From Candidatus Blautia stercorigallinarum (lineage in GTDB: Bacteria; Bacillota; Clostridia; Lachnospirales; Lachnospiraceae), in contig DXIQ01000035.1 in the NCBI GenBank assembly GCA_019112785.1, positions 1-49,794 of the forward strand: DNA of 49,794 nucleotides, in the 5' to 3' direction. The notes under the pieces were generated by a model that had not been told where the DNA came from, searched no databases, and saw only the letters and a program-made list of their open reading frames with translations. Shown here in pieces: positions 1 through 49,794 of the stretch. Numbering within the stretch: the first letter of the stretch is position 1; every line of letters starts with the position of its first letter. Both the position numbers and the translations under genes were made by a program.

Positions 1-28
1 CATCCATGGTTTTCATCTTTCTAGCCAT
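1..28 (-). CDS. Pyruvate:ferredoxin oxidoreductase, N-terminal fragment
   Basis: Only the first nine codons lie inside the window; the gene reads leftward off the edge. They encode MARKMKTMD, which matches the usual N terminus of the fused homodimeric pyruvate:ferredoxin (flavodoxin) oxidoreductase of Lachnospiraceae. That enzyme oxidises pyruvate to acetyl-CoA and CO2 and reduces ferredoxin in the cytoplasm. An AGGAGG ribosome site (39-44) sits 10 bases ahead of the ATG, and a promoter lies at 94-122. The next gene upstream on the same strand is an Rrf2 regulator, a plausible local controller. The call rests on nine residues plus context, so it is provisional. Confidence 0.5.
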
Positions 29-49
29 TTGATTTTTTCCTCCTTGAAA

Positions 50-64
50 ATTGTTTTGAACAAT
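50..64. promoter_or_regulatory. Short palindrome in the PFOR leader
   Basis: ATTGTT-TTG-AACAAT is a perfect 6-bp inverted repeat with a 3-base spacer. It lies between the PFOR promoter and its ribosome site. It could be an operator (the ATTGTT half resembles part of a Rex half-site) or a chance AT-rich palindrome. Nothing in the sequence settles this. Confidence 0.25.
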
Positions 65-93
65 ATTCCACTTCTAACCTGAAGTCTATGAGA

Positions 94-122
94 ATTATAG
101 CACGATTTAACAGGCATGTCTA
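94..122 (-). promoter_or_regulatory. Predicted promoter of the PFOR gene
   Basis: On the minus strand, TAGACA (117-122) and TATAAT (94-99) are separated by 17 bases, about 65 bases before the ATG at 28. This fits a sigma-A promoter with a perfect -10 box. It lies downstream of the Rrf2 gene terminator, so the PFOR gene has its own promoter. Confidence 0.5.
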
Positions 123-137
123 TTTATAAAAGCAAAG

Positions 138-173
138 AAAATCCAATGTTTTTACAAAAAAACATTGGATTTT
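138..173. terminator. Terminator after the Rrf2 gene
   Basis: A hairpin of about 16 bp, with AAAATCCAATG and CATTGGATTTT arms and an A/T-rich loop, lies just past the stop of the Rrf2 gene. On the minus strand it is followed by TTTTCTTTGCTTTT. It separates the Rrf2 transcript from the PFOR gene. Confidence 0.7.
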
Positions 174-210
174 CCCGGTTTTTTCTATACCTTTGTTTAC
201 TTTTACCGGC

Positions 211-615
211 CTATTCCATCTCCATGATTTCCTTTATAGAATGGACAGAAAGTTCTCTGGCAAGCTGTTTCTGGATCCGGTACAGCTCCCTGTGGACCTT
301 ACAGCTGGAATCTGATTGATTATGTACACAAGCCTTTTCCGGATTCATGCACTCGATCATATAAAAATCCGGTTCCACAGCCAGATATACATCCAGAAGG
401 GTAAGTTCACCCAGAGATTTCTTCAAGGCATATCCGCCGTTGCTGCCCCGGAAGCTTTTTACGATTTCTTTTTTCTCCAGTTTCTTCAATATTTTATAGA
501 CAAATGCCGGTGTCAGATCTTCCTTTTCACAGATCTGGTTCACACAGAGCTTTTCTCCTCCTGCCAGAGCCCGCACGATCCGCACCGCATAGTCGCACTC
601 TCTTGTAATTAACAT
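211..615 (-). CDS. Rrf2-family transcriptional regulator
   Basis: The protein of 134 residues is the normal length for the family. It starts MLITRECDYAVRIVRAL, the typical first helix of Rrf2 regulators, followed by a winged helix-turn-helix (about residues 24-66, with KSFRGSNGGYAL forming the wing). Three cysteines (89, 96, 105) lie where IscR and NsrR bind an Fe-S cluster, so Fe-S or redox sensing is likely, although the spacing is not exactly that of IscR. A longer in-frame extension to 783 exists, but the ATG at 615 is chosen because it has a GGAAGG ribosome site and begins the conserved domain. The promoter at 685-713 would also lie inside the extension. The target may be the adjacent PFOR gene; this is inference. 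Confidence 0.87.
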   Translation of the reverse strand: MLITRECDYAVRIVRALAGGEKLCVNQICEKEDLTPAFVYKILKKLEKKEIVKSFRGSNGGYALKKSLGELTLLDVYLAVEPDFYMIECMNPEKACVHNQSDSSCKVHRELYRIQKQLARELSVHSIKEIMEME

Positions 616-684
616 GAATAACTTTCCTTCCCTGTGGTTTACATTCAAGACTTCCCGGAGTGGCATCCGGGACTTTTGAGAAAT

Positions 685-713
685 ATTATACCAATCTGTA
701 CCGTAATTATCAA
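685..713 (-). promoter_or_regulatory. Promoter of the Rrf2 gene
   Basis: TTGATA (708-713) and TATAAT (685-690) on the minus strand have an exact 17-base spacer. The start of transcription falls near 678, giving a leader of about 60 bases. The promoter is divergent from the ABC-F gene promoter about 20 bp away, so a regulator bound here could affect both. Confidence 0.75.
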
Positions 714-733
714 GTTTTTTCTTCAAGAAAGGC

Positions 734-761
734 TTGCAAAATCCCGTTTTTACGGTACAAT
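734..761 (+). promoter_or_regulatory. Candidate promoter of the ABC-F gene
   Basis: TTGCAA (734-739) and TACAAT (756-761) are spaced by 16 bases, about 58 bases before the ABC-F start codon. It is one mismatch from consensus in the -10 and two in the -35. Confidence 0.5.
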
Positions 762-819
762 AGAAGAGATTATGCACCAACAAATCTTGAATAAGATAAA
801 AGTGAGGGAAATTTAAAAA

Positions 820-2451
820 ATGATCGCAGCAAATAATGTTACATTACGAATCGGTAAGAAAGCACTGTTTGAAGATGTCAATATTAAATTCACAGAAGGG
901 AACTGTTACGGCCTGATCGGAGCCAACGGAGCCGGAAAATCCACTTTTCTGAAGATCCTTTCCGGACAGCTGGAAACCACCAAGGGCGATATCACCATTA
1001 CCCCGGGCCAGCGTCTCTCCTTCCTGCAGCAGGACCACTTTAAATATGACGCCTATCCGGTGCTGGATACTGTTATCATGGGAAACCAGCGTCTCTATGA
1101 TATCATGAAAGAAAAGGAAGCCATTTATGCAAAGGAAGACTTTACAGATGAAGATGGTATCCGTGCCAGCGAGCTGGAAGGCGAGTTTGCAGAGATGAAC
1201 GGCTGGGAAGCAGAATCTGACGCCGCTACACTGTTAAACGGATTAGGTATCGAAACAGATCTTCATTATGCTCAGATGGCAGACTTAAACGGCAGCCAGA
1301 AGGTAAAAGTCCTTCTTGCCCAGGCTCTTTTCGGAAATCCGGATATCCTGCTTTTGGACGAGCCTACCAACCACCTGGATCTGGACGCCATTGAATGGCT
1401 GGAAGAATTTCTTATCAACTTCGACAATACGGTCATCGTAGTATCTCATGACCGTTACTTCTTAAATAAGGTATGTACTCATATCGCCGACATTGATTAT
1501 GGAAAGATCCAGCTCTATGCCGGAAACTATGATTTCTGGTATGAGTCCAGTCAGCTTCTTATCAAACAGATGAAAGAAGCCAACCGTAAAAAAGAAGAGA
1601 AGATCAAAGAGCTCCAGGAGTTTATCTCCCGGTTCTCCGCCAATGCTTCTAAATCCAAACAGGCAACTTCCAGAAAACGTGCCCTGGAAAAGATCCAGCT
1701 AGATGAGATCCGTCCTTCCAGCAGAAAATATCCATACATCGATTTCCGTCCCAACCGTGAGATCGGAAACGAGGTACTGATGGTAGAGGGACTTTCCAAG
1801 ACCATTGACGGTGTGAAAATTCTGGACAATATTTCCTTTACCCTTGGAAGGGAAGACAAAGTTGCCTTTGTAGGCGGCAACGAAAGAGCCAAGACCGTGC
1901 TGTTCCAGATCCTTATGGGAGAGATGGAGCCGGATGAGGGAACTTATAAATGGGGTGTTACCACCTCTCAGTCTTATTTCCCTAAAGACAACACAAAAGA
2001 GTTTGACAATGACCTGACCATCGCAGACTGGCTGACCGGCTATTCTGAGATCAAGGACGCCACCTATGTCCGTGGATTCCTGGGACGTATGCTTTTCCCC
2101 GGGGAAGACGGAGTGAAAAAGGTCCGGGTTCTTTCAGGAGGAGAAAAGGTAAGATGTCTCCTTTCCAAAATGATGATCTCCGGCGCCAATGTACTGATCT
2201 TTGACGAGCCTACCAACCATCTGGATATGGAGTCTATCACAGCACTGAACAATGGTATGATCAAATTCCCGGGAGTGATCCTGTTTGCTTCCCACGACCA
2301 TCAGATCGTACAGACCACAGCCAACCGTATCATGGAAATCCTTCCAAACGGCGCTATGATCGACAAGATCACCACCTATGACGAATATCTGGCTAATGAT
2401 GAAATGGCAAGAAAACGTACTGTCTACACCATGACCCAGGAAGATAATTAA
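820..2451 (+). CDS. ykpA: ABC-F family ATPase, YkpA/YbiT type
   Basis: This soluble protein of 543 residues has two ABC cassettes and no membrane segments, which defines the ABC-F group that acts on ribosomes. Cassette 1 has a Walker A GANGAGKST (34-42), a Walker B LLLDEPTNHLD and an unusual signature LNGSQ. A charged linker (about 245-300) joins the cassettes. Cassette 2 has a degenerate P-loop (GGNERAKT, lacking the usual glycine) but an intact LSGGE signature and DEPTNHLD. The same pattern is seen in B. subtilis YkpA, to which the protein is very similar throughout, so this is a family trait and not damage. YkpA's cellular role is poorly defined; resistance or translation-factor activity cannot be inferred. 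A terminator follows directly, so the gene is probably monocistronic. Confidence 0.93.
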   Translation: MIAANNVTLRIGKKALFEDVNIKFTEGNCYGLIGANGAGKSTFLKILSGQLETTKGDITITPGQRLSFLQQDHFKYDAYPVLDTVIMGNQRLYDIMKEKEAIYAKEDFTDEDGIRASELEGEFAEMNGWEAESDAATLLNGLGIETDLHYAQMADLNGSQKVKVLLAQALFGNPDILLLDEPTNHLDLDAIEWLEEFLINFDNTVIVVSHDRYFLNKVCTHIADIDYGKIQLYAGNYDFWYESSQLLIKQMKEANRKKEEKIKELQEFISRFSANASKSKQATSRKRALEKIQLDEIRPSSRKYPYIDFRPNREIGNEVLMVEGLSKTIDGVKILDNISFTLGREDKVAFVGGNERAKTVLFQILMGEMEPDEGTYKWGVTTSQSYFPKDNTKEFDNDLTIADWLTGYSEIKDATYVRGFLGRMLFPGEDGVKKVRVLSGGEKVRCLLSKMMISGANVLIFDEPTNHLDMESITALNNGMIKFPGVILFASHDHQIVQTTANRIMEILPNGAMIDKITTYDEYLANDEMARKRTVYTMTQEDN

Positions 2452-2474
2452 ACTCTGATAAAATAGTTTACAGA

Positions 2475-2513
2475 AAAGCCGCTGTATTGGGTTTCTGCCC
2501 GTCCAGCGGCTTT
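2475..2513. terminator. Bidirectional terminator between ABC-F and AraC genes
   Basis: A 10-bp GC-rich stem (AAAGCCGCTG paired with CAGCGGCTTT) lies between two convergent genes. T-runs are short on both sides. Confidence 0.7.
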
Positions 2514-2544
2514 CCCTCTGCCCGGAGTCCGGACTGGAAGGTTT

Positions 2545-3450
2545 TTAAGAAGTACCTTTTCCAGCCTTTATGGTCTGCTGTTCCGGCTGGATCTTCATAT
2601 CCCGGAATTCTTTCGGGGAAATCCCGTACTCCTTTTTGAAAGCCCGGTAAAAACTGGAATAATCCTTAAAACCAAACATCAGATAAGCCTTTGTAATGCT
2701 GATGTTGCTGAGTATGGCATCCTGGCAGGCAGCCAGGCGTTTCTTCATAATATACTGATGAATAGAGATTCCTGTATTTTCCTTAAAAATATGGGCAATA
2801 TGATATTTACTGGCATAAAACTTCCCTGCCAGACGTTCCAGGGATAGATCCTGGTCCAGCTGGGTATCTATATACTGGATAATATTTTCATAAAGATTCT
2901 GGTCTTCTTTCAGCTTTCTGGGATGGTTTTTCTCATACGCCATCCGGCTCAGATGAAGAAAAAGGTCGCAGATGCCAATGAAGATTTTTTCATCTTTTCC
3001 AAAACGGTCCCAGTGGATTTCCTCGATCAGGTGAAAAATCCTGGACTGGATACTGCTGAAGGCAACGGCGTCATTGTGAAAAACGTACTGGCCCTTATCT
3101 CTGGCAAGGCGGATAATATAAAAGTAATCTTCCGACATCTGGCGGATCCGCTGATAATAATCTATACTGATCCAGAAAACAAAACGGCTGTAAGGCTTCT
3201 CTGAATCATGGATCACTGCTTTGTGATGGATCCCCGGGGGGATCACCACTACATCTCCAGCCTTCAGGTCATAGAGTTGTTTTTCAATAAGGTAGGAAAC
3301 CGTTCCTTCCAGGAAAAAATAAAACTCGTAATAGTCATGGGTATGGCTGTCTACATTGGCCATGTGGCTGTCGCTGTAATAATAAAGTTCATAATCTTTG
3401 GACAGCATATACTGTCTGGTCAAAAACTGTGTTTTCAGGTTTTTTTTCAT
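2545..3450 (-). CDS. AraC-family regulator, likely of hexuronate genes
   Basis: The protein has 301 residues. An N-terminal cupin sensor (about 25-110, with HTHDYYEFYFF and a GDVVVIPPGIHH turn) is followed by a C-terminal double helix-turn-helix AraC domain (about 185-285, ending in FKKEYGISPKEFR). It is transcribed divergently from uxuA-uxuB with only 154 bases between start codons, the usual arrangement for a local sugar-acid regulator. I infer that it responds to glucuronate, fructuronate or a related intermediate and controls the uxu promoter. No ligand can be read from the sequence. It is separated from the ABC-F gene by a terminator. Confidence 0.88.
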   Translation of the reverse strand: MKKNLKTQFLTRQYMLSKDYELYYYSDSHMANVDSHTHDYYEFYFFLEGTVSYLIEKQLYDLKAGDVVVIPPGIHHKAVIHDSEKPYSRFVFWISIDYYQRIRQMSEDYFYIIRLARDKGQYVFHNDAVAFSSIQSRIFHLIEEIHWDRFGKDEKIFIGICDLFLHLSRMAYEKNHPRKLKEDQNLYENIIQYIDTQLDQDLSLERLAGKFYASKYHIAHIFKENTGISIHQYIMKKRLAACQDAILSNISITKAYLMFGFKDYSSFYRAFKKEYGISPKEFRDMKIQPEQQTIKAGKGTS

Positions 3451-3544
3451 AATTTTCCTTTTCTCCGGAGGATTTTATATAGATATCTGTATTTATTTTA
3501 GTACAAAACCACAACTTTTACAATGTATACAACAAAGTTATCAA

Positions 3545-3573
3545 TTGGTTTTTTTTGGTTTGTTCATTATAAT
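3545..3573 (+). promoter_or_regulatory. Promoter of uxuA-uxuB
   Basis: TTGGTT (3545-3550) and TATAAT (3568-3573) have a 17-base spacer, and the ATG follows about 30 bases later with a GAGAGG ribosome site. Just upstream lies the 8-base palindrome TGTATACA (3524-3531), within reach of an activator binding next to the weak -35. The AraC protein is the obvious candidate to bind there. Confidence 0.7.
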
Positions 3574-3604
3574 GAAATCATAAATCGAAAGAGAGGTATT
3601 TATT

Positions 3605-4684
3605 ATGGAAATGACAATGCGCTGGTATGGCAAAGACCACGACACTGTAACTCTGGAACAGATCCGTCAGAGCTGCTATGTAAAGGGGATCATCACAACT
3701 CTGTACGACAAAATGCCAGGTGAAGTATGGACTCTGGATGAGATCATGGCAATGAAAAAAGAAGTGGAAGACGCCGGTCTTCATCTTGCAGGTATCGAAA
3801 GTGTTAACGTAAGCGACGCTATCAAAACAGGCGCTCCGGAACGTGACAAAGATATTGAAGCTTACATTGAAACACTGGAAAATCTCGGCAAAGCTGACAT
3901 CCATATGGTATGTTACAACTTCATGCCTGTATTTGACTGGACAAGAACAGAGCTGGAGCGTAAAAGAGACGACGGATCTACAGTTCTGGCTTACAACCAG
4001 GACACCATCGACAGCATGGATCCTGAAAAAATGTTTGACAGTATTAAAAACGATATGAACGGCACTGTAATGCCAGGCTGGGAACCGGAACGTATGGAGA
4101 AAGTAAAAGAACTCTTCGCTCTGTACAAAGATGTGGATGAAGAAAAACTTTTTGACAATCTGGTATATTTCCTGAAAGCCATCATGCCTGTATGCGACAA
4201 ATACGACATCAACATGGCGATCCACCCGGATGATCCTTCCTGGAGTGTATTCGGACTGCCCCGTATCATTTCCACTCAGGAAAAACTGAAAAGAATGATG
4301 GACGCTGTTCCAAACAAACACAACGGTGTGACATTCTGCATGGGATCCTACGGAACCAACTTAAACAACGACCTGATCGCAACCATCAAAATGCTGAAAG
4401 GCCGTATCCACTTCGCCCATGTAAGAAATCTTCGTTTCAACGATGGCATGAGAGATTTTGAGGAAAGCGCTCACTTAAGTTCTGATGGAACCTTTGATAT
4501 GTACGCAGTAGTAAAAGCTCTGTACGAATCCGGATTTGACGGACCGATCCGTCCTGACCATGGCCGTATGATCTGGGGCGAAAAAGCAATGCCCGGATAC
4601 GGACTTTATGACCGTGCTCTTGGAGCAGCTTACATCTGCGGACTCTGGGAAGCAGTGGAGAAACAGGCTAAAGAAGCAAAATAA
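3605..4684 (+). CDS. uxuA: Mannonate dehydratase
   Basis: UxuA (EC 4.2.1.8) dehydrates D-mannonate to 2-keto-3-deoxy-D-gluconate in the cytoplasmic hexuronate pathway. The 359 residues fit the Gram-positive form (E. coli UxuA is a little longer). Expected metal-binding positions are visible: His207 in AIHPDDP, Cys245 in TFCMGSYG, His272 in HFAHVRN and Asp318-His319 in RPDHGR. The start is set by a GAGAGG site. uxuB follows after 23 bases, with its own AAAGGA site, so the two form an operon, probably under the divergent AraC regulator. Confidence 0.96.
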   Translation: MEMTMRWYGKDHDTVTLEQIRQSCYVKGIITTLYDKMPGEVWTLDEIMAMKKEVEDAGLHLAGIESVNVSDAIKTGAPERDKDIEAYIETLENLGKADIHMVCYNFMPVFDWTRTELERKRDDGSTVLAYNQDTIDSMDPEKMFDSIKNDMNGTVMPGWEPERMEKVKELFALYKDVDEEKLFDNLVYFLKAIMPVCDKYDINMAIHPDDPSWSVFGLPRIISTQEKLKRMMDAVPNKHNGVTFCMGSYGTNLNNDLIATIKMLKGRIHFAHVRNLRFNDGMRDFEESAHLSSDGTFDMYAVVKALYESGFDGPIRPDHGRMIWGEKAMPGYGLYDRALGAAYICGLWEAVEKQAKEAK

Positions 4685-4707
4685 AAAGAAAGGATCGTGT
4701 GTAAATT

Positions 4708-6318
4708 ATGAAACTGACTTTAGAAGGTCTGAAAAACACAAAGGACTGGGAAGCAGCAGGTATCGTTCTTCCTTCCTATGATGTAGAAAAAGTAGCTGAA
4801 AACACAAAGAAAGCTCCTGTCTGGGTACATTTCGGAATCGGCAATATTTTCCGTATCTTTATCGGCGGACTGGCTGACACTCTGATCTCCAAGGGAGACG
4901 CAGACAAAGGTATCACCTGTGTGGAAACCTTCGATTTTGACGTAGTGGACAAAATCTATCGTCCTTATGACAATCTGGTACTGGCTGTTACCTTAAAAGC
5001 TGACGGCTCTACAGACAAAAAAGTCTTAGGTTCTCTTACTGAAGCTATCAAAGCTCAGTCTCAGGTACCGGAAGACTGGAACCGCTTAAAAGAAATTTTT
5101 GTAAATCCTGAATTACAGATGATCTCCTTCACCATCACAGAAAAAGGTTATGCTTTAAAAGGCGCAGACGGAAATTACTTCCCATTTATCCAGGCTGACA
5201 TTGACAACGGCCCGGAAAAACCGGGAGCTGCTATGGCTGTTGTATGTGCTCTGCTCTTTGAGCGTTACAAAGCCGGAAAATATCCTCTGGCAGTAGTTTC
5301 TATGGATAACTGCTCTCACAATGGCGAGAAACTCCAGAATTCTATCACCACTATGGCTAAAGAATGGCTGGCAAAAGGTTTTGTAGATCAGGGATTCATC
5401 GACTACATTTCTGATGAGAAACAGGTTTCCTTCCCATGGTCTATGATCGACAAGATCACACCAAGACCTGCTGATTCTGTATGCGCGGATCTGGAAAAAG
5501 CCGGAGTAGAAGACATCGCTCCAGTTATTACTTCCAAGAGAACTTATATTGCTCCTTTCGTAAACGCAGAAGGACCTCAGTACCTGGTAATCGAGGACAA
5601 GTTCCCCAACGGAAGACCTGCCCTGGAAAAAGCCGGCGTATATATGACTGACAGAGACACTGTTAATAAAGTAGAGAGAATGAAGGTTACTACCTGTCTG
5701 AATCCTCTCCACACAGCTCTGGCCGTATACGGCTGTGTACTGGGTTACACACTGATCGCTGATGAGATGAAAGATCCTCAGTTAAATAAACTGGTTCATG
5801 AGATCGGTCCTGTAGAAGGCATGCCCGTTGTTACAGATCCCGGCATTCTCTCTCCTGCTGATTTCGTTGACGAAGTTATCAACGTAAGGATCCCGAATCC
5901 GTTTATGCCGGATACACCGCAGCGTATCGCAACAGATACTTCACAGAAAGTAGGTATCCGTTATGGCGAAACTATTAAATCCTATGTAGAAAAATACGGC
6001 GACGCCAAAAAGCTTACTGCTATTCCTCTGGCAATCGCAGGATGGTGCAGATATCTCCTTGGCGTAAATGACGAAGGTGAAAAATTTGAGCTGTCTGCTG
6101 ATCCAATGCTTCCTGAGCTGTCCAAAGCATTGGAAGGCATTGAGGTAGGCAAACCGGAAACTTACACCGGACAGTTAAAATCTATTCTTTCCAACGCCAA
6201 CATCTTCGGAATCGACCTGTATCAGGCAGGTATCGGTGACAAGATCGAGGAAATGTTCAAAGAAGAGATCGCCGGACCCGGGGCCGTAAGAGCTACTTTG
6301 AAAAAATACATGGATTAA
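4708..6318 (+). CDS. uxuB: Mannitol dehydrogenase-family fructuronate reductase
   Basis: This polyol-specific long-chain dehydrogenase has 536 residues. It has an N-terminal nucleotide-binding domain (HFGIGNIFRIFIGGLADTL, about 42-60) and a C-terminal substrate domain with the family Lys...Asn...His signature (KVTTCLNPLHTALAVYG, near residue 330). The neighbourhood with uxuA makes D-mannonate oxidoreductase (EC 1.1.1.57, fructuronate to mannonate with NADH) the best call. Mannitol or tagaturonate activity is less likely but cannot be excluded from the sequence. No isomerase, kinase or aldolase gene of the pathway lies nearby. A strong terminator follows. Confidence 0.9.
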   Translation: MKLTLEGLKNTKDWEAAGIVLPSYDVEKVAENTKKAPVWVHFGIGNIFRIFIGGLADTLISKGDADKGITCVETFDFDVVDKIYRPYDNLVLAVTLKADGSTDKKVLGSLTEAIKAQSQVPEDWNRLKEIFVNPELQMISFTITEKGYALKGADGNYFPFIQADIDNGPEKPGAAMAVVCALLFERYKAGKYPLAVVSMDNCSHNGEKLQNSITTMAKEWLAKGFVDQGFIDYISDEKQVSFPWSMIDKITPRPADSVCADLEKAGVEDIAPVITSKRTYIAPFVNAEGPQYLVIEDKFPNGRPALEKAGVYMTDRDTVNKVERMKVTTCLNPLHTALAVYGCVLGYTLIADEMKDPQLNKLVHEIGPVEGMPVVTDPGILSPADFVDEVINVRIPNPFMPDTPQRIATDTSQKVGIRYGETIKSYVEKYGDAKKLTAIPLAIAGWCRYLLGVNDEGEKFELSADPMLPELSKALEGIEVGKPETYTGQLKSILSNANIFGIDLYQAGIGDKIEEMFKEEIAGPGAVRATLKKYMD

Positions 6319-6335
6319 TCATTACTCCTAAAAGA

Positions 6336-6379
6336 AAAAAGAGGACGCCGTCGCATTAATGCGGCAGCGTCCTCTTTTT
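6336..6379 (+). terminator. Terminator of the uxu operon
   Basis: AAAGAGGACGC pairs with GCGTCCTCTTTTT, and the loop holds a second palindrome, GCATTAATGC. The stem is followed by a T5 run. The loop sequence GTCGCATTA...TAATGCG resembles the arms of the hairpin repeat found at 17229, 35527 and 36546. On the minus strand it lies next to the receiver gene's 3' end. Confidence 0.85.
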
Positions 6380-6394
6380 ACGAAAAACTTTTTA

Positions 6395-6793
6395 TTACAT
6401 CCGGGCAGCTCTGTCCGCCTGCTGATATCGTTCTGCCCGGCGGAGCACTGCCCGGATACGGGCTATCATTTCTACTTTTCCCATAGTCCCGGACAGATAA
6501 TCGTCTGCCCCATGGTCAAAACACCGGACTTTTCTGGATCCATCATTTATATCTGATACCATGATCACAGGGATCTGAACATATTCAAAAGAATCCCTCA
6601 GTTCATCCAGGATATCCAGCCCTTTCTCTCCAGGCAGATCATAGTCCAGAAGGATCAGTTCCGGACGGCGGTGTTCTAAAACTTCCAGCAGTTCTTTCCC
6701 TGATGGGATCGCCTCTGATGTATAGCCGCAGGATTCCAGTGTATACATCAGAAATTTTCGGAATTCCCCCTTAGGTTCAATACAGTAAACCAC
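6395..6793 (-). CDS. Orphan single-domain response regulator (receiver only)
   Basis: The 132 residues contain a receiver domain and nothing else, so the protein has no DNA-binding or enzymatic output. The phospho-acceptor Asp is in LILLDYDLPGEKG, and a KVRCFDHGADDYL segment follows. The usual acidic pair near the N terminus is reduced to a single Glu (VYCIEPKGE), which may weaken Mg2+ binding. The start codon is GTG (6791-6793), supported by an AGGAG site and the absence of an upstream ATG. No histidine kinase is nearby. It may act by protein-protein contact or be a phosphate sink; a role is not established. Confidence 0.8.
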   Translation of the reverse strand: MVYCIEPKGEFRKFLMYTLESCGYTSEAIPSGKELLEVLEHRRPELILLDYDLPGEKGLDILDELRDSFEYVQIPVIMVSDINDGSRKVRCFDHGADDYLSGTMGKVEMIARIRAVLRRAERYQQADRAARM

Positions 6794-6937
6794 AGCTTTC
6801 CACTCCTATTTCTTTCTTACTTTTTTACCTTCTCATTGCTTTTTATGATACTTTCTCGTGTCTATCATTTTAACGATTTACTGTAAAGAAAAAAATCATG
6901 TTTTTGTAAATTTTCCGAAAACTTGCTATATTTGAGA

Positions 6938-7627
6938 TTATTCCCTTAGAGCCGGATCTTTTATGCCATTTGCCTCAAAAGCTTTCTGTCTGTCAATGCA
7001 GGTTCCGCATACCCCGCAGGGGCGTTCTTTTCCCTCATAACAGCTCCAGGTAAGCTGATATGGAACCTCCAGTTCCAGCCCCTTTGCTACGATCCGGGCC
7101 TTATTTTTATTGATAAAGGGCGCTTCTATATGGAGAGCTTTTCCGCTGCCTTCCCAGACTGCCTGGTCCATACTTTCGTAAAAAGCCTGGCTGCAGTCCG
7201 GATAAGCATTTCCCGCCGCATCATCCATGTGGGCTCCATAATAGATCACCTGGCAGTCCAGGGACAGGGCAAGACTGGCGGCGCAGGACAAAAAGAGGCC
7301 GTTTCTAAAAGGCACATAAGTAGATACCGGCGCCCCTCCTGTCTGTGTCAGCTGTTCCCCATAAGAGGCCTCTGGGATTTCCTCCTGAGAGTGAGTAAGA
7401 AGGGAACAATCACTATAGGCAAAAATGGAGGTCAGATCCATTTCCAATCCTTTTATCCCATAATATTCCAGGATCTTCCTGGCCGCTTCTACCTCCTTTT
7501 CATGCTTCTGTCCATAAGAGATGGAAAGGGGGATCACATTTTCCTTCCCGTATTTTTCTATAGCGAGAACCAGACAGGTGGTACTGTCAATGCCTCCGCT
7601 GAATAAAACCATTGCTTTTTCTCCCAT
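6938..7627 (-). CDS. queC: 7-cyano-7-deazaguanine synthase
   Basis: QueC (EC 6.3.4.20) converts 7-carboxy-7-deazaguanine to preQ0 with ATP and ammonia, in queuosine biosynthesis. The 229 residues start with the PP-loop SGGIDST (10-16). The C-terminal zinc site has Cys196, Cys204, Cys207 and Cys210 (within CYEGKERPCGVCGTC). It is the last gene of the queT-queF-queC operon and starts 10 bases after queF, with an AGGAGG site. Neither queD nor queE, which supply its substrate, is in the window. Confidence 0.96.
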   Translation of the reverse strand: MGEKAMVLFSGGIDSTTCLVLAIEKYGKENVIPLSISYGQKHEKEVEAARKILEYYGIKGLEMDLTSIFAYSDCSLLTHSQEEIPEASYGEQLTQTGGAPVSTYVPFRNGLFLSCAASLALSLDCQVIYYGAHMDDAAGNAYPDCSQAFYESMDQAVWEGSGKALHIEAPFINKNKARIVAKGLELEVPYQLTWSCYEGKERPCGVCGTCIDRQKAFEANGIKDPALRE

Positions 7628-7637
7628 TTTTCCCCTC

Positions 7638-8135
7638 CTATCGGTTATCTACTTTTTCCGGGTACAGATCATGATGGGTCAGCCGGTCAAAAGCCACTTT
7701 TTCCCAGACAGTTCCCTGTTTCCCGTAGTTGCAGTAAGGATCAATGGAAATACCGCCTCTTGGCGTAAATTTCCCCCATACTTCGATATATTTCGGATCC
7801 ATCAGACGGATCAGGTCTTTCATGATAATATTTACACAGTCCTCATGAAAATCTCCATGATTCCTGAAACTGAAAAGGTACAGCTTCAGAGACTTGCTCT
7901 CTACCATCCGCTCACCGGGTACATAAGATATATAAATAGTGGCAAAGTCCGGCTGTCCTGTCATGGGACAGAGGCTGGTAAATTCCGGGCAGTTAAATTT
8001 CACAAAATAATCATTGTCCGGATGCTTGTTCGGAAAAGTTTCCAGTACCTCCGGGGCATAGTCTGATGGATAAGATACTTTCTTGTTTCCAAGAAGAGAT
8101 ATCCCCTCCAGTTCTTTTTCTGTTCTTCCACTCAT
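7638..8135 (-). CDS. queF: NADPH-dependent preQ0 reductase
   Basis: QueF (EC 1.7.1.13) reduces the nitrile of preQ0 to the aminomethyl group of preQ1. The 165 residues match the short, B. subtilis-type unimodular enzyme. The catalytic Cys56 and Asp63 sit in [12 protein letters not shown], and the NADPH-binding region [15 protein letters not shown] follows. It lies between queT and queC. A GC-rich hairpin, not a terminator, lies in the 71-base gap after queT. Confidence 0.96.
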
Positions 8136-8175
8136 TTTTATTCACTCCTTAAATCCGTAACAGTTCATAATTTTT

Positions 8176-8201
8176 CCGGCCGGAGAATGCTCCCCGGCCG
8201 G
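8176..8201. other. GC-rich intercistronic hairpin between queT and queF
   Basis: Two CCGGCCGG blocks (8176-8183 and 8194-8201) are self-complementary and can form a strong stem in the mRNA. In the direction of transcription (minus) the stem is followed by A residues rather than a T-run, so it is unlikely to stop transcription. It may influence mRNA processing or relative expression of the genes. Confidence 0.45.
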
Positions 8202-8206
8202 CATTG

Positions 8207-8734
8207 TCAGTGTTCTGTGCTTTGCTTTCCCGGGATTCCCGCTGTTCTCCCCGGATAGATTGCCTTTTCCAGAGCTTTCACCAGGATTACTCCCACAATA
8301 GATGGAACCAGCTGTCCTACGCAGAGATTTACCGCCATCAGCGGATAGGGCATGGAAAGGAAATATGACAGATAGGTAGCTACTCCCAGACCAGGTACCA
8401 GTATGATCGGCACAGCGATCAGGAACTTGTTCCAGTTTTTCCTGCGGATCAGCACGATACAGGCCGCTGCTGTCATGCCGACGATACAGCCGCCCAGCAT
8501 ATCCACGATGCCGAATCCTCCGAATAACATATTTGATATAAAATTGGCGAGACCAAGGGGTAAAACCAGGAACGGAAATAGATAGGCAAGGGCATACAGG
8601 GCCGTGGCAATACGGATCTGATATGCCCCGAAAGAAAAGCTTTGGGTAAAATAGAGAATAACAATGTACATTGCCATTACCATTGCAGAAAAAGTCATCT
8701 TCTGCACCCGGCTCATTTTTGCAAGATTATCCAT
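8207..8734 (-). CDS. queT: QueT-family queuosine precursor transporter
   Basis: The 175-residue protein is very hydrophobic with about five membrane segments and matches the QueT family. QueT proteins are substrate-binding (S) subunits of ECF-type vitamin transporters that take up queuosine precursors such as preQ1. The ECF ATPases and T subunit are not in the window. The gene follows directly on a preQ1-I riboswitch (8754-8866), which is what identifies the substrate class. It begins an operon with queF and queC. The start has a GGAGG site eight bases upstream. Confidence 0.92.
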   Translation of the reverse strand: MDNLAKMSRVQKMTFSAMVMAMYIVILYFTQSFSFGAYQIRIATALYALAYLFPFLVLPLGLANFISNMLFGGFGIVDMLGGCIVGMTAAACIVLIRRKNWNKFLIAVPIILVPGLGVATYLSYFLSMPYPLMAVNLCVGQLVPSIVGVILVKALEKAIYPGRTAGIPGKQSTEH

Positions 8735-8753
8735 ATTCGTTCACCTCCAAACA

Positions 8754-8797
8754 GAAAAAACGGAACTGCCACAATCACTTAAATGTGACAGTTCCGT
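8754..8797 (-). terminator. Riboswitch terminator hairpin before queT
   Basis: On the minus strand CGGAACTGTCACA pairs with TGTGGCAGTTCCG (one mismatch) and is followed by TTTTTT. It lies between the preQ1 aptamer and the queT ribosome site, so it is the expected expression platform: ligand binding would favour it and stop transcription. An alternative pairing between ACAAC (near 8821) and GTTGT (near 8803) could act as antiterminator. Confidence 0.8.
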
Positions 8798-8824
8798 GTC
8801 AACAACGATTAATTCTTTATGTTG

Positions 8825-8866
8825 TCCCTAGTTTTGTTTAATGACAGGATGGTCTCGAACTGTCAA
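8825..8866 (-). promoter_or_regulatory. preQ1-I riboswitch aptamer
   Basis: On the minus strand a TGACAG/CTGTCA stem encloses the loop TTCGAGACCATC and is followed by an A-rich tail ending AAACAAAACTAGGG. This is the layout of the class I preQ1 aptamer: a small hairpin whose loop forms a pseudoknot with the A-rich tail, close to the Thermoanaerobacter tengcongensis example. It precedes queT-queF-queC, so excess preQ1 should lower both uptake and synthesis. Confidence 0.85.
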
Positions 8867-8912
8867 TTCCATATCTGGAAGTAACTGATGTCTGTAGTTC
8901 AGACGAATATGT

Positions 8913-8941
8913 ATTATACCGGATTTTCCCGGATACTGCAA
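8913..8941 (-). promoter_or_regulatory. Promoter of the queT-queF-queC operon
   Basis: TTGCAG (8936-8941) and TATAAT (8913-8918) on the minus strand have a 17-base spacer. Transcription would begin near 8905 and cross the preQ1 aptamer. Confidence 0.75.
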
Positions 8942-8989
8942 GTATTTCTTGACAGACAATATCTTTCCCCTCCGTGTACAAGGGTATAT

Positions 8990-9520
8990 TTATCTGAAGA
9001 TCAGATAGATCATATCTGCGCACAACAGAACAGCCAGGATCAGAGAAACTATCTGCACAACTCTCTGGGGCATTTTCCGGACGCCTTTTTCAAAAAGCGG
9101 CTGGAGGATGTAGAGAAAGACCATGCCTCCGATTCCGAAGCGTATACTGGGATTTAAAGCAACCCTTCCCTGAAAATTAAAAGAAAATCTGGTGTAGTCC
9201 CACATCCACTCTCCTCTTGTAGCCTCCATAATATAGCTGGCCGCCAGTTCTACCACTGTAGTGATCGCCACGATCCCGAGAAAAACCAGGACCGGCGTGA
9301 TATTCAGCTTTCCTACCCGTATCTTTCTCTTCATCAGCCATCCCAGGGAGAAAAGGAGGATCAGCGCCCCAAAACCGTAGATCACACAGTAAGGGCCAAA
9401 GAGTACGCCTCTGTTGGAAAATCCCCATTGGTATACCACAACCTCCAGAAATACTTCATAGCACCAGCCGATAATAGAATACAACATAAAATATAAAAAA
9501 TATTCTTGTACCTTTTTCAA
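8990..9520 (-). CDS. Putative ABC-transporter type IV (CmpB-like) membrane protein
   Basis: The 176-residue integral membrane protein has about five hydrophobic segments. The GWCYEVFLE and NRGVLFGPYCVIYGFGAL motifs are those of the putative ABC-transporter type IV family (PF06541), whose function is not established. The start codon is TTG (9518-9520), chosen because AAGGAG lies seven bases upstream and no ATG precedes it. It follows the small unknown gene at 9532-9810 by 11 bases, so the two are probably cotranscribed. It has no recognisable ATPase partner here. Confidence 0.78.
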   Translation of the reverse strand: MKKVQEYFLYFMLYSIIGWCYEVFLEVVVYQWGFSNRGVLFGPYCVIYGFGALILLFSLGWLMKRKIRVGKLNITPVLVFLGIVAITTVVELAASYIMEATRGEWMWDYTRFSFNFQGRVALNPSIRFGIGGMVFLYILQPLFEKGVRKMPQRVVQIVSLILAVLLCADMIYLIFR

Positions 9521-9531
9521 GTTTCTTCTCC

Positions 9532-9810
9532 TTACTGCAGATCCTCTCTGGTAATTTCTATAGACGGATAGTGAGGAAGAGTTGTCAGATCCATATCTAA
9601 CGGCACACTGTAGACCATATAATAGTTCTCAGGATTTTTCTCCGATAACTCCTGAAGTTTCTGTCTTGCAAGCGCCTTCTCTTCCGTGGCGAAAACTACA
9701 GATACCACTCCTGTTTTTTCGCCTTTTTCTTCTTCTACGCTGCCGCATAAGATCAGTTTCAGCTTTCCCTCTCCTTCCAGTCCCATTTTCACATAATCTT
9801 GATAATCCAT
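9532..9810 (-). CDS. Small protein of unknown function
   Basis: I do not recognise this 92-residue acidic protein. It has no membrane segment, signal peptide or metal motif. Its middle part (VVSVVFATEEKALARQKLQEL) could form a small alpha/beta fold. An AGGAGGGG ribosome site and tight linkage to the downstream membrane protein gene (11 bases) show that it is a real gene. The context suggests a partner of that protein, but this is inference only. Confidence 0.65.
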   Translation of the reverse strand: MDYQDYVKMGLEGEGKLKLILCGSVEEEKGEKTGVVSVVFATEEKALARQKLQELSEKNPENYYMVYSVPLDMDLTTLPHYPSIEITREDLQ

Positions 9811-9855
9811 ATATACCCCTCCTGTATCTTTTTTCTTACTTATATCTTCTCTTCT

Positions 9856-10221
9856 TCAGCGCACTACCGCCTGGCCTCCAAATACTGCCGCCACTCCTGC
9901 TGCCACGCTTAAGATCACATACAGCAGGGCCGTCACTGTATTCCCGCCCTTTATCAGATCTCCTGTTTCCAGAGCAAAGGAAGAAAATGTGGTAAAGCCT
10001 CCGCAAATCCCAACCTTTAAAAACAGTACTACCCGTGGATTCAGGGCATTGTTCTTCAAAGCCAATCCGGCGATCAGTCCGATGATAAAGGAGCCTAATA
10101 TGTTTATGGCAAAGGTTTTTACAGGGAAAGCCAGATTCTCATTTACAGGGATCAGCCCAATGAGATAACGGCAGACTGCTCCGATAAACCCGCCGGCGCC
10201 TACTACGATACATTCGATCAT
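9856..10221 (-). CDS. crcB: Fluoride ion channel Fluc
   Basis: The 121-residue protein has four membrane helices and the CrcB/Fluc signatures: GGFIGAVCRYLIG near the N terminus, the NILGSFIIG segment and GGFTTFSSF (the Phe-rich fluoride pore region). Fluc channels are antiparallel dimers that expel fluoride. Many Firmicutes have two adjacent crcB genes; only one is present here, so a homodimer is likely. I looked for a fluoride riboswitch upstream and did not find its conserved elements. Confidence 0.93.
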   Translation of the reverse strand: MIECIVVGAGGFIGAVCRYLIGLIPVNENLAFPVKTFAINILGSFIIGLIAGLALKNNALNPRVVLFLKVGICGGFTTFSSFALETGDLIKGGNTVTALLYVILSVAAGVAAVFGGQAVVR

Positions 10222-10309
10222 CTTTTTTCTCCTCCCTCAGGTTTCTTTCTATCTCCGATTCTATCATGAAAGCTTAGAAATGTCACTTTTTCCCGGCTAA
10301 TCACACAAA

Positions 10310-10359
10310 AACTGCCCCTGTTTGGCAAAATCCTCTTCTTTTGCTGAACAGGAGCAGTT
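10310..10359 (-). terminator. Terminator after metA
   Basis: A long hairpin pairs AACTGCCCCTGTT with AACAGGAGCAGTT (one mismatch) plus an inner GCAAAA/TTTTGC stem. On the minus strand it is followed by TTTTTG. It isolates metA from crcB. Confidence 0.8.
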
Positions 10360-10410
10360 CATATAAGTATAATCCTCAATGGGAATATCCGCAATACGCA
10401 GCAATTTTAA

Positions 10411-11340
10411 TCATCTTGAAAAATCAGGGGTCCCCGCCATATCATAAGGCGTTACCTGATATACATAGTAGTTCAGCCAGTTTGTATACAGATTGTTGGC
10501 ATGGGCTCTCCACAGAAGCAGAGGCTTGTTTTCCGGGTTATTATCTGGATAATAATTCTTTGGCATGTCAATAGGCAGGCCTTTGGCCAGATCTCTTTTG
10601 TATTCCTGATCCAGGGTCACCCGGTCATATTCCGGATGTCCCATAACGAAAATCTGGCGGCCTCCCTGAGCCATAGCCAGGAACACTCCGGCTTCCTCGG
10701 ACTCTGCCAAAACTGTCAGCGCCTTGCAGTTATGGATATCTTCTGCAGGCACTTCTGTATGACGGGAATGAGGTGCAAGGAATACGTCGTCAAATCCCCT
10801 TACCAGAGGAATCTTCCGGTTCATGACTTTATGGTAAAACAGTCCGAAAACTTTATGGTCCATCATCCTTTTTTGTAAACCGTAGTGATAATACAGACCG
10901 GCCTGGGCAGCCCAGCACAGATAGATGGTAGAAGTCACATTGGTTTTTGTCCACTCCATGATCTCTTTCATCTCTTCCCAGTAATCCACTTCTTCAAACT
11001 CCATCTGTTCCACCGGCGCGCCGGTAATGATCATTCCATCATACTTATGATCCTTCACTTCATCAAAGGTCTGATAGAACTTATTCAGATGGCTGGTGGC
11101 TGTATTCTTGGAAGTATGGCTCTTTACCATCATAAAAGAAACATCCACCTGGAGAGGGGTATTAGAAAGAGAACGGAGCAGCTGCAGCTCTGTCTCTTCT
11201 TTTAAAGGCATAAGATTCAGAATGAGAATCTGTATAGGGCGGATATCCTGATGTACCGCCCGGTTTTCATCCATGACAAATATATTTTCTTTTTCCAGGA
11301 TCTCCTTGACCGGAAGATCGCTCTGTATCTTAATCGGCAT
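10411..11340 (-). CDS. metA: Homoserine O-acetyltransferase (MetA type)
   Basis: MetA activates homoserine for methionine synthesis. The 309 residues match the family length. The nucleophile Cys142 lies in IYLCWAAQAG and His235-Pro-Glu237 in MGHPEYD. Residue 111 is Glu (GAPVEQMEF); in Bacillus cereus MetA a Glu here directs the use of acetyl-CoA, whereas Gly in E. coli directs succinyl-CoA. I therefore call it an acetyltransferase (EC 2.3.1.31) despite the common succinyltransferase label. It has its own promoter and terminator. No SAM riboswitch or T-box was seen in the short leader. Confidence 0.94.
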   Translation of the reverse strand: MPIKIQSDLPVKEILEKENIFVMDENRAVHQDIRPIQILILNLMPLKEETELQLLRSLSNTPLQVDVSFMMVKSHTSKNTATSHLNKFYQTFDEVKDHKYDGMIITGAPVEQMEFEEVDYWEEMKEIMEWTKTNVTSTIYLCWAAQAGLYYHYGLQKRMMDHKVFGLFYHKVMNRKIPLVRGFDDVFLAPHSRHTEVPAEDIHNCKALTVLAESEEAGVFLAMAQGGRQIFVMGHPEYDRVTLDQEYKRDLAKGLPIDMPKNYYPDNNPENKPLLLWRAHANNLYTNWLNYYVYQVTPYDMAGTPDFSR

Positions 11341-11390
11341 ATTTTCTCCTCACCTTTCTGTGTATCTTTTTGTGATATTCATATTTCACT

Positions 11391-11419
11391 ATTTTACAAC
11401 CAACAGAGTATTCCTGCAA
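11391..11419 (-). promoter_or_regulatory. Promoter of metA
   Basis: TTGCAG (11414-11419) and TAAAAT (11391-11396) on the minus strand have a 17-base spacer. The resulting leader of roughly 45 bases is too short for a known methionine riboswitch. Confidence 0.6.
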
Positions 11420-11477
11420 GTCCCCGTCTGCTCCTGCATCGCTGCAGTTTGACCCGCTCCATCACCCTGCTGCCGCC

Positions 11478-13037
11478 CTACATCAAAGGGGCAAAGAGCC
11501 GCAGGATCTTTCCCAGAGCTCTGGTGCCCAGTGTCAGCTTTTTATAATCGGAAACCTGGATCCTGATACATTTCTCCAGGGTCTCCTGAAAATCTTTTTC
11601 TATATATTGTATCTGAGAATTCCGGTACATGAAAAGCCCGCACTCAAAATGGTGATAAAAACTCCTGTAATCCAGATTTATGGTTCCCACAGTAGCCTTC
11701 TCGTCATCTGACACAAAGACTTTTGCATGGACAAAGCCCGGTTTATATTCATAGATCTCTACACCTGCTTCCAGAAGTTCGTTATAATAGGTCTTTGCCA
11801 GGGCAAAGGCCGTCTTTTTATCAGGGATATGGGGCATGATGATCCGGACTTCTACTCCTCGTTTGGCTGCATAGATCAGGGTCATAAGAAATTCATGATC
11901 CAGGATCAGATATGGGGTCATAATATGGACATAATCCTTTGCCGTATTCAGGATATCCATGTACACCTGTTTTCCCACTCTCTCGCTGCCATAAGGGCGG
12001 GAACCATAGGGGATCACAAAGCCGTCATTGGGCATAGAAAATTCCCGGGGTGTCCTGTAGCGCTGATAATCTTCCGGTCTTTTTTCCCAAACATTCCACA
12101 TTTCCAGGAACATATAAGTAAAGTTTTCCACAGCCTTCCCCTTGATCATCACTGCCGTGTCCTTCCAGTGGCCAAACCGCAGTTTGCGGTTAATATATTC
12201 ATCTGCCAGGTTCGTTCCGCCGGTAAAGGCAGTTTTTCCGTCAATGAGCAGGATCTTCCGGTGGTCTCTGTTATTATAATGAGTGGAAAACACCGGTTTG
12301 ATAGGGGCGAACATTTTGCAGGCGATCCCTTCTTTTTCCAGAAGTTCCGGATAAAAATAGGGAAGCAGGGACAGAACACAGGTTCCGTCATACATTACCC
12401 GGACCTCTACTCCTTCTTTTACTTTCTCTTTCAGGATATCCAGGATACTCTCCCACATTTCTCCTTCCGCTATAATAAAGAATTCCAGAAAAATAAACTT
12501 CTCCGCCTTTTTCAGCTCAGACAGGATATCTTCATACTGATAATCTCCCAGAGCATAATACTTCACTGAAGTATGGTCATACACAGGGGAATCTGCATAC
12601 CCGGACAGATAATCTGCCAGATGAGCAGTCTGGGGATCTGTCATCCGAAGCCTTTCTTTAACTTCCGGCTTCTGTGTTACATATTTCCTGGTTTCTTCAG
12701 ATAATTCTGTCAGCCGCTTATAGATCAGTCTCGTACCCGGCTGCATAGTAAAATACAGATAAAGAAGGGATCCCACTACCGGCAGCACAATGATAGGAAG
12801 CATCCATACAAGCTTAAAATCCGGGATTCCCCTGGCATTATATAAGTAGATCACCACACTGGCGCTGATAATAATAAAAAAGCCATACAGCACAAAGCTG
12901 TAATCACTGAGAAATATAAACCCTCCTAAAATCAGGGCAAACTGGATAAGAAAGGCTGCCGCCACCACCAATGTCCTGCCATAGATGATCTTTCTCACCT
13001 TTTTCAGGCCTTCTGTTTTAATTTCGTTTTTCTGCAT
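11478..13037 (-). CDS. cls: Cardiolipin synthase
   Basis: This phospholipase D-superfamily enzyme of 519 residues joins two phosphatidylglycerol molecules to cardiolipin at the membrane. Three hydrophobic segments (about 22-44, 49-66, 76-97) are followed by two PLD domains. The first HKD motif is His259-Lys261-Asp266 (HRKILLID) and the second is His439-Lys441-Asp446 (HAKVFVSD). Length and layout are typical of Firmicute Cls. It lies 74 bases after the ligase gene on the same strand, with no clear terminator between them. Confidence 0.95.
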   Translation of the reverse strand: MQKNEIKTEGLKKVRKIIYGRTLVVAAAFLIQFALILGGFIFLSDYSFVLYGFFIIISASVVIYLYNARGIPDFKLVWMLPIIVLPVVGSLLYLYFTMQPGTRLIYKRLTELSEETRKYVTQKPEVKERLRMTDPQTAHLADYLSGYADSPVYDHTSVKYYALGDYQYEDILSELKKAEKFIFLEFFIIAEGEMWESILDILKEKVKEGVEVRVMYDGTCVLSLLPYFYPELLEKEGIACKMFAPIKPVFSTHYNNRDHRKILLIDGKTAFTGGTNLADEYINRKLRFGHWKDTAVMIKGKAVENFTYMFLEMWNVWEKRPEDYQRYRTPREFSMPNDGFVIPYGSRPYGSERVGKQVYMDILNTAKDYVHIMTPYLILDHEFLMTLIYAAKRGVEVRIIMPHIPDKKTAFALAKTYYNELLEAGVEIYEYKPGFVHAKVFVSDDEKATVGTINLDYRSFYHHFECGLFMYRNSQIQYIEKDFQETLEKCIRIQVSDYKKLTLGTRALGKILRLFAPLM

Positions 13038-13111
13038 CTGTTTCCCGTCCTTTATATTTAAGAGAAAAATCCCTCTTCTGCGTCTTTGTCATGCTGTCCT
13101 TTTCCTGTCTT

Positions 13112-15070
13112 TTATGATTCCTCTTCCGCCATATGGAGAAAATCTTCTTCTGACAGGATCGGTATCTCCAGCTCCCTGGCCTTTTTGTTTTTGGAAGAGT
13201 TGGATGTCACATCATTATTAATAAGATAATCTGTCTTGGAAGTAACGCTTCCAGTAACTTTTCCTCCACGCTGTTCAATGTATTCTTTCAACTCAGCCCG
13301 GTTGGCAAAATGGTTTACACTGCCGGTGATCACAAACTGTTTTCCTTCCAGAGTAAGGCGGTTCTCCTGTTTTACCTCTTCCAATTCCAGATGAGAGAGG
13401 AGATGACGGAACTTTTTCATCTTTTCTTCATCTGCAAAATACTCCGTGTAGGACTTGGCGATCACTGGACCGATCCCTTCTATGCCGCTGATCTCTTCTG
13501 CCGTGGCATGGATCATTTTTTCCAGATCATAGTCAAATTCTTTACAGATCACTTTCGCGTTGGCAAGACCGATATTGGCGATCCCCAGACTGTAAAGCAG
13601 CCGGGGCAAAGTCGTATGCCTTGCCCGTTCCAGACTTGCCATAAGATTGTCAAAGGATTTCTCCCCAAAGCCTTCCATATTTACGATCTCTTCCCGGTAC
13701 TTTCCGATCTCAAAGATATCTCCGAAATCTTTGATAAAGCCTTTCAGGATAAATTTCTCCAGAGTAGCCTCAGACAGACCATCGATATTCATAGCGTCCC
13801 GGCTGACAAAAAGGGTGAAAGATTTGATCTTCTTCGCCTGACAGTCAGGATTCATACAGTAAAGAGATTCTACTTCATTTGTTTTGATCACTCTGGCTTC
13901 CTTTCCGCATACCGGACAGGTATCCGGGATCTCCAGATTTCCGCTGCGGGTAAGATTCTCTGCGATCTGAGGAATGATCATATTGGCTTTATAGACCTGG
14001 ATCTTATCCCCAATACCAAGCTGCAGTTCTTTCATAATACTGATATTATGAACGCTGGCCCGGCTGACAGTGGTCCCTTCCAGTTCTACCGGCTCAAAGA
14101 TAGCCACAGGATTGATCAGTCCGGTTCTGGAAGGACTCCATTCAATCTCTTTCAGTGTGGTTTCCCGTATTTCATCTTTCCATTTAAAGGCATAAGAATT
14201 TCTTGGAAACTTTGCAGTGGTCCCCAGAGAATCTCCATAAGCAATGTCATCATACAGGGCAACAAGTCCGTCTGAAGGAAAATCATTTTTAGCCACCTGA
14301 GTGGAAAAGTATTCCATTGCCTCATCTAAAGTATCTCTGGTCACTGACCGGTATTCCACCACTTCAAATCCCTGATCTTTCAGCCATTGGAACTGCTTTT
14401 CTCTGGAGTTCTGGAAATCTACACCCTGAGCCCTCACCAGGAAGAAAGCATAAAAATGAACGTTTCTTCTGGCTGTGATCTCATTATTTAACTGGCGTAC
14501 AGAACCGCTGCACAGGTTTCGAGGATTCTTGTACCTGGCGTCTACATCTTCAATCTCTTCATTGATCTTTTCAAAATCCGAATAATTGATAATAGCCTCT
14601 CCCCGCAATACCAGATCTCCCTTAAAAGAAATCTGAAGAGGAATATTTTTAAAGACCCTGGCGTTGTTGGTAATAACCTCTCCCACTACGCCGTTTCCCC
14701 TGGTAACTGCTTTCTGGAGCTTTCCGTCTCCATAGGTCAGGACAATGGTCAGTCCATCCAGTTTCCAGGAAAGAAGCGTCTTATGATCCCCGATAAAATC
14801 CCGGAGAGCCTCTACGTCTTTGGTCTTATCCAGGGAAAGCATGGGAGTCTCATGGGCTTCTTTGGGCAGTTCATCCAATGCCTCATATCCCACAGAAACC
14901 GTGGGACTTCCCGCAAGGGTCACTCCTGTTTCTTTCTCCAGATTTTCCAATTCATCATACAGCTTATCATATTCAAAGTTACTCATGATCTCCCGGTCTT
15001 CCTGATAATAGGCCTTGGCAGCCTCCTGAAGCACAGGGATCAATTCTTTCATTCTCTCTATCTTATCCAT
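13112..15070 (-). CDS. ligA: NAD-dependent DNA ligase, divergent LigA type
   Basis: The 652-residue protein has the full LigA order: Ia and adenylation domain with the lysine nucleophile Lys103 (SWKLDG), OB fold, Cys4 zinc finger (CPVCGKEA...YCMNPDC), helix-hairpin-helix repeats and a C-terminal BRCT domain. It seals nicks using NAD+. Several core motifs differ from canonical LigA: TRGNGVVGEVIT where TRGDGTTGEDVT is usual, and NPRNLCSGSVRQLN where NPRNAAAGSLRQLD is usual. It may therefore be a second, accessory ligase. The start at 15070 has an AAAGGAG site; the open frame continues to 15391 but only by overlapping rluF. Confidence 0.92.
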   Translation of the reverse strand: MDKIERMKELIPVLQEAAKAYYQEDREIMSNFEYDKLYDELENLEKETGVTLAGSPTVSVGYEALDELPKEAHETPMLSLDKTKDVEALRDFIGDHKTLLSWKLDGLTIVLTYGDGKLQKAVTRGNGVVGEVITNNARVFKNIPLQISFKGDLVLRGEAIINYSDFEKINEEIEDVDARYKNPRNLCSGSVRQLNNEITARRNVHFYAFFLVRAQGVDFQNSREKQFQWLKDQGFEVVEYRSVTRDTLDEAMEYFSTQVAKNDFPSDGLVALYDDIAYGDSLGTTAKFPRNSYAFKWKDEIRETTLKEIEWSPSRTGLINPVAIFEPVELEGTTVSRASVHNISIMKELQLGIGDKIQVYKANMIIPQIAENLTRSGNLEIPDTCPVCGKEARVIKTNEVESLYCMNPDCQAKKIKSFTLFVSRDAMNIDGLSEATLEKFILKGFIKDFGDIFEIGKYREEIVNMEGFGEKSFDNLMASLERARHTTLPRLLYSLGIANIGLANAKVICKEFDYDLEKMIHATAEEISGIEGIGPVIAKSYTEYFADEEKMKKFRHLLSHLELEEVKQENRLTLEGKQFVITGSVNHFANRAELKEYIEQRGGKVTGSVTSKTDYLINNDVTSNSSKNKKARELEIPILSEEDFLHMAEEES

Positions 15071-15084
15071 CAGGGCTCTCTCCT

Positions 15085-15864
15085 TTAGCTCTTCTTTTTC
15101 TTCCCGGGGGTTCTGTATTTTCCCGGATTCTTTACAGGTTTTCCTCCCCGGAACACTTCCCGGACAGGAGGTTTCTCTTTCAGTGTTTTTTCCAGAAGCT
15201 CCAGCTCCCGGCCTTTGATCTCTCTTAAGCCTCCCACAGGCAGGTCTCCCAGACAGATATTCATGATCCTTACTCTTTTCAGAGTAACCACCTGATATCC
15301 CAGATACTCGCACATTCTCCGTATCTGCCGGTTCAGTCCCTGGGTCAGGACAATGGAAAATGATCTCTCCCCTGTTTTCCACACTCTGCATTCTCTGGTA
15401 ATGGTTCCCAGGATAGGTACTCCCCGGCTCATCCTGGAGATAAACCGGTCTGTAACAGGCTTATCTACCGTGACTTCATATTCCTTTTCGTGAAAATTTC
15501 CCGCCTTCATCATCCCGTTGGCCAGGTCTCCCCGGTTGGTGAGAAGAAGCAGTCCCTGGGAGTCCTTGTCCAGTCTTCCAGCATAGTATACCCGGACAGG
15601 GTAGTTTACATAAGAAATCACGTTATTTTTTACCTTTGTGTCTGTAGTACACTCCACCCCTCTGGGCTTGTGAAATGCAAGAAGGACTTTCTTCTCCGTC
15701 GGTTCAATTTTTTTTCCATCTATCCGTATCACGCAGGTCTCCTCTACCTGCATGCCGGGCACTGCTTTTACCTGATCTACTTCCACCCTTCCGGCTTCGA
15801 TCAGGCGGTCCGCCTCCCGGCGGGAACAGATACCCGCATCGCTGAGATATTTATTCAAACGCAT
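15085..15864 (-). CDS. rluF: 23S rRNA pseudouridine synthase, RluF type
   Basis: The 259-residue protein has an N-terminal S4 RNA-binding domain (about 1-50) and an RsuA/RluB/RluF catalytic domain with Asp99 in GRLDKDSQGL. The segments HEKEYEVTVDKP, GVPILGT and QGLNRQIRRMCEYLGY match RluF, which modifies U2604 of 23S rRNA, better than RluB. The C-terminal tail is basic, ending PGKKKKS. ligA starts 14 bases after the stop, so the two are cotranscribed. Confidence 0.9.
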   Translation of the reverse strand: MRLNKYLSDAGICSRREADRLIEAGRVEVDQVKAVPGMQVEETCVIRIDGKKIEPTEKKVLLAFHKPRGVECTTDTKVKNNVISYVNYPVRVYYAGRLDKDSQGLLLLTNRGDLANGMMKAGNFHEKEYEVTVDKPVTDRFISRMSRGVPILGTITRECRVWKTGERSFSIVLTQGLNRQIRRMCEYLGYQVVTLKRVRIMNICLGDLPVGGLREIKGRELELLEKTLKEKPPVREVFRGGKPVKNPGKYRTPGKKKKS

Positions 15865-15957
15865 ATCCTCTATCCTTCCTGTTATCTAATGAAATTTTAT
15901 TATACCGCAAAGCGGGGAGCCAAGCGAGCATTTATGTTCATTTGGCGACCGCCAGCG

Positions 15958-15982
15958 ATACTAGCCGCCCTGCGGCTAGTAT
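15958..15982. repeat. Perfect 11-bp hairpin upstream of rluF
   Basis: ATACTAGCCGC and GCGGCTAGTAT are separated by three bases. The hairpin sits between the divergent rluF and repeat-protein genes, preceded by other short G+C palindromes (CCGCAAAGCGG at 15905, GGCGACCGCC near 15944). There is no T-run, so it is not an ordinary terminator; it may be a remnant of a small dispersed palindromic element. Confidence 0.45.
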
Positions 15983-16005
15983 ACCACATTTGTTTCCTAC
16001 CTGTC

Positions 16006-16035
16006 TTGCTATTTCAGGTCCATTCAATGTATAAT
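16006..16035 (+). promoter_or_regulatory. Promoter of the cell-wall-binding repeat gene
   Basis: TTGCTA (16006-16011) and TATAAT (16030-16035) have an 18-base spacer. An AGAGGA ribosome site precedes the ATG at 16070. Confidence 0.6.
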
Positions 16036-16069
16036 AGAGGGACAAATATATGCAAAAGAGGATAAAGCA

Positions 16070-17224
16070 ATGAAATTTACTGTAAAAGGTGTATGTTTTA
16101 CTCTGCTTATTATATGTTCAGGCTTTCTCCTGCTGATCTTTCCTTCTTTTGTTATGGGCACAGTGAAAAATTATCTCATTGCCCGGGAAAACAGTGAGAT
16201 CAGCCGCAAGGAGGATCATTGGGTGTATAACAGCTCGGGAAGACGTTTTGAATACCATGACGGTTCTTTCATCCAGAACACCAGTCAGGAGATCGACGGG
16301 GTCACTTACTATTTTGACGAGAAAGGTTATGTAAAAACCGGATGGGTCCAGGAAAAAGGCGTGCTTTATTACCGGGATTCTGACGGGACTCCCGAAACCG
16401 GCTGGTTTGAAGATGAAAGCGGCAAATACTATCTGGATGAAAACGGCTCTCCTAAGATCGGCTGGGCAGATATTGACGGCAAAAAATATTATTTCTCTTC
16501 CACCGGAGTAATGGCCACCGGCTTTACAGAGATCGACGGACAGCAGCATCTGTTTATGGATGACGGCTCTGTATCTCCAGGCTGGGCAGACAAAGACGGC
16601 AAGCGGTATTACCTGGATGAAAACGGCACTGTCTCCACAGGCTTAAAAGAAATCGACGGCAAGACCTATTTCTTCCGGGAAGACGGAACTATGGCTACCG
16701 GATGGATCACAAATAACGGAAGCCGTTTCTACATGGGTGATGACGGGGCTATGGTGACCAACGCCTGGGTAGACGAAGGCAGCCAGCGCCACTATGTAGG
16801 CGCAGACGGCAAAGAGCAGACCGGATGGATCACGGTAAACGGGAAACAATATTTTCTCAATGAAGAAGGGATCCTTGCAGACTCCGGATGGATGAAGCAG
16901 GGGGATAAATGGTATTTTATTGATACAGACGGCAGTTCAAAAACCGGTTTGTTTCAAAGTGAAGGAAAATGGTATTATCTCACTGCTGACGGCAAGCTCC
17001 AGGAGGGCTGGGTGGAAAGTCAGGGGAAACGGTACTATCTGGCTAACGGCCAGCTGATGACCGGCTGGAGAAAGATCGGCGACAAACAGTATTACTTTAA
17101 CGGCGACGGTACCATGGCTACCGGATGGATCACTATCGACGGAAAATCTTATTTTCTAAAAGAAGACGGCAGTCTGGATACCGCTGCGATGAAAGAAAAG
17201 ACCCCTGCAAAAGCAGGGCAGTAA
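16070..17224 (+). CDS. Exported protein made of about 15 choline-binding-like repeats
   Basis: The 384-residue protein starts with a membrane segment (about 8-27, a signal anchor or uncleaved signal peptide). It then consists almost entirely of about 15 tandem repeats of roughly 20 residues with the pattern DGKxYYLDENGxxxTGW (CW_binding_1, PF01473). Such repeats bind choline on teichoic acids or glucans. No catalytic domain is present, so it is a pure binding or structural surface protein, or a truncated derivative of a larger enzyme. It has its own promoter, and a hairpin repeat and terminator follow. The C-terminal tail MKEKTPAKAGQ has no sorting signal. Confidence 0.88.
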   Translation: MKFTVKGVCFTLLIICSGFLLLIFPSFVMGTVKNYLIARENSEISRKEDHWVYNSSGRRFEYHDGSFIQNTSQEIDGVTYYFDEKGYVKTGWVQEKGVLYYRDSDGTPETGWFEDESGKYYLDENGSPKIGWADIDGKKYYFSSTGVMATGFTEIDGQQHLFMDDGSVSPGWADKDGKRYYLDENGTVSTGLKEIDGKTYFFREDGTMATGWITNNGSRFYMGDDGAMVTNAWVDEGSQRHYVGADGKEQTGWITVNGKQYFLNEEGILADSGWMKQGDKWYFIDTDGSSKTGLFQSEGKWYYLTADGKLQEGWVESQGKRYYLANGQLMTGWRKIGDKQYYFNGDGTMATGWITIDGKSYFLKEDGSLDTAAMKEKTPAKAGQ

Positions 17225-17228
17225 GGAG

Positions 17229-17270
17229 CTGTCGCATGAATCAAAATCGAGAATATGATTCATGCGACAG
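17229..17270 (+). repeat. Dispersed hairpin repeat, copy 1
   Basis: CTGTCGCATGAATCA and TGATTCATGCGACAG form a perfect 15-bp stem around the loop AAATCGAGAATA. The element lies four bases after a stop codon. The same loop and nearly the same arms recur at 35527-35570, and an interrupted inverted copy is at 36546-36641. Between copies 1 and 2 a G-C pair is replaced by T-A, so the stem is preserved. Confidence 0.75.
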
Positions 17271-17336
17271 TCCCGCCTCACAGCACTGCCAAATAAGTAT
17301 GCACCCTGCCTGTAAAAAGAAAGCGCTGTAAGAGTT

Positions 17337-17374
17337 AAAAAATCGGGAGCACCGTCTGGTGTCTCCCGATTTTT
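17337..17374. terminator. Bidirectional terminator
   Basis: AAAAATCGGGAG pairs with CTCCCGATTTTT, with an inner CACC/GGTG stem. It lies between the convergent repeat-protein and SH3b genes and has A- and T-runs suited to both directions. Confidence 0.85.
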
Positions 17375-17389
17375 AATAATCCTCATTTT

Positions 17390-18283
17390 TTACTGAAGCA
17401 GGTCACTGTAAACATAGGCTTCCTGTCCGTTATATTCCACTTTGATCCAACTGTCTCCAGCATTCTCCAGTTTCTTTACCTGGTCGCCTGCCTGAAGCCT
17501 GCCTAAAATTTCTGAAGATGTATTGGCATCTGCCCGCACGTTACAATCTTCTGTGGCTGTGAGCATATCACCATCATCAGCCATAAGCGCGGTATTGGTT
17601 TCCTCGCCAAGCTGTTCCAGATAGCTCTTCAGTTCTTCATCAGATTCTACAGCTTCATTGTATCGCTCTTCTTCCTGAGAGATCAGATCCTGTACATCCT
17701 CTTCCTGTCTGGTCTTCTCAATACACTCCTGTACTTCCTGATCAGATTCGTCATTATGGATCAGCCAGTTTCCACTGTCATCCTTCATTACATATAATTC
17801 TGACAGCCCCGGAGCCGGTGTATCTATTCCCTGGAATTTCAGATCATAAGATACAAATACCACATAGCTGTTTTCATCCAGTCCCTGTTTCGTATAGACC
17901 TGGATATTGTCATAGCTTTCTATGTATGCCGCGTTGACAACTTTAGCTTCATCTGTAGAACTGAAATTATCTGTCAGTTCCTTCATGGCATCTACATTCT
18001 TCTGTCCCCATGCATCATAAAAGGACTTGATCAGGGTATTTACTTCAGGATATGCATTCTCTTTAAGAGCATTGGTATCCGTTTCTTCTTCTTCAGATCC
18101 TGTTTCATCCGAAGTATTGTTCTCTTGTTCTGTTTTCTGCTCTTCCTGGTCAGGTCCGCTGTTTAAAGCTCTGAATATAGCACGACCCCCGAAAAACAGG
18201 ATAAGCAAAACTGCCAGAATCGCCAGACCCAGAAGAATATACCTCAGATTATCTGAGAGCCATTCTCTGAAATTGTCTAACAT
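17390..18283 (-). CDS. Membrane-anchored SH3b-domain protein
   Basis: The protein has 297 residues. After about 13 residues there is one membrane segment (LRYILLGLAILAVLLILFF). An acidic low-complexity linker rich in Glu, Thr and Asp follows, then a central NTF2-like region (about 85-200), a coiled acidic stretch and a C-terminal bacterial SH3 domain (about 245-297, DCNVRADANTSSEILGRL). SH3b domains bind cell-wall peptides, so an envelope role is likely. The open frame extends upstream through the tRNA gene; the ATG at 18283 with AAGGAGG is the real start. No enzyme domain was seen. Confidence 0.8.
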   Translation of the reverse strand: MLDNFREWLSDNLRYILLGLAILAVLLILFFGGRAIFRALNSGPDQEEQKTEQENNTSDETGSEEEETDTNALKENAYPEVNTLIKSFYDAWGQKNVDAMKELTDNFSSTDEAKVVNAAYIESYDNIQVYTKQGLDENSYVVFVSYDLKFQGIDTPAPGLSELYVMKDDSGNWLIHNDESDQEVQECIEKTRQEEDVQDLISQEEERYNEAVESDEELKSYLEQLGEETNTALMADDGDMLTATEDCNVRADANTSSEILGRLQAGDQVKKLENAGDSWIKVEYNGQEAYVYSDLLQ

Positions 18284-18341
18284 ACCTGTCCTCCTTAATA
18301 CAAGAATGCCCCTTACTCCATGCTCTCCCCAAAGCATAAAA

Positions 18342-18414
18342 CACACCCGGAGGGATTCGAACCCCCGACACATGGTACCGGAAACCACTGCTCTATCCCC
18401 TGAGCTACGGGTGC
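18342..18414 (-). tRNA. tRNA-Arg (CCG anticodon)
   Basis: A complete cloverleaf of 73 bases is visible: acceptor GCACCCG paired with CGGGTGT (one G-U), D arm GCTCAGGGGATAGAGC, anticodon stem GTGGT/ACCAT around the loop TTCCGGT (anticodon CCG, reading CGG), and T arm with GGTTCGAATCC. CCA is not encoded. It precedes the SH3b gene by about 60 bases and has its own promoter at 18436-18464. Confidence 0.95.
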
Positions 18415-18435
18415 TTGATCATTAACATCCTGGTT

Positions 18436-18464
18436 ATCATATCACATTTTTTCCCACTTGTAAA
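18436..18464 (-). promoter_or_regulatory. Promoter of tRNA-Arg
   Basis: TTTACA (18459-18464) and TATGAT (18436-18441) on the minus strand have a 17-base spacer and lie about 22 bases before the tRNA 5' end. It may also serve the SH3b gene downstream. Confidence 0.7.
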
Positions 18465-18501
18465 GCGTTAGCCCCATTTCCGTCAATTTAACCATAATTT
18501 T

Positions 18502-18545
18502 GGGAAATACTGCCCGATTTCATGAAAAAATCAGGCAGTATTCCC
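18502..18545 (-). terminator. Terminator after the DUF5688 gene
   Basis: A stem of nearly 19 bp (GGGAAATACTGCC with GGCAGTATTCCCC, continued by GATTT/AAATC) lies seven bases past the stop codon. On the minus strand the bases after the stem are only moderately T-rich. Confidence 0.65.
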
Positions 18546-18551
18546 CACCTT

Positions 18552-19445
18552 TTACATCATAAGTTTTTCTTCCTGTCTGTCATAGTAATAAACCTGGTCA
18601 GAAAGTATCTCGTCAGCCTCCACCTGCGTCTGATTTACTTCTCTGACCATCCGTGTCAGTTCAATCCGGGAATACTGCCCCTGATCCGGGACCAGAATAC
18701 ATTCGTGAACACTGCTTGGCAGCACATAGAAATTTTTTCTGAAGATCTTAGAAATGTGGCTGAGAAGATGGGGATAAAGCAGAGTCGCTGCTCCAAAACA
18801 TTTTTCCTGATTGCTGAGAACGTACATGATCTCCTCGCCTGTATACAGTTCCTGTTCCTCATCACCGGACAATTCACGGATCAACGCGTCCATTCCCTGA
18901 AAACTGTAAGGAAGTTTTCTGCTGGTATTCATTACCGCATCCTCTAAAAGCTGTCTGGAATCAATCTTCCATGCATCCAGATTGCAGTTATGGATCAGCA
19001 TAGTAGCCCCCTGGAACTTTCCTTTTTCCAGCCGGTAATAAAAGACCACCGCAAGATCCAGATAAGAGATATAAGGAATTTTCGTCAGCAGTACCTTGTT
19101 CATCTCATAATTGATCAGTTTAAAATATACCTGCCCTCTGGCCTTTTCATAATTTTCAAAGCTATCCAAGGAAAAATCTACCTCCTTTTCCTGACATGCA
19201 TTCTGCAGAAGGATCTTTCTGGAAATTTCTTCCATAGTTTCCCTTCCCCATTTCCAGTTTTCAAAAAACTCCCGGAGATAGATGGTAGGCGCAATACGCG
19301 CTCCCTCCTCCAGGATCACTACCGCTTCTTCCCGGATCCCATTGTTCTTTTCCACAGACTGAAAGCAGATCTTTTTTTCTTCTCCCAGTATCTGCCGCAG
19401 ATGATCCAGAAGTTCCTTTTTGAATGTCTCAAATTCCATAGGCAT
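18552..19445 (-). CDS. DUF5688 family protein
   Basis: The 297-residue cytosolic protein matches DUF5688, a family of unknown function common in Lachnospiraceae. It is predicted alpha/beta with no membrane segment. Recognisable blocks are the NNG motif (about 34-36), a YLREFFENWKWG segment and a YVLSNQEKCFGAATLLYPHLL segment. Family members often occur in several copies per genome; only one is seen here, isolated between terminators. The start may be Met1 or Met3; an AAAGGATGG site precedes both. Confidence 0.75.
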   Translation of the reverse strand: MPMEFETFKKELLDHLRQILGEEKKICFQSVEKNNGIREEAVVILEEGARIAPTIYLREFFENWKWGRETMEEISRKILLQNACQEKEVDFSLDSFENYEKARGQVYFKLINYEMNKVLLTKIPYISYLDLAVVFYYRLEKGKFQGATMLIHNCNLDAWKIDSRQLLEDAVMNTSRKLPYSFQGMDALIRELSGDEEQELYTGEEIMYVLSNQEKCFGAATLLYPHLLSHISKIFRKNFYVLPSSVHECILVPDQGQYSRIELTRMVREVNQTQVEADEILSDQVYYYDRQEEKLMM

Positions 19446-19639
19446 CCATCCTTTCTTAAAAATTTTATATATCTTGCAGGGCAGACCCCTGCAGAAATAT
19501 CTGACTTTGTAACATCAAAATGTATTTTCAAAAACGGGGACAGGTTATGAATGTATCCGGCAGTTTCCGGATTTCCAAGAACGGCACACTCTGTGCCGGC
19601 AAACATAAAAATTTAATCGAGAAAGAATTGAGAAAAGAA
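19446..19639 (-). other. Unassigned leader with three hairpins upstream of DUF5688
   Basis: Between the EF-P terminator and the DUF5688 start there is no gene I can support. Three hairpins are visible: CGGCACA-CTC-TGTGCCG (19582-19598), ATCCGG/CCGGAT (19555-19572) and TGCAGGG/CCCTGCA near 19475-19493, the last close to the start codon. I do not recognise a known riboswitch. A structured 5' leader is possible. Confidence 0.3.
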
Positions 19640-19676
19640 AAACTGCCGCGGAAATACGCTTCTCCGCAGCAGTTCT
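19640..19676 (-). terminator. Terminator of efp
   Basis: On the minus strand AGAACTGCTGCGGA pairs with TCCGCGGCAGTTTTT (one mismatch), followed by CTTTTCT. Confidence 0.8.
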
Positions 19677-19731
19677 CATTGGTAAGTTCAGATCCGATCC
19701 CGGGATATCTGATCCTCCCGGTTTCCGATTT

Positions 19732-20289
19732 TTATACTCTGGACAGGTATTCTCCTGTTCTGGTATCGATCTTGATCACATCGCCCTGGTTAACAAACAG
19801 AGGTACATATACCACTGCGCCAGTTTCTACAGTTGCAGGCTTGGTAGCGCCCTGTGCTGTGTTTCCTGCGAATCCAGGCTCTGTTTCTGTGATCTCCAGT
19901 TCAACGAATAATGGAGGCTCGATAGCAAATACGCTTCCATTATAAGAACATACTTTAACGTTCTCGTTCTCTTTTACAAATTTCAGAGAATCTCCTACAG
20001 TATCCTTATCGATAGCGATCTGATCATAAGTTTCATTGTTCATGAAGTTGTAAAGGTCGCCGTCATTATATAAATACTGCATATCTACACGGTCAATACG
20101 AGCCTGTGGGAATTTTTCAGTAGGTCTGAAAGTTTTCTCCACTACACCTCCGTTGATCACATTTTTTAATTTTGTTCTAACGAATGCAGCACCTTTACCT
20201 GGTTTAACGTGCTGAAATTCCATAATCTGTACTACGTTACCATCAATTTCCAGTGTGAGACCGTTTTTAAAATCTCCTGCTGATATCAT
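19732..20289 (-). CDS. efp: Translation elongation factor P
   Basis: EF-P binds ribosomes stalled at polyproline stretches and stimulates peptide bond formation. The 185 residues contain the three beta-barrel domains of the family. The modifiable lysine is Lys32 in the loop KPGKGAAF, as in B. subtilis. The C-terminal signature ends [15 protein letters not shown]. The start at 20289 has an AAGGAGGA site and begins the conserved [10 protein letters not shown]; the frame extends nine codons further upstream without support. Confidence 0.97.
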
Positions 20290-20349
20290 AATGATATTCC
20301 TCCTTATTTCGTCCATTGGGGAAAAACCGCAATTTTTCCGCTGTATTTT

Positions 20350-20378
20350 ATTCTATAATACATCCGGGCATTTTTCAA
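20350..20378 (-). promoter_or_regulatory. Candidate promoter of efp
   Basis: TTGAAA (20373-20378) and TAGAAT (20350-20355) on the minus strand have a 17-base spacer. The -35 overlaps the last codons of the yqeG gene. Confidence 0.5.
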
Positions 20379-20887
20379 CTGTTTTTTCGCTTTCTCTGGT
20401 CCTTCCTGTAAAAATAAAGGACGATCTTTTCCAGTTTTCTCTTCAGTACGATCTGGATCTCTTCCTTGGGATGGATGGGCTTTACCAGAATATTGTGGAT
20501 CCCTGTCCTTTTGGCTCCATATACATCTGTAAAAAGCTGGTCCCCGATAAAAACCGTATTTTCCAGATCCGTCCCCATAAGTTCCATGGCTTTCTGATAG
20601 TTTTTTCTGGCCGGCTTATGAGCGTTCTCTATAAAATGAACCTGGATGTTTTTATTAAAGGAACTGACCCGCTCGTATTGATTATTCGATAAAAGGCAGC
20701 AGGAAAAGCCGATCTTTTTCAGTCTTTCAAAAAGTTCCTCCGCCCGCTTGTCCGCCGGCGCCCCGTGGGGCACCAGGGTATTGTCAATGTCAAAAATAAT
20801 CCCCCTGAATCCCTTCCTGTACAGATCTTCGAAATCAATACTGTAAGTGGAATCCAGATATTCATCAGGAAAAAACTTCTCCAGCAT
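20375..20887 (-). CDS. yqeG: YqeG-family HAD phosphatase
   Basis: The 170-residue HAD superfamily subclass IIIA protein has motif I DIDNTL (Asp33 and Asp35), motif II LLSNN, and motif III-IV around NAHKPARK and FIGDQLFTDVYGA. The physiological substrate of YqeG is not settled. In many Firmicutes yqeG sits near aroE or ribosome assembly genes; here it lies between citrate synthase and EF-P. The basic C terminus (RKDQRKRKNS) could touch nucleic acid or membrane. Confidence 0.88.
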   Translation of the reverse strand: MLEKFFPDEYLDSTYSIDFEDLYRKGFRGIIFDIDNTLVPHGAPADKRAEELFERLKKIGFSCCLLSNNQYERVSSFNKNIQVHFIENAHKPARKNYQKAMELMGTDLENTVFIGDQLFTDVYGAKRTGIHNILVKPIHPKEEIQIVLKRKLEKIVLYFYRKDQRKRKNS

Positions 20888-20953
20888 ATTCCCCGGTTCC
20901 TTTCTGTCCGTTATTTAAACCTATGGTAACAGCCGGGAAGCTTTTTGTCAAAC

Positions 20954-22315
20954 TCAGCGTTCCTCTAAAGATATATAAGGCTGTTCTTCCAGAACATTCT
21001 TGTATGCAGGGCGGATGATCTTATCCGTATTGATCAGCTCTTCCATACGGTGGGCGCTCCAGCCTACGATACGGGCAATGGCAAACATCGGTGTGTAGAG
21101 TTCCAGAGGCAGGCCCAGCATACTGTAAACAAAGCCGCTGTAGAAGTCTACATTGGCGCTTACGCCTTTGTAGATCCGCCGTTCTTTTGCGATAACTTCC
21201 GGTGCCAGTCTCTCGATCTTGGCATAAAGCTCATAATCCCGTTTTCTTCCTTTTTCTTCGGCCAGACGTTTTACGAATTTCTTAAAGATCTGTGCCCTTG
21301 GATCGGAAATAGAATATACCGCATGTCCCATACCATAAATAAGGCCTCTCTTATCAAAGGCTTCTTTGTGAAGGAGTTTAACCAGATAATCTCTGATCTC
21401 ATCTTCATCATTAGGGTCTTTGATATGTCTCTTCATATCGTGGAACATACTTACCACCTTGATATTGGCGCCGCCGTGCTTCGGTCCCTTCAGGGATCCC
21501 AGAGCTGCCGCGATCGTGGAGTAAGTATCTGTACCTGAAGAGGATACCACATGGGTGGTAAAGGTAGAGTTATTACCGCCGCCATGCTCCATATGGAGTA
21601 CCAGGGCCAGATCCAGGATAGTGGCCTCAAAAGGCGTATATTTCTTATCCGGCCGGAGCATCAAAAGGATGTTCTCCGCAGTGGAAAGATGTTTCTCCGG
21701 ATTGTGGATATACAGACTCTTCCCCTGATTGTAATGTCTGTGGGCCTGATAACCATATACAGAAAGCATTGGGAACACACTGATAAGATTGATACACTGA
21801 CGAAGTACATTGGATAATTCGATATTTTCCGGATCTGCATCATAAGAATAAAGTGTAAGAACACTTCTGGAAAGAGTATTCATCATGTCTCTGCTGGGAG
21901 CCTTCATGATAACGTCCCTTACGAAATTCCTCGGAAGACTTCTCTGGGCAGCCAGAATACCTTTAAATTCTTCCAGTTCCTGTTTATTTGGCAGCTTTCC
22001 GAAAAGAAGAAGATATGTAGTCTCTTCAAAGCCGAACCGCTTGTCATTTAAAAATCCCTGGGTAAGTTTCTCTATGTTAATCCCTCGATAATACAATTCT
22101 CCTTCGCAGGGAACAGTCTTGCCGTCAACTACCTTGCTGGAAACAATATTGGAGATCTGGGTCAGGCCTGCCAGTACTCCCTTTCCGTTTATATCTCGAA
22201 GTCCCCTCTTTACATCATATTTTCCATACAAATCTACGTCGATCTTGCTGTGCTCTTTACAGATTTCAGTAAGAGCCTCTAACTGAGGTGTCACTTTCAT
22301 ATTAAATCCTGACAT
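20954..22315 (-). CDS. gltA: Citrate synthase
   Basis: The enzyme (EC 2.3.3.1 type) condenses oxaloacetate and acetyl-CoA. The 453 residues carry the catalytic residues His280 (GPKHGGAN), His331 (YGMGHAVY) and Asp390 (SANVDFYSG). A 20-residue N-terminal extension precedes the core, as in other clostridial enzymes. It stands alone, without aconitase or isocitrate dehydrogenase nearby. In this type of anaerobe it probably feeds 2-oxoglutarate and glutamate synthesis rather than a full cycle. An AAGGGGG site sets the start. Confidence 0.95.
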   Translation of the reverse strand: MSGFNMKVTPQLEALTEICKEHSKIDVDLYGKYDVKRGLRDINGKGVLAGLTQISNIVSSKVVDGKTVPCEGELYYRGINIEKLTQGFLNDKRFGFEETTYLLLFGKLPNKQELEEFKGILAAQRSLPRNFVRDVIMKAPSRDMMNTLSRSVLTLYSYDADPENIELSNVLRQCINLISVFPMLSVYGYQAHRHYNQGKSLYIHNPEKHLSTAENILLMLRPDKKYTPFEATILDLALVLHMEHGGGNNSTFTTHVVSSSGTDTYSTIAAALGSLKGPKHGGANIKVVSMFHDMKRHIKDPNDEDEIRDYLVKLLHKEAFDKRGLIYGMGHAVYSISDPRAQIFKKFVKRLAEEKGRKRDYELYAKIERLAPEVIAKERRIYKGVSANVDFYSGFVYSMLGLPLELYTPMFAIARIVGWSAHRMEELINTDKIIRPAYKNVLEEQPYISLEER

Positions 22316-22414
22316 TTCGATTCCCCCTTTTCTTTTTGTCTTTCATCACTTTAGCACGATAATATCTTATCATACCCGCCAGTAGCACACAAGGAAATTT
22401 TTTCTAAACAATTT

Positions 22415-22433
22415 GTGAACTGTAACAGTTCAC
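22415..22433. promoter_or_regulatory. Perfect 8-bp inverted repeat upstream of citrate synthase
   Basis: GTGAACTG-TTA-CAGTTCAC (read on the minus strand) lies between the topB stop and the citrate synthase start. It may end the topB transcript (an AAATTGTTT follows) or act as an operator ahead of a likely promoter, TTGTGT-17-TAAGAT, near 22368. Confidence 0.4.
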
Positions 22434-22457
22434 TCATGGAGCTGTCCAAACTGTGTC

Positions 22458-24644
22458 TTAATCTTCCTTGAGATTTATTTTTGCCAGGGCCTGGGCGAAA
22501 GCATTGTTTATCGGCTCCTGGGCTTCTTTCTTCTGCTTGTTCAGATAACGCTGGACATCTCTCTTGCTTACGCCGGCTCCTTCTTTTTCTCTTCTGGCCT
22601 GGAAACTGGAGAGTTTCTCTTTATAACCGCAGGTAGAACAGATAAAAGTATCTTCTTTCCCTTTCAGATACAGTTCCATCTTTCTGTGGCAGTTTGGGCA
22701 CCGGGCGTTGGTGAGCCGGGAGATAGTCTCTCTGTGTCCGCAGGTCCGGTCCTGACATACCAGCATTTTACTGTTTTTCCCGTTTACCGCCAGCATACGC
22801 TTACCGCATACCGGACATTTGGTATTGGTAAGATTATCATGGCGGAAGGTTCCTTCTCCGGTCTTGATCTCCCCGATCAGCTCCTGGGTATAATCTCTGA
22901 TATCTTTCAGAAAAACATTTTTCTTTAATTTCCCCTGGGCGATCCTGGACAGCCTCATTTCCCAGTCTGCGGTAAGTTCCGGTTTCTTCAGATCCCCGGG
23001 CACCAGCCCCAGCAGCTGTTTTCCCTTGGAAGTGATCAGGATATCGCTGCCCCGTTTTTCCATCAGGAAAGTGTTGAACAGTTTTTCAATAATATCCGCT
23101 CTGGTGGCCACAGTGCCAAGCCCTCCTGTCTCTCCCAGAGTTTTCGCTGCCTTGGCATCTTTGGTCTGCATATATTTTACCGGATTTTCCATAGCGGAAA
23201 GAAGGGTGGCTTCGTTAAAATGAGCCGGAGGCTGGGTCTTTCCATGAGTAATATCCGCCCTGTCTATTTTCAGATGCTGTCCCTTCTCAAGCTCTTTCAG
23301 GGTCTGGAACTCTTCATCTTCCTCTTCCGTCCATTCCCCGTCATAGGCCTCTTTCCAGCCCTGGTTCTTTACGATCTTTCCCTTGGCAGTGAAGATTTCT
23401 CCCGCTGCCTGGCCTTTAATGGTTGTCTGCTCGTACTCAAAAGGGGGATAAAGCACACTGCAGAATCTTCTCACTACCAGATCGTAGATCTTTCTTTCCT
23501 CGTTGGTCATATGATCCAGCTGGACAAACTGTTCTGTGGGAATGATGGCATGATGGTCGCTGACCTTTTTGTCATCTACAAAAGATTTTGCGGCCTTCAC
23601 CGGTTTCATAGACAAAGGCCCTGCGATCTTCCGGTAAGGTCCCACGGCGCAGGCTTTCAGCCTCTCTTTGATGGTTGGCACGATATCACTGCCAATATAT
23701 CTGGAATCTGTCCTGGGATAAGTCAGGACCTTATGGTGTTCATAAAGCCGCTGCATGATGTTCAGAGTTTCCTTTGCGGAAAATCCGAATTTTTTGTTGG
23801 CATCCCGCTGCAGCTCTGTCAAATCATAAAGTCCCGGGGCATAAGTCTTTTTCCCGGACTTCTCAATTTCTGTAATCTCCAGGGATCCATTTCCTGTCTT
23901 TGCCTTCAGGTCTTCCACCCGTTCTTTTGAAAAAGACCGGCGGCTTCCGCTTTTGGGATCCTGCCAGGAAAACCGGATCCCTCCTGCCAGAAGGTTCAGC
24001 CCATAGTATTCCTGAGGCTTAAACTGCCGGATTTCTTCTTCCCTTGCGGCGATCATAGCCAGAGTGGGGGTCTGAACCCGGCCGCAGGAAAGCTGGGCAT
24101 TATACTTGCAGGTCAGTGCTCTGGTGGCGTTGATGCCCACCAGCCAGTCTGCCTCTGCCCGGGATACTGCTGCGTCATATAAAGGCTCATAATCCTTGCC
24201 GTTTCTTAAATGCGCGAAGCCTTCCCGGATCGCCTTGTCTGTTACAGATGAGATCCAAAGCCGCTTCACAGGTTTTGTGCAATGTGACTTTTCCAGGATC
24301 CACCGGGCTACCAGTTCTCCTTCCCTTCCTGCGTCTGTGGCAATGATGATCTCGCCTACGTCCTTTCTGAAAAGCTGGGTCTTCACAGCCTGATACTGCT
24401 TTGCTGTCTGTTTGATCACCACCAGCTCCATTTTTTTTGGCATCATGGGAAGATCTTCCATCTTCCATTCTTTATATTTTTTATCGTATTCCTCCGGATC
24501 CGCCAAAGTGACAAGATGTCCCAGGGCCCAGGTCACTACATATTTGTCTCCTTCCAGGGCTCCATTTAATTTTTTACCGCATTTTAATACCCGGGCTATG
24601 TCGCGGGCTACCGAAGGTTTTTCTGCTAAAACCAGAGATTTCAT
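22458..24644 (-). CDS. topB: DNA topoisomerase III (type IA)
   Basis: The 728-residue protein has an N-terminal Toprim domain (acidic motif ATDAGREGE, 102-110), the type IA core with the catalytic Tyr309 in LTYPRTDSRYI, and two C-terminal Cys4 zinc ribbons (CPVCGKRM...CGHRE and CPNCHRKM...CSTCGYKE). It relaxes and decatenates DNA and often works with a RecQ helicase. It is a chromosomal-style TopB, not obviously from a mobile element. A promoter lies just upstream inside the end of the DAHP synthase gene. Confidence 0.95.
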   Translation of the reverse strand: MKSLVLAEKPSVARDIARVLKCGKKLNGALEGDKYVVTWALGHLVTLADPEEYDKKYKEWKMEDLPMMPKKMELVVIKQTAKQYQAVKTQLFRKDVGEIIIATDAGREGELVARWILEKSHCTKPVKRLWISSVTDKAIREGFAHLRNGKDYEPLYDAAVSRAEADWLVGINATRALTCKYNAQLSCGRVQTPTLAMIAAREEEIRQFKPQEYYGLNLLAGGIRFSWQDPKSGSRRSFSKERVEDLKAKTGNGSLEITEIEKSGKKTYAPGLYDLTELQRDANKKFGFSAKETLNIMQRLYEHHKVLTYPRTDSRYIGSDIVPTIKERLKACAVGPYRKIAGPLSMKPVKAAKSFVDDKKVSDHHAIIPTEQFVQLDHMTNEERKIYDLVVRRFCSVLYPPFEYEQTTIKGQAAGEIFTAKGKIVKNQGWKEAYDGEWTEEEDEEFQTLKELEKGQHLKIDRADITHGKTQPPAHFNEATLLSAMENPVKYMQTKDAKAAKTLGETGGLGTVATRADIIEKLFNTFLMEKRGSDILITSKGKQLLGLVPGDLKKPELTADWEMRLSRIAQGKLKKNVFLKDIRDYTQELIGEIKTGEGTFRHDNLTNTKCPVCGKRMLAVNGKNSKMLVCQDRTCGHRETISRLTNARCPNCHRKMELYLKGKEDTFICSTCGYKEKLSSFQARREKEGAGVSKRDVQRYLNKQKKEAQEPINNAFAQALAKINLKED

Positions 24645-24682
24645 AATCCAGACAACCTTTCCTTTTTTTAGTCATGGGTATT

Positions 24683-24711
24683 ATTATACCGGTATCTGTC
24701 TGTTTCTTCAA
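24683..24711 (-). promoter_or_regulatory. Promoter of topB
   Basis: TTGAAG (24706-24711) and TATAAT (24683-24688) on the minus strand have a 17-base spacer. The gene is therefore not dependent on the attenuated DAHP synthase transcript. Confidence 0.65.
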
Positions 24712-24718
24712 GAAATTT

Positions 24719-25744
24719 TCAGGGTGTCTCCGTTTCCATGGTCTTTCCGAAAAACGCCGTAGTCTTCTTTACCTTTTCCATCAGATCAGCAAAACTTTTG
24801 GGCGTAAGAGACTGTTTTCCATCGCAGAGAGCTTTTTCCGGATTATTGTGCACCTCGATCATAACTCCGTCTGCTCCGGCGGCAATAGCTGCCATAGTAA
24901 GAGGTTCCACCATAAAACGGATACCTGCCGCATGACTGGGATCCACGATCACCGGAAGATGGGTCTTAGACTTCAGCATGGGAATGGCGGATATATCCAG
25001 TGTATTTCTCATGGAAGTCTCAAAAGTACGGATGCCTCTTTCACAGAGGATCACCTGTTCATTTCCCCCTGCCATAATGTACTCTGCACTCATAAGCAGC
25101 TCTTCCAGTGTATTGGCCATGCCTCTCTTTAAAAGAATGGGCTTGCGGATCTTTCCCAGCTCTTTGAGAAGCTCAAAGTTCTGCATATTTCTGGTTCCTA
25201 CCTGGATCACATCCACATTTTCAAACAAAGGCAGATGTTCTGCGCTCATGATCTCGGTCACAATGGGAAGTCCCGTGGCTTTTTTTGCTTCCAGAAGCAT
25301 TTTCAGTCCTTCGCTGCCCAGTCCCTGGAAAGAGTACGGGGAAGTTCTTGGCTTAAAAGCCCCTCCTCTTAACAGTCCGGCTCCGGCCTTCTGGACGTCA
25401 AAAGCTACCTGGGTCATCTGCTCTCTGGTCTCCACAGAACAAGGGCCTGCGATCACCTGGAAATATCCTCCGCCGATCTTTCTGCCGCCGGCTTCTATGA
25501 CAGTATCTTTGGGGTGCATGGCCCTATTGGCTTTCTTGTAAGGCTCATTGATCCTCTTTACGGATTCGATCACGTCAAGAGCACTCAGCCACTCCTCGTC
25601 TACCTCCGTGGTATCTCCGATCAGTCCGATCAGAGAAGTATTCATTCCTTCGGAGAGATGAAGCTTCAGCCCCATATCCGTCAATTGTTTTTTTAATTCC
25701 TCTACTTTTTTCTGGTCCGCATTGTTTTTTAATACAAGAATCAT
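24719..25744 (-). CDS. aroF: DAHP synthase, type I-beta
   Basis: The enzyme (EC 2.5.1.54) joins phosphoenolpyruvate and erythrose 4-phosphate, the first step of aromatic amino acid synthesis. The 341 residues contain an N-terminal ferredoxin-like (ACT-like) extension (about 1-70), which in Thermotoga-type enzymes gives feedback inhibition, followed by the TIM barrel with IAGPCSVE, GGAFKPRTSPYSFQG, QVGTRNMQN and DPSHAAG motifs. It is preceded by a Tyr/Phe-rich leader peptide and a terminator (25765-25926), so it appears to be controlled at both enzyme and transcript level. The ribosome site is AGGAGG. Confidence 0.95.
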   Translation of the reverse strand: MILVLKNNADQKKVEELKKQLTDMGLKLHLSEGMNTSLIGLIGDTTEVDEEWLSALDVIESVKRINEPYKKANRAMHPKDTVIEAGGRKIGGGYFQVIAGPCSVETREQMTQVAFDVQKAGAGLLRGGAFKPRTSPYSFQGLGSEGLKMLLEAKKATGLPIVTEIMSAEHLPLFENVDVIQVGTRNMQNFELLKELGKIRKPILLKRGMANTLEELLMSAEYIMAGGNEQVILCERGIRTFETSMRNTLDISAIPMLKSKTHLPVIVDPSHAAGIRFMVEPLTMAAIAAGADGVMIEVHNNPEKALCDGKQSLTPKSFADLMEKVKKTTAFFGKTMETETP

Positions 25745-25764
25745 GTTTTTTCCTCCTATAAACT

Positions 25765-25800
25765 GAAAAAGCCGGTGCCTGCTGCTGCAGACACCGGCTT
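25765..25800 (-). terminator. Attenuator terminator before aroF
   Basis: On the minus strand AAGCCGGTG pairs with CACCGGCTT and is followed by TTTTT, just before the aroF ribosome site. Its loop contains CTGCAGCA (25783-25790), which is perfectly complementary to TGCTGCAG (25838-25845) near the end of the leader peptide gene. That pairing would break the upper part of the hairpin and act as antiterminator. Confidence 0.85.
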
Positions 25801-25824
25801 ATCTCTATGGACAGCGCCTTCCTC

Positions 25825-25926
25825 TCAGGGAATTTTTCTGCAGCAAAAAGAACCTGCGCCGTAAAAGCCCAGGAAGCAGTAATAAAAATAAGAATTTCTA
25901 TTTCCGCAAAGAATCTGCTGCATCAT
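25825..25926 (-). CDS. Tyr/Phe-rich attenuation leader peptide for aroF
   Basis: A 33-codon frame starts at ATG-ATG (25921-25926), about 30 bases after the predicted transcription start. It encodes four Tyr and four Phe within residues 13-27 (SYFYYCFLGFYGAGSF) and stops 24 bases before the terminator hairpin. Three complementary segments are present: TGCAGCA over codons 2-4, TGCTGCAG over codons 28-30, and CTGCAGCA in the terminator loop. This is the 1:2, 2:3, 3:4 scheme of ribosome-mediated attenuation. Stalling at Tyr or Phe codons would favour 2:3 and read-through. The ribosome site (AGAAAGG, about 13 bases from the ATG) is weakly placed. The frame is open to 26007, but the promoter excludes that start. 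Confidence 0.75.
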   Translation of the reverse strand: MMQQILCGNRNSYFYYCFLGFYGAGSFCCRKIP

Positions 25927-25962
25927 GTCACTGTACCAGCCTTTCTGTTTTAAGTTATCCCT

Positions 25963-25991
25963 ATCATATCCTGTGGAGACCTTTTTGTCAA
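25963..25991 (-). promoter_or_regulatory. Promoter of the leader peptide and aroF
   Basis: TTGACA (25986-25991, perfect) and TATGAT (25963-25968) on the minus strand have a 17-base spacer. Transcription should begin near 25956. Confidence 0.8.
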
Positions 25992-26046
25992 CAGAAAATT
26001 TTAGCAATTTAAAGCGTAACAGCGATAAGATTTAACGAAAAAGGAA

Positions 26047-26075
26047 TTGTCAGTATAGAATATGTCTCTTATAAT
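26047..26075 (+). promoter_or_regulatory. Promoter of the moxR operon
   Basis: TTGTCA (26047-26052) and TATAAT (26070-26075) have a 17-base spacer, about 50 bases before the moxR start. Confidence 0.75.
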
Positions 26076-26126
26076 GGAATCAGAATATAAACGGTTTTTA
26101 GAATTATTGTCAAAGGAGTAATCAGC

Positions 26127-27083
26127 ATGAACAGCCAAGAAACCCACAGCCGGCAGGCCTATCAGGTAATACGTCAGGTCCGGAAGGCCGTGATCGGAAA
26201 AGACGACTGTATCCGGAAAGTCATGATGGCAATCTTAAGCTCCGGTCATATCCTTCTGGAAGATATTCCCGGAGTTGGAAAGACCACTATGGCTCTGGCC
26301 TTTTCCAGAGCGCTGAATCTCAAAGAAAAGCGTCTGACTTTTACCCCGGATGTCCTTCCTGCCGATCTTACCGGATTCACCATGTACCGAAAAGAAACCG
26401 GCCAGTTTTATTATCAGCCCGGAGCGGTAATGTGCAATCTTTTTCTGGGGGATGAGATCAACCGTACCTCGCCCAGGACCCAGTCCGCTCTGCTGGAAGT
26501 CATGGAAGAAGGACAGGTCAGTGTAGACGGCGTTACCCATCCTCTTCCCAGACCTTTTATCGTTATCGCCACCCAGAATCCGGCAGGCTCCGCAGGCACC
26601 CAGCTCCTTCCCCAGTCCCAGCTGGACCGTTTTACTGTGTGCCTTACCATAGGATATCCGGATATGGAAGAAGAAATTTCTATCCTGAAAGGCCGTATTG
26701 CCCGAAATACCATTGAACAGGTACAGCCTGCCGCTGATTCCCAGGGACTCCTTCTTATGCAGGAAGAGGTCCGGAATATCTTTATCCATGACCGTATCTA
26801 TCACTATATCGGCAGACTGTCCCAGGCCACCAGGAACAACCCTATGATCGAACTGGGGGTGAGCCCCAGAGGATCCCTGGCTCTTGCCCGGATGGCACAG
26901 GCCAGTGCCTATCTGCGGAACAAAACTTATGTAACTCCTGATGATATCCGGGGAATCCTCATGGACGTCTGGGCTCACCGGATCCTTCTGAATGCAAAGG
27001 CAAGGATCAGTCATCTGACCCCTGACGCTGTTTTAGAGGAGATCCTGAAGACGGTTCCTGCTCCCTCTCTGCGCAAAACCTGA
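26127..27083 (+). CDS. MoxR-family AAA+ ATPase
   Basis: The 318-residue cytosolic ATPase has Walker A GVGKTT (49-54), Walker B LFLGDE (105-110), a sensor 1 region ATQNPAGSAGTQ and a sensor 2 near SPRGSLALARMAQ. MoxR ATPases are chaperone-like factors for maturation of partner proteins, typically with VWA or DUF58 proteins. It is the first gene of the conserved moxR-DUF58-transglutaminase operon, with a gap of eight bases to the next gene. The target is not known. Confidence 0.93.
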   Translation: MNSQETHSRQAYQVIRQVRKAVIGKDDCIRKVMMAILSSGHILLEDIPGVGKTTMALAFSRALNLKEKRLTFTPDVLPADLTGFTMYRKETGQFYYQPGAVMCNLFLGDEINRTSPRTQSALLEVMEEGQVSVDGVTHPLPRPFIVIATQNPAGSAGTQLLPQSQLDRFTVCLTIGYPDMEEEISILKGRIARNTIEQVQPAADSQGLLLMQEEVRNIFIHDRIYHYIGRLSQATRNNPMIELGVSPRGSLALARMAQASAYLRNKTYVTPDDIRGILMDVWAHRILLNAKARISHLTPDAVLEEILKTVPAPSLRKT

Positions 27084-27091
27084 GGTATGTT

Positions 27092-28198
27092 ATGATAAAT
27101 CCATTGTTTGTCCTGCTTTTCTTTATCCTGCTCTATACTGCGATCCTGTATCAAAGCCAGGCGGCTCTGGCCCTGTGTGTTCTTTTTATATTCTGGATCC
27201 TGGCCTCGTTTTTTCAGGTTCTGTACTGCCGCAGAAAGATTAAGATCGATTTTCCTTTTTCCGCCTATACAGGAGAAAAAGAGCAGCAGGCGGTTTTTAC
27301 TTTTACAATAAAAAATACCGGATATCTTCCTCTGTCCGGAATCAGGCTCGGTTTCCTGCTTCTGGACCAGAGCGGAAAAAAGACAGAGGGGAAAAATTTA
27401 TTTCTGTCTCTGGGACCCCGAAGCCGCAGAAAATTTTCTCTGACCTTTTCTTCTCCTTACTGCGGAAGATTCTATGTGCAGCTAAAGAAACTCCGGATCT
27501 GCAGTTTCTTTTCCCTTGTGCAGATATTGTCAAAAACAGACCTGACAGGAGAAGCCGTATTTTTTCCCAGGCCTCTCCCTGTCTCTGTAAAAGTCAGCGA
27601 AAAAACCCGTTATTTTGTTCCAGAGGGAGAAGACAGCCTGGAAACTCCTTTTCTGGCTTCTTCCGCCTCCGGAAGTTTTACGGAAGACATCCGCAGTTAC
27701 CGGCCCCGGGATCCTCTGAAACTGGTGCACTGGAAACTCAGCGCCAGAACGGATGACCTGATGGTACGGACTCCCGATACCGGAGAGGGATTTTCTGTCC
27801 TGCTCTTTTTAGATCTGGCCGTCCCGGAACAAAAAGAGTCTGCCAGACAGATCAGCGCCTTTTTCCAATGGGCCGCCTCTCTCTCCTTTGCCCTGGTGGA
27901 GATGAAATCCAGCCATCTGATGATCTGGTTTGATCAGAAAGAGCAATGTCTGCGGCGGCTTCCTGTACGAAATGAAGAAGAGCTGAACTTTGCCCTGTAC
28001 TGTCTCCTCCACGGGGAATTCTATCAGGATCCCAAAAGTCTGTATTCTCTTTATTCCAGAGAATATCCCACCGCCACCTGGGCCTGCAGACTTTTACTGG
28101 ATACTCATCTGGATCTTTGGCGGGAAGAAGAAAAGATTCTTTCTTCCACTCCGGAATCTTTGAAAGAAGACCTGGCTCTGATAGAGATCATTTTGTGA
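27092..28198 (+). CDS. DUF58 domain protein
   Basis: The 368-residue protein starts with two close membrane segments (about 3-48). A beta-rich region follows, then the DUF58 core (about 195-290) with the hallmark DIRSYRPRDPLKLVHWKLSAR and a following VRTPDTGEG; this core is a divergent VWA-like fold. It is the middle gene of the moxR operon, with short gaps on both sides. DUF58 proteins are thought to work with the ATPase and the transglutaminase-like protein at the membrane. No enzymatic activity is assigned. Confidence 0.9.
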   Translation: MINPLFVLLFFILLYTAILYQSQAALALCVLFIFWILASFFQVLYCRRKIKIDFPFSAYTGEKEQQAVFTFTIKNTGYLPLSGIRLGFLLLDQSGKKTEGKNLFLSLGPRSRRKFSLTFSSPYCGRFYVQLKKLRICSFFSLVQILSKTDLTGEAVFFPRPLPVSVKVSEKTRYFVPEGEDSLETPFLASSASGSFTEDIRSYRPRDPLKLVHWKLSARTDDLMVRTPDTGEGFSVLLFLDLAVPEQKESARQISAFFQWAASLSFALVEMKSSHLMIWFDQKEQCLRRLPVRNEEELNFALYCLLHGEFYQDPKSLYSLYSREYPTATWACRLLLDTHLDLWREEEKILSSTPESLKEDLALIEIIL

Positions 28199-28213
28199 TT
28201 TAGGAGGATAGCT

Positions 28214-30550
28214 ATGAAGAAAAACCATAATTTTCAGCTTACGATCCAAAAGAAAGGCTTCAGTCAGAACAAAAGCGGCGCGTTGATGGGAACTTTCTGT
28301 TCTTTTCTTCTGTTCTTCTTTGCCTGCGGCAGCTGTCTTCTGAACTTCTCCCTTATCTTTCATTCCGGGTTCTCTATTCTTTCCACCGCAGAACTGTGTG
28401 TTATCCCTGCAGTTGCCGGTACATTCCTTTTCGCTCTCCGCGGAAGGGAAAAATTCTCTTACTTTCTCTTTGGCTTCCTGGGAATACTGCTCCTGGCCCT
28501 GTATCTTTTCCGTGAAGATTTTTTCCGGCAGTTTTTCAGCGCCGCAGGAGTTCTGGAAAAGCTGGTCCGTGCAGCTTACAATCTGAGTATTTTCCCGGGA
28601 TATACAGACAATGTAAAGGATAAATGGATACTCTGCTTCTTCCTGATATCCCTTTATATGCTTTTTGTCCTTCTGTCCATGCTCTGGAAAAAGCGTCTTT
28701 TCTTTGTGCTGCTTCTGGGACTTCCCGGACTGATCTCTTACCTTCTGGAGGTCTCTGTCCCTGTTGCCCTTTTTGCCCTGCCCTTAGGAGCCTTTATTCT
28801 CTGGAGAGGAGCTCTCTGGCCCCAAAGCGTATCCCGGCTGTGGCTCCTTGCCGTTCCTTTTCAGGGGATTCTTTTCCTGACAGCCGCCTGTATTTTTGCC
28901 CCTCTTTTCTCTCCCTGGGTCTTTCAAGCCAGTGAATCCCTGTCCGCCTGTATTAACACAGCAGGAAACCGGCTTTTATCCGGAGGGGAAACAAGTCCTG
29001 CCCCTTCAACGGACAGGAAAGGGACGGACGGCCCAGGTACTTTTTCCTACGAGGCTCAGACAGACAGCCAGCAGATCACCAGCAGTCCGCCTTCCTATAC
29101 TTCTCAGAATGTCCTGTCCCTGTCCATAGACGGGGAGATATCACAGCCTTTGTATTTAAGAGGATTTGTAGGCGCAGACTATGCAGATTACCAGTGGACC
29201 CCGCCCCTGGATGAAGAGTGGTATTCCTATGCAGGAGACAGGGGAATTGCCCGGCAGCTGGCCAATGGAGTCTTCCCCCTGCCTCTTTTTGGAATTCCTG
29301 AGGAAGACCGCCTGTCTATTTCCATAGAATTTTCACATGCTCCTGACTTTACATATCTGCCTCTGGTCAGTGTAAGCAGCAATGTTACTCTTTCCGAAAG
29401 CAATGTTCTCCAGGACCAGACCAGCCTGAAGCTCAGCGGCCGCTGCTTTCCGCTCACTCTGGACAGACTTTCGGAAATACCTCTGGGAAATTTCTATCAA
29501 GGAAACCTGGATCTGGCAAAGGCCTATGAAGCCTTCTGCCGGGACCGTTATACTTTCTGGAACGAGGATCCCCCGGAAGCCCTCGTAGAAGAACTCCGGC
29601 AGCTTCCTGTATATGCTTCCATATCTGAGGTTCCCTCAGATGAAGAGATTCAAAAGGCCGCAGAAGAAATCCAAAACTTTCTGTGGAATCATGCCTCCTA
29701 CAGTCTGTCCCTGGAGCCCTTTTCCCAAAGCATTCCTCTGTCCCAGGAACTTCTCTATGAACAGAAACGGGGCTTCTGTATACACTTTGCTACTGTAGGG
29801 ACCCAGCTTTTCCGTATGTACGGCATTCCGGCCCGGTATGTGACCGGCTACTCTGTTTTACCGGATATGCTGCGGACAGATCCTCAAATGGGATATACCG
29901 CCCAGGTTCCGGATTCCAGAGCCCACGCCTGGGTAGAAGTCTATACCCAGAGTGCCGACTGGATCCCTGTAGAGGTAACCCCAAGCGCCCAGCTGCCTGT
30001 TCCTCAGACAGAGGACACCAACGAGACGGTTCCTCAGGATATGCCTGAGGAAGAGACTCCTGATAATACCGATGAAGAAAACAGTGGCATTACCGGAAAC
30101 GAAGGAAAAGATCCCGGTGTTCTGGGTACACTTGCAGCGGTAGGAAAAGGCCTTCTTATCGCCATCGTAGTCCTGGGTACACTGGTTCTTCTCCTGCTGT
30201 TTGTCCGCCGCCTGCTGTTTCGCTTCCGGCTGGGCTATTTTGCAGGTAGCCCCACTCAGGCATACCTGACTGTGTTCAAAAATCTGATAAGACTCTGGGA
30301 ACTGGAATTTTCCCTAGAAATCCGGACTTCCACAGACCGTGAATATTTCCGTCTTCTCTCAGAAAAGCTTCCCGATCCTCTGAAAGAAGAATTTGCCACT
30401 CTGTACACGGAAGCAGAAACCTTCGCCTACGGCCAGAAAAAACCTTTTCCCGCCCAGCTTGGCAACCTTCGCCGTTACTACCTGCGGCAGCGAAAAACCT
30501 ACATTGCCGGAAAAAAAGGACTGGAAAAGCTCAGCAGCCTGCTGGTATAA
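28214..30550 (+). CDS. Membrane transglutaminase-like protein (TgpA type)
   Basis: The 778-residue protein has about six to seven N-terminal membrane helices (25-235). A large extracellular part contains the transglutaminase core, with Cys522 (KRGFCIHFA) and His571 (SRAHAWVEVY); the third residue may be Asp582 or Glu587 in ADWIPVEVTPS. A Pro/Glu/Thr-rich linker (about 595-635) leads to a last membrane helix (about 650-672) and a cytosolic DUF4129-like tail. The family may act as peptidase or crosslinker in the envelope. It is the last gene of the moxR operon and converges with the ABC exporter across the tandem hairpin elements. Confidence 0.92.
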   Translation: MKKNHNFQLTIQKKGFSQNKSGALMGTFCSFLLFFFACGSCLLNFSLIFHSGFSILSTAELCVIPAVAGTFLFALRGREKFSYFLFGFLGILLLALYLFREDFFRQFFSAAGVLEKLVRAAYNLSIFPGYTDNVKDKWILCFFLISLYMLFVLLSMLWKKRLFFVLLLGLPGLISYLLEVSVPVALFALPLGAFILWRGALWPQSVSRLWLLAVPFQGILFLTAACIFAPLFSPWVFQASESLSACINTAGNRLLSGGETSPAPSTDRKGTDGPGTFSYEAQTDSQQITSSPPSYTSQNVLSLSIDGEISQPLYLRGFVGADYADYQWTPPLDEEWYSYAGDRGIARQLANGVFPLPLFGIPEEDRLSISIEFSHAPDFTYLPLVSVSSNVTLSESNVLQDQTSLKLSGRCFPLTLDRLSEIPLGNFYQGNLDLAKAYEAFCRDRYTFWNEDPPEALVEELRQLPVYASISEVPSDEEIQKAAEEIQNFLWNHASYSLSLEPFSQSIPLSQELLYEQKRGFCIHFATVGTQLFRMYGIPARYVTGYSVLPDMLRTDPQMGYTAQVPDSRAHAWVEVYTQSADWIPVEVTPSAQLPVPQTEDTNETVPQDMPEEETPDNTDEENSGITGNEGKDPGVLGTLAAVGKGLLIAIVVLGTLVLLLLFVRRLLFRFRLGYFAGSPTQAYLTVFKNLIRLWELEFSLEIRTSTDREYFRLLSEKLPDPLKEEFATLYTEAETFAYGQKKPFPAQLGNLRRYYLRQRKTYIAGKKGLEKLSSLLV

Positions 30551-30595
30551 CCTCTTCTCACTTTCGGTATAACCTCTTTCGCCCCAAAAGCCTAA

Positions 30596-30693
30596 AGGAA
30601 CCGCCATCTGTTTTATGCGAATTCGCCGAGCACGCTTTGAGACCACAGGCTCAAAGCAGCGCAGGCTGAGCAATAAAACAGATGGCGGTTCCT
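30596..30693. repeat. Giant hairpin element, tandem copy 1
   Basis: A perfect 21-bp outer stem (30596-30616 with 30673-30693) encloses a 56-base core (30617-30672). The core contains an inner 8-bp stem GCTTTGAG/CTCAAAGC. About 39 bases of shared flank (TCGGTATAA...CCTAAA) precede it. Copy 2 follows with a period of 146 bases. The cores differ at six of 56 positions. The outer arms differ at seven of 21 positions, and each change is matched on the opposite arm. The element lies between convergent genes. I do not recognise a known RNA family. Confidence 0.85.
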
Positions 30694-30741
30694 CTCTTAA
30701 TTTCACTATCGGTATAAACTCTTCCCATTGCTAAAACCTAA

Positions 30742-30839
30742 AAGAATCGCTGTTCATTTTATGCGAATTTCCCGAGCATGCTTTGAGACTACAGGCTCAA
30801 AGCTGCGCGGGCTGAGCAATAAAATGAACAGCGATTCTT
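30742..30839. repeat. Giant hairpin element, tandem copy 2
   Basis: The second copy has arms at 30742-30762 and 30819-30839, again perfectly complementary over 21 bp, and a core at 30763-30818 with the same inner stem. The innermost arm bases TTTTAT and the following GCGAA are the same in both copies, and ATTTTATGCGAA also occurs inside the repeat at 36546-36641. The element ends 29 bases before the stop of the ABC exporter gene and could end transcription from either side, although it has no T-run. Confidence 0.85.
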
Positions 30840-30868
30840 GAGAACTTTTCATCTGCTTGGGAAGCGGC

Positions 30869-32707
30869 TTATACCGCTTCCGCCTTTTCAAACTGGCTAT
30901 TATATAGATTTGCGTAGAACCCGCCTGCTGCCAGCAGTTCCTCATGGGTTCCCTGTTCAATGATATCTCCCTCATTCATGACCAGGATCAGGTCTGCATC
31001 CCGGATAGTTGAGAGACGGTGAGCGATAACAAAGCTGGTCCTTCCTTTCATCAGGTTATCCATAGCGCTCTGTATCCGTTCCTCGGTCCTGGTATCCACA
31101 GAGGAAGTGGCTTCATCCAGGATCAGGATCTTATTGTCTGCCAGGATTGCTCTGGCAATGGTAAGAAGCTGTTTCTGTCCCTGGGAAATGTTATTGGTCT
31201 CCTCGTTCAGGACCATCTGATAACCGCCCGGCTGGGACATGATAAAGTGGTGGACATGGGCTGCTTTGGCTGCGGCGATGACTTCTTCATCTGTGGCGTC
31301 CAGCCGTCCATACCGGATATTTTCCATAATAGTTCCGTGGAACAGCCAGGTATCCTGGAGCACCATGCCGAACATTTCCCGCAGTTCGCTTCTGTTAAAG
31401 TCTTTTACATTGTGGCCGTCAATCAGGATCTCCCCGGAATTTACATCATAAAACCGCATGAGCAGCTTGATCATGGTGGTCTTTCCCGCTCCTGTAGGAC
31501 CTACGATAGCCACCTTCTGTCCTTCCTTAACCTTCATGTTGAAATCATGGATGATCATATGACTTGGATCATAACCAAAGGCCACATGGCGGGCTTCCAC
31601 ATTTCCATCTAAGTTGTGGATATCCACCGGGTTCTCCACAGTCTGGTCTTCTTCCTTCTCATCCAGGAACTCAAAGACTCTCTCTGCAGCTGCTGCAGAG
31701 GACTGGAGCATATTTGTCACCTGGGCGATCTGCTGGATAGGCTGGGTAAAGTTCCGGATATACTGGAAGAAAGCCTGGATATCTCCTACTGCCACGTTGC
31801 CCCGGATCACCATATAGCCGCCTAAAAGAGCTACCATTACGTACCCCAGATTTCCTACAAACTGCATAATAGGCATCATCATGCCGGAGAAGAACTGGGA
31901 TCTCCATGCGGAGGTATACAGCTTGTCGTTGGTCTTTTCAAAATCACGGATCACATCTTCCTGTTTATTAAAGGCCTGGACTACGTTATGTCCTCCATAT
32001 ATCTCCTCTACCTGGCCGTTTACTTCACCTAAATATCTCTGCTGATCACGGAAATATTTCTGAGAATGTTTCATTACATTTCCGATGATCACCATAGAAA
32101 CCGGCAGGATCAGAAGAGAAGCCAGGGTCATCCATACATTGATAGACAGCATCATGACAAATACGCCGATCAGGGTAGTCACAGATGTGATCATCTGAGT
32201 AAAACTCTGGTTAATGCTGGTCTGAAGGGTATCCACATCATTGGTGATCCTGGAAAGGATCTCACCGTGAGTCTTGGTCTCGTAGTATTTCAGAGGAAGC
32301 CGGTTCAGCTTTCCGGAAATATCTTTTCTCAGATTATAGGTCACATTGTTAGAGATTCCTGACATGATAAATCCCTGGACAAAGGAAAATACTGCGCTGA
32401 CCAGATACAGGCACATGGCTCCGATAAGGATCTGGGCGATCTTTCCGAAATCAATTCCCGCTCCTCCGCTGATCTTTGACACGATCCCGTTAAAAAGCTC
32501 TGTAGTGGCTTTTCCCAGGATCTTCGGGCCGATAATATTAAAAATGGTGCTTCCTACCGCAAACAGCAGCATGATAAAAAGCTGGATACGGTATCTTTCC
32601 ATATAGATAAAAAGTCTTTTCATTGCCCCTTTGAAATTCTTGGCTTTCTCCCCGGACATTCCACGTCCGTGTCTGCCCATAGGGCCTCTCGGTCTTTCAT
32701 TACTCAT
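30869..32707 (-). CDS. Heterodimeric ABC exporter, canonical subunit
   Basis: The 612-residue half-transporter has a Gly/Arg-rich N terminus, six membrane helices (about 40-335) and an ATPase domain. Walker A is GPTGAGKTT (403-411), signature ISQGQ (507-511), Walker B ILILDE with the catalytic Glu532, and the H-loop His563. It overlaps its partner gene by eight bases. The intact catalytic residues here and their loss in the partner match heterodimeric type IV exporters such as TM287/288 and BmrCD. Drug or peptide export is likely; the MarR gene upstream points to drug export, but the substrate is not known. Confidence 0.93.
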   Translation of the reverse strand: MSNERPRGPMGRHGRGMSGEKAKNFKGAMKRLFIYMERYRIQLFIMLLFAVGSTIFNIIGPKILGKATTELFNGIVSKISGGAGIDFGKIAQILIGAMCLYLVSAVFSFVQGFIMSGISNNVTYNLRKDISGKLNRLPLKYYETKTHGEILSRITNDVDTLQTSINQSFTQMITSVTTLIGVFVMMLSINVWMTLASLLILPVSMVIIGNVMKHSQKYFRDQQRYLGEVNGQVEEIYGGHNVVQAFNKQEDVIRDFEKTNDKLYTSAWRSQFFSGMMMPIMQFVGNLGYVMVALLGGYMVIRGNVAVGDIQAFFQYIRNFTQPIQQIAQVTNMLQSSAAAAERVFEFLDEKEEDQTVENPVDIHNLDGNVEARHVAFGYDPSHMIIHDFNMKVKEGQKVAIVGPTGAGKTTMIKLLMRFYDVNSGEILIDGHNVKDFNRSELREMFGMVLQDTWLFHGTIMENIRYGRLDATDEEVIAAAKAAHVHHFIMSQPGGYQMVLNEETNNISQGQKQLLTIARAILADNKILILDEATSSVDTRTEERIQSAMDNLMKGRTSFVIAHRLSTIRDADLILVMNEGDIIEQGTHEELLAAGGFYANLYNSQFEKAEAV

Positions 32708-34868
32708 TGGCTAATTCCTCCTCTGACAACTGTGACATGGCGATCTGGCGATATACGTCACAGGATTTTAAAAGCTCTTTATGAGTTCCCTGACCAACCA
32801 CACGTCCTTCATCCAGTACCAGGATACGGTCTGCGTGAAGAATAGTGCTGATACGCTGTGCGACGATCAGCGTGGTGGCATCCTTGGTTTCTTTTTTCAG
32901 CGCTCTTCTCAGAACTACATCTGTCTTGTAATCAAGAGCGGAAAAACTGTCATCAAAAATATAGATCTCCGGATTCTTGGCAATAGCCCTGGCAATGGAC
33001 AGACGCTGTTTCTGACCTCCGGACACGTTAGTTCCCCCCTGAGCAATAGGATCTTCCAGTCCGTCTTCTTTTTCCTGGATAAAATCCCAGGCCTGGGCGA
33101 TCTTGGCTGCTCTTTCTACCTCTTCAGGAGAGGCGTCGTCATTTCCGTAACGGATATTGGAATCAATAGTTCCTGAGAACAAGACTCCCTTCTGAGGCAC
33201 ATAGCCAATCTTATCCCTAAGACTCTTCAGATCCATTTCCCGGATATCCACACCGTCAACCAGGATCTTTCCTCTGGTCACATCAAAGAATCTGGGGATC
33301 AGATTTACCAGCGTACTCTTACCGCTTCCAGTACTTCCGATAAAGGCCACGGTCTCTCCTTTTTTCGCAGTAAAGCTGATATCGGAAATCGTCTCCTCAT
33401 CAGCTCCCGGATAAGCAAAGCCTACATGGTCGAAAACCACTTCTCCTTTTCTGTCTGCGGAAGGTTCTGTATGATTTTCTCCATCCTGGATACTTACTTC
33501 TGTCTCCATAACTTCGTTGATACGCTTTGCGGAAACACCGGCTCTCGGTATCATGATAGACATCATAGTGATCATCAGGAAGGCCATAATGATCTGCATA
33601 GCGTACTGCATGAAGGCCATCATATTTCCGACCTGCATGGTTCCCTCATCTACGGCATGGGAGCCGTTCCAGACGATCAGCACAGTGATCCCGTTCATGA
33701 TCAGCATCATCACCGGCATCATAAAGGTCATGCACCGGTTTACAAAAAGATTGGTCTTCATCAGTTTATAGTTTGCGTCTTCAAAACGCTCTTCTTCATG
33801 TTTCTCTGTGCTGAACGCACGGATCACATAGACGCCGGTAAGGATCTCCCTTGCCACCAGGTTCAGGTTATCGATGAGATACTGGAGCTTGGTGAACTTA
33901 GGCATGGCGATCTTAAACAGCAGACCTACAAACAGCATGATCACGATCACTGCCAGCGCCAGGATCCATGTCATGGAAGCGTCCGTCTGGAATACCTTAT
34001 ATACGCCTCCGATCCCCAGGATAGGCGCATAAAGAACGATACGAAAGATCATGGCAAAAAGAAGCTGGATCTGCTGTACGTCATTGGTGCTTCTGGTAAT
34101 AAGTGAAGCTGTGGAAAAATGATTCAGCTCTGCGCCGGAAAAAGAAAGGACTTTCCGGTACACACTGTTTCTCAGATTTCTTCCCAGTGTAGCCGCAACC
34201 CTTGCGGATAAGAAGGTAACGGTGATCGCCGCTGCCATTCCCAGAAAGGCAAGGCCCAGCATTTTTCCTCCGGTGAGAAGGATATAATGCATCTGCATCT
34301 GATCCAGGTCCTGCCCCTGAGCGCTGTATTCGTCCTGGACAAACAGCACTGCTGACTGAGTCACGATAGAATCCGGCATCTGCTCAAACTGTTCTTCCAT
34401 ACCGGAAAGCATCTGAGAGAGCTGCTCCTTTGGGATCTGTTCCAGAATCTGGAAAATATCAGCGTCCTGATCCAGTCCCATCTGTTCTTTTATCTGAGCC
34501 ACTTCCTTGGAAGAAGGATCGGAAAGGCCGGTTACGATCAGTTCCGGAACTCCTAAGATACTGTTCAGTTCTTCCCGTTCTTCAGAACTGATATCTTTCA
34601 GCTCATACATCCCATTGGTCAGAGTATAGTCTTCCTGGACCTGTTCTCTGTCCTCCTGGTCCATAAACAAAAACAGTTTATCAGCGGATTCTTCCCGGAG
34701 CTTTTCCGGTACTCCGTCTTCTATGCCCTTTTGCTGGATTCCCACATTGATGATATCTGATGTGTAATCCGGCAGAGACAGATCGCAAAAGGCCTGAACA
34801 AACAGAAGGAGAAGGATCATCACGAGATAATACCATCTCTCCTTCATGTAATGAAACATTTTTAACAT
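32700..34868 (-). CDS. Heterodimeric ABC exporter, degenerate-site subunit
   Basis: The 722-residue partner has six membrane helices, but between helices 1 and 2 it carries an extracellular insert of about 155 acidic residues (about 36-192), rich in Gln and Glu, that is absent from the other subunit. The ATPase domain has Walker A GSTGSGKST (511-519) and signature VSGGQ (615-619). The catalytic Glu is replaced by Asp640 (IYIFDDS) and the H-loop His by Gln671 (IVAQRIST). Both changes mark the non-hydrolysing site of asymmetric exporters. It starts four bases after the MarR gene. Confidence 0.93.
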   Translation of the reverse strand: MLKMFHYMKERWYYLVMILLLLFVQAFCDLSLPDYTSDIINVGIQQKGIEDGVPEKLREESADKLFLFMDQEDREQVQEDYTLTNGMYELKDISSEEREELNSILGVPELIVTGLSDPSSKEVAQIKEQMGLDQDADIFQILEQIPKEQLSQMLSGMEEQFEQMPDSIVTQSAVLFVQDEYSAQGQDLDQMQMHYILLTGGKMLGLAFLGMAAAITVTFLSARVAATLGRNLRNSVYRKVLSFSGAELNHFSTASLITRSTNDVQQIQLLFAMIFRIVLYAPILGIGGVYKVFQTDASMTWILALAVIVIMLFVGLLFKIAMPKFTKLQYLIDNLNLVAREILTGVYVIRAFSTEKHEEERFEDANYKLMKTNLFVNRCMTFMMPVMMLIMNGITVLIVWNGSHAVDEGTMQVGNMMAFMQYAMQIIMAFLMITMMSIMIPRAGVSAKRINEVMETEVSIQDGENHTEPSADRKGEVVFDHVGFAYPGADEETISDISFTAKKGETVAFIGSTGSGKSTLVNLIPRFFDVTRGKILVDGVDIREMDLKSLRDKIGYVPQKGVLFSGTIDSNIRYGNDDASPEEVERAAKIAQAWDFIQEKEDGLEDPIAQGGTNVSGGQKQRLSIARAIAKNPEIYIFDDSFSALDYKTDVVLRRALKKETKDATTLIVAQRISTILHADRILVLDEGRVVGQGTHKELLKSCDVYRQIAMSQLSEEELANE

Positions 34869-34872
34869 ACTG

Positions 34873-35343
34873 TCACCCCTTATTTAGTCTTTCTATGTTT
34901 TTTTCATTGCCGCCTTCTTCCAGGTTCTGGATCATCTGAAGGAAAAAACGGCGCAGGAGACAAATCTCGCTTTCAGAAAAGTCTTTAAAAAGAGCTTTTT
35001 CTCTTTCTTTTATACATTCTTTTGTCTTTCTGGTCACAGCCTTTCCTTCTTCCGTAAGGTATATACGGCTTAAACGCTGATCCTTTTCATCGGCTCTCCG
35101 TTCTATGATCCCGGCTTTTTCAAGTCTCTTAATAGAAACAGCAACTGTAGGCGGACTTATCCTGAGCGCCTGGGAAATCTCTTTCTGACTGATTCCCTCC
35201 CGGCAGAACACCAGACCTACCAAAGGCACCTGTTTCGGATGGATCCCAAAATCTTTTACCAGAGCAAAAGCATTCTTATAGTAAAGATGAGTCAGCCTTA
35301 CAAACAGGTTCTGCAGGTCCTCTTCCCTTTTCTCTTCCTCCAT
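34873..35343 (-). CDS. MarR-family regulator of the ABC exporter
   Basis: The 156-residue protein has a MarR winged helix-turn-helix (about 50-115): recognition helix in SPPTVAVSIKRLEKAG and wing in DEKDQRLSRIYLTEEGK, followed by the C-terminal dimerisation helix. It is the first gene of a three-gene operon with the exporter, so ligand-released autorepression is the likely mode. Two copies of the same palindromic site lie upstream, one of them directly after the -10 box. The ligand is unknown. Confidence 0.92.
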   Translation of the reverse strand: MEEEKREEDLQNLFVRLTHLYYKNAFALVKDFGIHPKQVPLVGLVFCREGISQKEISQALRISPPTVAVSIKRLEKAGIIERRADEKDQRLSRIYLTEEGKAVTRKTKECIKEREKALFKDFSESEICLLRRFFLQMIQNLEEGGNEKNIERLNKG

Positions 35344-35363
35344 TTTTTCATCTCCTTCCTTTT

Positions 35364-35380
35364 AGTTAGTCGGCTAACTT
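35364..35380. promoter_or_regulatory. MarR operator 1
   Basis: AGTTAG-TCGG-CTAACT is a perfect palindrome located immediately downstream of the -10 box of the MarR promoter, covering the transcription start. The 15-base core TTAGTCGGCTAACTT recurs at 35462 with one change. Confidence 0.75.
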
Positions 35381-35409
35381 ATAATATGGCAATTTCCTGA
35401 TATTTTCAA
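35381..35409 (-). promoter_or_regulatory. Promoter of the marR-ABC operon
   Basis: TTGAAA (35404-35409) and TATTAT (35381-35386) on the minus strand have a 17-base spacer. Operator 1 overlaps the start point, so a bound MarR dimer would block transcription. Confidence 0.75.
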
Positions 35410-35461
35410 CCCTTAATTTTATATTTTTAAATTTTTTTATAATTAATTTACAAAATTTCAT

Positions 35462-35476
35462 TTAGTCAGCTAACTT
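35462..35476. promoter_or_regulatory. MarR operator 2
   Basis: TTAGTCAGCTAACTT matches operator 1 at 14 of 15 positions and contains the palindrome TTAG-TCAG-CTAA. It is 96 bases upstream of operator 1, about nine helical turns, in an AT-rich stretch. Looping between the two sites or control of the divergent glycosyltransferase gene is possible. Confidence 0.65.
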
Positions 35477-35526
35477 TTGTGCAAAATCACATACTCCGGA
35501 TTTTCTTATTTCAGGCTGCAGTCGGG

Positions 35527-35570
35527 GATGTCGCATTAATCAAAATCGAGAATATGACTAATGCGACATT
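35527..35570 (+). repeat. Dispersed hairpin repeat, copy 2
   Basis: TGTCGCATTAATCA and TGACTAATGCGACA form a 14-bp stem with one A-C mismatch around AAATCGAGAATA, the same loop as copy 1 at 17229. It lies 57 bases upstream of the glycosyltransferase start, in the opposite orientation to copy 3, which lies at the end of that gene. Confidence 0.75.
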
Positions 35571-35627
35571 CCCTCGTTGTTTTATGATACAATGAGTATT
35601 GTATTAAATTTTGTTTTGGAGGGTAAC

Positions 35628-36563
35628 ATGAAAGATATGAATAAGATCAGGCCTTCTTTGGCCAAAGATGTGGAAGCAGTTGTCACCAGTTTTAATCAGG
35701 GGACTATGGTCCTGGAAGCAGTTCAATCTTTATGTGAACAGACCCTGCTGCCTGCCAGGATCCTTCTCGTAGATGACGGCTCAACAGATAAGGATTCCAT
35801 TTGTATATTGAAACAGATTGAATTGGACGCTAATTGGTCCGTTCCTATAGAGATCCTCCGTCAGCCCAACGGCGGAGTATCTGCCGCCAGAAACGCCGGT
35901 ATCCGCAAGGCTCAGAGTCCTATGGTGCTGGTACTGGATGGAGATGACCGGCTGGAGCCGTCCTATATTGAAAAAGTCAGCGGTCTGCTGAGAAAGGATC
36001 CTTCTATGACTGCTGCTTCTTCCTGGCTCCATACCTTTGGTGTTCTTGACGCCGTCGTCCGTCCTCAGGGAGGGGGCATTACCGCCTTTCTTTCCCGGAA
36101 CTGCTGTCCTGCCACTCACATACTCCGCCGGAAAGTCTGGGAACAGTGCGGAGGCTATGATGAGTCTATGCGCTCCGGCTTTGAAGACTGGGATTTCTTT
36201 CTCAGTATGCTGGAAACCAGCTCTGACGCACATATCGGGATCCTGGAGGAAGCTTTGATCGACTACCGGACTGCCCCTGCCTCCTTTAACGTAAGAAGTA
36301 TGGAAAAGCGCCTGGAGCTGATGGATTTTCTTATCCGTAAACACAAAGCAGCCTATCAGGAGCACATGGTCCAGGCCATACTGGGTATCGAATCCATCTC
36401 CATGTCCAGACTCCGGGGCTGGGAAGAAGAGATCTGCCATGGGCTGGAGAAAAATCAGTCTTTGAGCAAAGTCTCTGAGGATTTTATGAAACACCCTACC
36501 TATGGAGACGGCGGCATGGCGGCGGCTGTCCGCATCGCATCTTTAAAGGCGCTGTCGCATTAA
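35628..36563 (+). CDS. Family 2 glycosyltransferase
   Basis: The 311-residue GT-A enzyme has VEAVVTSFNQG at the start of the nucleotide-binding fold, DDGSTD (near 49-54), the metal-binding LDGDD (near 105-109) and a GFEDWDFF motif near 189. It transfers a sugar from a nucleotide donor; the acceptor is unknown. There is no transmembrane anchor. The start is the ATG at 35628 with GGAGGG; an earlier in-frame ATG (35577) has no ribosome site. The last codons (ALSH-stop) are formed by the arm of the hairpin repeat that follows, so the native C terminus may have been replaced. No other polysaccharide genes are nearby. Confidence 0.87.
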   Translation: MKDMNKIRPSLAKDVEAVVTSFNQGTMVLEAVQSLCEQTLLPARILLVDDGSTDKDSICILKQIELDANWSVPIEILRQPNGGVSAARNAGIRKAQSPMVLVLDGDDRLEPSYIEKVSGLLRKDPSMTAASSWLHTFGVLDAVVRPQGGGITAFLSRNCCPATHILRRKVWEQCGGYDESMRSGFEDWDFFLSMLETSSDAHIGILEEALIDYRTAPASFNVRSMEKRLELMDFLIRKHKAAYQEHMVQAILGIESISMSRLRGWEEEICHGLEKNQSLSKVSEDFMKHPTYGDGGMAAAVRIASLKALSH

Positions 36564-36641
36564 TCATATTTTAAGAATATTTATACATTTTATGCGAAAA
36601 TGTATAAATCTTCTCGATTCTGGCTAATGTGACAGCGCCTT
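36546..36641 (-). repeat. Dispersed hairpin repeat, copy 3, with an inserted hairpin
   Basis: A 17-bp outer stem (36546-36562 with 36625-36641, one G-U) has the GTCGCATTA arms of the family. Compared with the reverse complement of copy 2, the loop (TCATATT...TCTCGATT) is interrupted by about 40 bases containing a perfect 13-bp hairpin ATTTATACATTTT (36579-36591) with AAAATGTATAAAT. The left arm supplies the stop codon of the glycosyltransferase gene. It lies between convergent genes and may serve as their terminator. Confidence 0.75.
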
Positions 36642-36658
36642 CAAAAGATTTAAAATTT

Positions 36659-37546
36659 CTATACAGTTTTTGTTTTTAAGTATTGCCGGTATGCTTCTAC
36701 AGGCATTTCTTTTCCTGTGAAAAGCAGATAGTTTTCTGCTCCCTGCCAGAGCATCATACCTTTTCCTTCGATGGTCTGGCAGCCGGCTTCCCCGGCTTCT
36801 TTCAGCATTCTGGTAACTTCCGGATTGTAAACAATATCTGCCACTACCAGATCCTTTCTCAGCCATTCCTTTGGGATCAGAGTCTCCTCATGAAGATCCG
36901 GCTTCATTCCTACGATAGTGGCATTTGCCAGGATATCCGCTTCTGCCACTGCTTTTTGCAGCTTTTCTCTGTCCTCCAGCCGGTCTACCGTCACCCTGCA
37001 CTTTGGAACCTTTTCTTTCAGTTTTCTCTGGGTTTCCAGAGCTCTGTCATAGAATTCATCCCGGCGATTGAAAATATGGATTTCTTCCGTTCCTTCCAGG
37101 GCAAGCTGAACCTGGATGGCTGTGGCAGCGCCGCCAGCGCCTAAAACCAGAACTTTTTTCCCTTTTACTTCTATCCCATGCTCTTTTAGATTTTTCACAA
37201 ACCCGATACCATCTGTAATATAACCGGTAAGAACACCTTCCTCGTTGACAAAAGCATTGCAGGCCCCTATCAGCTCAGCAGCCGGAGATAAACGATCCAT
37301 CAGCTTTGCCGCAATATTCTTACAGGGCATGGTGAAATTTCCGCCTCTCATTTTCAGCAGGCGTATAGTATTTATTGTCTCGGGCATATCCTCGGCTTTT
37401 ACGTCAAAAGCCAGGTAAGCATAGTCCAGTCCGTCATGCTGGAAACAGAAATTATACATTTCCGGTGAAGCAGAATGGCCTACAGGCGAACCAAATAATC
37501 CCATTAAACCTGTATATCCTGATATTCTCTTTTCCATATTTTTCAC
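36659..37546 (-). CDS. aroE: Shikimate dehydrogenase
   Basis: AroE (EC 1.1.1.25) reduces 3-dehydroshikimate with NADPH. The 295 residues contain the substrate loop GSPVGHSASP (Ser25, Ser27), the catalytic Lys76 (FTMPCKN) and Asp112 (YITDGIGF), and the dinucleotide motif GAGGAA (136-141) followed by NRR, which suits NADPH. The Cys in MPCKN (usually His or Asn) is a small variation. A quinate-active YdiB-like enzyme is a less likely alternative. It overlaps the CM-SK fusion gene by four bases, so the two are translationally coupled. Confidence 0.93.
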   Translation of the reverse strand: MKNMEKRISGYTGLMGLFGSPVGHSASPEMYNFCFQHDGLDYAYLAFDVKAEDMPETINTIRLLKMRGGNFTMPCKNIAAKLMDRLSPAAELIGACNAFVNEEGVLTGYITDGIGFVKNLKEHGIEVKGKKVLVLGAGGAATAIQVQLALEGTEEIHIFNRRDEFYDRALETQRKLKEKVPKCRVTVDRLEDREKLQKAVAEADILANATIVGMKPDLHEETLIPKEWLRKDLVVADIVYNPEVTRMLKEAGEAGCQTIEGKGMMLWQGAENYLLFTGKEMPVEAYRQYLKTKTV

Positions 37547-38334
37547 CTTTCCTTCCTGTCCAGATCCAGCAGCTTCTTTACCAGTTCCTCGCAGATCTCC
37601 AGTTCTGTCTTGCCGTCTGTAGCCACGATAATATCTGCCGCTGCCTGGTATTTTTCCCGCCGGGCCTCCATCAATCCGGCAATAAATTCTGTGTTCTTAT
37701 TATTTTCCAGCAGCGGACGTTCATGACTGTCTTTCACCCGCTCCAGGATCGTCTCCGGGCTGGCAGTAAGAAGTACCACTCTCCCGTTTTTCTTCATTTC
37801 CACTACATTCTGCTCTCTCAGGGGAACGCCGCCGCCGCAGGAGATCACTACATTGGTCCGCTCCTGCATTTCAACAAGGAGACTGGTCTCCAGATTCCGG
37901 AAGTATTCTTCACCCCTGGTCTCAAAAATATCGGAAATACTCATGCCTTCTCTCTTGGCGATCATCTGATCCATTTCAATGATCTCCATATCAAAGAGCG
38001 TATGAAGGTATTCGGAAATGGTGGATTTTCCGGATCCCATAAAACCGATCAGGACGATATTATAGGAAAACAGCTTTCTGGCCTGTATCTTTTTACTGCT
38101 TTTCAGGATCGCCTGAAAGACATCTTCCACTTCCTGCTTATGTCTGTATCCTTCCAGTTTTTTCTCCAGCCAGATACGCTGCCGTTCTTCCTGCTCCGGC
38201 TGGAGCATAGACATCTTATTTTTTTCTTTATAGGCCATCAGCTCTTCCACTACGGCATTACGCCTGAGCAGTCCTTCCAGGATTTTTTCATTGCAGGCCA
38301 TAAGTTCTTCTCTGTATTTTTCTAACTGATCCAT
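37543..38334 (-). CDS. Chorismate mutase-shikimate kinase fusion
   Basis: The 263-residue protein joins two non-consecutive enzymes of the aromatic pathway. Residues 1-85 form an AroQ-type chorismate mutase helix bundle (Arg8, LLRRN at 22-26, Lys36/38 and EER at 49-51 fit its active-site pattern). Residues 90-263 form a shikimate kinase with Walker A GFMGSGKST (97-105), shikimate-binding Asp122 (MDQMI), the CGGG motif (166-169) and the lid Arg206 in ERPLL. The kinase makes shikimate 3-phosphate; the mutase makes prephenate, two steps later. It is coupled to aroE and follows a MATE gene by nine bases. Confidence 0.88.
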   Translation of the reverse strand: MDQLEKYREELMACNEKILEGLLRRNAVVEELMAYKEKNKMSMLQPEQEERQRIWLEKKLEGYRHKQEVEDVFQAILKSSKKIQARKLFSYNIVLIGFMGSGKSTISEYLHTLFDMEIIEMDQMIAKREGMSISDIFETRGEEYFRNLETSLLVEMQERTNVVISCGGGVPLREQNVVEMKKNGRVVLLTASPETILERVKDSHERPLLENNKNTEFIAGLMEARREKYQAAADIIVATDGKTELEICEELVKKLLDLDRKER

Positions 38335-38343
38335 AATCTCTTC

Positions 38344-39762
38344 CTATCCCATCTGTTTTTTTCTTTTTACTTCCCGCTCTTTTTCTTCAGATAAAGCCGG
38401 CCACATTACGCAGAGCATGGTGACAAAGCAGGCAGTGCCTCCGATAAAGTTGGAGATCGGCTCTGCCAGGAAAACTCCGTTTACCCCCAATCCCGCCACA
38501 TGGGGCAGCACCAGGGTCAGAGGGATCACGATCACCGCTTTTCTCAGCAGAGAAAAGAAGATGGCGTGTTTCGCCTTTCCCAGCCCGGTAAACACACTCT
38601 GTCCCGCAAACTGCAGAGACATAAAGCAGAATCCGAAGAAATAGATCCGCATGGAAGGCACGCCGATCTTCATCAGTTCCTCCCTGCCGTTAAACATGGC
38701 GATAAAGACCCCTGGTATCAGCAGGGTGATGATCCATGCCAGTGTGGTATAGACGATGCCGATAGCCGCCATAACCTTGATCCCTGACTTCACCCTCCGG
38801 TATTCTCCGGCGCCGTAATTAAATCCGATCACAGGCTGAGATCCCTGGGTAAGACCGTTTACCGGAACACTCAGCACTTCCCGGACAGAATTTACAATAG
38901 TCATAACCGCCACATAGGCGTCTCCCCCAAAGGACTGGAGAGTTACATTGCAGACAATCTGCACGCCGCAGTTGGTGGCCGCCATGATAAATCCGGAAAG
39001 GCCGAGGGCCAGGATCTCTTTTACATATCCCAGGTTCATCTTCATCCTGGAAAGCCGGATCCGCAGAAGGGTATGTTTTCCTGTAAGGAATTTTACCACC
39101 CATATGGCGGAAACTGCCTGGGAGATCACCGTGGCAATAGCCGCTCCCTTCACACCCATGCCAAAGACAAAAATAAAAACCGGATCCAGCACAATATTGA
39201 TCAAAGCTCCGATGAGCACCGTAAGCATACCGGTCCTGGCAAAGCCCTGGCAGTTTATAAAGCCGTTCATACTCAGGCTGATCATAACAAAGACTGTTCC
39301 CAGCAGATAAATGCTGATATAGTCGTCTGCATAGCCAAAGGTAGCGTCGCTGGCTCCCAGGGCATAGAGAAGGGGATCTTTGATCACCATTCCCACCAGG
39401 ATCAGAACAACGCCTGTGATCAGCGTAAGAGTGAAAGAGGTTCCCATGATCCCCTCTGCCCGTTCCTCATCCCCTCTTCCCCTGGCAATGGAGCACAGAG
39501 GAGGGCCCCCGGTTCCGATGAGATTGGAAAAAGCAGTGATGGCCGTTATAACAGGAAAAGCAACCCCTACTCCTGTAAGGGCTGCTGAACTGGCTCCCGG
39601 GATCCTTCCGATATAGATCCGGTCCACAATGTTATATAACACATTAATAAACTGGGCCACGATAAGGGGAAGAGCCAGGCGGAGAATGGTTCCCCCTACG
39701 CTTCCCTTAGAAAAATCATGCTCCTCTTCTCGGACCTGATGATGATTTTTAAAAAAATGCAT
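38344..39762 (-). CDS. MATE-family efflux transporter
   Basis: The 472-residue protein has about 12 membrane helices and the MATE fold: a first half starting LALPLIVAQFINVLYNIVDRIYIG and a repeated second half with VNGLTQGSQPVIGFNYGAGEY. Such proteins export cationic drugs or metabolites using Na+ or H+ gradients. Its substrate is unknown. It lies in a row of minus-strand genes (alaA, MATE, CM-SK, aroE) with small gaps, so it is probably cotranscribed with aromatic amino acid genes. A metabolic export role is possible but not shown. Confidence 0.92.
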   Translation of the reverse strand: MHFFKNHHQVREEEHDFSKGSVGGTILRLALPLIVAQFINVLYNIVDRIYIGRIPGASSAALTGVGVAFPVITAITAFSNLIGTGGPPLCSIARGRGDEERAEGIMGTSFTLTLITGVVLILVGMVIKDPLLYALGASDATFGYADDYISIYLLGTVFVMISLSMNGFINCQGFARTGMLTVLIGALINIVLDPVFIFVFGMGVKGAAIATVISQAVSAIWVVKFLTGKHTLLRIRLSRMKMNLGYVKEILALGLSGFIMAATNCGVQIVCNVTLQSFGGDAYVAVMTIVNSVREVLSVPVNGLTQGSQPVIGFNYGAGEYRRVKSGIKVMAAIGIVYTTLAWIITLLIPGVFIAMFNGREELMKIGVPSMRIYFFGFCFMSLQFAGQSVFTGLGKAKHAIFFSLLRKAVIVIPLTLVLPHVAGLGVNGVFLAEPISNFIGGTACFVTMLCVMWPALSEEKEREVKRKKQMG

Positions 39763-39789
39763 GATTCCACTCCCTGTTCTTCTTTTGTT

Positions 39790-41004
39790 TTACTGATGAT
39801 AGGTTTTTAAAAAGTCTGCCAGTTTTTCTGTGGCTGTTTTCAGTTCCTCCACTCTGGGCAGATACACGATCCGGAAATGATCCGGTTTATCCCAGTTAAA
39901 GCCTTTGCCGTGGGTTACCAGGACTTTCTTTTCTCTGAGAAAATCCAGGGCAAACTTTTCATCATCATAAATATGAAATTTCTTCACATCGATCTTCGGG
40001 AAAATATAGAAGGCAGCTTTTGGCTTTACAGCAGAAAGTCCCGGAATATCATTGATCGCTTTGTAGATATATTCCCTTTGTTCATAGATCCTTCCTCCCG
40101 GCACCAGATACTCATTGACGCTCTGATAGCCTCCCAGAGCCGTCTGTACAATAGACTGGGCCGGTACATTGGAACACAGCCGCATATTGGACAGCATGTT
40201 CAAGCCTTCTATATAATCCTTTGCCTTGTCCTTGGCGCCGCTTAAAACCATCCAGCCCACACGGAAACCTGCCACCATATGTGACTTGGAAAGGCCGTTG
40301 AGCGTAATACAGAACAGATCCGGAGCCAGGGAAGCAATGGAAGTATGTTTGATCCCGTCCATGACCAGCCGGTCGTAAATCTCATCGGAAAAGATCATCA
40401 GATCATGTTCCCTGGCAATATCTGCGATCTTCATCAGGATTTCTTCCGGATAAACCGCCCCGGTAGGATTATTGGGGTTGATGATGACGATGGCTTTGGT
40501 CCTGTCTGTGATCTTGCTCTTCATATCCTCCAGATCCGGATACCAGTCCGACTCCTCATCACAGATATAGTGGACCGGTTTCCCTCCTGCCAGAGACACG
40601 CACCCTGTCCAGAGAGGATAATCCGGGGAAGGCACCAGGATCTCATCCCCGTCGTTCAGAAGGGCAAGGGTCAGGATACTGATCAGCTCGCTGACCCCAT
40701 TTCCTGTATAAATGTCATTTATGGTCACATCAGGGATGTTCTTTAGCTGGCAGTACTGCATAATGGCTTTTCTGGCAGAAAAAATCCCCTTGGAATCCGA
40801 ATATCCCTGAGATTCCCGAAGATTATAGATCATATCCAGGATCACTTCCTCCGGTGCGTTAAATCCGAAAGGCGCAGGATTTCCAATATTCAATTTCAGG
40901 ACATCTATCCCGCTCTCCTGCATACGGTTTGCCTCATCCAGCACCGGTCCCCGGACATCATAGCAGACATCATCCAATTTTGAGGATTTCCGAAATGTAC
41001 TCAT
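39790..41004 (-). CDS. alaA: Alanine-synthesising aminotransferase, AlaA type
   Basis: The 404-residue class I/II aminotransferase binds pyridoxal phosphate through Lys240 (NGLSKSHMVAGF). Long segments such as LKLNIGNPAPFGF, INPNNPTGAVYPEE, CSNVPAQ and QTALGGYQS closely follow E. coli AlaA, which makes alanine from pyruvate and glutamate. The genome context next to aromatic genes leaves an aromatic transaminase role possible, but the sequence match favours AlaA. It heads a minus-strand gene row with the MATE gene 27 bases downstream. Confidence 0.9.
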   Translation of the reverse strand: MSTFRKSSKLDDVCYDVRGPVLDEANRMQESGIDVLKLNIGNPAPFGFNAPEEVILDMIYNLRESQGYSDSKGIFSARKAIMQYCQLKNIPDVTINDIYTGNGVSELISILTLALLNDGDEILVPSPDYPLWTGCVSLAGGKPVHYICDEESDWYPDLEDMKSKITDRTKAIVIINPNNPTGAVYPEEILMKIADIAREHDLMIFSDEIYDRLVMDGIKHTSIASLAPDLFCITLNGLSKSHMVAGFRVGWMVLSGAKDKAKDYIEGLNMLSNMRLCSNVPAQSIVQTALGGYQSVNEYLVPGGRIYEQREYIYKAINDIPGLSAVKPKAAFYIFPKIDVKKFHIYDDEKFALDFLREKKVLVTHGKGFNWDKPDHFRIVYLPRVEELKTATEKLADFLKTYHQ

Positions 41005-41082
41005 ATTGCTTCCCCCGTTTCTGTTTTTTTATCAAAAATACTCAGTATTAACTACAGATTTTACCACTTTACCCTGATGGAT

Positions 41083-42405
41083 TCAATCTTTTTCCCCGTG
41101 GATCTTCCGGAAATATTCCTGTATGTTTTTCTCATATCCATTATCCGTAGGATGATAAAATTTCCTTCCCAGAAGCTCTGAGGGCATATACTGCTGTTCC
41201 ACATAATGATTTGGATAATCGTGGGCGTACAGATAGCCCACTCCATGTCCCATCTTTTTGGAACCTTTATAATGGGCATCCTGGAGATGGGAAGGTACTG
41301 TGGTCTTAGTAGTCTTTACTGCTTCCATAGCGTCAAAGACCGCCATACAGGCCGCGTTGCTTTTAGGGGCGCTGGCCACATAAGTCACTGCCTGTGCTAA
41401 AGGGATCTGGGCTTCCGGCATGCCCAGGCGTTCCACCGCCTGAGCTGCCGCCACTGCCACCACCAGAGCCTGAGGATCCGCATTTCCCACGTCTTCTGCG
41501 GCGCAGATCATGATCCTTCTGGCAATAAACTTAATATCCTCTCCTGCATAAAGCATTTTCGCCAGATAAAACACCGCCGCATCAGGATCCGACCCCCGCA
41601 TGCTCTTTATAAAAGCGGAGATGGTATCATAGTGATTGTCTCCGGTCTTATCGTAACGGACTACCCGCTTCTGTATACACTGGGAGGCAGTTTCCAGATC
41701 AATATGGATCTTCCCGTCTTCCCTTCTTTTGGTAGTCAGGATGCCCAGCTCCAGAGCATTCAGCGCCGCCCTGGCGTCTCCTCCGGAAATATCTGCCAGA
41801 AATTCCCTGGCATCTTCCTCTAACACCGCATTGTAGCTTCCCATTCCCTTTTCCTTATCCGTCACCGCCCGGTCCAGAAGGGTTTCAATATTCTCCTTTG
41901 TGAGGGGTTTCAGCTCAAAGATGATAGATCTGGAGATCAAAGCCCCGTTTACCTCAAAGTAGGGATTTTCTGTAGTAGCGCCGATCAGTATCAGAGTGCC
42001 GTCTTCCACAAAGGGGAGGAGGTAATCCTGCTGCCCCTTATTAAAGCGGTGGATCTCGTCAATAAAAAGAATCGTCTTCTTTCCATACATACCCAGATAG
42101 TCCTGGGCTTCTTTTACCACCTCTTCCATGTCCTTTTTTCCCGCTACGGTAGCGTTGATCTGCCGGAACCGGGAGCTGGTGGTATTGGCGATCACTTTCG
42201 CCAGGGTAGTCTTTCCTGTTCCCGGAGGGCCGTAAAAAATAACGCTGCCCAGTTTGTCCGCTTTGATAGCCCTGTAAAGCAGCTTATCCTTTCCAATGAT
42301 ATGTTCCTGGCCCACAACCTCATCCAAAGTGGAAGGCCGCAGTCTGGAGGCCAGAGGGGCCTCCTGCTCCAGATTCTGTTCTTTCATATAACCAAATAAA
42401 TCCAT
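41083..42405 (-). CDS. rarA: Replication-associated recombination protein A
   Basis: RarA (MgsA) is a clamp-loader-like AAA+ ATPase that acts at stalled replication forks. The 440 residues contain Walker A GPPGTGKTT (59-67), Walker B LFIDEIHRF, a sensor GATTENPYFEVN, and the C-terminal tetramerisation domain (MRGSDPDAAVFYLAKML and HYKGSKKMGHGVGYLYAHDYPNH). The length is normal. The gene follows the zinc-ribbon membrane protein by 26 bases. Confidence 0.95.
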   Translation of the reverse strand: MDLFGYMKEQNLEQEAPLASRLRPSTLDEVVGQEHIIGKDKLLYRAIKADKLGSVIFYGPPGTGKTTLAKVIANTTSSRFRQINATVAGKKDMEEVVKEAQDYLGMYGKKTILFIDEIHRFNKGQQDYLLPFVEDGTLILIGATTENPYFEVNGALISRSIIFELKPLTKENIETLLDRAVTDKEKGMGSYNAVLEEDAREFLADISGGDARAALNALELGILTTKRREDGKIHIDLETASQCIQKRVVRYDKTGDNHYDTISAFIKSMRGSDPDAAVFYLAKMLYAGEDIKFIARRIMICAAEDVGNADPQALVVAVAAAQAVERLGMPEAQIPLAQAVTYVASAPKSNAACMAVFDAMEAVKTTKTTVPSHLQDAHYKGSKKMGHGVGYLYAHDYPNHYVEQQYMPSELLGRKFYHPTDNGYEKNIQEYFRKIHGEKD

Positions 42406-42431
42406 GATCCCTGTTCCTTCTTTCCTGATTT

Positions 42432-43001
42432 TCAGTCTGTATCCTCTCCAAAATACCGTTCCTTCAGTTCCTCATAGCGCTGCTGTCTCATATCCCCCGC
42501 CTGCCGCCGGGCCGCCCTGTCTAAAAAAGAAATAGGGATCCCCGTCAGCACCAGGATCAGCATACCGCCTATAAACATCAGGAGCAGCCAATGGAGTCCG
42601 GCTTTTAAAGTCTTTTCCCTCATATCCCGGTTTATCTCATTGATGTTCAAAACCTGAGCATATCTTCTCTTCCCGCAGCAGGGGCAGTCAAATTTCTTTG
42701 CATAATATGAATAATAAGGCCTGTTCACAAAAGCGGTCCCATGGACCTCCGTTCTGGTCACTCTCCGGTATCTGCTCATAAATCCCTTATTAAAATCCCC
42801 TGCTTTTACCGTATATTCTGTGCCGCACTTTTCACACCGCACATGCCCCACAAAATCCCCGTCGGCAGTCAGTTTCCTGCTGTGCCGTATAAACTGGATC
42901 CCGCAGAAGATCACCCAGGCCATTAAAGCCACACCCATAACTGCTGTAAGAATAAACCTTGCCCATATCATCTTCTTTTTCTCCTCTCCTGCCTTATCCA
43001 T
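42432..43001 (-). CDS. Zinc-ribbon membrane protein of unknown function
   Basis: I do not recognise the family of this 189-residue protein. It has an N-terminal membrane segment (about 11-33), then a segment with two Cys pairs, CEKCG and CPCCGK, which can form a zinc ribbon, and a second membrane segment (about 136-158). The C terminus is charged (EELKERYFGEDTD). The ribbon between two helices suggests a small membrane-anchored metal-binding module. It precedes rarA, possibly in the same transcript. Confidence 0.7.
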   Translation of the reverse strand: MDKAGEEKKKMIWARFILTAVMGVALMAWVIFCGIQFIRHSRKLTADGDFVGHVRCEKCGTEYTVKAGDFNKGFMSRYRRVTRTEVHGTAFVNRPYYSYYAKKFDCPCCGKRRYAQVLNINEINRDMREKTLKAGLHWLLLMFIGGMLILVLTGIPISFLDRAARRQAGDMRQQRYEELKERYFGEDTD

Positions 43002-43082
43002 TTATTTTATCATGCCCGGGGTTTTTCGTCACCTGTATTTCCACATATGCCGGCACTCACTGTTCTGTTTTCGTACTTTTCC

Positions 43083-43111
43083 TTGTTTGTGGTATTCTGT
43101 CATGCTATAAT
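43083..43111 (+). promoter_or_regulatory. Promoter of the toxin mRNA
   Basis: TTGTTT (43083-43088) and TATAAT (43106-43111) have a 17-base spacer. The predicted leader of about 75 bases contains a CAGCC/GGCTG hairpin before the ribosome site. Confidence 0.7.
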
Positions 43112-43126
43112 TTCTCTAAATAGTAT

Positions 43127-43167
43127 ATTTACCCAGGCAGCCAGAAGAGCGGCTGTGGTTCCCCGCC
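43127..43167 (+). repeat. Leader module shared with the antitoxin RNA (toxin side)
   Basis: The toxin leader from ATTTACC to CCCCGCC resembles the 5' end of the antisense RNA at 43332-43373 read on the other strand: both contain ATTTACC, CAGCCAGAA and TCCCCGCC in the same order and spacing. The two modules are therefore an imperfect inverted repeat flanking the toxin gene. Confidence 0.65.
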
Positions 43168-43192
43168 TGAGTCTTGGACAGGAGGGATGCCT

Positions 43193-43276
43193 ATGAGTAC
43201 ATATGAAGAGTTGCAGTTAATCACTTCAATAGCACTGCTGATTGTTGCAATCTTAACGTATACACATAAAAAATAG
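43193..43276 (+). CDS. Holin-like type I toxin, 27 residues
   Basis: The peptide MSTYEELQLITSIALLIVAI continues with LTYTHKK. It has one membrane helix and a Lys-rich end, in the pattern of the putative holin-like toxin family (Hol_Tox, PF16935). It has an excellent AGGAGG site seven bases before the ATG, its own promoter, and a terminator that begins at its stop codon. A perfect promoter on the opposite strand drives an RNA across its 3' end. Together these features make it the toxin of a type I toxin-antitoxin system; insertion in the membrane would be toxic. It is too short for most gene callers. Confidence 0.82.
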   Translation: MSTYEELQLITSIALLIVAILTYTHKK

Positions 43277-43369
43277 CCGCCCTGCCTCTGGTAAAGAACG
43301 GGCGACTATTTTCAGCCAATGATTTTTGCCGGGCGGGGAGCCTTGACCTCCCTTTCTGGCTGTCTTGGT
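43266..43369 (-). ncRNA. Antisense antitoxin RNA
   Basis: The predicted RNA of about 100 bases starts near 43369, downstream of a consensus promoter on the minus strand, and ends at the hairpin 43270-43312 followed by TTTTTT. It overlaps the 3' end and terminator of the toxin mRNA, as RatA does with txpA in B. subtilis. Its 5' half can fold through GACAGCC and GGCTG (near 43315). Pairing with the toxin mRNA tail would promote degradation. No small open frame with a ribosome site was seen in it. Confidence 0.75.
43270..43312. terminator. Shared bidirectional terminator of toxin and antitoxin
   Basis: AAAATAG-C-CGCCC pairs with GGGCG-A-CTATTTT. T-runs follow on both strands (TTTTTT on the minus strand). 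The toxin stop codon lies inside the left arm. Confidence 0.85.
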
Positions 43370-43373
43370 AAAT
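43332..43373 (-). repeat. Leader module shared with the toxin mRNA (antitoxin side)
   Basis: Read on the minus strand this is the 5' part of the antitoxin RNA, from ATTTACC through CAGCCAGAA to TCCCCGCC. It aligns with the toxin leader at 43127-43167. Confidence 0.65.
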
Positions 43374-43375
43374 AT

Positions 43376-43404
43376 ATTATAAGGTAGAATTATCTTTCTG
43401 TCAA
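43376..43404 (-). promoter_or_regulatory. Promoter of the antitoxin RNA
   Basis: TTGACA (43399-43404) and TATAAT (43376-43381) on the minus strand have a 17-base spacer. All three parameters match consensus exactly, which fits the strong expression expected for an antitoxin. Confidence 0.88.
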
Positions 43405-43440
43405 ACATCAGCCAACTATTCTTTATAAACTTTTCTATTC

Positions 43441-43469
43441 TTGACATAAACCCTCCAATTCCGTAAAAT
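43441..43469 (+). promoter_or_regulatory. Promoter of apbE
   Basis: TTGACA (43441-43446) and TAAAAT (43464-43469) have a 17-base spacer, about 100 bases before the apbE start. Confidence 0.7.
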
Positions 43470-43572
43470 AAGTCCCGTATACTTATACTAAATGATCAAT
43501 CTGCAGCAGTGGCCAAATATGCGTGTGAGTATGCCCCCCTGGCCCGCTGCCTGTGGAAATGAAGGAGATTAT

Positions 43573-44613
43573 ATGAATATAAAAAGTAAGCGGACCTTTC
43601 TGGCCGCAGTTGTTCTGCTGCTTATCCTGATCCTGTTTGCCTTTATGTATCAGCGCAAAAGTCAGACAGAAGCACCGGAACCTATAAGCAAAACGGATTA
43701 TCTGCTGAATACCATTGTCACAGTCACTCTCTACGATTCCCAGGACGAGGAAATCCTGGACGGCGCCCTGGACCTTTGCAGAGAATATGACGATCTTCTC
43801 AGCCCTACCACCCAGACCAGTGAAATTTATCAGCTGAATCATGGGGAGCTTCCTGTGGATGAAGATGGGTTCTATGAGTTGTCAGAGAAAACCGCTGATG
43901 TGATCTCTCATGGCCTTTCCTACTGTGAGCTGTCTGACGGAGCCTTTGACATTGCCATAGAGCCGGTTTCTTCCCTGTGGGATTTTACCTCCGGAAACGG
44001 AAAAGTACCTGATGAGGCCGCCATTCAGGCAGCACTGCCCCTGGTGGATTACCGGGATATTACTTTAGATGGAAACCGGATACGTTTTGCAAAAGAAGGC
44101 ATGGGGATCAATCTGGGAGCCATCGCCAAAGGCTATATTGCTGACCGTATCAAAGATTATCTTCTGGAAGAAGGAGTAGAAAGCGCTATCATCGATCTGG
44201 GCGGCAATATCCTCTGTGTGGGTCAGCGTCCGGATGGAACGCCCTTCCGCATTGGTATCCAGAAGCCCTTCGCAGACCGGAGCGAAACAGAAGCTGTTAT
44301 GGAGATCTCTGATAAGTCTGTAGTGTCTTCCGGCATTTACGAGCGGTACTTTGAGCAGGACGGCGTCCTTTATCACCATATCCTGGATCCTTCCACAGGA
44401 TATCCCTATGACAACAATCTGGTTTCTGTCACCATCATCTCCAATAAATCCGTAGACGGCGACGGACTGAGCACTACCTGTTTCGCCCTGGGGCTGGAAA
44501 AAGGTCTGGACCTGGTCAACAGTCTGCCTGATGTCCAGGCTGTATTTATCACCGATGACTATCAGCTCCATTACAGCGAAAATTTTGATAAAGAGATTAC
44601 CTTATCTCAGTAG
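43573..44613 (+). CDS. apbE: FAD:protein FMN transferase
   Basis: ApbE (EC 2.7.1.180) attaches FMN from FAD to a threonine of target proteins such as RnfG and RnfD, outside the membrane. The 346 residues start with a membrane anchor (about 8-25) and continue with the ApbE domain: YLLNTIVTVTLYD, DGAFDIAIEPVSSLWDF, GINLGAIAKGYIADRI, IIDLGGNILCVG and HHILDPSTGYP. The start at 43573 has a GAAGGAG site; the frame opens upstream at 43492 without one. It converges on the Rnf-like operon that encodes its probable substrates. Confidence 0.95.
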   Translation: MNIKSKRTFLAAVVLLLILILFAFMYQRKSQTEAPEPISKTDYLLNTIVTVTLYDSQDEEILDGALDLCREYDDLLSPTTQTSEIYQLNHGELPVDEDGFYELSEKTADVISHGLSYCELSDGAFDIAIEPVSSLWDFTSGNGKVPDEAAIQAALPLVDYRDITLDGNRIRFAKEGMGINLGAIAKGYIADRIKDYLLEEGVESAIIDLGGNILCVGQRPDGTPFRIGIQKPFADRSETEAVMEISDKSVVSSGIYERYFEQDGVLYHHILDPSTGYPYDNNLVSVTIISNKSVDGDGLSTTCFALGLEKGLDLVNSLPDVQAVFITDDYQLHYSENFDKEITLSQ

Positions 44614-44726
44614 TCAAAGACCCTCGCGGCAGGTCTACGTTCCACTCCGGTCGGTGCTGTGTGCCCTTTGTTCCAATGGATTATTTCCAGCGCTTTTTAA
44701 GACAGCAGAAATAACGTACCCTGTAA

Positions 44727-44782
44727 AAAAGGACTCTCCCTGTTTCCCGCTATCCCAGCAGGAAACAGGACAGAGTCCTTTT
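44727..44782. terminator. Bidirectional terminator between apbE and the Rnf-like operon
   Basis: A stem of about 20 bp (AAAAGGACTCT and CCTGTTTCC, with GGAAACAGG and AGAGTCCTTTT) lies between the two convergent transcription units. The 113 bases between the apbE stop and this stem hold nothing I can assign. Confidence 0.88.
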
Positions 44783-44785
44783 GCT

Positions 44786-45556
44786 TTAGTAGATACTTAG
44801 TATCAGATAAATAAAGCTCATAGAAAGCATTTCCAGGGGCAGTCCCCGGAAACGGGGGCCTGCGCTTGAGAACCGGATCATCCGCGCCACAGAAAGGAAA
44901 AGCAGAACGGAAACACCTACCGTCCAGATAAAGGCGATCACGCCCCCGAAAGTAACCATCTCAAAAGGTCTGGAAAAGATCACTGCCGGAACCACCAGAA
45001 GCAGGCTCTGGGTTCCTGAGGATCTTTTCTTTAAGATCCCGTTGGTAAAGGCCAGAGCCAGGCCTGCTGCCAGGAAACCGAAAGCCGTGCTCTGAAAGCT
45101 CTGGGAAAAGAAAGGTGCCTTTTCCAAAAGAAGATTGCCGAAAATTTCTCCCTGGGAAAGAAATTCCCTTACGATCCCCAGGAGGATCCAGAATCCCCAC
45201 AGGATCCCGGATTCATAGAAAATACTGCCGTAATCCCCTTCCAGTTCTCCGAAAAGAGCCGCTTTTCCTGCCAGAAGTCCTATCACCGCCGTCATTATCC
45301 AGGTTCCTGTATCCACCCTGATCCCCAGGGCAGAAAAGCCCAGGAGAAAGGTGCCTGCGGCAATGGCTCCGGTACCAATGAGCACGCAAAGTCTCAGACT
45401 CCAGACCGGCACCACTCCTTCCAGAAGGTTTTTGAGAAATTCTGCAAAAACCACTGCCAGGATCACCAGGATACCTGCCGCAAAGGCTTCTTCCATGTTC
45501 CGGGAAAAAAGTACCATACCCAGAGCAAAAGCTTCTGCCGGATATTTTAATTTCAT
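44786..45556 (-). CDS. RnfA/RnfE-like membrane protein lacking the cluster cysteines
   Basis: The 256-residue protein has about seven hydrophobic segments. The stretch SGILWGFWILLGIVREFLSQGEIFGN resembles the RnfE/NqrD segment ending in REILG, and ILVILAVVFAEFLKNLL fits the first RnfA/E helix. RnfA and RnfE carry an Asn-Cys motif that holds a [2Fe-2S] cluster inside the membrane; at that position this protein has GKAALFG, and it contains only one Cys in total (LRLCVLIG). It is the last gene of the operon, 18 bases after rnfG. I infer a divergent Rnf-Nqr subunit whose electron-carrying role is doubtful. Confidence 0.72.
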   Translation of the reverse strand: MKLKYPAEAFALGMVLFSRNMEEAFAAGILVILAVVFAEFLKNLLEGVVPVWSLRLCVLIGTGAIAAGTFLLGFSALGIRVDTGTWIMTAVIGLLAGKAALFGELEGDYGSIFYESGILWGFWILLGIVREFLSQGEIFGNLLLEKAPFFSQSFQSTAFGFLAAGLALAFTNGILKKRSSGTQSLLLVVPAVIFSRPFEMVTFGGVIAFIWTVGVSVLLFLSVARMIRFSSAGPRFRGLPLEMLSMSFIYLILSIY

Positions 45557-45574
45557 CTCTGTTCCCCCGTTCCT

Positions 45575-46870
45575 TTAGTCTATGGTCTGTAAAAATTCAT
45601 AGGCAGCATTGATCCCGTTAACAGCTGCTGTAGAAGAAATAGTAGCGCCGGAAATCCCATCTACCTGGGTTCCTTCCTGGGGCGCCTCTTCTTCTGTCTC
45701 CACTCCTGCAGCCTGGTCGATACACTGCTGAGCCAGATCTGCAAAGCCTCCTACAGAAATACTTACGCCTGAAACTGCATCAGTCTTTCCCTGATTGTCC
45801 ATGGTCAGAAATCCCAGGGACTGGTTCTCCACCAGCGCCTGACCCAGCGCCTTAGACTGCTCTGCCCAGGTAGGTCCGTCTTCTGTCATAACATACTGAC
45901 CATTTTCGGACTGTTCGCTTTTCTTATTTCCGTCACTGTCTACAGACTCCCATACCGCGTCTGTGATCTTTCCGTCTGCTACTGTGATGGTCACCTGATC
46001 TGTATAGCCGTTGTTGTCTGGTCCATCTGCCTTTGCCTCATAAGTTCCGTCCTGAAGGACCACTTCTGTCTTTCCTGCGGCCTGATCGATACACTTCTGA
46101 GCCAGATCTGCAAAGCCGCCTACGGAAATACTTACTCCTGAAACCGCATCGGTCTTTCCCTGATTGTCCATGGTCAGAAATCCCAGAGACTGATTCTCTA
46201 CCAGCGCCTGGCCCAGCGCCTGAGACTGCTCTGCCCAGGTAGGTCCGTCTTCTGTCATAACGTACTGGCCATTTTCGGACTGCTCGCTTTTCTTATTTCC
46301 GTCGCCGTCCACAGATTCCCATACAGCTTCTGTGATCTCTCCGTCTGCGACTGTGATGGTCACCTGATCTGTATAGCCGTTATTGTCTGGTCCATCCGCC
46401 TTTGCCTCATAGGTTCCGTCCTGCAGCTCTAAATCTTCTGCCTGGGCCGTCTCTGCCTCTTCCTCTGTTTCCAGAGTCATGCCCGGAAGATAAACCGGAG
46501 CTTTTGCCCCTGCGAACTGGCTTAAAAATTCTTCCTCTGTGATCCTGGATCCTACTCCTTCTGTCTCACTTTGTTCTGTCACCTGGACGCCTGTTACTGT
46601 AGACTTATCCTCTCCGAAGGAAACCTCCATAACAATGTCTCCGCCATATCCGGCTTCTTTTACTGTTACCAGATATCCCTCCCGGGTCTTAGCCGCAGAC
46701 TGGATGTTTTCAGCTCCTGACACATCGAACTCCTCTGTCACCTGAGCCTGTCCCTGACTCTGGTCTGACCCCTGTTCCTTTGCCAAAGCTCTGGAGCCTG
46801 CGATCACTCCAAAGGACAGGGCGGTTACTATGATCAACGCAAGAATTCCTCTGACATTTTTATTTTTCAT
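45575..46870 (-). CDS. rnfG: RnfG-like flavoprotein with duplicated internal domain
   Basis: RnfG is the periplasmic-side FMN subunit of Rnf complexes. Here it has 431 residues, about twice the usual length. It has an N-terminal membrane anchor (7-29) and the first part of an RnfG FMN-binding domain (about 62-125, GYGGDIVMEVSFG). Two tandem blocks follow (149-271 and 272-389) of about 95% identity. The C-terminal DGISGATISS (404-412) contains the flavin-bearing Thr410. Each block resembles an FMN-binding domain (DGTYEAKADGPDNNGYTDQV...AVSGVSIS) but has SGVS where a flavin-accepting SGAT would be, so the blocks are probably not flavinylated. Confidence 0.85.
   Translation of the reverse strand: MKNKNVRGILALIIVTALSFGVIAGSRALAKEQGSDQSQGQAQVTEEFDVSGAENIQSAAKTREGYLVTVKEAGYGGDIVMEVSFGEDKSTVTGVQVTEQSETEGVGSRITEEEFLSQFAGAKAPVYLPGMTLETEEEAETAQAEDLELQDGTYEAKADGPDNNGYTDQVTITVADGEITEAVWESVDGDGNKKSEQSENGQYVMTEDGPTWAEQSQALGQALVENQSLGFLTMDNQGKTDAVSGVSISVGGFADLAQKCIDQAAGKTEVVLQDGTYEAKADGPDNNGYTDQVTITVADGKITDAVWESVDSDGNKKSEQSENGQYVMTEDGPTWAEQSKALGQALVENQSLGFLTMDNQGKTDAVSGVSISVGGFADLAQQCIDQAAGVETEEEAPQEGTQVDGISGATISSTAAVNGINAAYEFLQTID
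45704..46426 (-). repeat. Recent 369-bp tandem duplication inside rnfG
   Basis: The two copies have a period of exactly 369 bases (123 codons) and nearly identical DNA, so the duplication is recent or kept alike by gene conversion. Only about five amino acids differ in the compared part. Recombination between them could add or remove a domain without a frameshift. Confidence 0.88.
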
Positions 46871-46881
46871 ATTCGTCTCCT

Positions 46882-47829
46882 TTAAATCACATTTTTCTTT
46901 GTTCCGTATATATGCTGCTGGTAAAGCAGCCCAAGGACTCCCGCCAGACAGTTCGCTGTCAGGATCCCGAAACAGATCCCCTCTGGATAGGCGCTGAAAA
47001 TACGGATAGCCGCTGTAATGATCCCGGCTGCCAGTGCATACAGGAGTTTTCCTCTCCTGGAAACAAAGACATAGTCTGTCAGCATATAGCAGCCTCCCAT
47101 GATCAGTCCTCCCCCGAAAAGGTTGGCAAGAATATCACCGGTAAAAAGTCCGGAAGGACCAAAGATAAAGGTCAGGACTGTTACAGTGGCGATATAAGTC
47201 AGGGCAGCCTCTATATTGACTACGCCCATATAACACATATAAGCAAATCCTACCAGCAAAAGCAGCTTGCTGGTCTCACCCATGGCCCCGGGTACTTCTC
47301 CCAGGAACATCTGCAGGTAGGAATATCCGGCCTCGCCTCCTGCCTTTACCGTTCCCAGAATAGTAGCCTGGGAAACCGCGTCTGCCGCCAGGGTCCTGGG
47401 GGCTGTATACTGCATGACTGTTCCCGGCCAGACTACCATAACCAGCAGTCTGCCCATAAGGGCCGGATTGGCAAAGTTGCTTCCGATCCCGCCGAACATC
47501 TGCTTAACCACCAGGATACTGAAGATATCTGCCGCTGCCAGGACCCACAAAGGAACTGTCACCGGCATGTTAAAGGCCAGGAGCATTCCTGTGACCACTG
47601 CGCTGAAATCCCCTGCGGTAACCTGCTTTTTCGTCACTTTCTGCCATAAAAATTCTGTCAGCACACACAGGGCCACAGAAAAGGCAGTGAGATAAAAAGC
47701 CTTGACCCCAAAGTAATAAACTGCTCCAAGAAGAGCCGGGATCAGGGATATAGATACATGGAGCATGATATTTCTGGTTGTCTGCTCCGTTCTCAGATAA
47801 GGTGCGCTGATTGCTTTTGTCTGGCTCAT
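46882..47829 (-). CDS. rnfD: RnfD-like flavin-binding membrane subunit
   Basis: The 315-residue protein has about eight to nine membrane helices and the RnfD hallmark GGIGSNFANPALMGRLLV (113-130). RnfD normally carries FMN on a Thr in an SGAT-type motif; here the candidate is Asp150-Ala-Val-Ser-Gln-Ala-Thr156, with Gln at the usual small residue. Whether ApbE accepts this needs a test. The gene overlaps rnfC by four bases and precedes rnfG by 11 bases. Confidence 0.9.
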   Translation of the reverse strand: MSQTKAISAPYLRTEQTTRNIMLHVSISLIPALLGAVYYFGVKAFYLTAFSVALCVLTEFLWQKVTKKQVTAGDFSAVVTGMLLAFNMPVTVPLWVLAAADIFSILVVKQMFGGIGSNFANPALMGRLLVMVVWPGTVMQYTAPRTLAADAVSQATILGTVKAGGEAGYSYLQMFLGEVPGAMGETSKLLLLVGFAYMCYMGVVNIEAALTYIATVTVLTFIFGPSGLFTGDILANLFGGGLIMGGCYMLTDYVFVSRRGKLLYALAAGIITAAIRIFSAYPEGICFGILTANCLAGVLGLLYQQHIYGTKKNVI

Positions 47830-49205
47830 GATTTCTTCACCGCCTTTTCTCTCATTCTCTGCTTCACCAGATCCCTTGCCATTCTGGTCCGGAGGGTAAG
47901 CTCCCTCTTAGCCGGACACACATAGGAACAGCAGCCGCAGGCAATACACTCGCTGGCGTACAGTTTCTGGCACAAGTCATAATCTTCATTTAAATAGGCA
48001 AAATCGATCTGATAAGGGGTAAGTCCGGCAGGGCAGGCGTTTTTGCAGGCCTCGCAGCGGATACAGGGCTGCTCTTCATACCGGCTCTCCGGAAGGACCA
48101 GGATCCCGGAAGTATTCTTGGTGATATAAAACAGCTCCTCTTCTCCCTTCCAATGGGAAGCCACACATGGGCCGGTCATAGGACCGCCGGCAATGATCCG
48201 GTTCTTCTCTGTTGTGACTCCTCCGCACAGTTTTACCAGCTCTCTGGCGGAAGTCCCCACAGGCACCAGGAAATTTCCCGGATTTTTCACACAGCCTGTT
48301 ACTGTAACGATCCTGGAAGTCAGGGGTCTTTTTCCCAGTATCATATCTGCAGCTGCCTTTGCTGTTCCCACATTAGAAACGATCACCCCCACATCTCCAG
48401 GAAGACCTCCCATAGGTACCTCTCTTCCCAGAACGCTCTGGATCAGCTGCCGCTCTCCTCCCTGAGGATATCTGGCAGTCAGGGCCTTTACTTCCAGATC
48501 TTCTGACGGCTCCAGAATTCCCTGGCCTTTTATTTCTTCCAGGATCTTCCGGAGATTTTCAATTGCCGCCGGCTTATTATCCTCAATACATACATAAGCT
48601 TTTTTCGCTCCTGATGCTTTTAAAAGCAGCCGGACGCCGTTCCATAGTCCGTATCCCTGCTCTGTCATCAGACGATAGTCGCAGGTCAGAAAGGGTTCGC
48701 ATTCTGCGCCGTTGATCAGCAGGGCATCCATCTGTTTATCTGTCTCATATTTCCGGAAAGTGGGGAAGCCTGCTCCTCCCATACCGGTAAGGCCTCCTTC
48801 CCGGATACCTTCCAAGATTTCTTCCCGGTCAATTCCAGACAGGGAGATCCCCTTTTTTTCATAATCCTGTATCTGTCTTTCAGGCTCTTCCTGACGGCGG
48901 ATCACACAGGCAAGCATCTCTCTTCCCTGATTTTTTACCATTTCCGTCTTTATTACCTCTCCCGTAACACTGGCATGAAGAGGCGCCGCCATAAAAGCTT
49001 CCGGTTCTCCGATCTGCTGGCCTTCCCGGACATGATCCCCGGGCCTGACCTTCAGGCTGCAAGGCCCCCGAAAGGACTGTTCTGCCAGGATCGTCACTGT
49101 TTCCGGCCAGTATTCCCGTACCGGAACATCCATAGTCAGAGACTTATCATAACCATCGGTGGGATGGATTCCTCCCGGAAATCCTTTTGTCTCATCTAGG
49201 TGCAT
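47826..49205 (-). CDS. rnfC: RnfC-like iron-sulfur subunit
   Basis: RnfC is the cytosolic, membrane-associated NADH-binding subunit. The 459 residues show the N-terminal GFPGGIHP and APLHASVTGEV segments, the nucleotide/FMN-binding core with GLTGMGGAGFPTFRKY and NGAECEPFLTCDYRLM, an SLBB domain, and two [4Fe-4S] motifs (Cys381, 384, 387, 391 and Cys420, 423, 426, 430). It is the first gene of the short Rnf-like operon. Its N terminus is more divergent than that of standard RnfC. A GGAGG site precedes the ATG. Confidence 0.93.
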   Translation of the reverse strand: MHLDETKGFPGGIHPTDGYDKSLTMDVPVREYWPETVTILAEQSFRGPCSLKVRPGDHVREGQQIGEPEAFMAAPLHASVTGEVIKTEMVKNQGREMLACVIRRQEEPERQIQDYEKKGISLSGIDREEILEGIREGGLTGMGGAGFPTFRKYETDKQMDALLINGAECEPFLTCDYRLMTEQGYGLWNGVRLLLKASGAKKAYVCIEDNKPAAIENLRKILEEIKGQGILEPSEDLEVKALTARYPQGGERQLIQSVLGREVPMGGLPGDVGVIVSNVGTAKAAADMILGKRPLTSRIVTVTGCVKNPGNFLVPVGTSARELVKLCGGVTTEKNRIIAGGPMTGPCVASHWKGEEELFYITKNTSGILVLPESRYEEQPCIRCEACKNACPAGLTPYQIDFAYLNEDYDLCQKLYASECIACGCCSYVCPAKRELTLRTRMARDLVKQRMREKAVKKS

Positions 49206-49256
49206 ATTTCGTTTTCCTCCATCAAATATTTTGTTAAAAAATTGACGTACCTGAAT

Positions 49257-49285
49257 AGAATATCATACTGGAGTTGTTTACGCAA
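49257..49285 (-). promoter_or_regulatory. Candidate promoter of the Rnf-like operon
   Basis: TTGCGT (49280-49285) and TATTCT (49257-49262) on the minus strand have a 17-base spacer. The octamer TTTACGCA occurs twice in direct repeat (49277-49284, overlapping the -35, and 49301-49308), a possible operator. Confidence 0.45.
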
Positions 49286-49393
49286 GATTTTCCTTATAAT
49301 TTACGCATAAGATAGTATATGAAGATATGATCATTTTACCCGAAGATTCAGATATGAGCCCCCGCCGGGCAGAAGATCCGAAATTACCATATG

Positions 49394-49425
49394 AAAAAGC
49401 CCCGTAAACACTGGGTTTACGGGGC
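49394..49425 (-). terminator. Terminator after rplT
   Basis: GCCCCGTAAAC and GTTTACGGGGC form a perfect 11-bp stem with a five-base loop. On the minus strand it is followed by TTTTT. Confidence 0.93.
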
Positions 49426-49437
49426 CCTAAAAACCGA

Positions 49438-49794
49438 TTAAGCTAATTTGCTCTTAGCCAGTTCTGCCAGAGTTGTGAATCCCTCTGCGTCGTTGATAGC
49501 CATGTCAGCCAGAACTTTTCTGTTCAGGTCAACGTTAGCCAGCTTTAAGCCGTGCATGAATTTGCTGTAGGATAAGCCGTTCATTCTTGCTGCAGCGTTG
49601 ATACGAGCGATCCACAGCTGTCTGAACTGACGTTTTCTCTGCTTTCTTCCTGCGTAGGAGCTAGCCAGAGCTCTCATTACAGACTGTTTTGCTACTCTAT
49701 ACTGTTTGGAACGGGCTCCTCTGTAGCCCTTAGCCATTTTTAATACTCTGTTATGTTTCTTCTTAGCGTTTAATCCGCCTTTAATTCTTGCCAT
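49438..49794 (-). CDS. rplT: 50S ribosomal protein L20
   Basis: The 118-residue protein begins [19 protein letters not shown] and has the highly basic L20 sequence along its full length. L20 binds 23S rRNA early in 50S assembly. The ATG is the last codon of the window, so the gene is complete but its upstream neighbours (usually infC and rpmI) lie outside. A strong terminator follows. Confidence 0.98.

Follow-up and report, generated by a model that had tools for sequence, protein, structure and literature searches.

The aroF gene of Candidatus Blautia stercorigallinarum is preceded by a short reading frame rich in Tyr and Phe codons and by a terminator. This raises the question whether a translated leader switches the gene, as had been proposed in an initial annotation of the window (the whole stretch of 49,794 nucleotides analyzed here).

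Structure of the aroF upstream region

Read directly from the sequence, the minus strand carries a promoter, a 33-codon frame, a terminator hairpin, the motif AGGAGG and aroF in this order. Promoter, frame and terminator lie where the initial annotation had placed them. The individual features are:

25999..26016, minus strand: AT-rich motif CGCTTTAAATTGCTAAAA just 5' of the promoter, candidate operator or UP element (TTTAAAn(3-6)TAAA in 19/19 Blautia loci)
25963..25991, minus strand: sigma-70-type promoter TTGACA-17-TATGAT, 11 of 12 consensus positions; hexamers read directly, TTGACA at 25991-25986 and TATGAT at 25968-25963, 17 nt apart
25940..25946, minus strand: AGAAAGG, read as a possible RBS of the leader frame, at a rather long distance of 13 nt from the first ATG
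25825..25926, minus strand: leader frame MMQQILCGNRNSYFYYCFLGFYGAGSFCCRKIP, 33 codons and stop (ATG 25926, TGA 25825)
25915..25922, minus strand: segment 1, which may pair with segment 2 if no ribosome is present (MFE fold; weak covariation)
25861..25890, minus strand: putative control codons 13-22, Tyr Phe Tyr Tyr Cys Phe Leu Gly Phe Tyr (from the sequence)
25853..25873, minus strand: hairpin P within the coding region, 4 bp, a G.G mismatch and 3 bp (fold, covariation)
25836..25855, minus strand: segment 2 (core TGCTGCAG, 25838-25845), 5' side of the antiterminator (duplex energies, pair counts)
25766..25800, minus strand: intrinsic terminator with T5, segments 3 and 4 (hairpin scan; pair counts on the alignment)
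24719..25744, minus strand: aroF, DAHP synthase with a ferredoxin-like regulatory domain (PF00793, PF18152; NF006421, TIGR01361)

The aroF gene starts at 25744 and encodes a B. subtilis-type DAHP synthase. The nearest named records, 96-97% identical in aroF, belong to Candidatus Blautia pullistercoris, Candidatus Blautia stercoripullorum and Blautia sp. An81. Downstream of aroF is a gene for a DNA topoisomerase (PF01131), and upstream of it a divergent gene for a MoxR-type ATPase.

From the position of the promoter, transcription would be expected to start at approximately 25956. A regular expression found the promoter pattern in all 19 Blautia loci; in the window's own locus (L001) it took another upstream match, and the motif scan gives 25963..25991. 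The scan for promoters and terminators was permissive (in 1801 bases, 6 promoter-like sites versus a mean of 2.4 and 4 terminator-like sites versus 1.9), so the weight is carried by conservation and not by the scan. The leader RNA of 197 nt folds with a z-score of -4.83 relative to 200 dinucleotide shuffles. Together with the conservation in the genus, measured against shuffles (see below), this indicates that the leader did not arise by chance.

The TTTAAA motif upstream of the promoter is possibly the site of a regulator or an UP element. Its distance to the -35 hexamer is 5-8 nt in 13 loci and 19 nt in L017-L019, i.e. about one helical turn further. In L001, L012 and L016 the regular expression paired other copies, and the distances taken by eye are 8, 7 and 19 nt. 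A regulon sharing this motif was considered and rejected, as the organism's own genome contains 9 matches versus 8 for the reversed control, which is no excess.

The leader frame

Residues 13-27 of the leader peptide contain four Tyr and four Phe within 15 residues, exactly as first noted. A longer open reading frame of 60 amino acids starts at 26007. This wrong start had been anticipated in the initial annotation as the one a gene caller might choose; it lies 5' of the promoter, which makes the 33-codon reading the sensible one. A search of the peptide against NCBIfam returned no family.

Segment 2 is located 11-18 nt upstream of the leader stop codon, so that a ribosome terminating there would, by this geometry, sit over segment 2. 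Codon 22, the last Tyr codon of the cluster, ends 15 nt before segment 2; a ribosome stalled on it should therefore leave segment 2 approximately free. The footprint sizes used for this geometry are general values. Phe27 touches segment 2 and, from its location, is probably kept for pairing rather than for sensing.

Counts of changes by codon position (in cluster 1), which are no formal coding test, gave no plain excess at third positions. Changes at second positions dominate, which fits an exchange between Phe and Tyr codons.

Conservation in Blautia

We searched 20 genomes of the genus and examined 19 loci. Loci L020-L022 were left out (aroF is split in two in genome G001, and G009 has a second, partial homologue). 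The aromatic frame is present in all 19 loci with 33-38 codons and 8-10 Tyr/Phe residues each, typically in the pattern YxxYLGYFYxAGxFCC. A terminator-like hairpin followed by a run of T is likewise found in 19/19. The initial annotation had named the absence of a conserved frame or aromatic cluster in relatives as its refutation. This refutation fails: frame, cluster and terminator do recur in every genus locus and also in loci of other genera (see below).

For a strict criterion, we demanded at least 6 Tyr/Phe within 12 residues of a 10-60 codon frame, followed by a terminator. It was passed by 18 of the 19 loci and by 0/380 dinucleotide shuffles; the nineteenth, L012, reaches 5. That the frame arose by chance before an ordinary terminator is therefore hardly credible. 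AT-rich upstream DNA does yield Tyr/Phe-rich frames in 2-3% of shuffles, but the frame with a following terminator appeared neither in these 380 shuffles nor in the 1760 of the family survey described below, and conservation with covariation contradicts a chance origin as well.

Terminator and antiterminator

The terminator stem (25800-25769) consists of 14 bp closed by a 4-nt loop and is followed by T5 at 25770-25766. In alignment A1, 100% of its cells are paired, and three pairs show changes on both sides. A second alignment, A2, with 59 matches of which some were on the wrong strand, was excluded from all counts. Three complementary segments had been described at this locus, namely TGCAGCA (25916-25922), TGCTGCAG and CTGCAGCA (25783-25790), and all three are found at these positions. 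The last one had been assigned to the terminator loop. This holds for its AGCA half, whereas the CTGC half belongs to the 5' arm of the terminator.

The duplexes 1:2 and 2:3 and the hairpin 3:4 were computed for the 19 genus loci, bearing in mind that the program always returns some pairing, which is no proof by itself. With one sequence for each of six clades, the native 2:3 (antiterminator) pairs had the lowest total energy among 720 clade permutations. The native partner was the best in its row for only two and in its column for three of the six clades. Out of 500 mononucleotide shuffles of the second segment, 0-6 reached the native 2:3 energy in five clades; in L016, 45 did. For the 1:2 pairing, 29 of the 720 permutations were at least as good as the native one, and 1-17 of 500 such shuffles reached the native energy in five clades and 51 in L001, the window's own.

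The antiterminator core (six pairs) is paired in 96.4% of the cells of alignment A1. Eight cells are changed on both sides, from GC to AU in three sequences and from CG to UA in five. None of 500 shuffles reached the cells paired, the cells changed on both sides or the covariation score, while 198 matched the count of pairs with changes on both sides and all 500 that of pair types. Relative to every slid register, cells paired, double changes and covariation score are all higher in the native one. The extended antiterminator is paired in 89.8% of cells, its third helix in only 76.3%, and the AUG-proximal 1:2 pairing in 74.3%. The extended antiterminator uses bases of both terminator arms. Antiterminator and terminator exclude each other, with the reservations from the row, column and shuffle comparisons of 2:3 standing.

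The geometry of ribosome-mediated attenuation asserted at the outset is supported in so far as antiterminator and terminator both covary. For the proposed set of three exclusive segments the result is divided: the 2:3 pairing and the terminator covary, whereas the pairing of TGCAGCA with segment 2 is weakly supported, and a hairpin inside the frame is a better supported competitor of segment 2.

Spacer-terminator complementarity was ranked for each leader among 61 sequences (the native one and 60 shuffles). The native sequence was in the best four for 13/18 genus leaders, 14/21 family leaders and 24/51 named leaders (from the best 80 of 549 named relatives), or 21/46 of the latter without five Blautia records, where about three would be expected by chance. 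L081, L083 and L219 have no usable spacer and were counted as misses. This complementarity is absent from the Acetobacterium-type leaders L191, L197 and L207.

A hairpin within the coding region

Hairpin P, which the initial annotation lacks, surfaced when an alignment-derived model placed a helix inside the coding region. In the window its sequence is CCUG-G-GCU...GGC-G-CAGG. Compensatory variants occur within the genus (CCCA/UGGG in L013, GUUAU/AUAAC in L016-L019), and the outer stem reads UCCG/CGGA, CCAG/CUGG, UCAG/UUGA, CUGG/CUGG or CUUG/CAAG in other genera. In alignment A1, 97.3% of its cells are paired and three pairs are changed on both sides. Terminator and P together are paired in 98.9% of cells with six pairs changed on both sides; four of five measures were reached by 0/500 shuffles and the fifth (pair types) by 6/500.

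P with G opposite G was found in 19/19 genus leaders and in 40/49 leaders in all, compared with 448/4900 mononucleotide shuffles. The G.G criterion was set after P had been seen, so that the pair counts for terminator and P are the cleaner test. Furthermore, the 30 leaders from outside the genus came mostly from model R1, which contains P, and this biases the set towards P. Scoring P with any mismatch was discarded as uninformative (score of at least 9 in 40/49 leaders versus 364/1470 shuffles, and just 20 of these 40 leaders had G.G), since it picked up unrelated stems; P was separated from these once G.G was required. The 3' arm of P overlaps the extended antiterminator, and the overlap is confined to the outer part of the latter.

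P might itself be a small element that binds a ligand or a protein and controls the terminator, with the frame being secondary. Its presence in 40 of 49 leaders with 16 different combinations of outer-stem sequence would fit such an element. We consider this very improbable, as the Anaerostipes leaders L159 and L161 have long aromatic runs without P, and P is located inside the frame, where it overlaps the control codons.

The requirement for P at the RNA level explains why the peptide keeps [LPQW]G...AG. In a similar way, the C-terminal CC of the peptide corresponds to TGCTGC of the antiterminator. Owing to a slid frame, AA or AM stands in place of CC in L041 and L046, yet the RNA TTTTTGCT is preserved, which indicates that selection there acts on the RNA and not on the peptide. 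These observations bear on the reading that the frame is the gene of a functional small protein, rich in aromatic residues and Cys and perhaps membrane-associated, with the terminator merely setting the level of aroF. The recurrence of the pattern [LPQW]G[YF][FY]YxAGxFCC across genera could be taken as a sign of such a protein. Its LG...AG and CC positions, however, fall on covarying RNA helices, the slid frames keep the RNA, the peptide has no NCBIfam match, and distant leaders have little in common beyond the aromatic run. This makes a small protein very improbable.

Equally slight is the probability that we assign to nascent-peptide arrest of the TnaC kind, in which free Tyr or Phe and not codon starvation would be the signal. 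The conservation of residues other than the aromatic ones would speak for it, but these residues change at sites of covarying RNA pairs, a given position may hold a Phe codon in one leader and a Tyr codon in another (as read from the alignment), and the aromatic run stays where other parts of the peptide differ.

T-boxes and other known RNA elements

Covariance-model searches of positions 25700-26100 returned no T-box and no Rfam amino-acid leader family at E-values up to 5, and the weak matches present there are to unrelated RNAs. At the gathering score, only a tRNA matches in the window. A T-box or another known RNA at the aroF locus was rejected on these grounds. The organism's own genome has 16 T-box matches, 13 of them over the cut-off. 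They precede pheS, tyrS, trpE and a trpB-like gene among others, and none precedes aroF. For the organism's own pheA, no T-box match was found on its contig, and an aromatic leader was rejected (within 420 nt, the best short frame contains three Tyr/Phe in 12 residues, with no terminator after it).

We also scanned 20 family loci that fail the leader criterion, hand-picked with terminator-bearing ones first, and found a T-box before aroF in four of them (L089, L093, L100 and L111). These four represent a swap of the sensor at aroF. A T-box thus controls this gene in some relatives, and a leader peptide seems to do so in others. A T-box reads a single tRNA, and a leader frame can hold codons for two amino acids. 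If the entry to the pathway must answer to two amino acids, this would be the reason for a leader on aroF.

Distribution beyond the genus

With strict filters, by which weak matches are lost, model R1 matched in 16/299 genomes of the family, belonging to 15 genera, and in 13/392 genomes of the order, including two further families. In the latter, leaders were found before aroF in L237, L238, L239 and L240, and L241 has one before pheA; MNRICELTAKFYTFFFSWGYFYFSAGYFCCKQN is an example of these frames. L237 has five Tyr/Phe in 12 residues, the gene at L239 was named by eye, and a terminator was looked for at L241 and not found. The frame is present in L242, its gene being beyond the end of the locus. 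A match in a third family (L243) was not counted, since by eye it resembles the tail of an ABC-transporter gene.

An aroF of this type is encoded in 136 of the 299 family genomes (E up to 1e-60). We surveyed 88 further upstream regions from this set, chosen largely in order of descending score, though a few were passed over; L104 comprised only 207 bases. By the strict criterion 22 loci passed, of which L078 was dropped by hand as the tail of a coding gene, leaving 21/88 leaders compared with 0/1760 shuffles of these loci. Among the best 80 of 549 named relatives, 51 pass the same criterion, the shuffle control covering the 88 family loci only. The positives among these 80 include Blautia, Anaerostipes, Marasmitruncus, Marvinbryantia and Acetobacterium as well as Lachnospiraceae and Oscillospiraceae assemblies. 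Failing or excluded were 67/88 family loci and 29 of the best 80 named ones, and L163, L179, L203 and L221 are failures that resemble leaders below the cut-off. As the family and named sets share some genomes, the 90 positives correspond to 84 distinct upstream regions.

Both Tyr and Phe occur in the cluster of 82 of these 84 leaders, and Trp in addition in eight. Distant leaders, e.g. MSKIVNAAAYYFYFYFTFTNGKVCSCFAAY, have the aromatic run and the terminator in common and little else. A quick tree of aroF (127 rows, with L012 added to the leader group by hand) requires 19 changes of the leader label, compared with a mean of 33.9 for shuffled labels.

Several related arrangements were observed as well. 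In three other genomes (L042, L051 and L241) a similar leader precedes pheA, the gene for prephenate dehydratase. At L054 and L244:1832-2028, a match to model R1 with an aromatic-rich frame and a hairpin lies before the gene of an HMGL-like enzyme, which is no known aromatic gene; the enzyme resembles 4-hydroxy-2-oxovalerate aldolase with a match below the cut-off. Genome G114 has two copies of aroF (L044 and L055), both preceded by an aromatic leader, and the two leaders differ in sequence. In Acetobacterium and related organisms (L191, L197, L207, L211 and L222), a leader of the NEYYYVNTQSYWFFSFGYF type with Tyr, Phe and Trp precedes aroF. Judged by their codons, leaders of this type perhaps sense three amino acids.

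Proposed mechanism

Frame and aromatic cluster are supported by the comparison of loci, as are terminator, antiterminator core and hairpin P. In our reading, aroF is very probably controlled by ribosome-mediated transcription attenuation in response to uncharged tRNA-Tyr and tRNA-Phe. That the leader is translated and stalls the ribosome, which way aroF responds, what P does and that both amino acids act are inferred, as follows. The transcript would begin at approximately 25956, and the 33-codon leader would be translated as RNA polymerase advances. With ample Tyr and Phe, the ribosome would reach the stop codon and cover segment 2, the terminator (25769-25800) would form and transcription would end at approximately 25766. 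If Tyr- or Phe-tRNA is short, the ribosome would stall on codons 13-22, thereby melting or covering the 5' arm of P. Segment 2 would then be left free to pair with the terminator sequence as antiterminator, and aroF would be transcribed. Because both Tyr and Phe codons are used, the leader could sense either amino acid. In the trp leader, a polymerase pause lets the ribosome catch up; by analogy, P possibly acts as a pause site of this kind.

We also put forward, tentatively and as somewhat less likely to be right than wrong, a broader view, in which these leaders form an undescribed, Clostridia-wide family of leader RNAs that commonly controls the entry to aromatic biosynthesis. Such a leader would be an OR sensor for two amino acids, unlike the single-tRNA T-box, and would have been exchanged with T-boxes at the same gene in the course of evolution. 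In Lachnospirales it would be built round the coding-region hairpin with the conserved G.G mismatch, which may pause RNA polymerase until a ribosome has caught up.

Gut Clostridia produce or consume aromatic amino acids in their host; if the mechanism is correct, the committed step of this pathway has a defined switch in them. The present genome is then a test case, since it has T-boxes for pheS, tyrS and trpE and seems to use the translating ribosome for aroF, the suggested explanation being that two amino acids can be sensed simultaneously by one leader peptide. With the conserved coding-region hairpin there is also a defined element that can be mutated. RNA family libraries could take up the family, which would stop small-protein callers from naming such frames as proteins.

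Comparison with known systems

The leaders of E. coli pheA, trp and his combine control codons, an antiterminator and a terminator. The Blautia aroF leader follows the same logic. It differs in that no Rfam amino-acid leader family matches the locus at E-values up to 5. The pheL and trpL leaders are also treated in PMC11802643. This review describes, in addition, the aroR leader before aroF of Corynebacterium glutamicum (Neshat et al. 2014), which is reported there to respond to Phe and not to Tyr. As in our proposal, a leader peptide (Phe-Tyr-Phe) precedes the operon of a DAHP synthase, and ribosome stalling raises transcription. Unlike Blautia, C. glutamicum is an actinomycete, and three aromatic residues are named in the description, on which alone the two leaders are set side by side.

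A candidate from another group is the uORFC-13-1 motif (PMC8632094), with 24 examples described only from Acholeplasma and environmental sequences. It is similar in that aroF of Acholeplasma is preceded by a terminator and by a predicted uORF containing one or more Phe codons; its description, from which the likeness to the Blautia leader is drawn, names no Tyr codons. According to the same source, attenuation of E. coli aroF had been hypothesized earlier.

Leader-peptide attenuation in the T-box-rich Firmicutes is described for hisS/hisZ of Bacillus (PMC2965389) and for ilv of S. aureus and Listeria (PMC5794164, PMC5864092). These resemble the Blautia leader in phylum and in the mechanism proposed for it and differ in amino acid and gene. 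A survey of Actinobacteria reports trp, cys, ilv and leu leaders. Among the open-access papers listed in literature searches, none describes a leader peptide on aroF for Lachnospiraceae or other Clostridia. The initial view of a Tyr/Phe leader on aroF as little described accordingly holds for Clostridia within these papers, and has to be qualified by the aroR leader and the Acholeplasma candidate, which are both in print. The mechanism as such is known already; the clostridial leader family and its breadth appear to be new.
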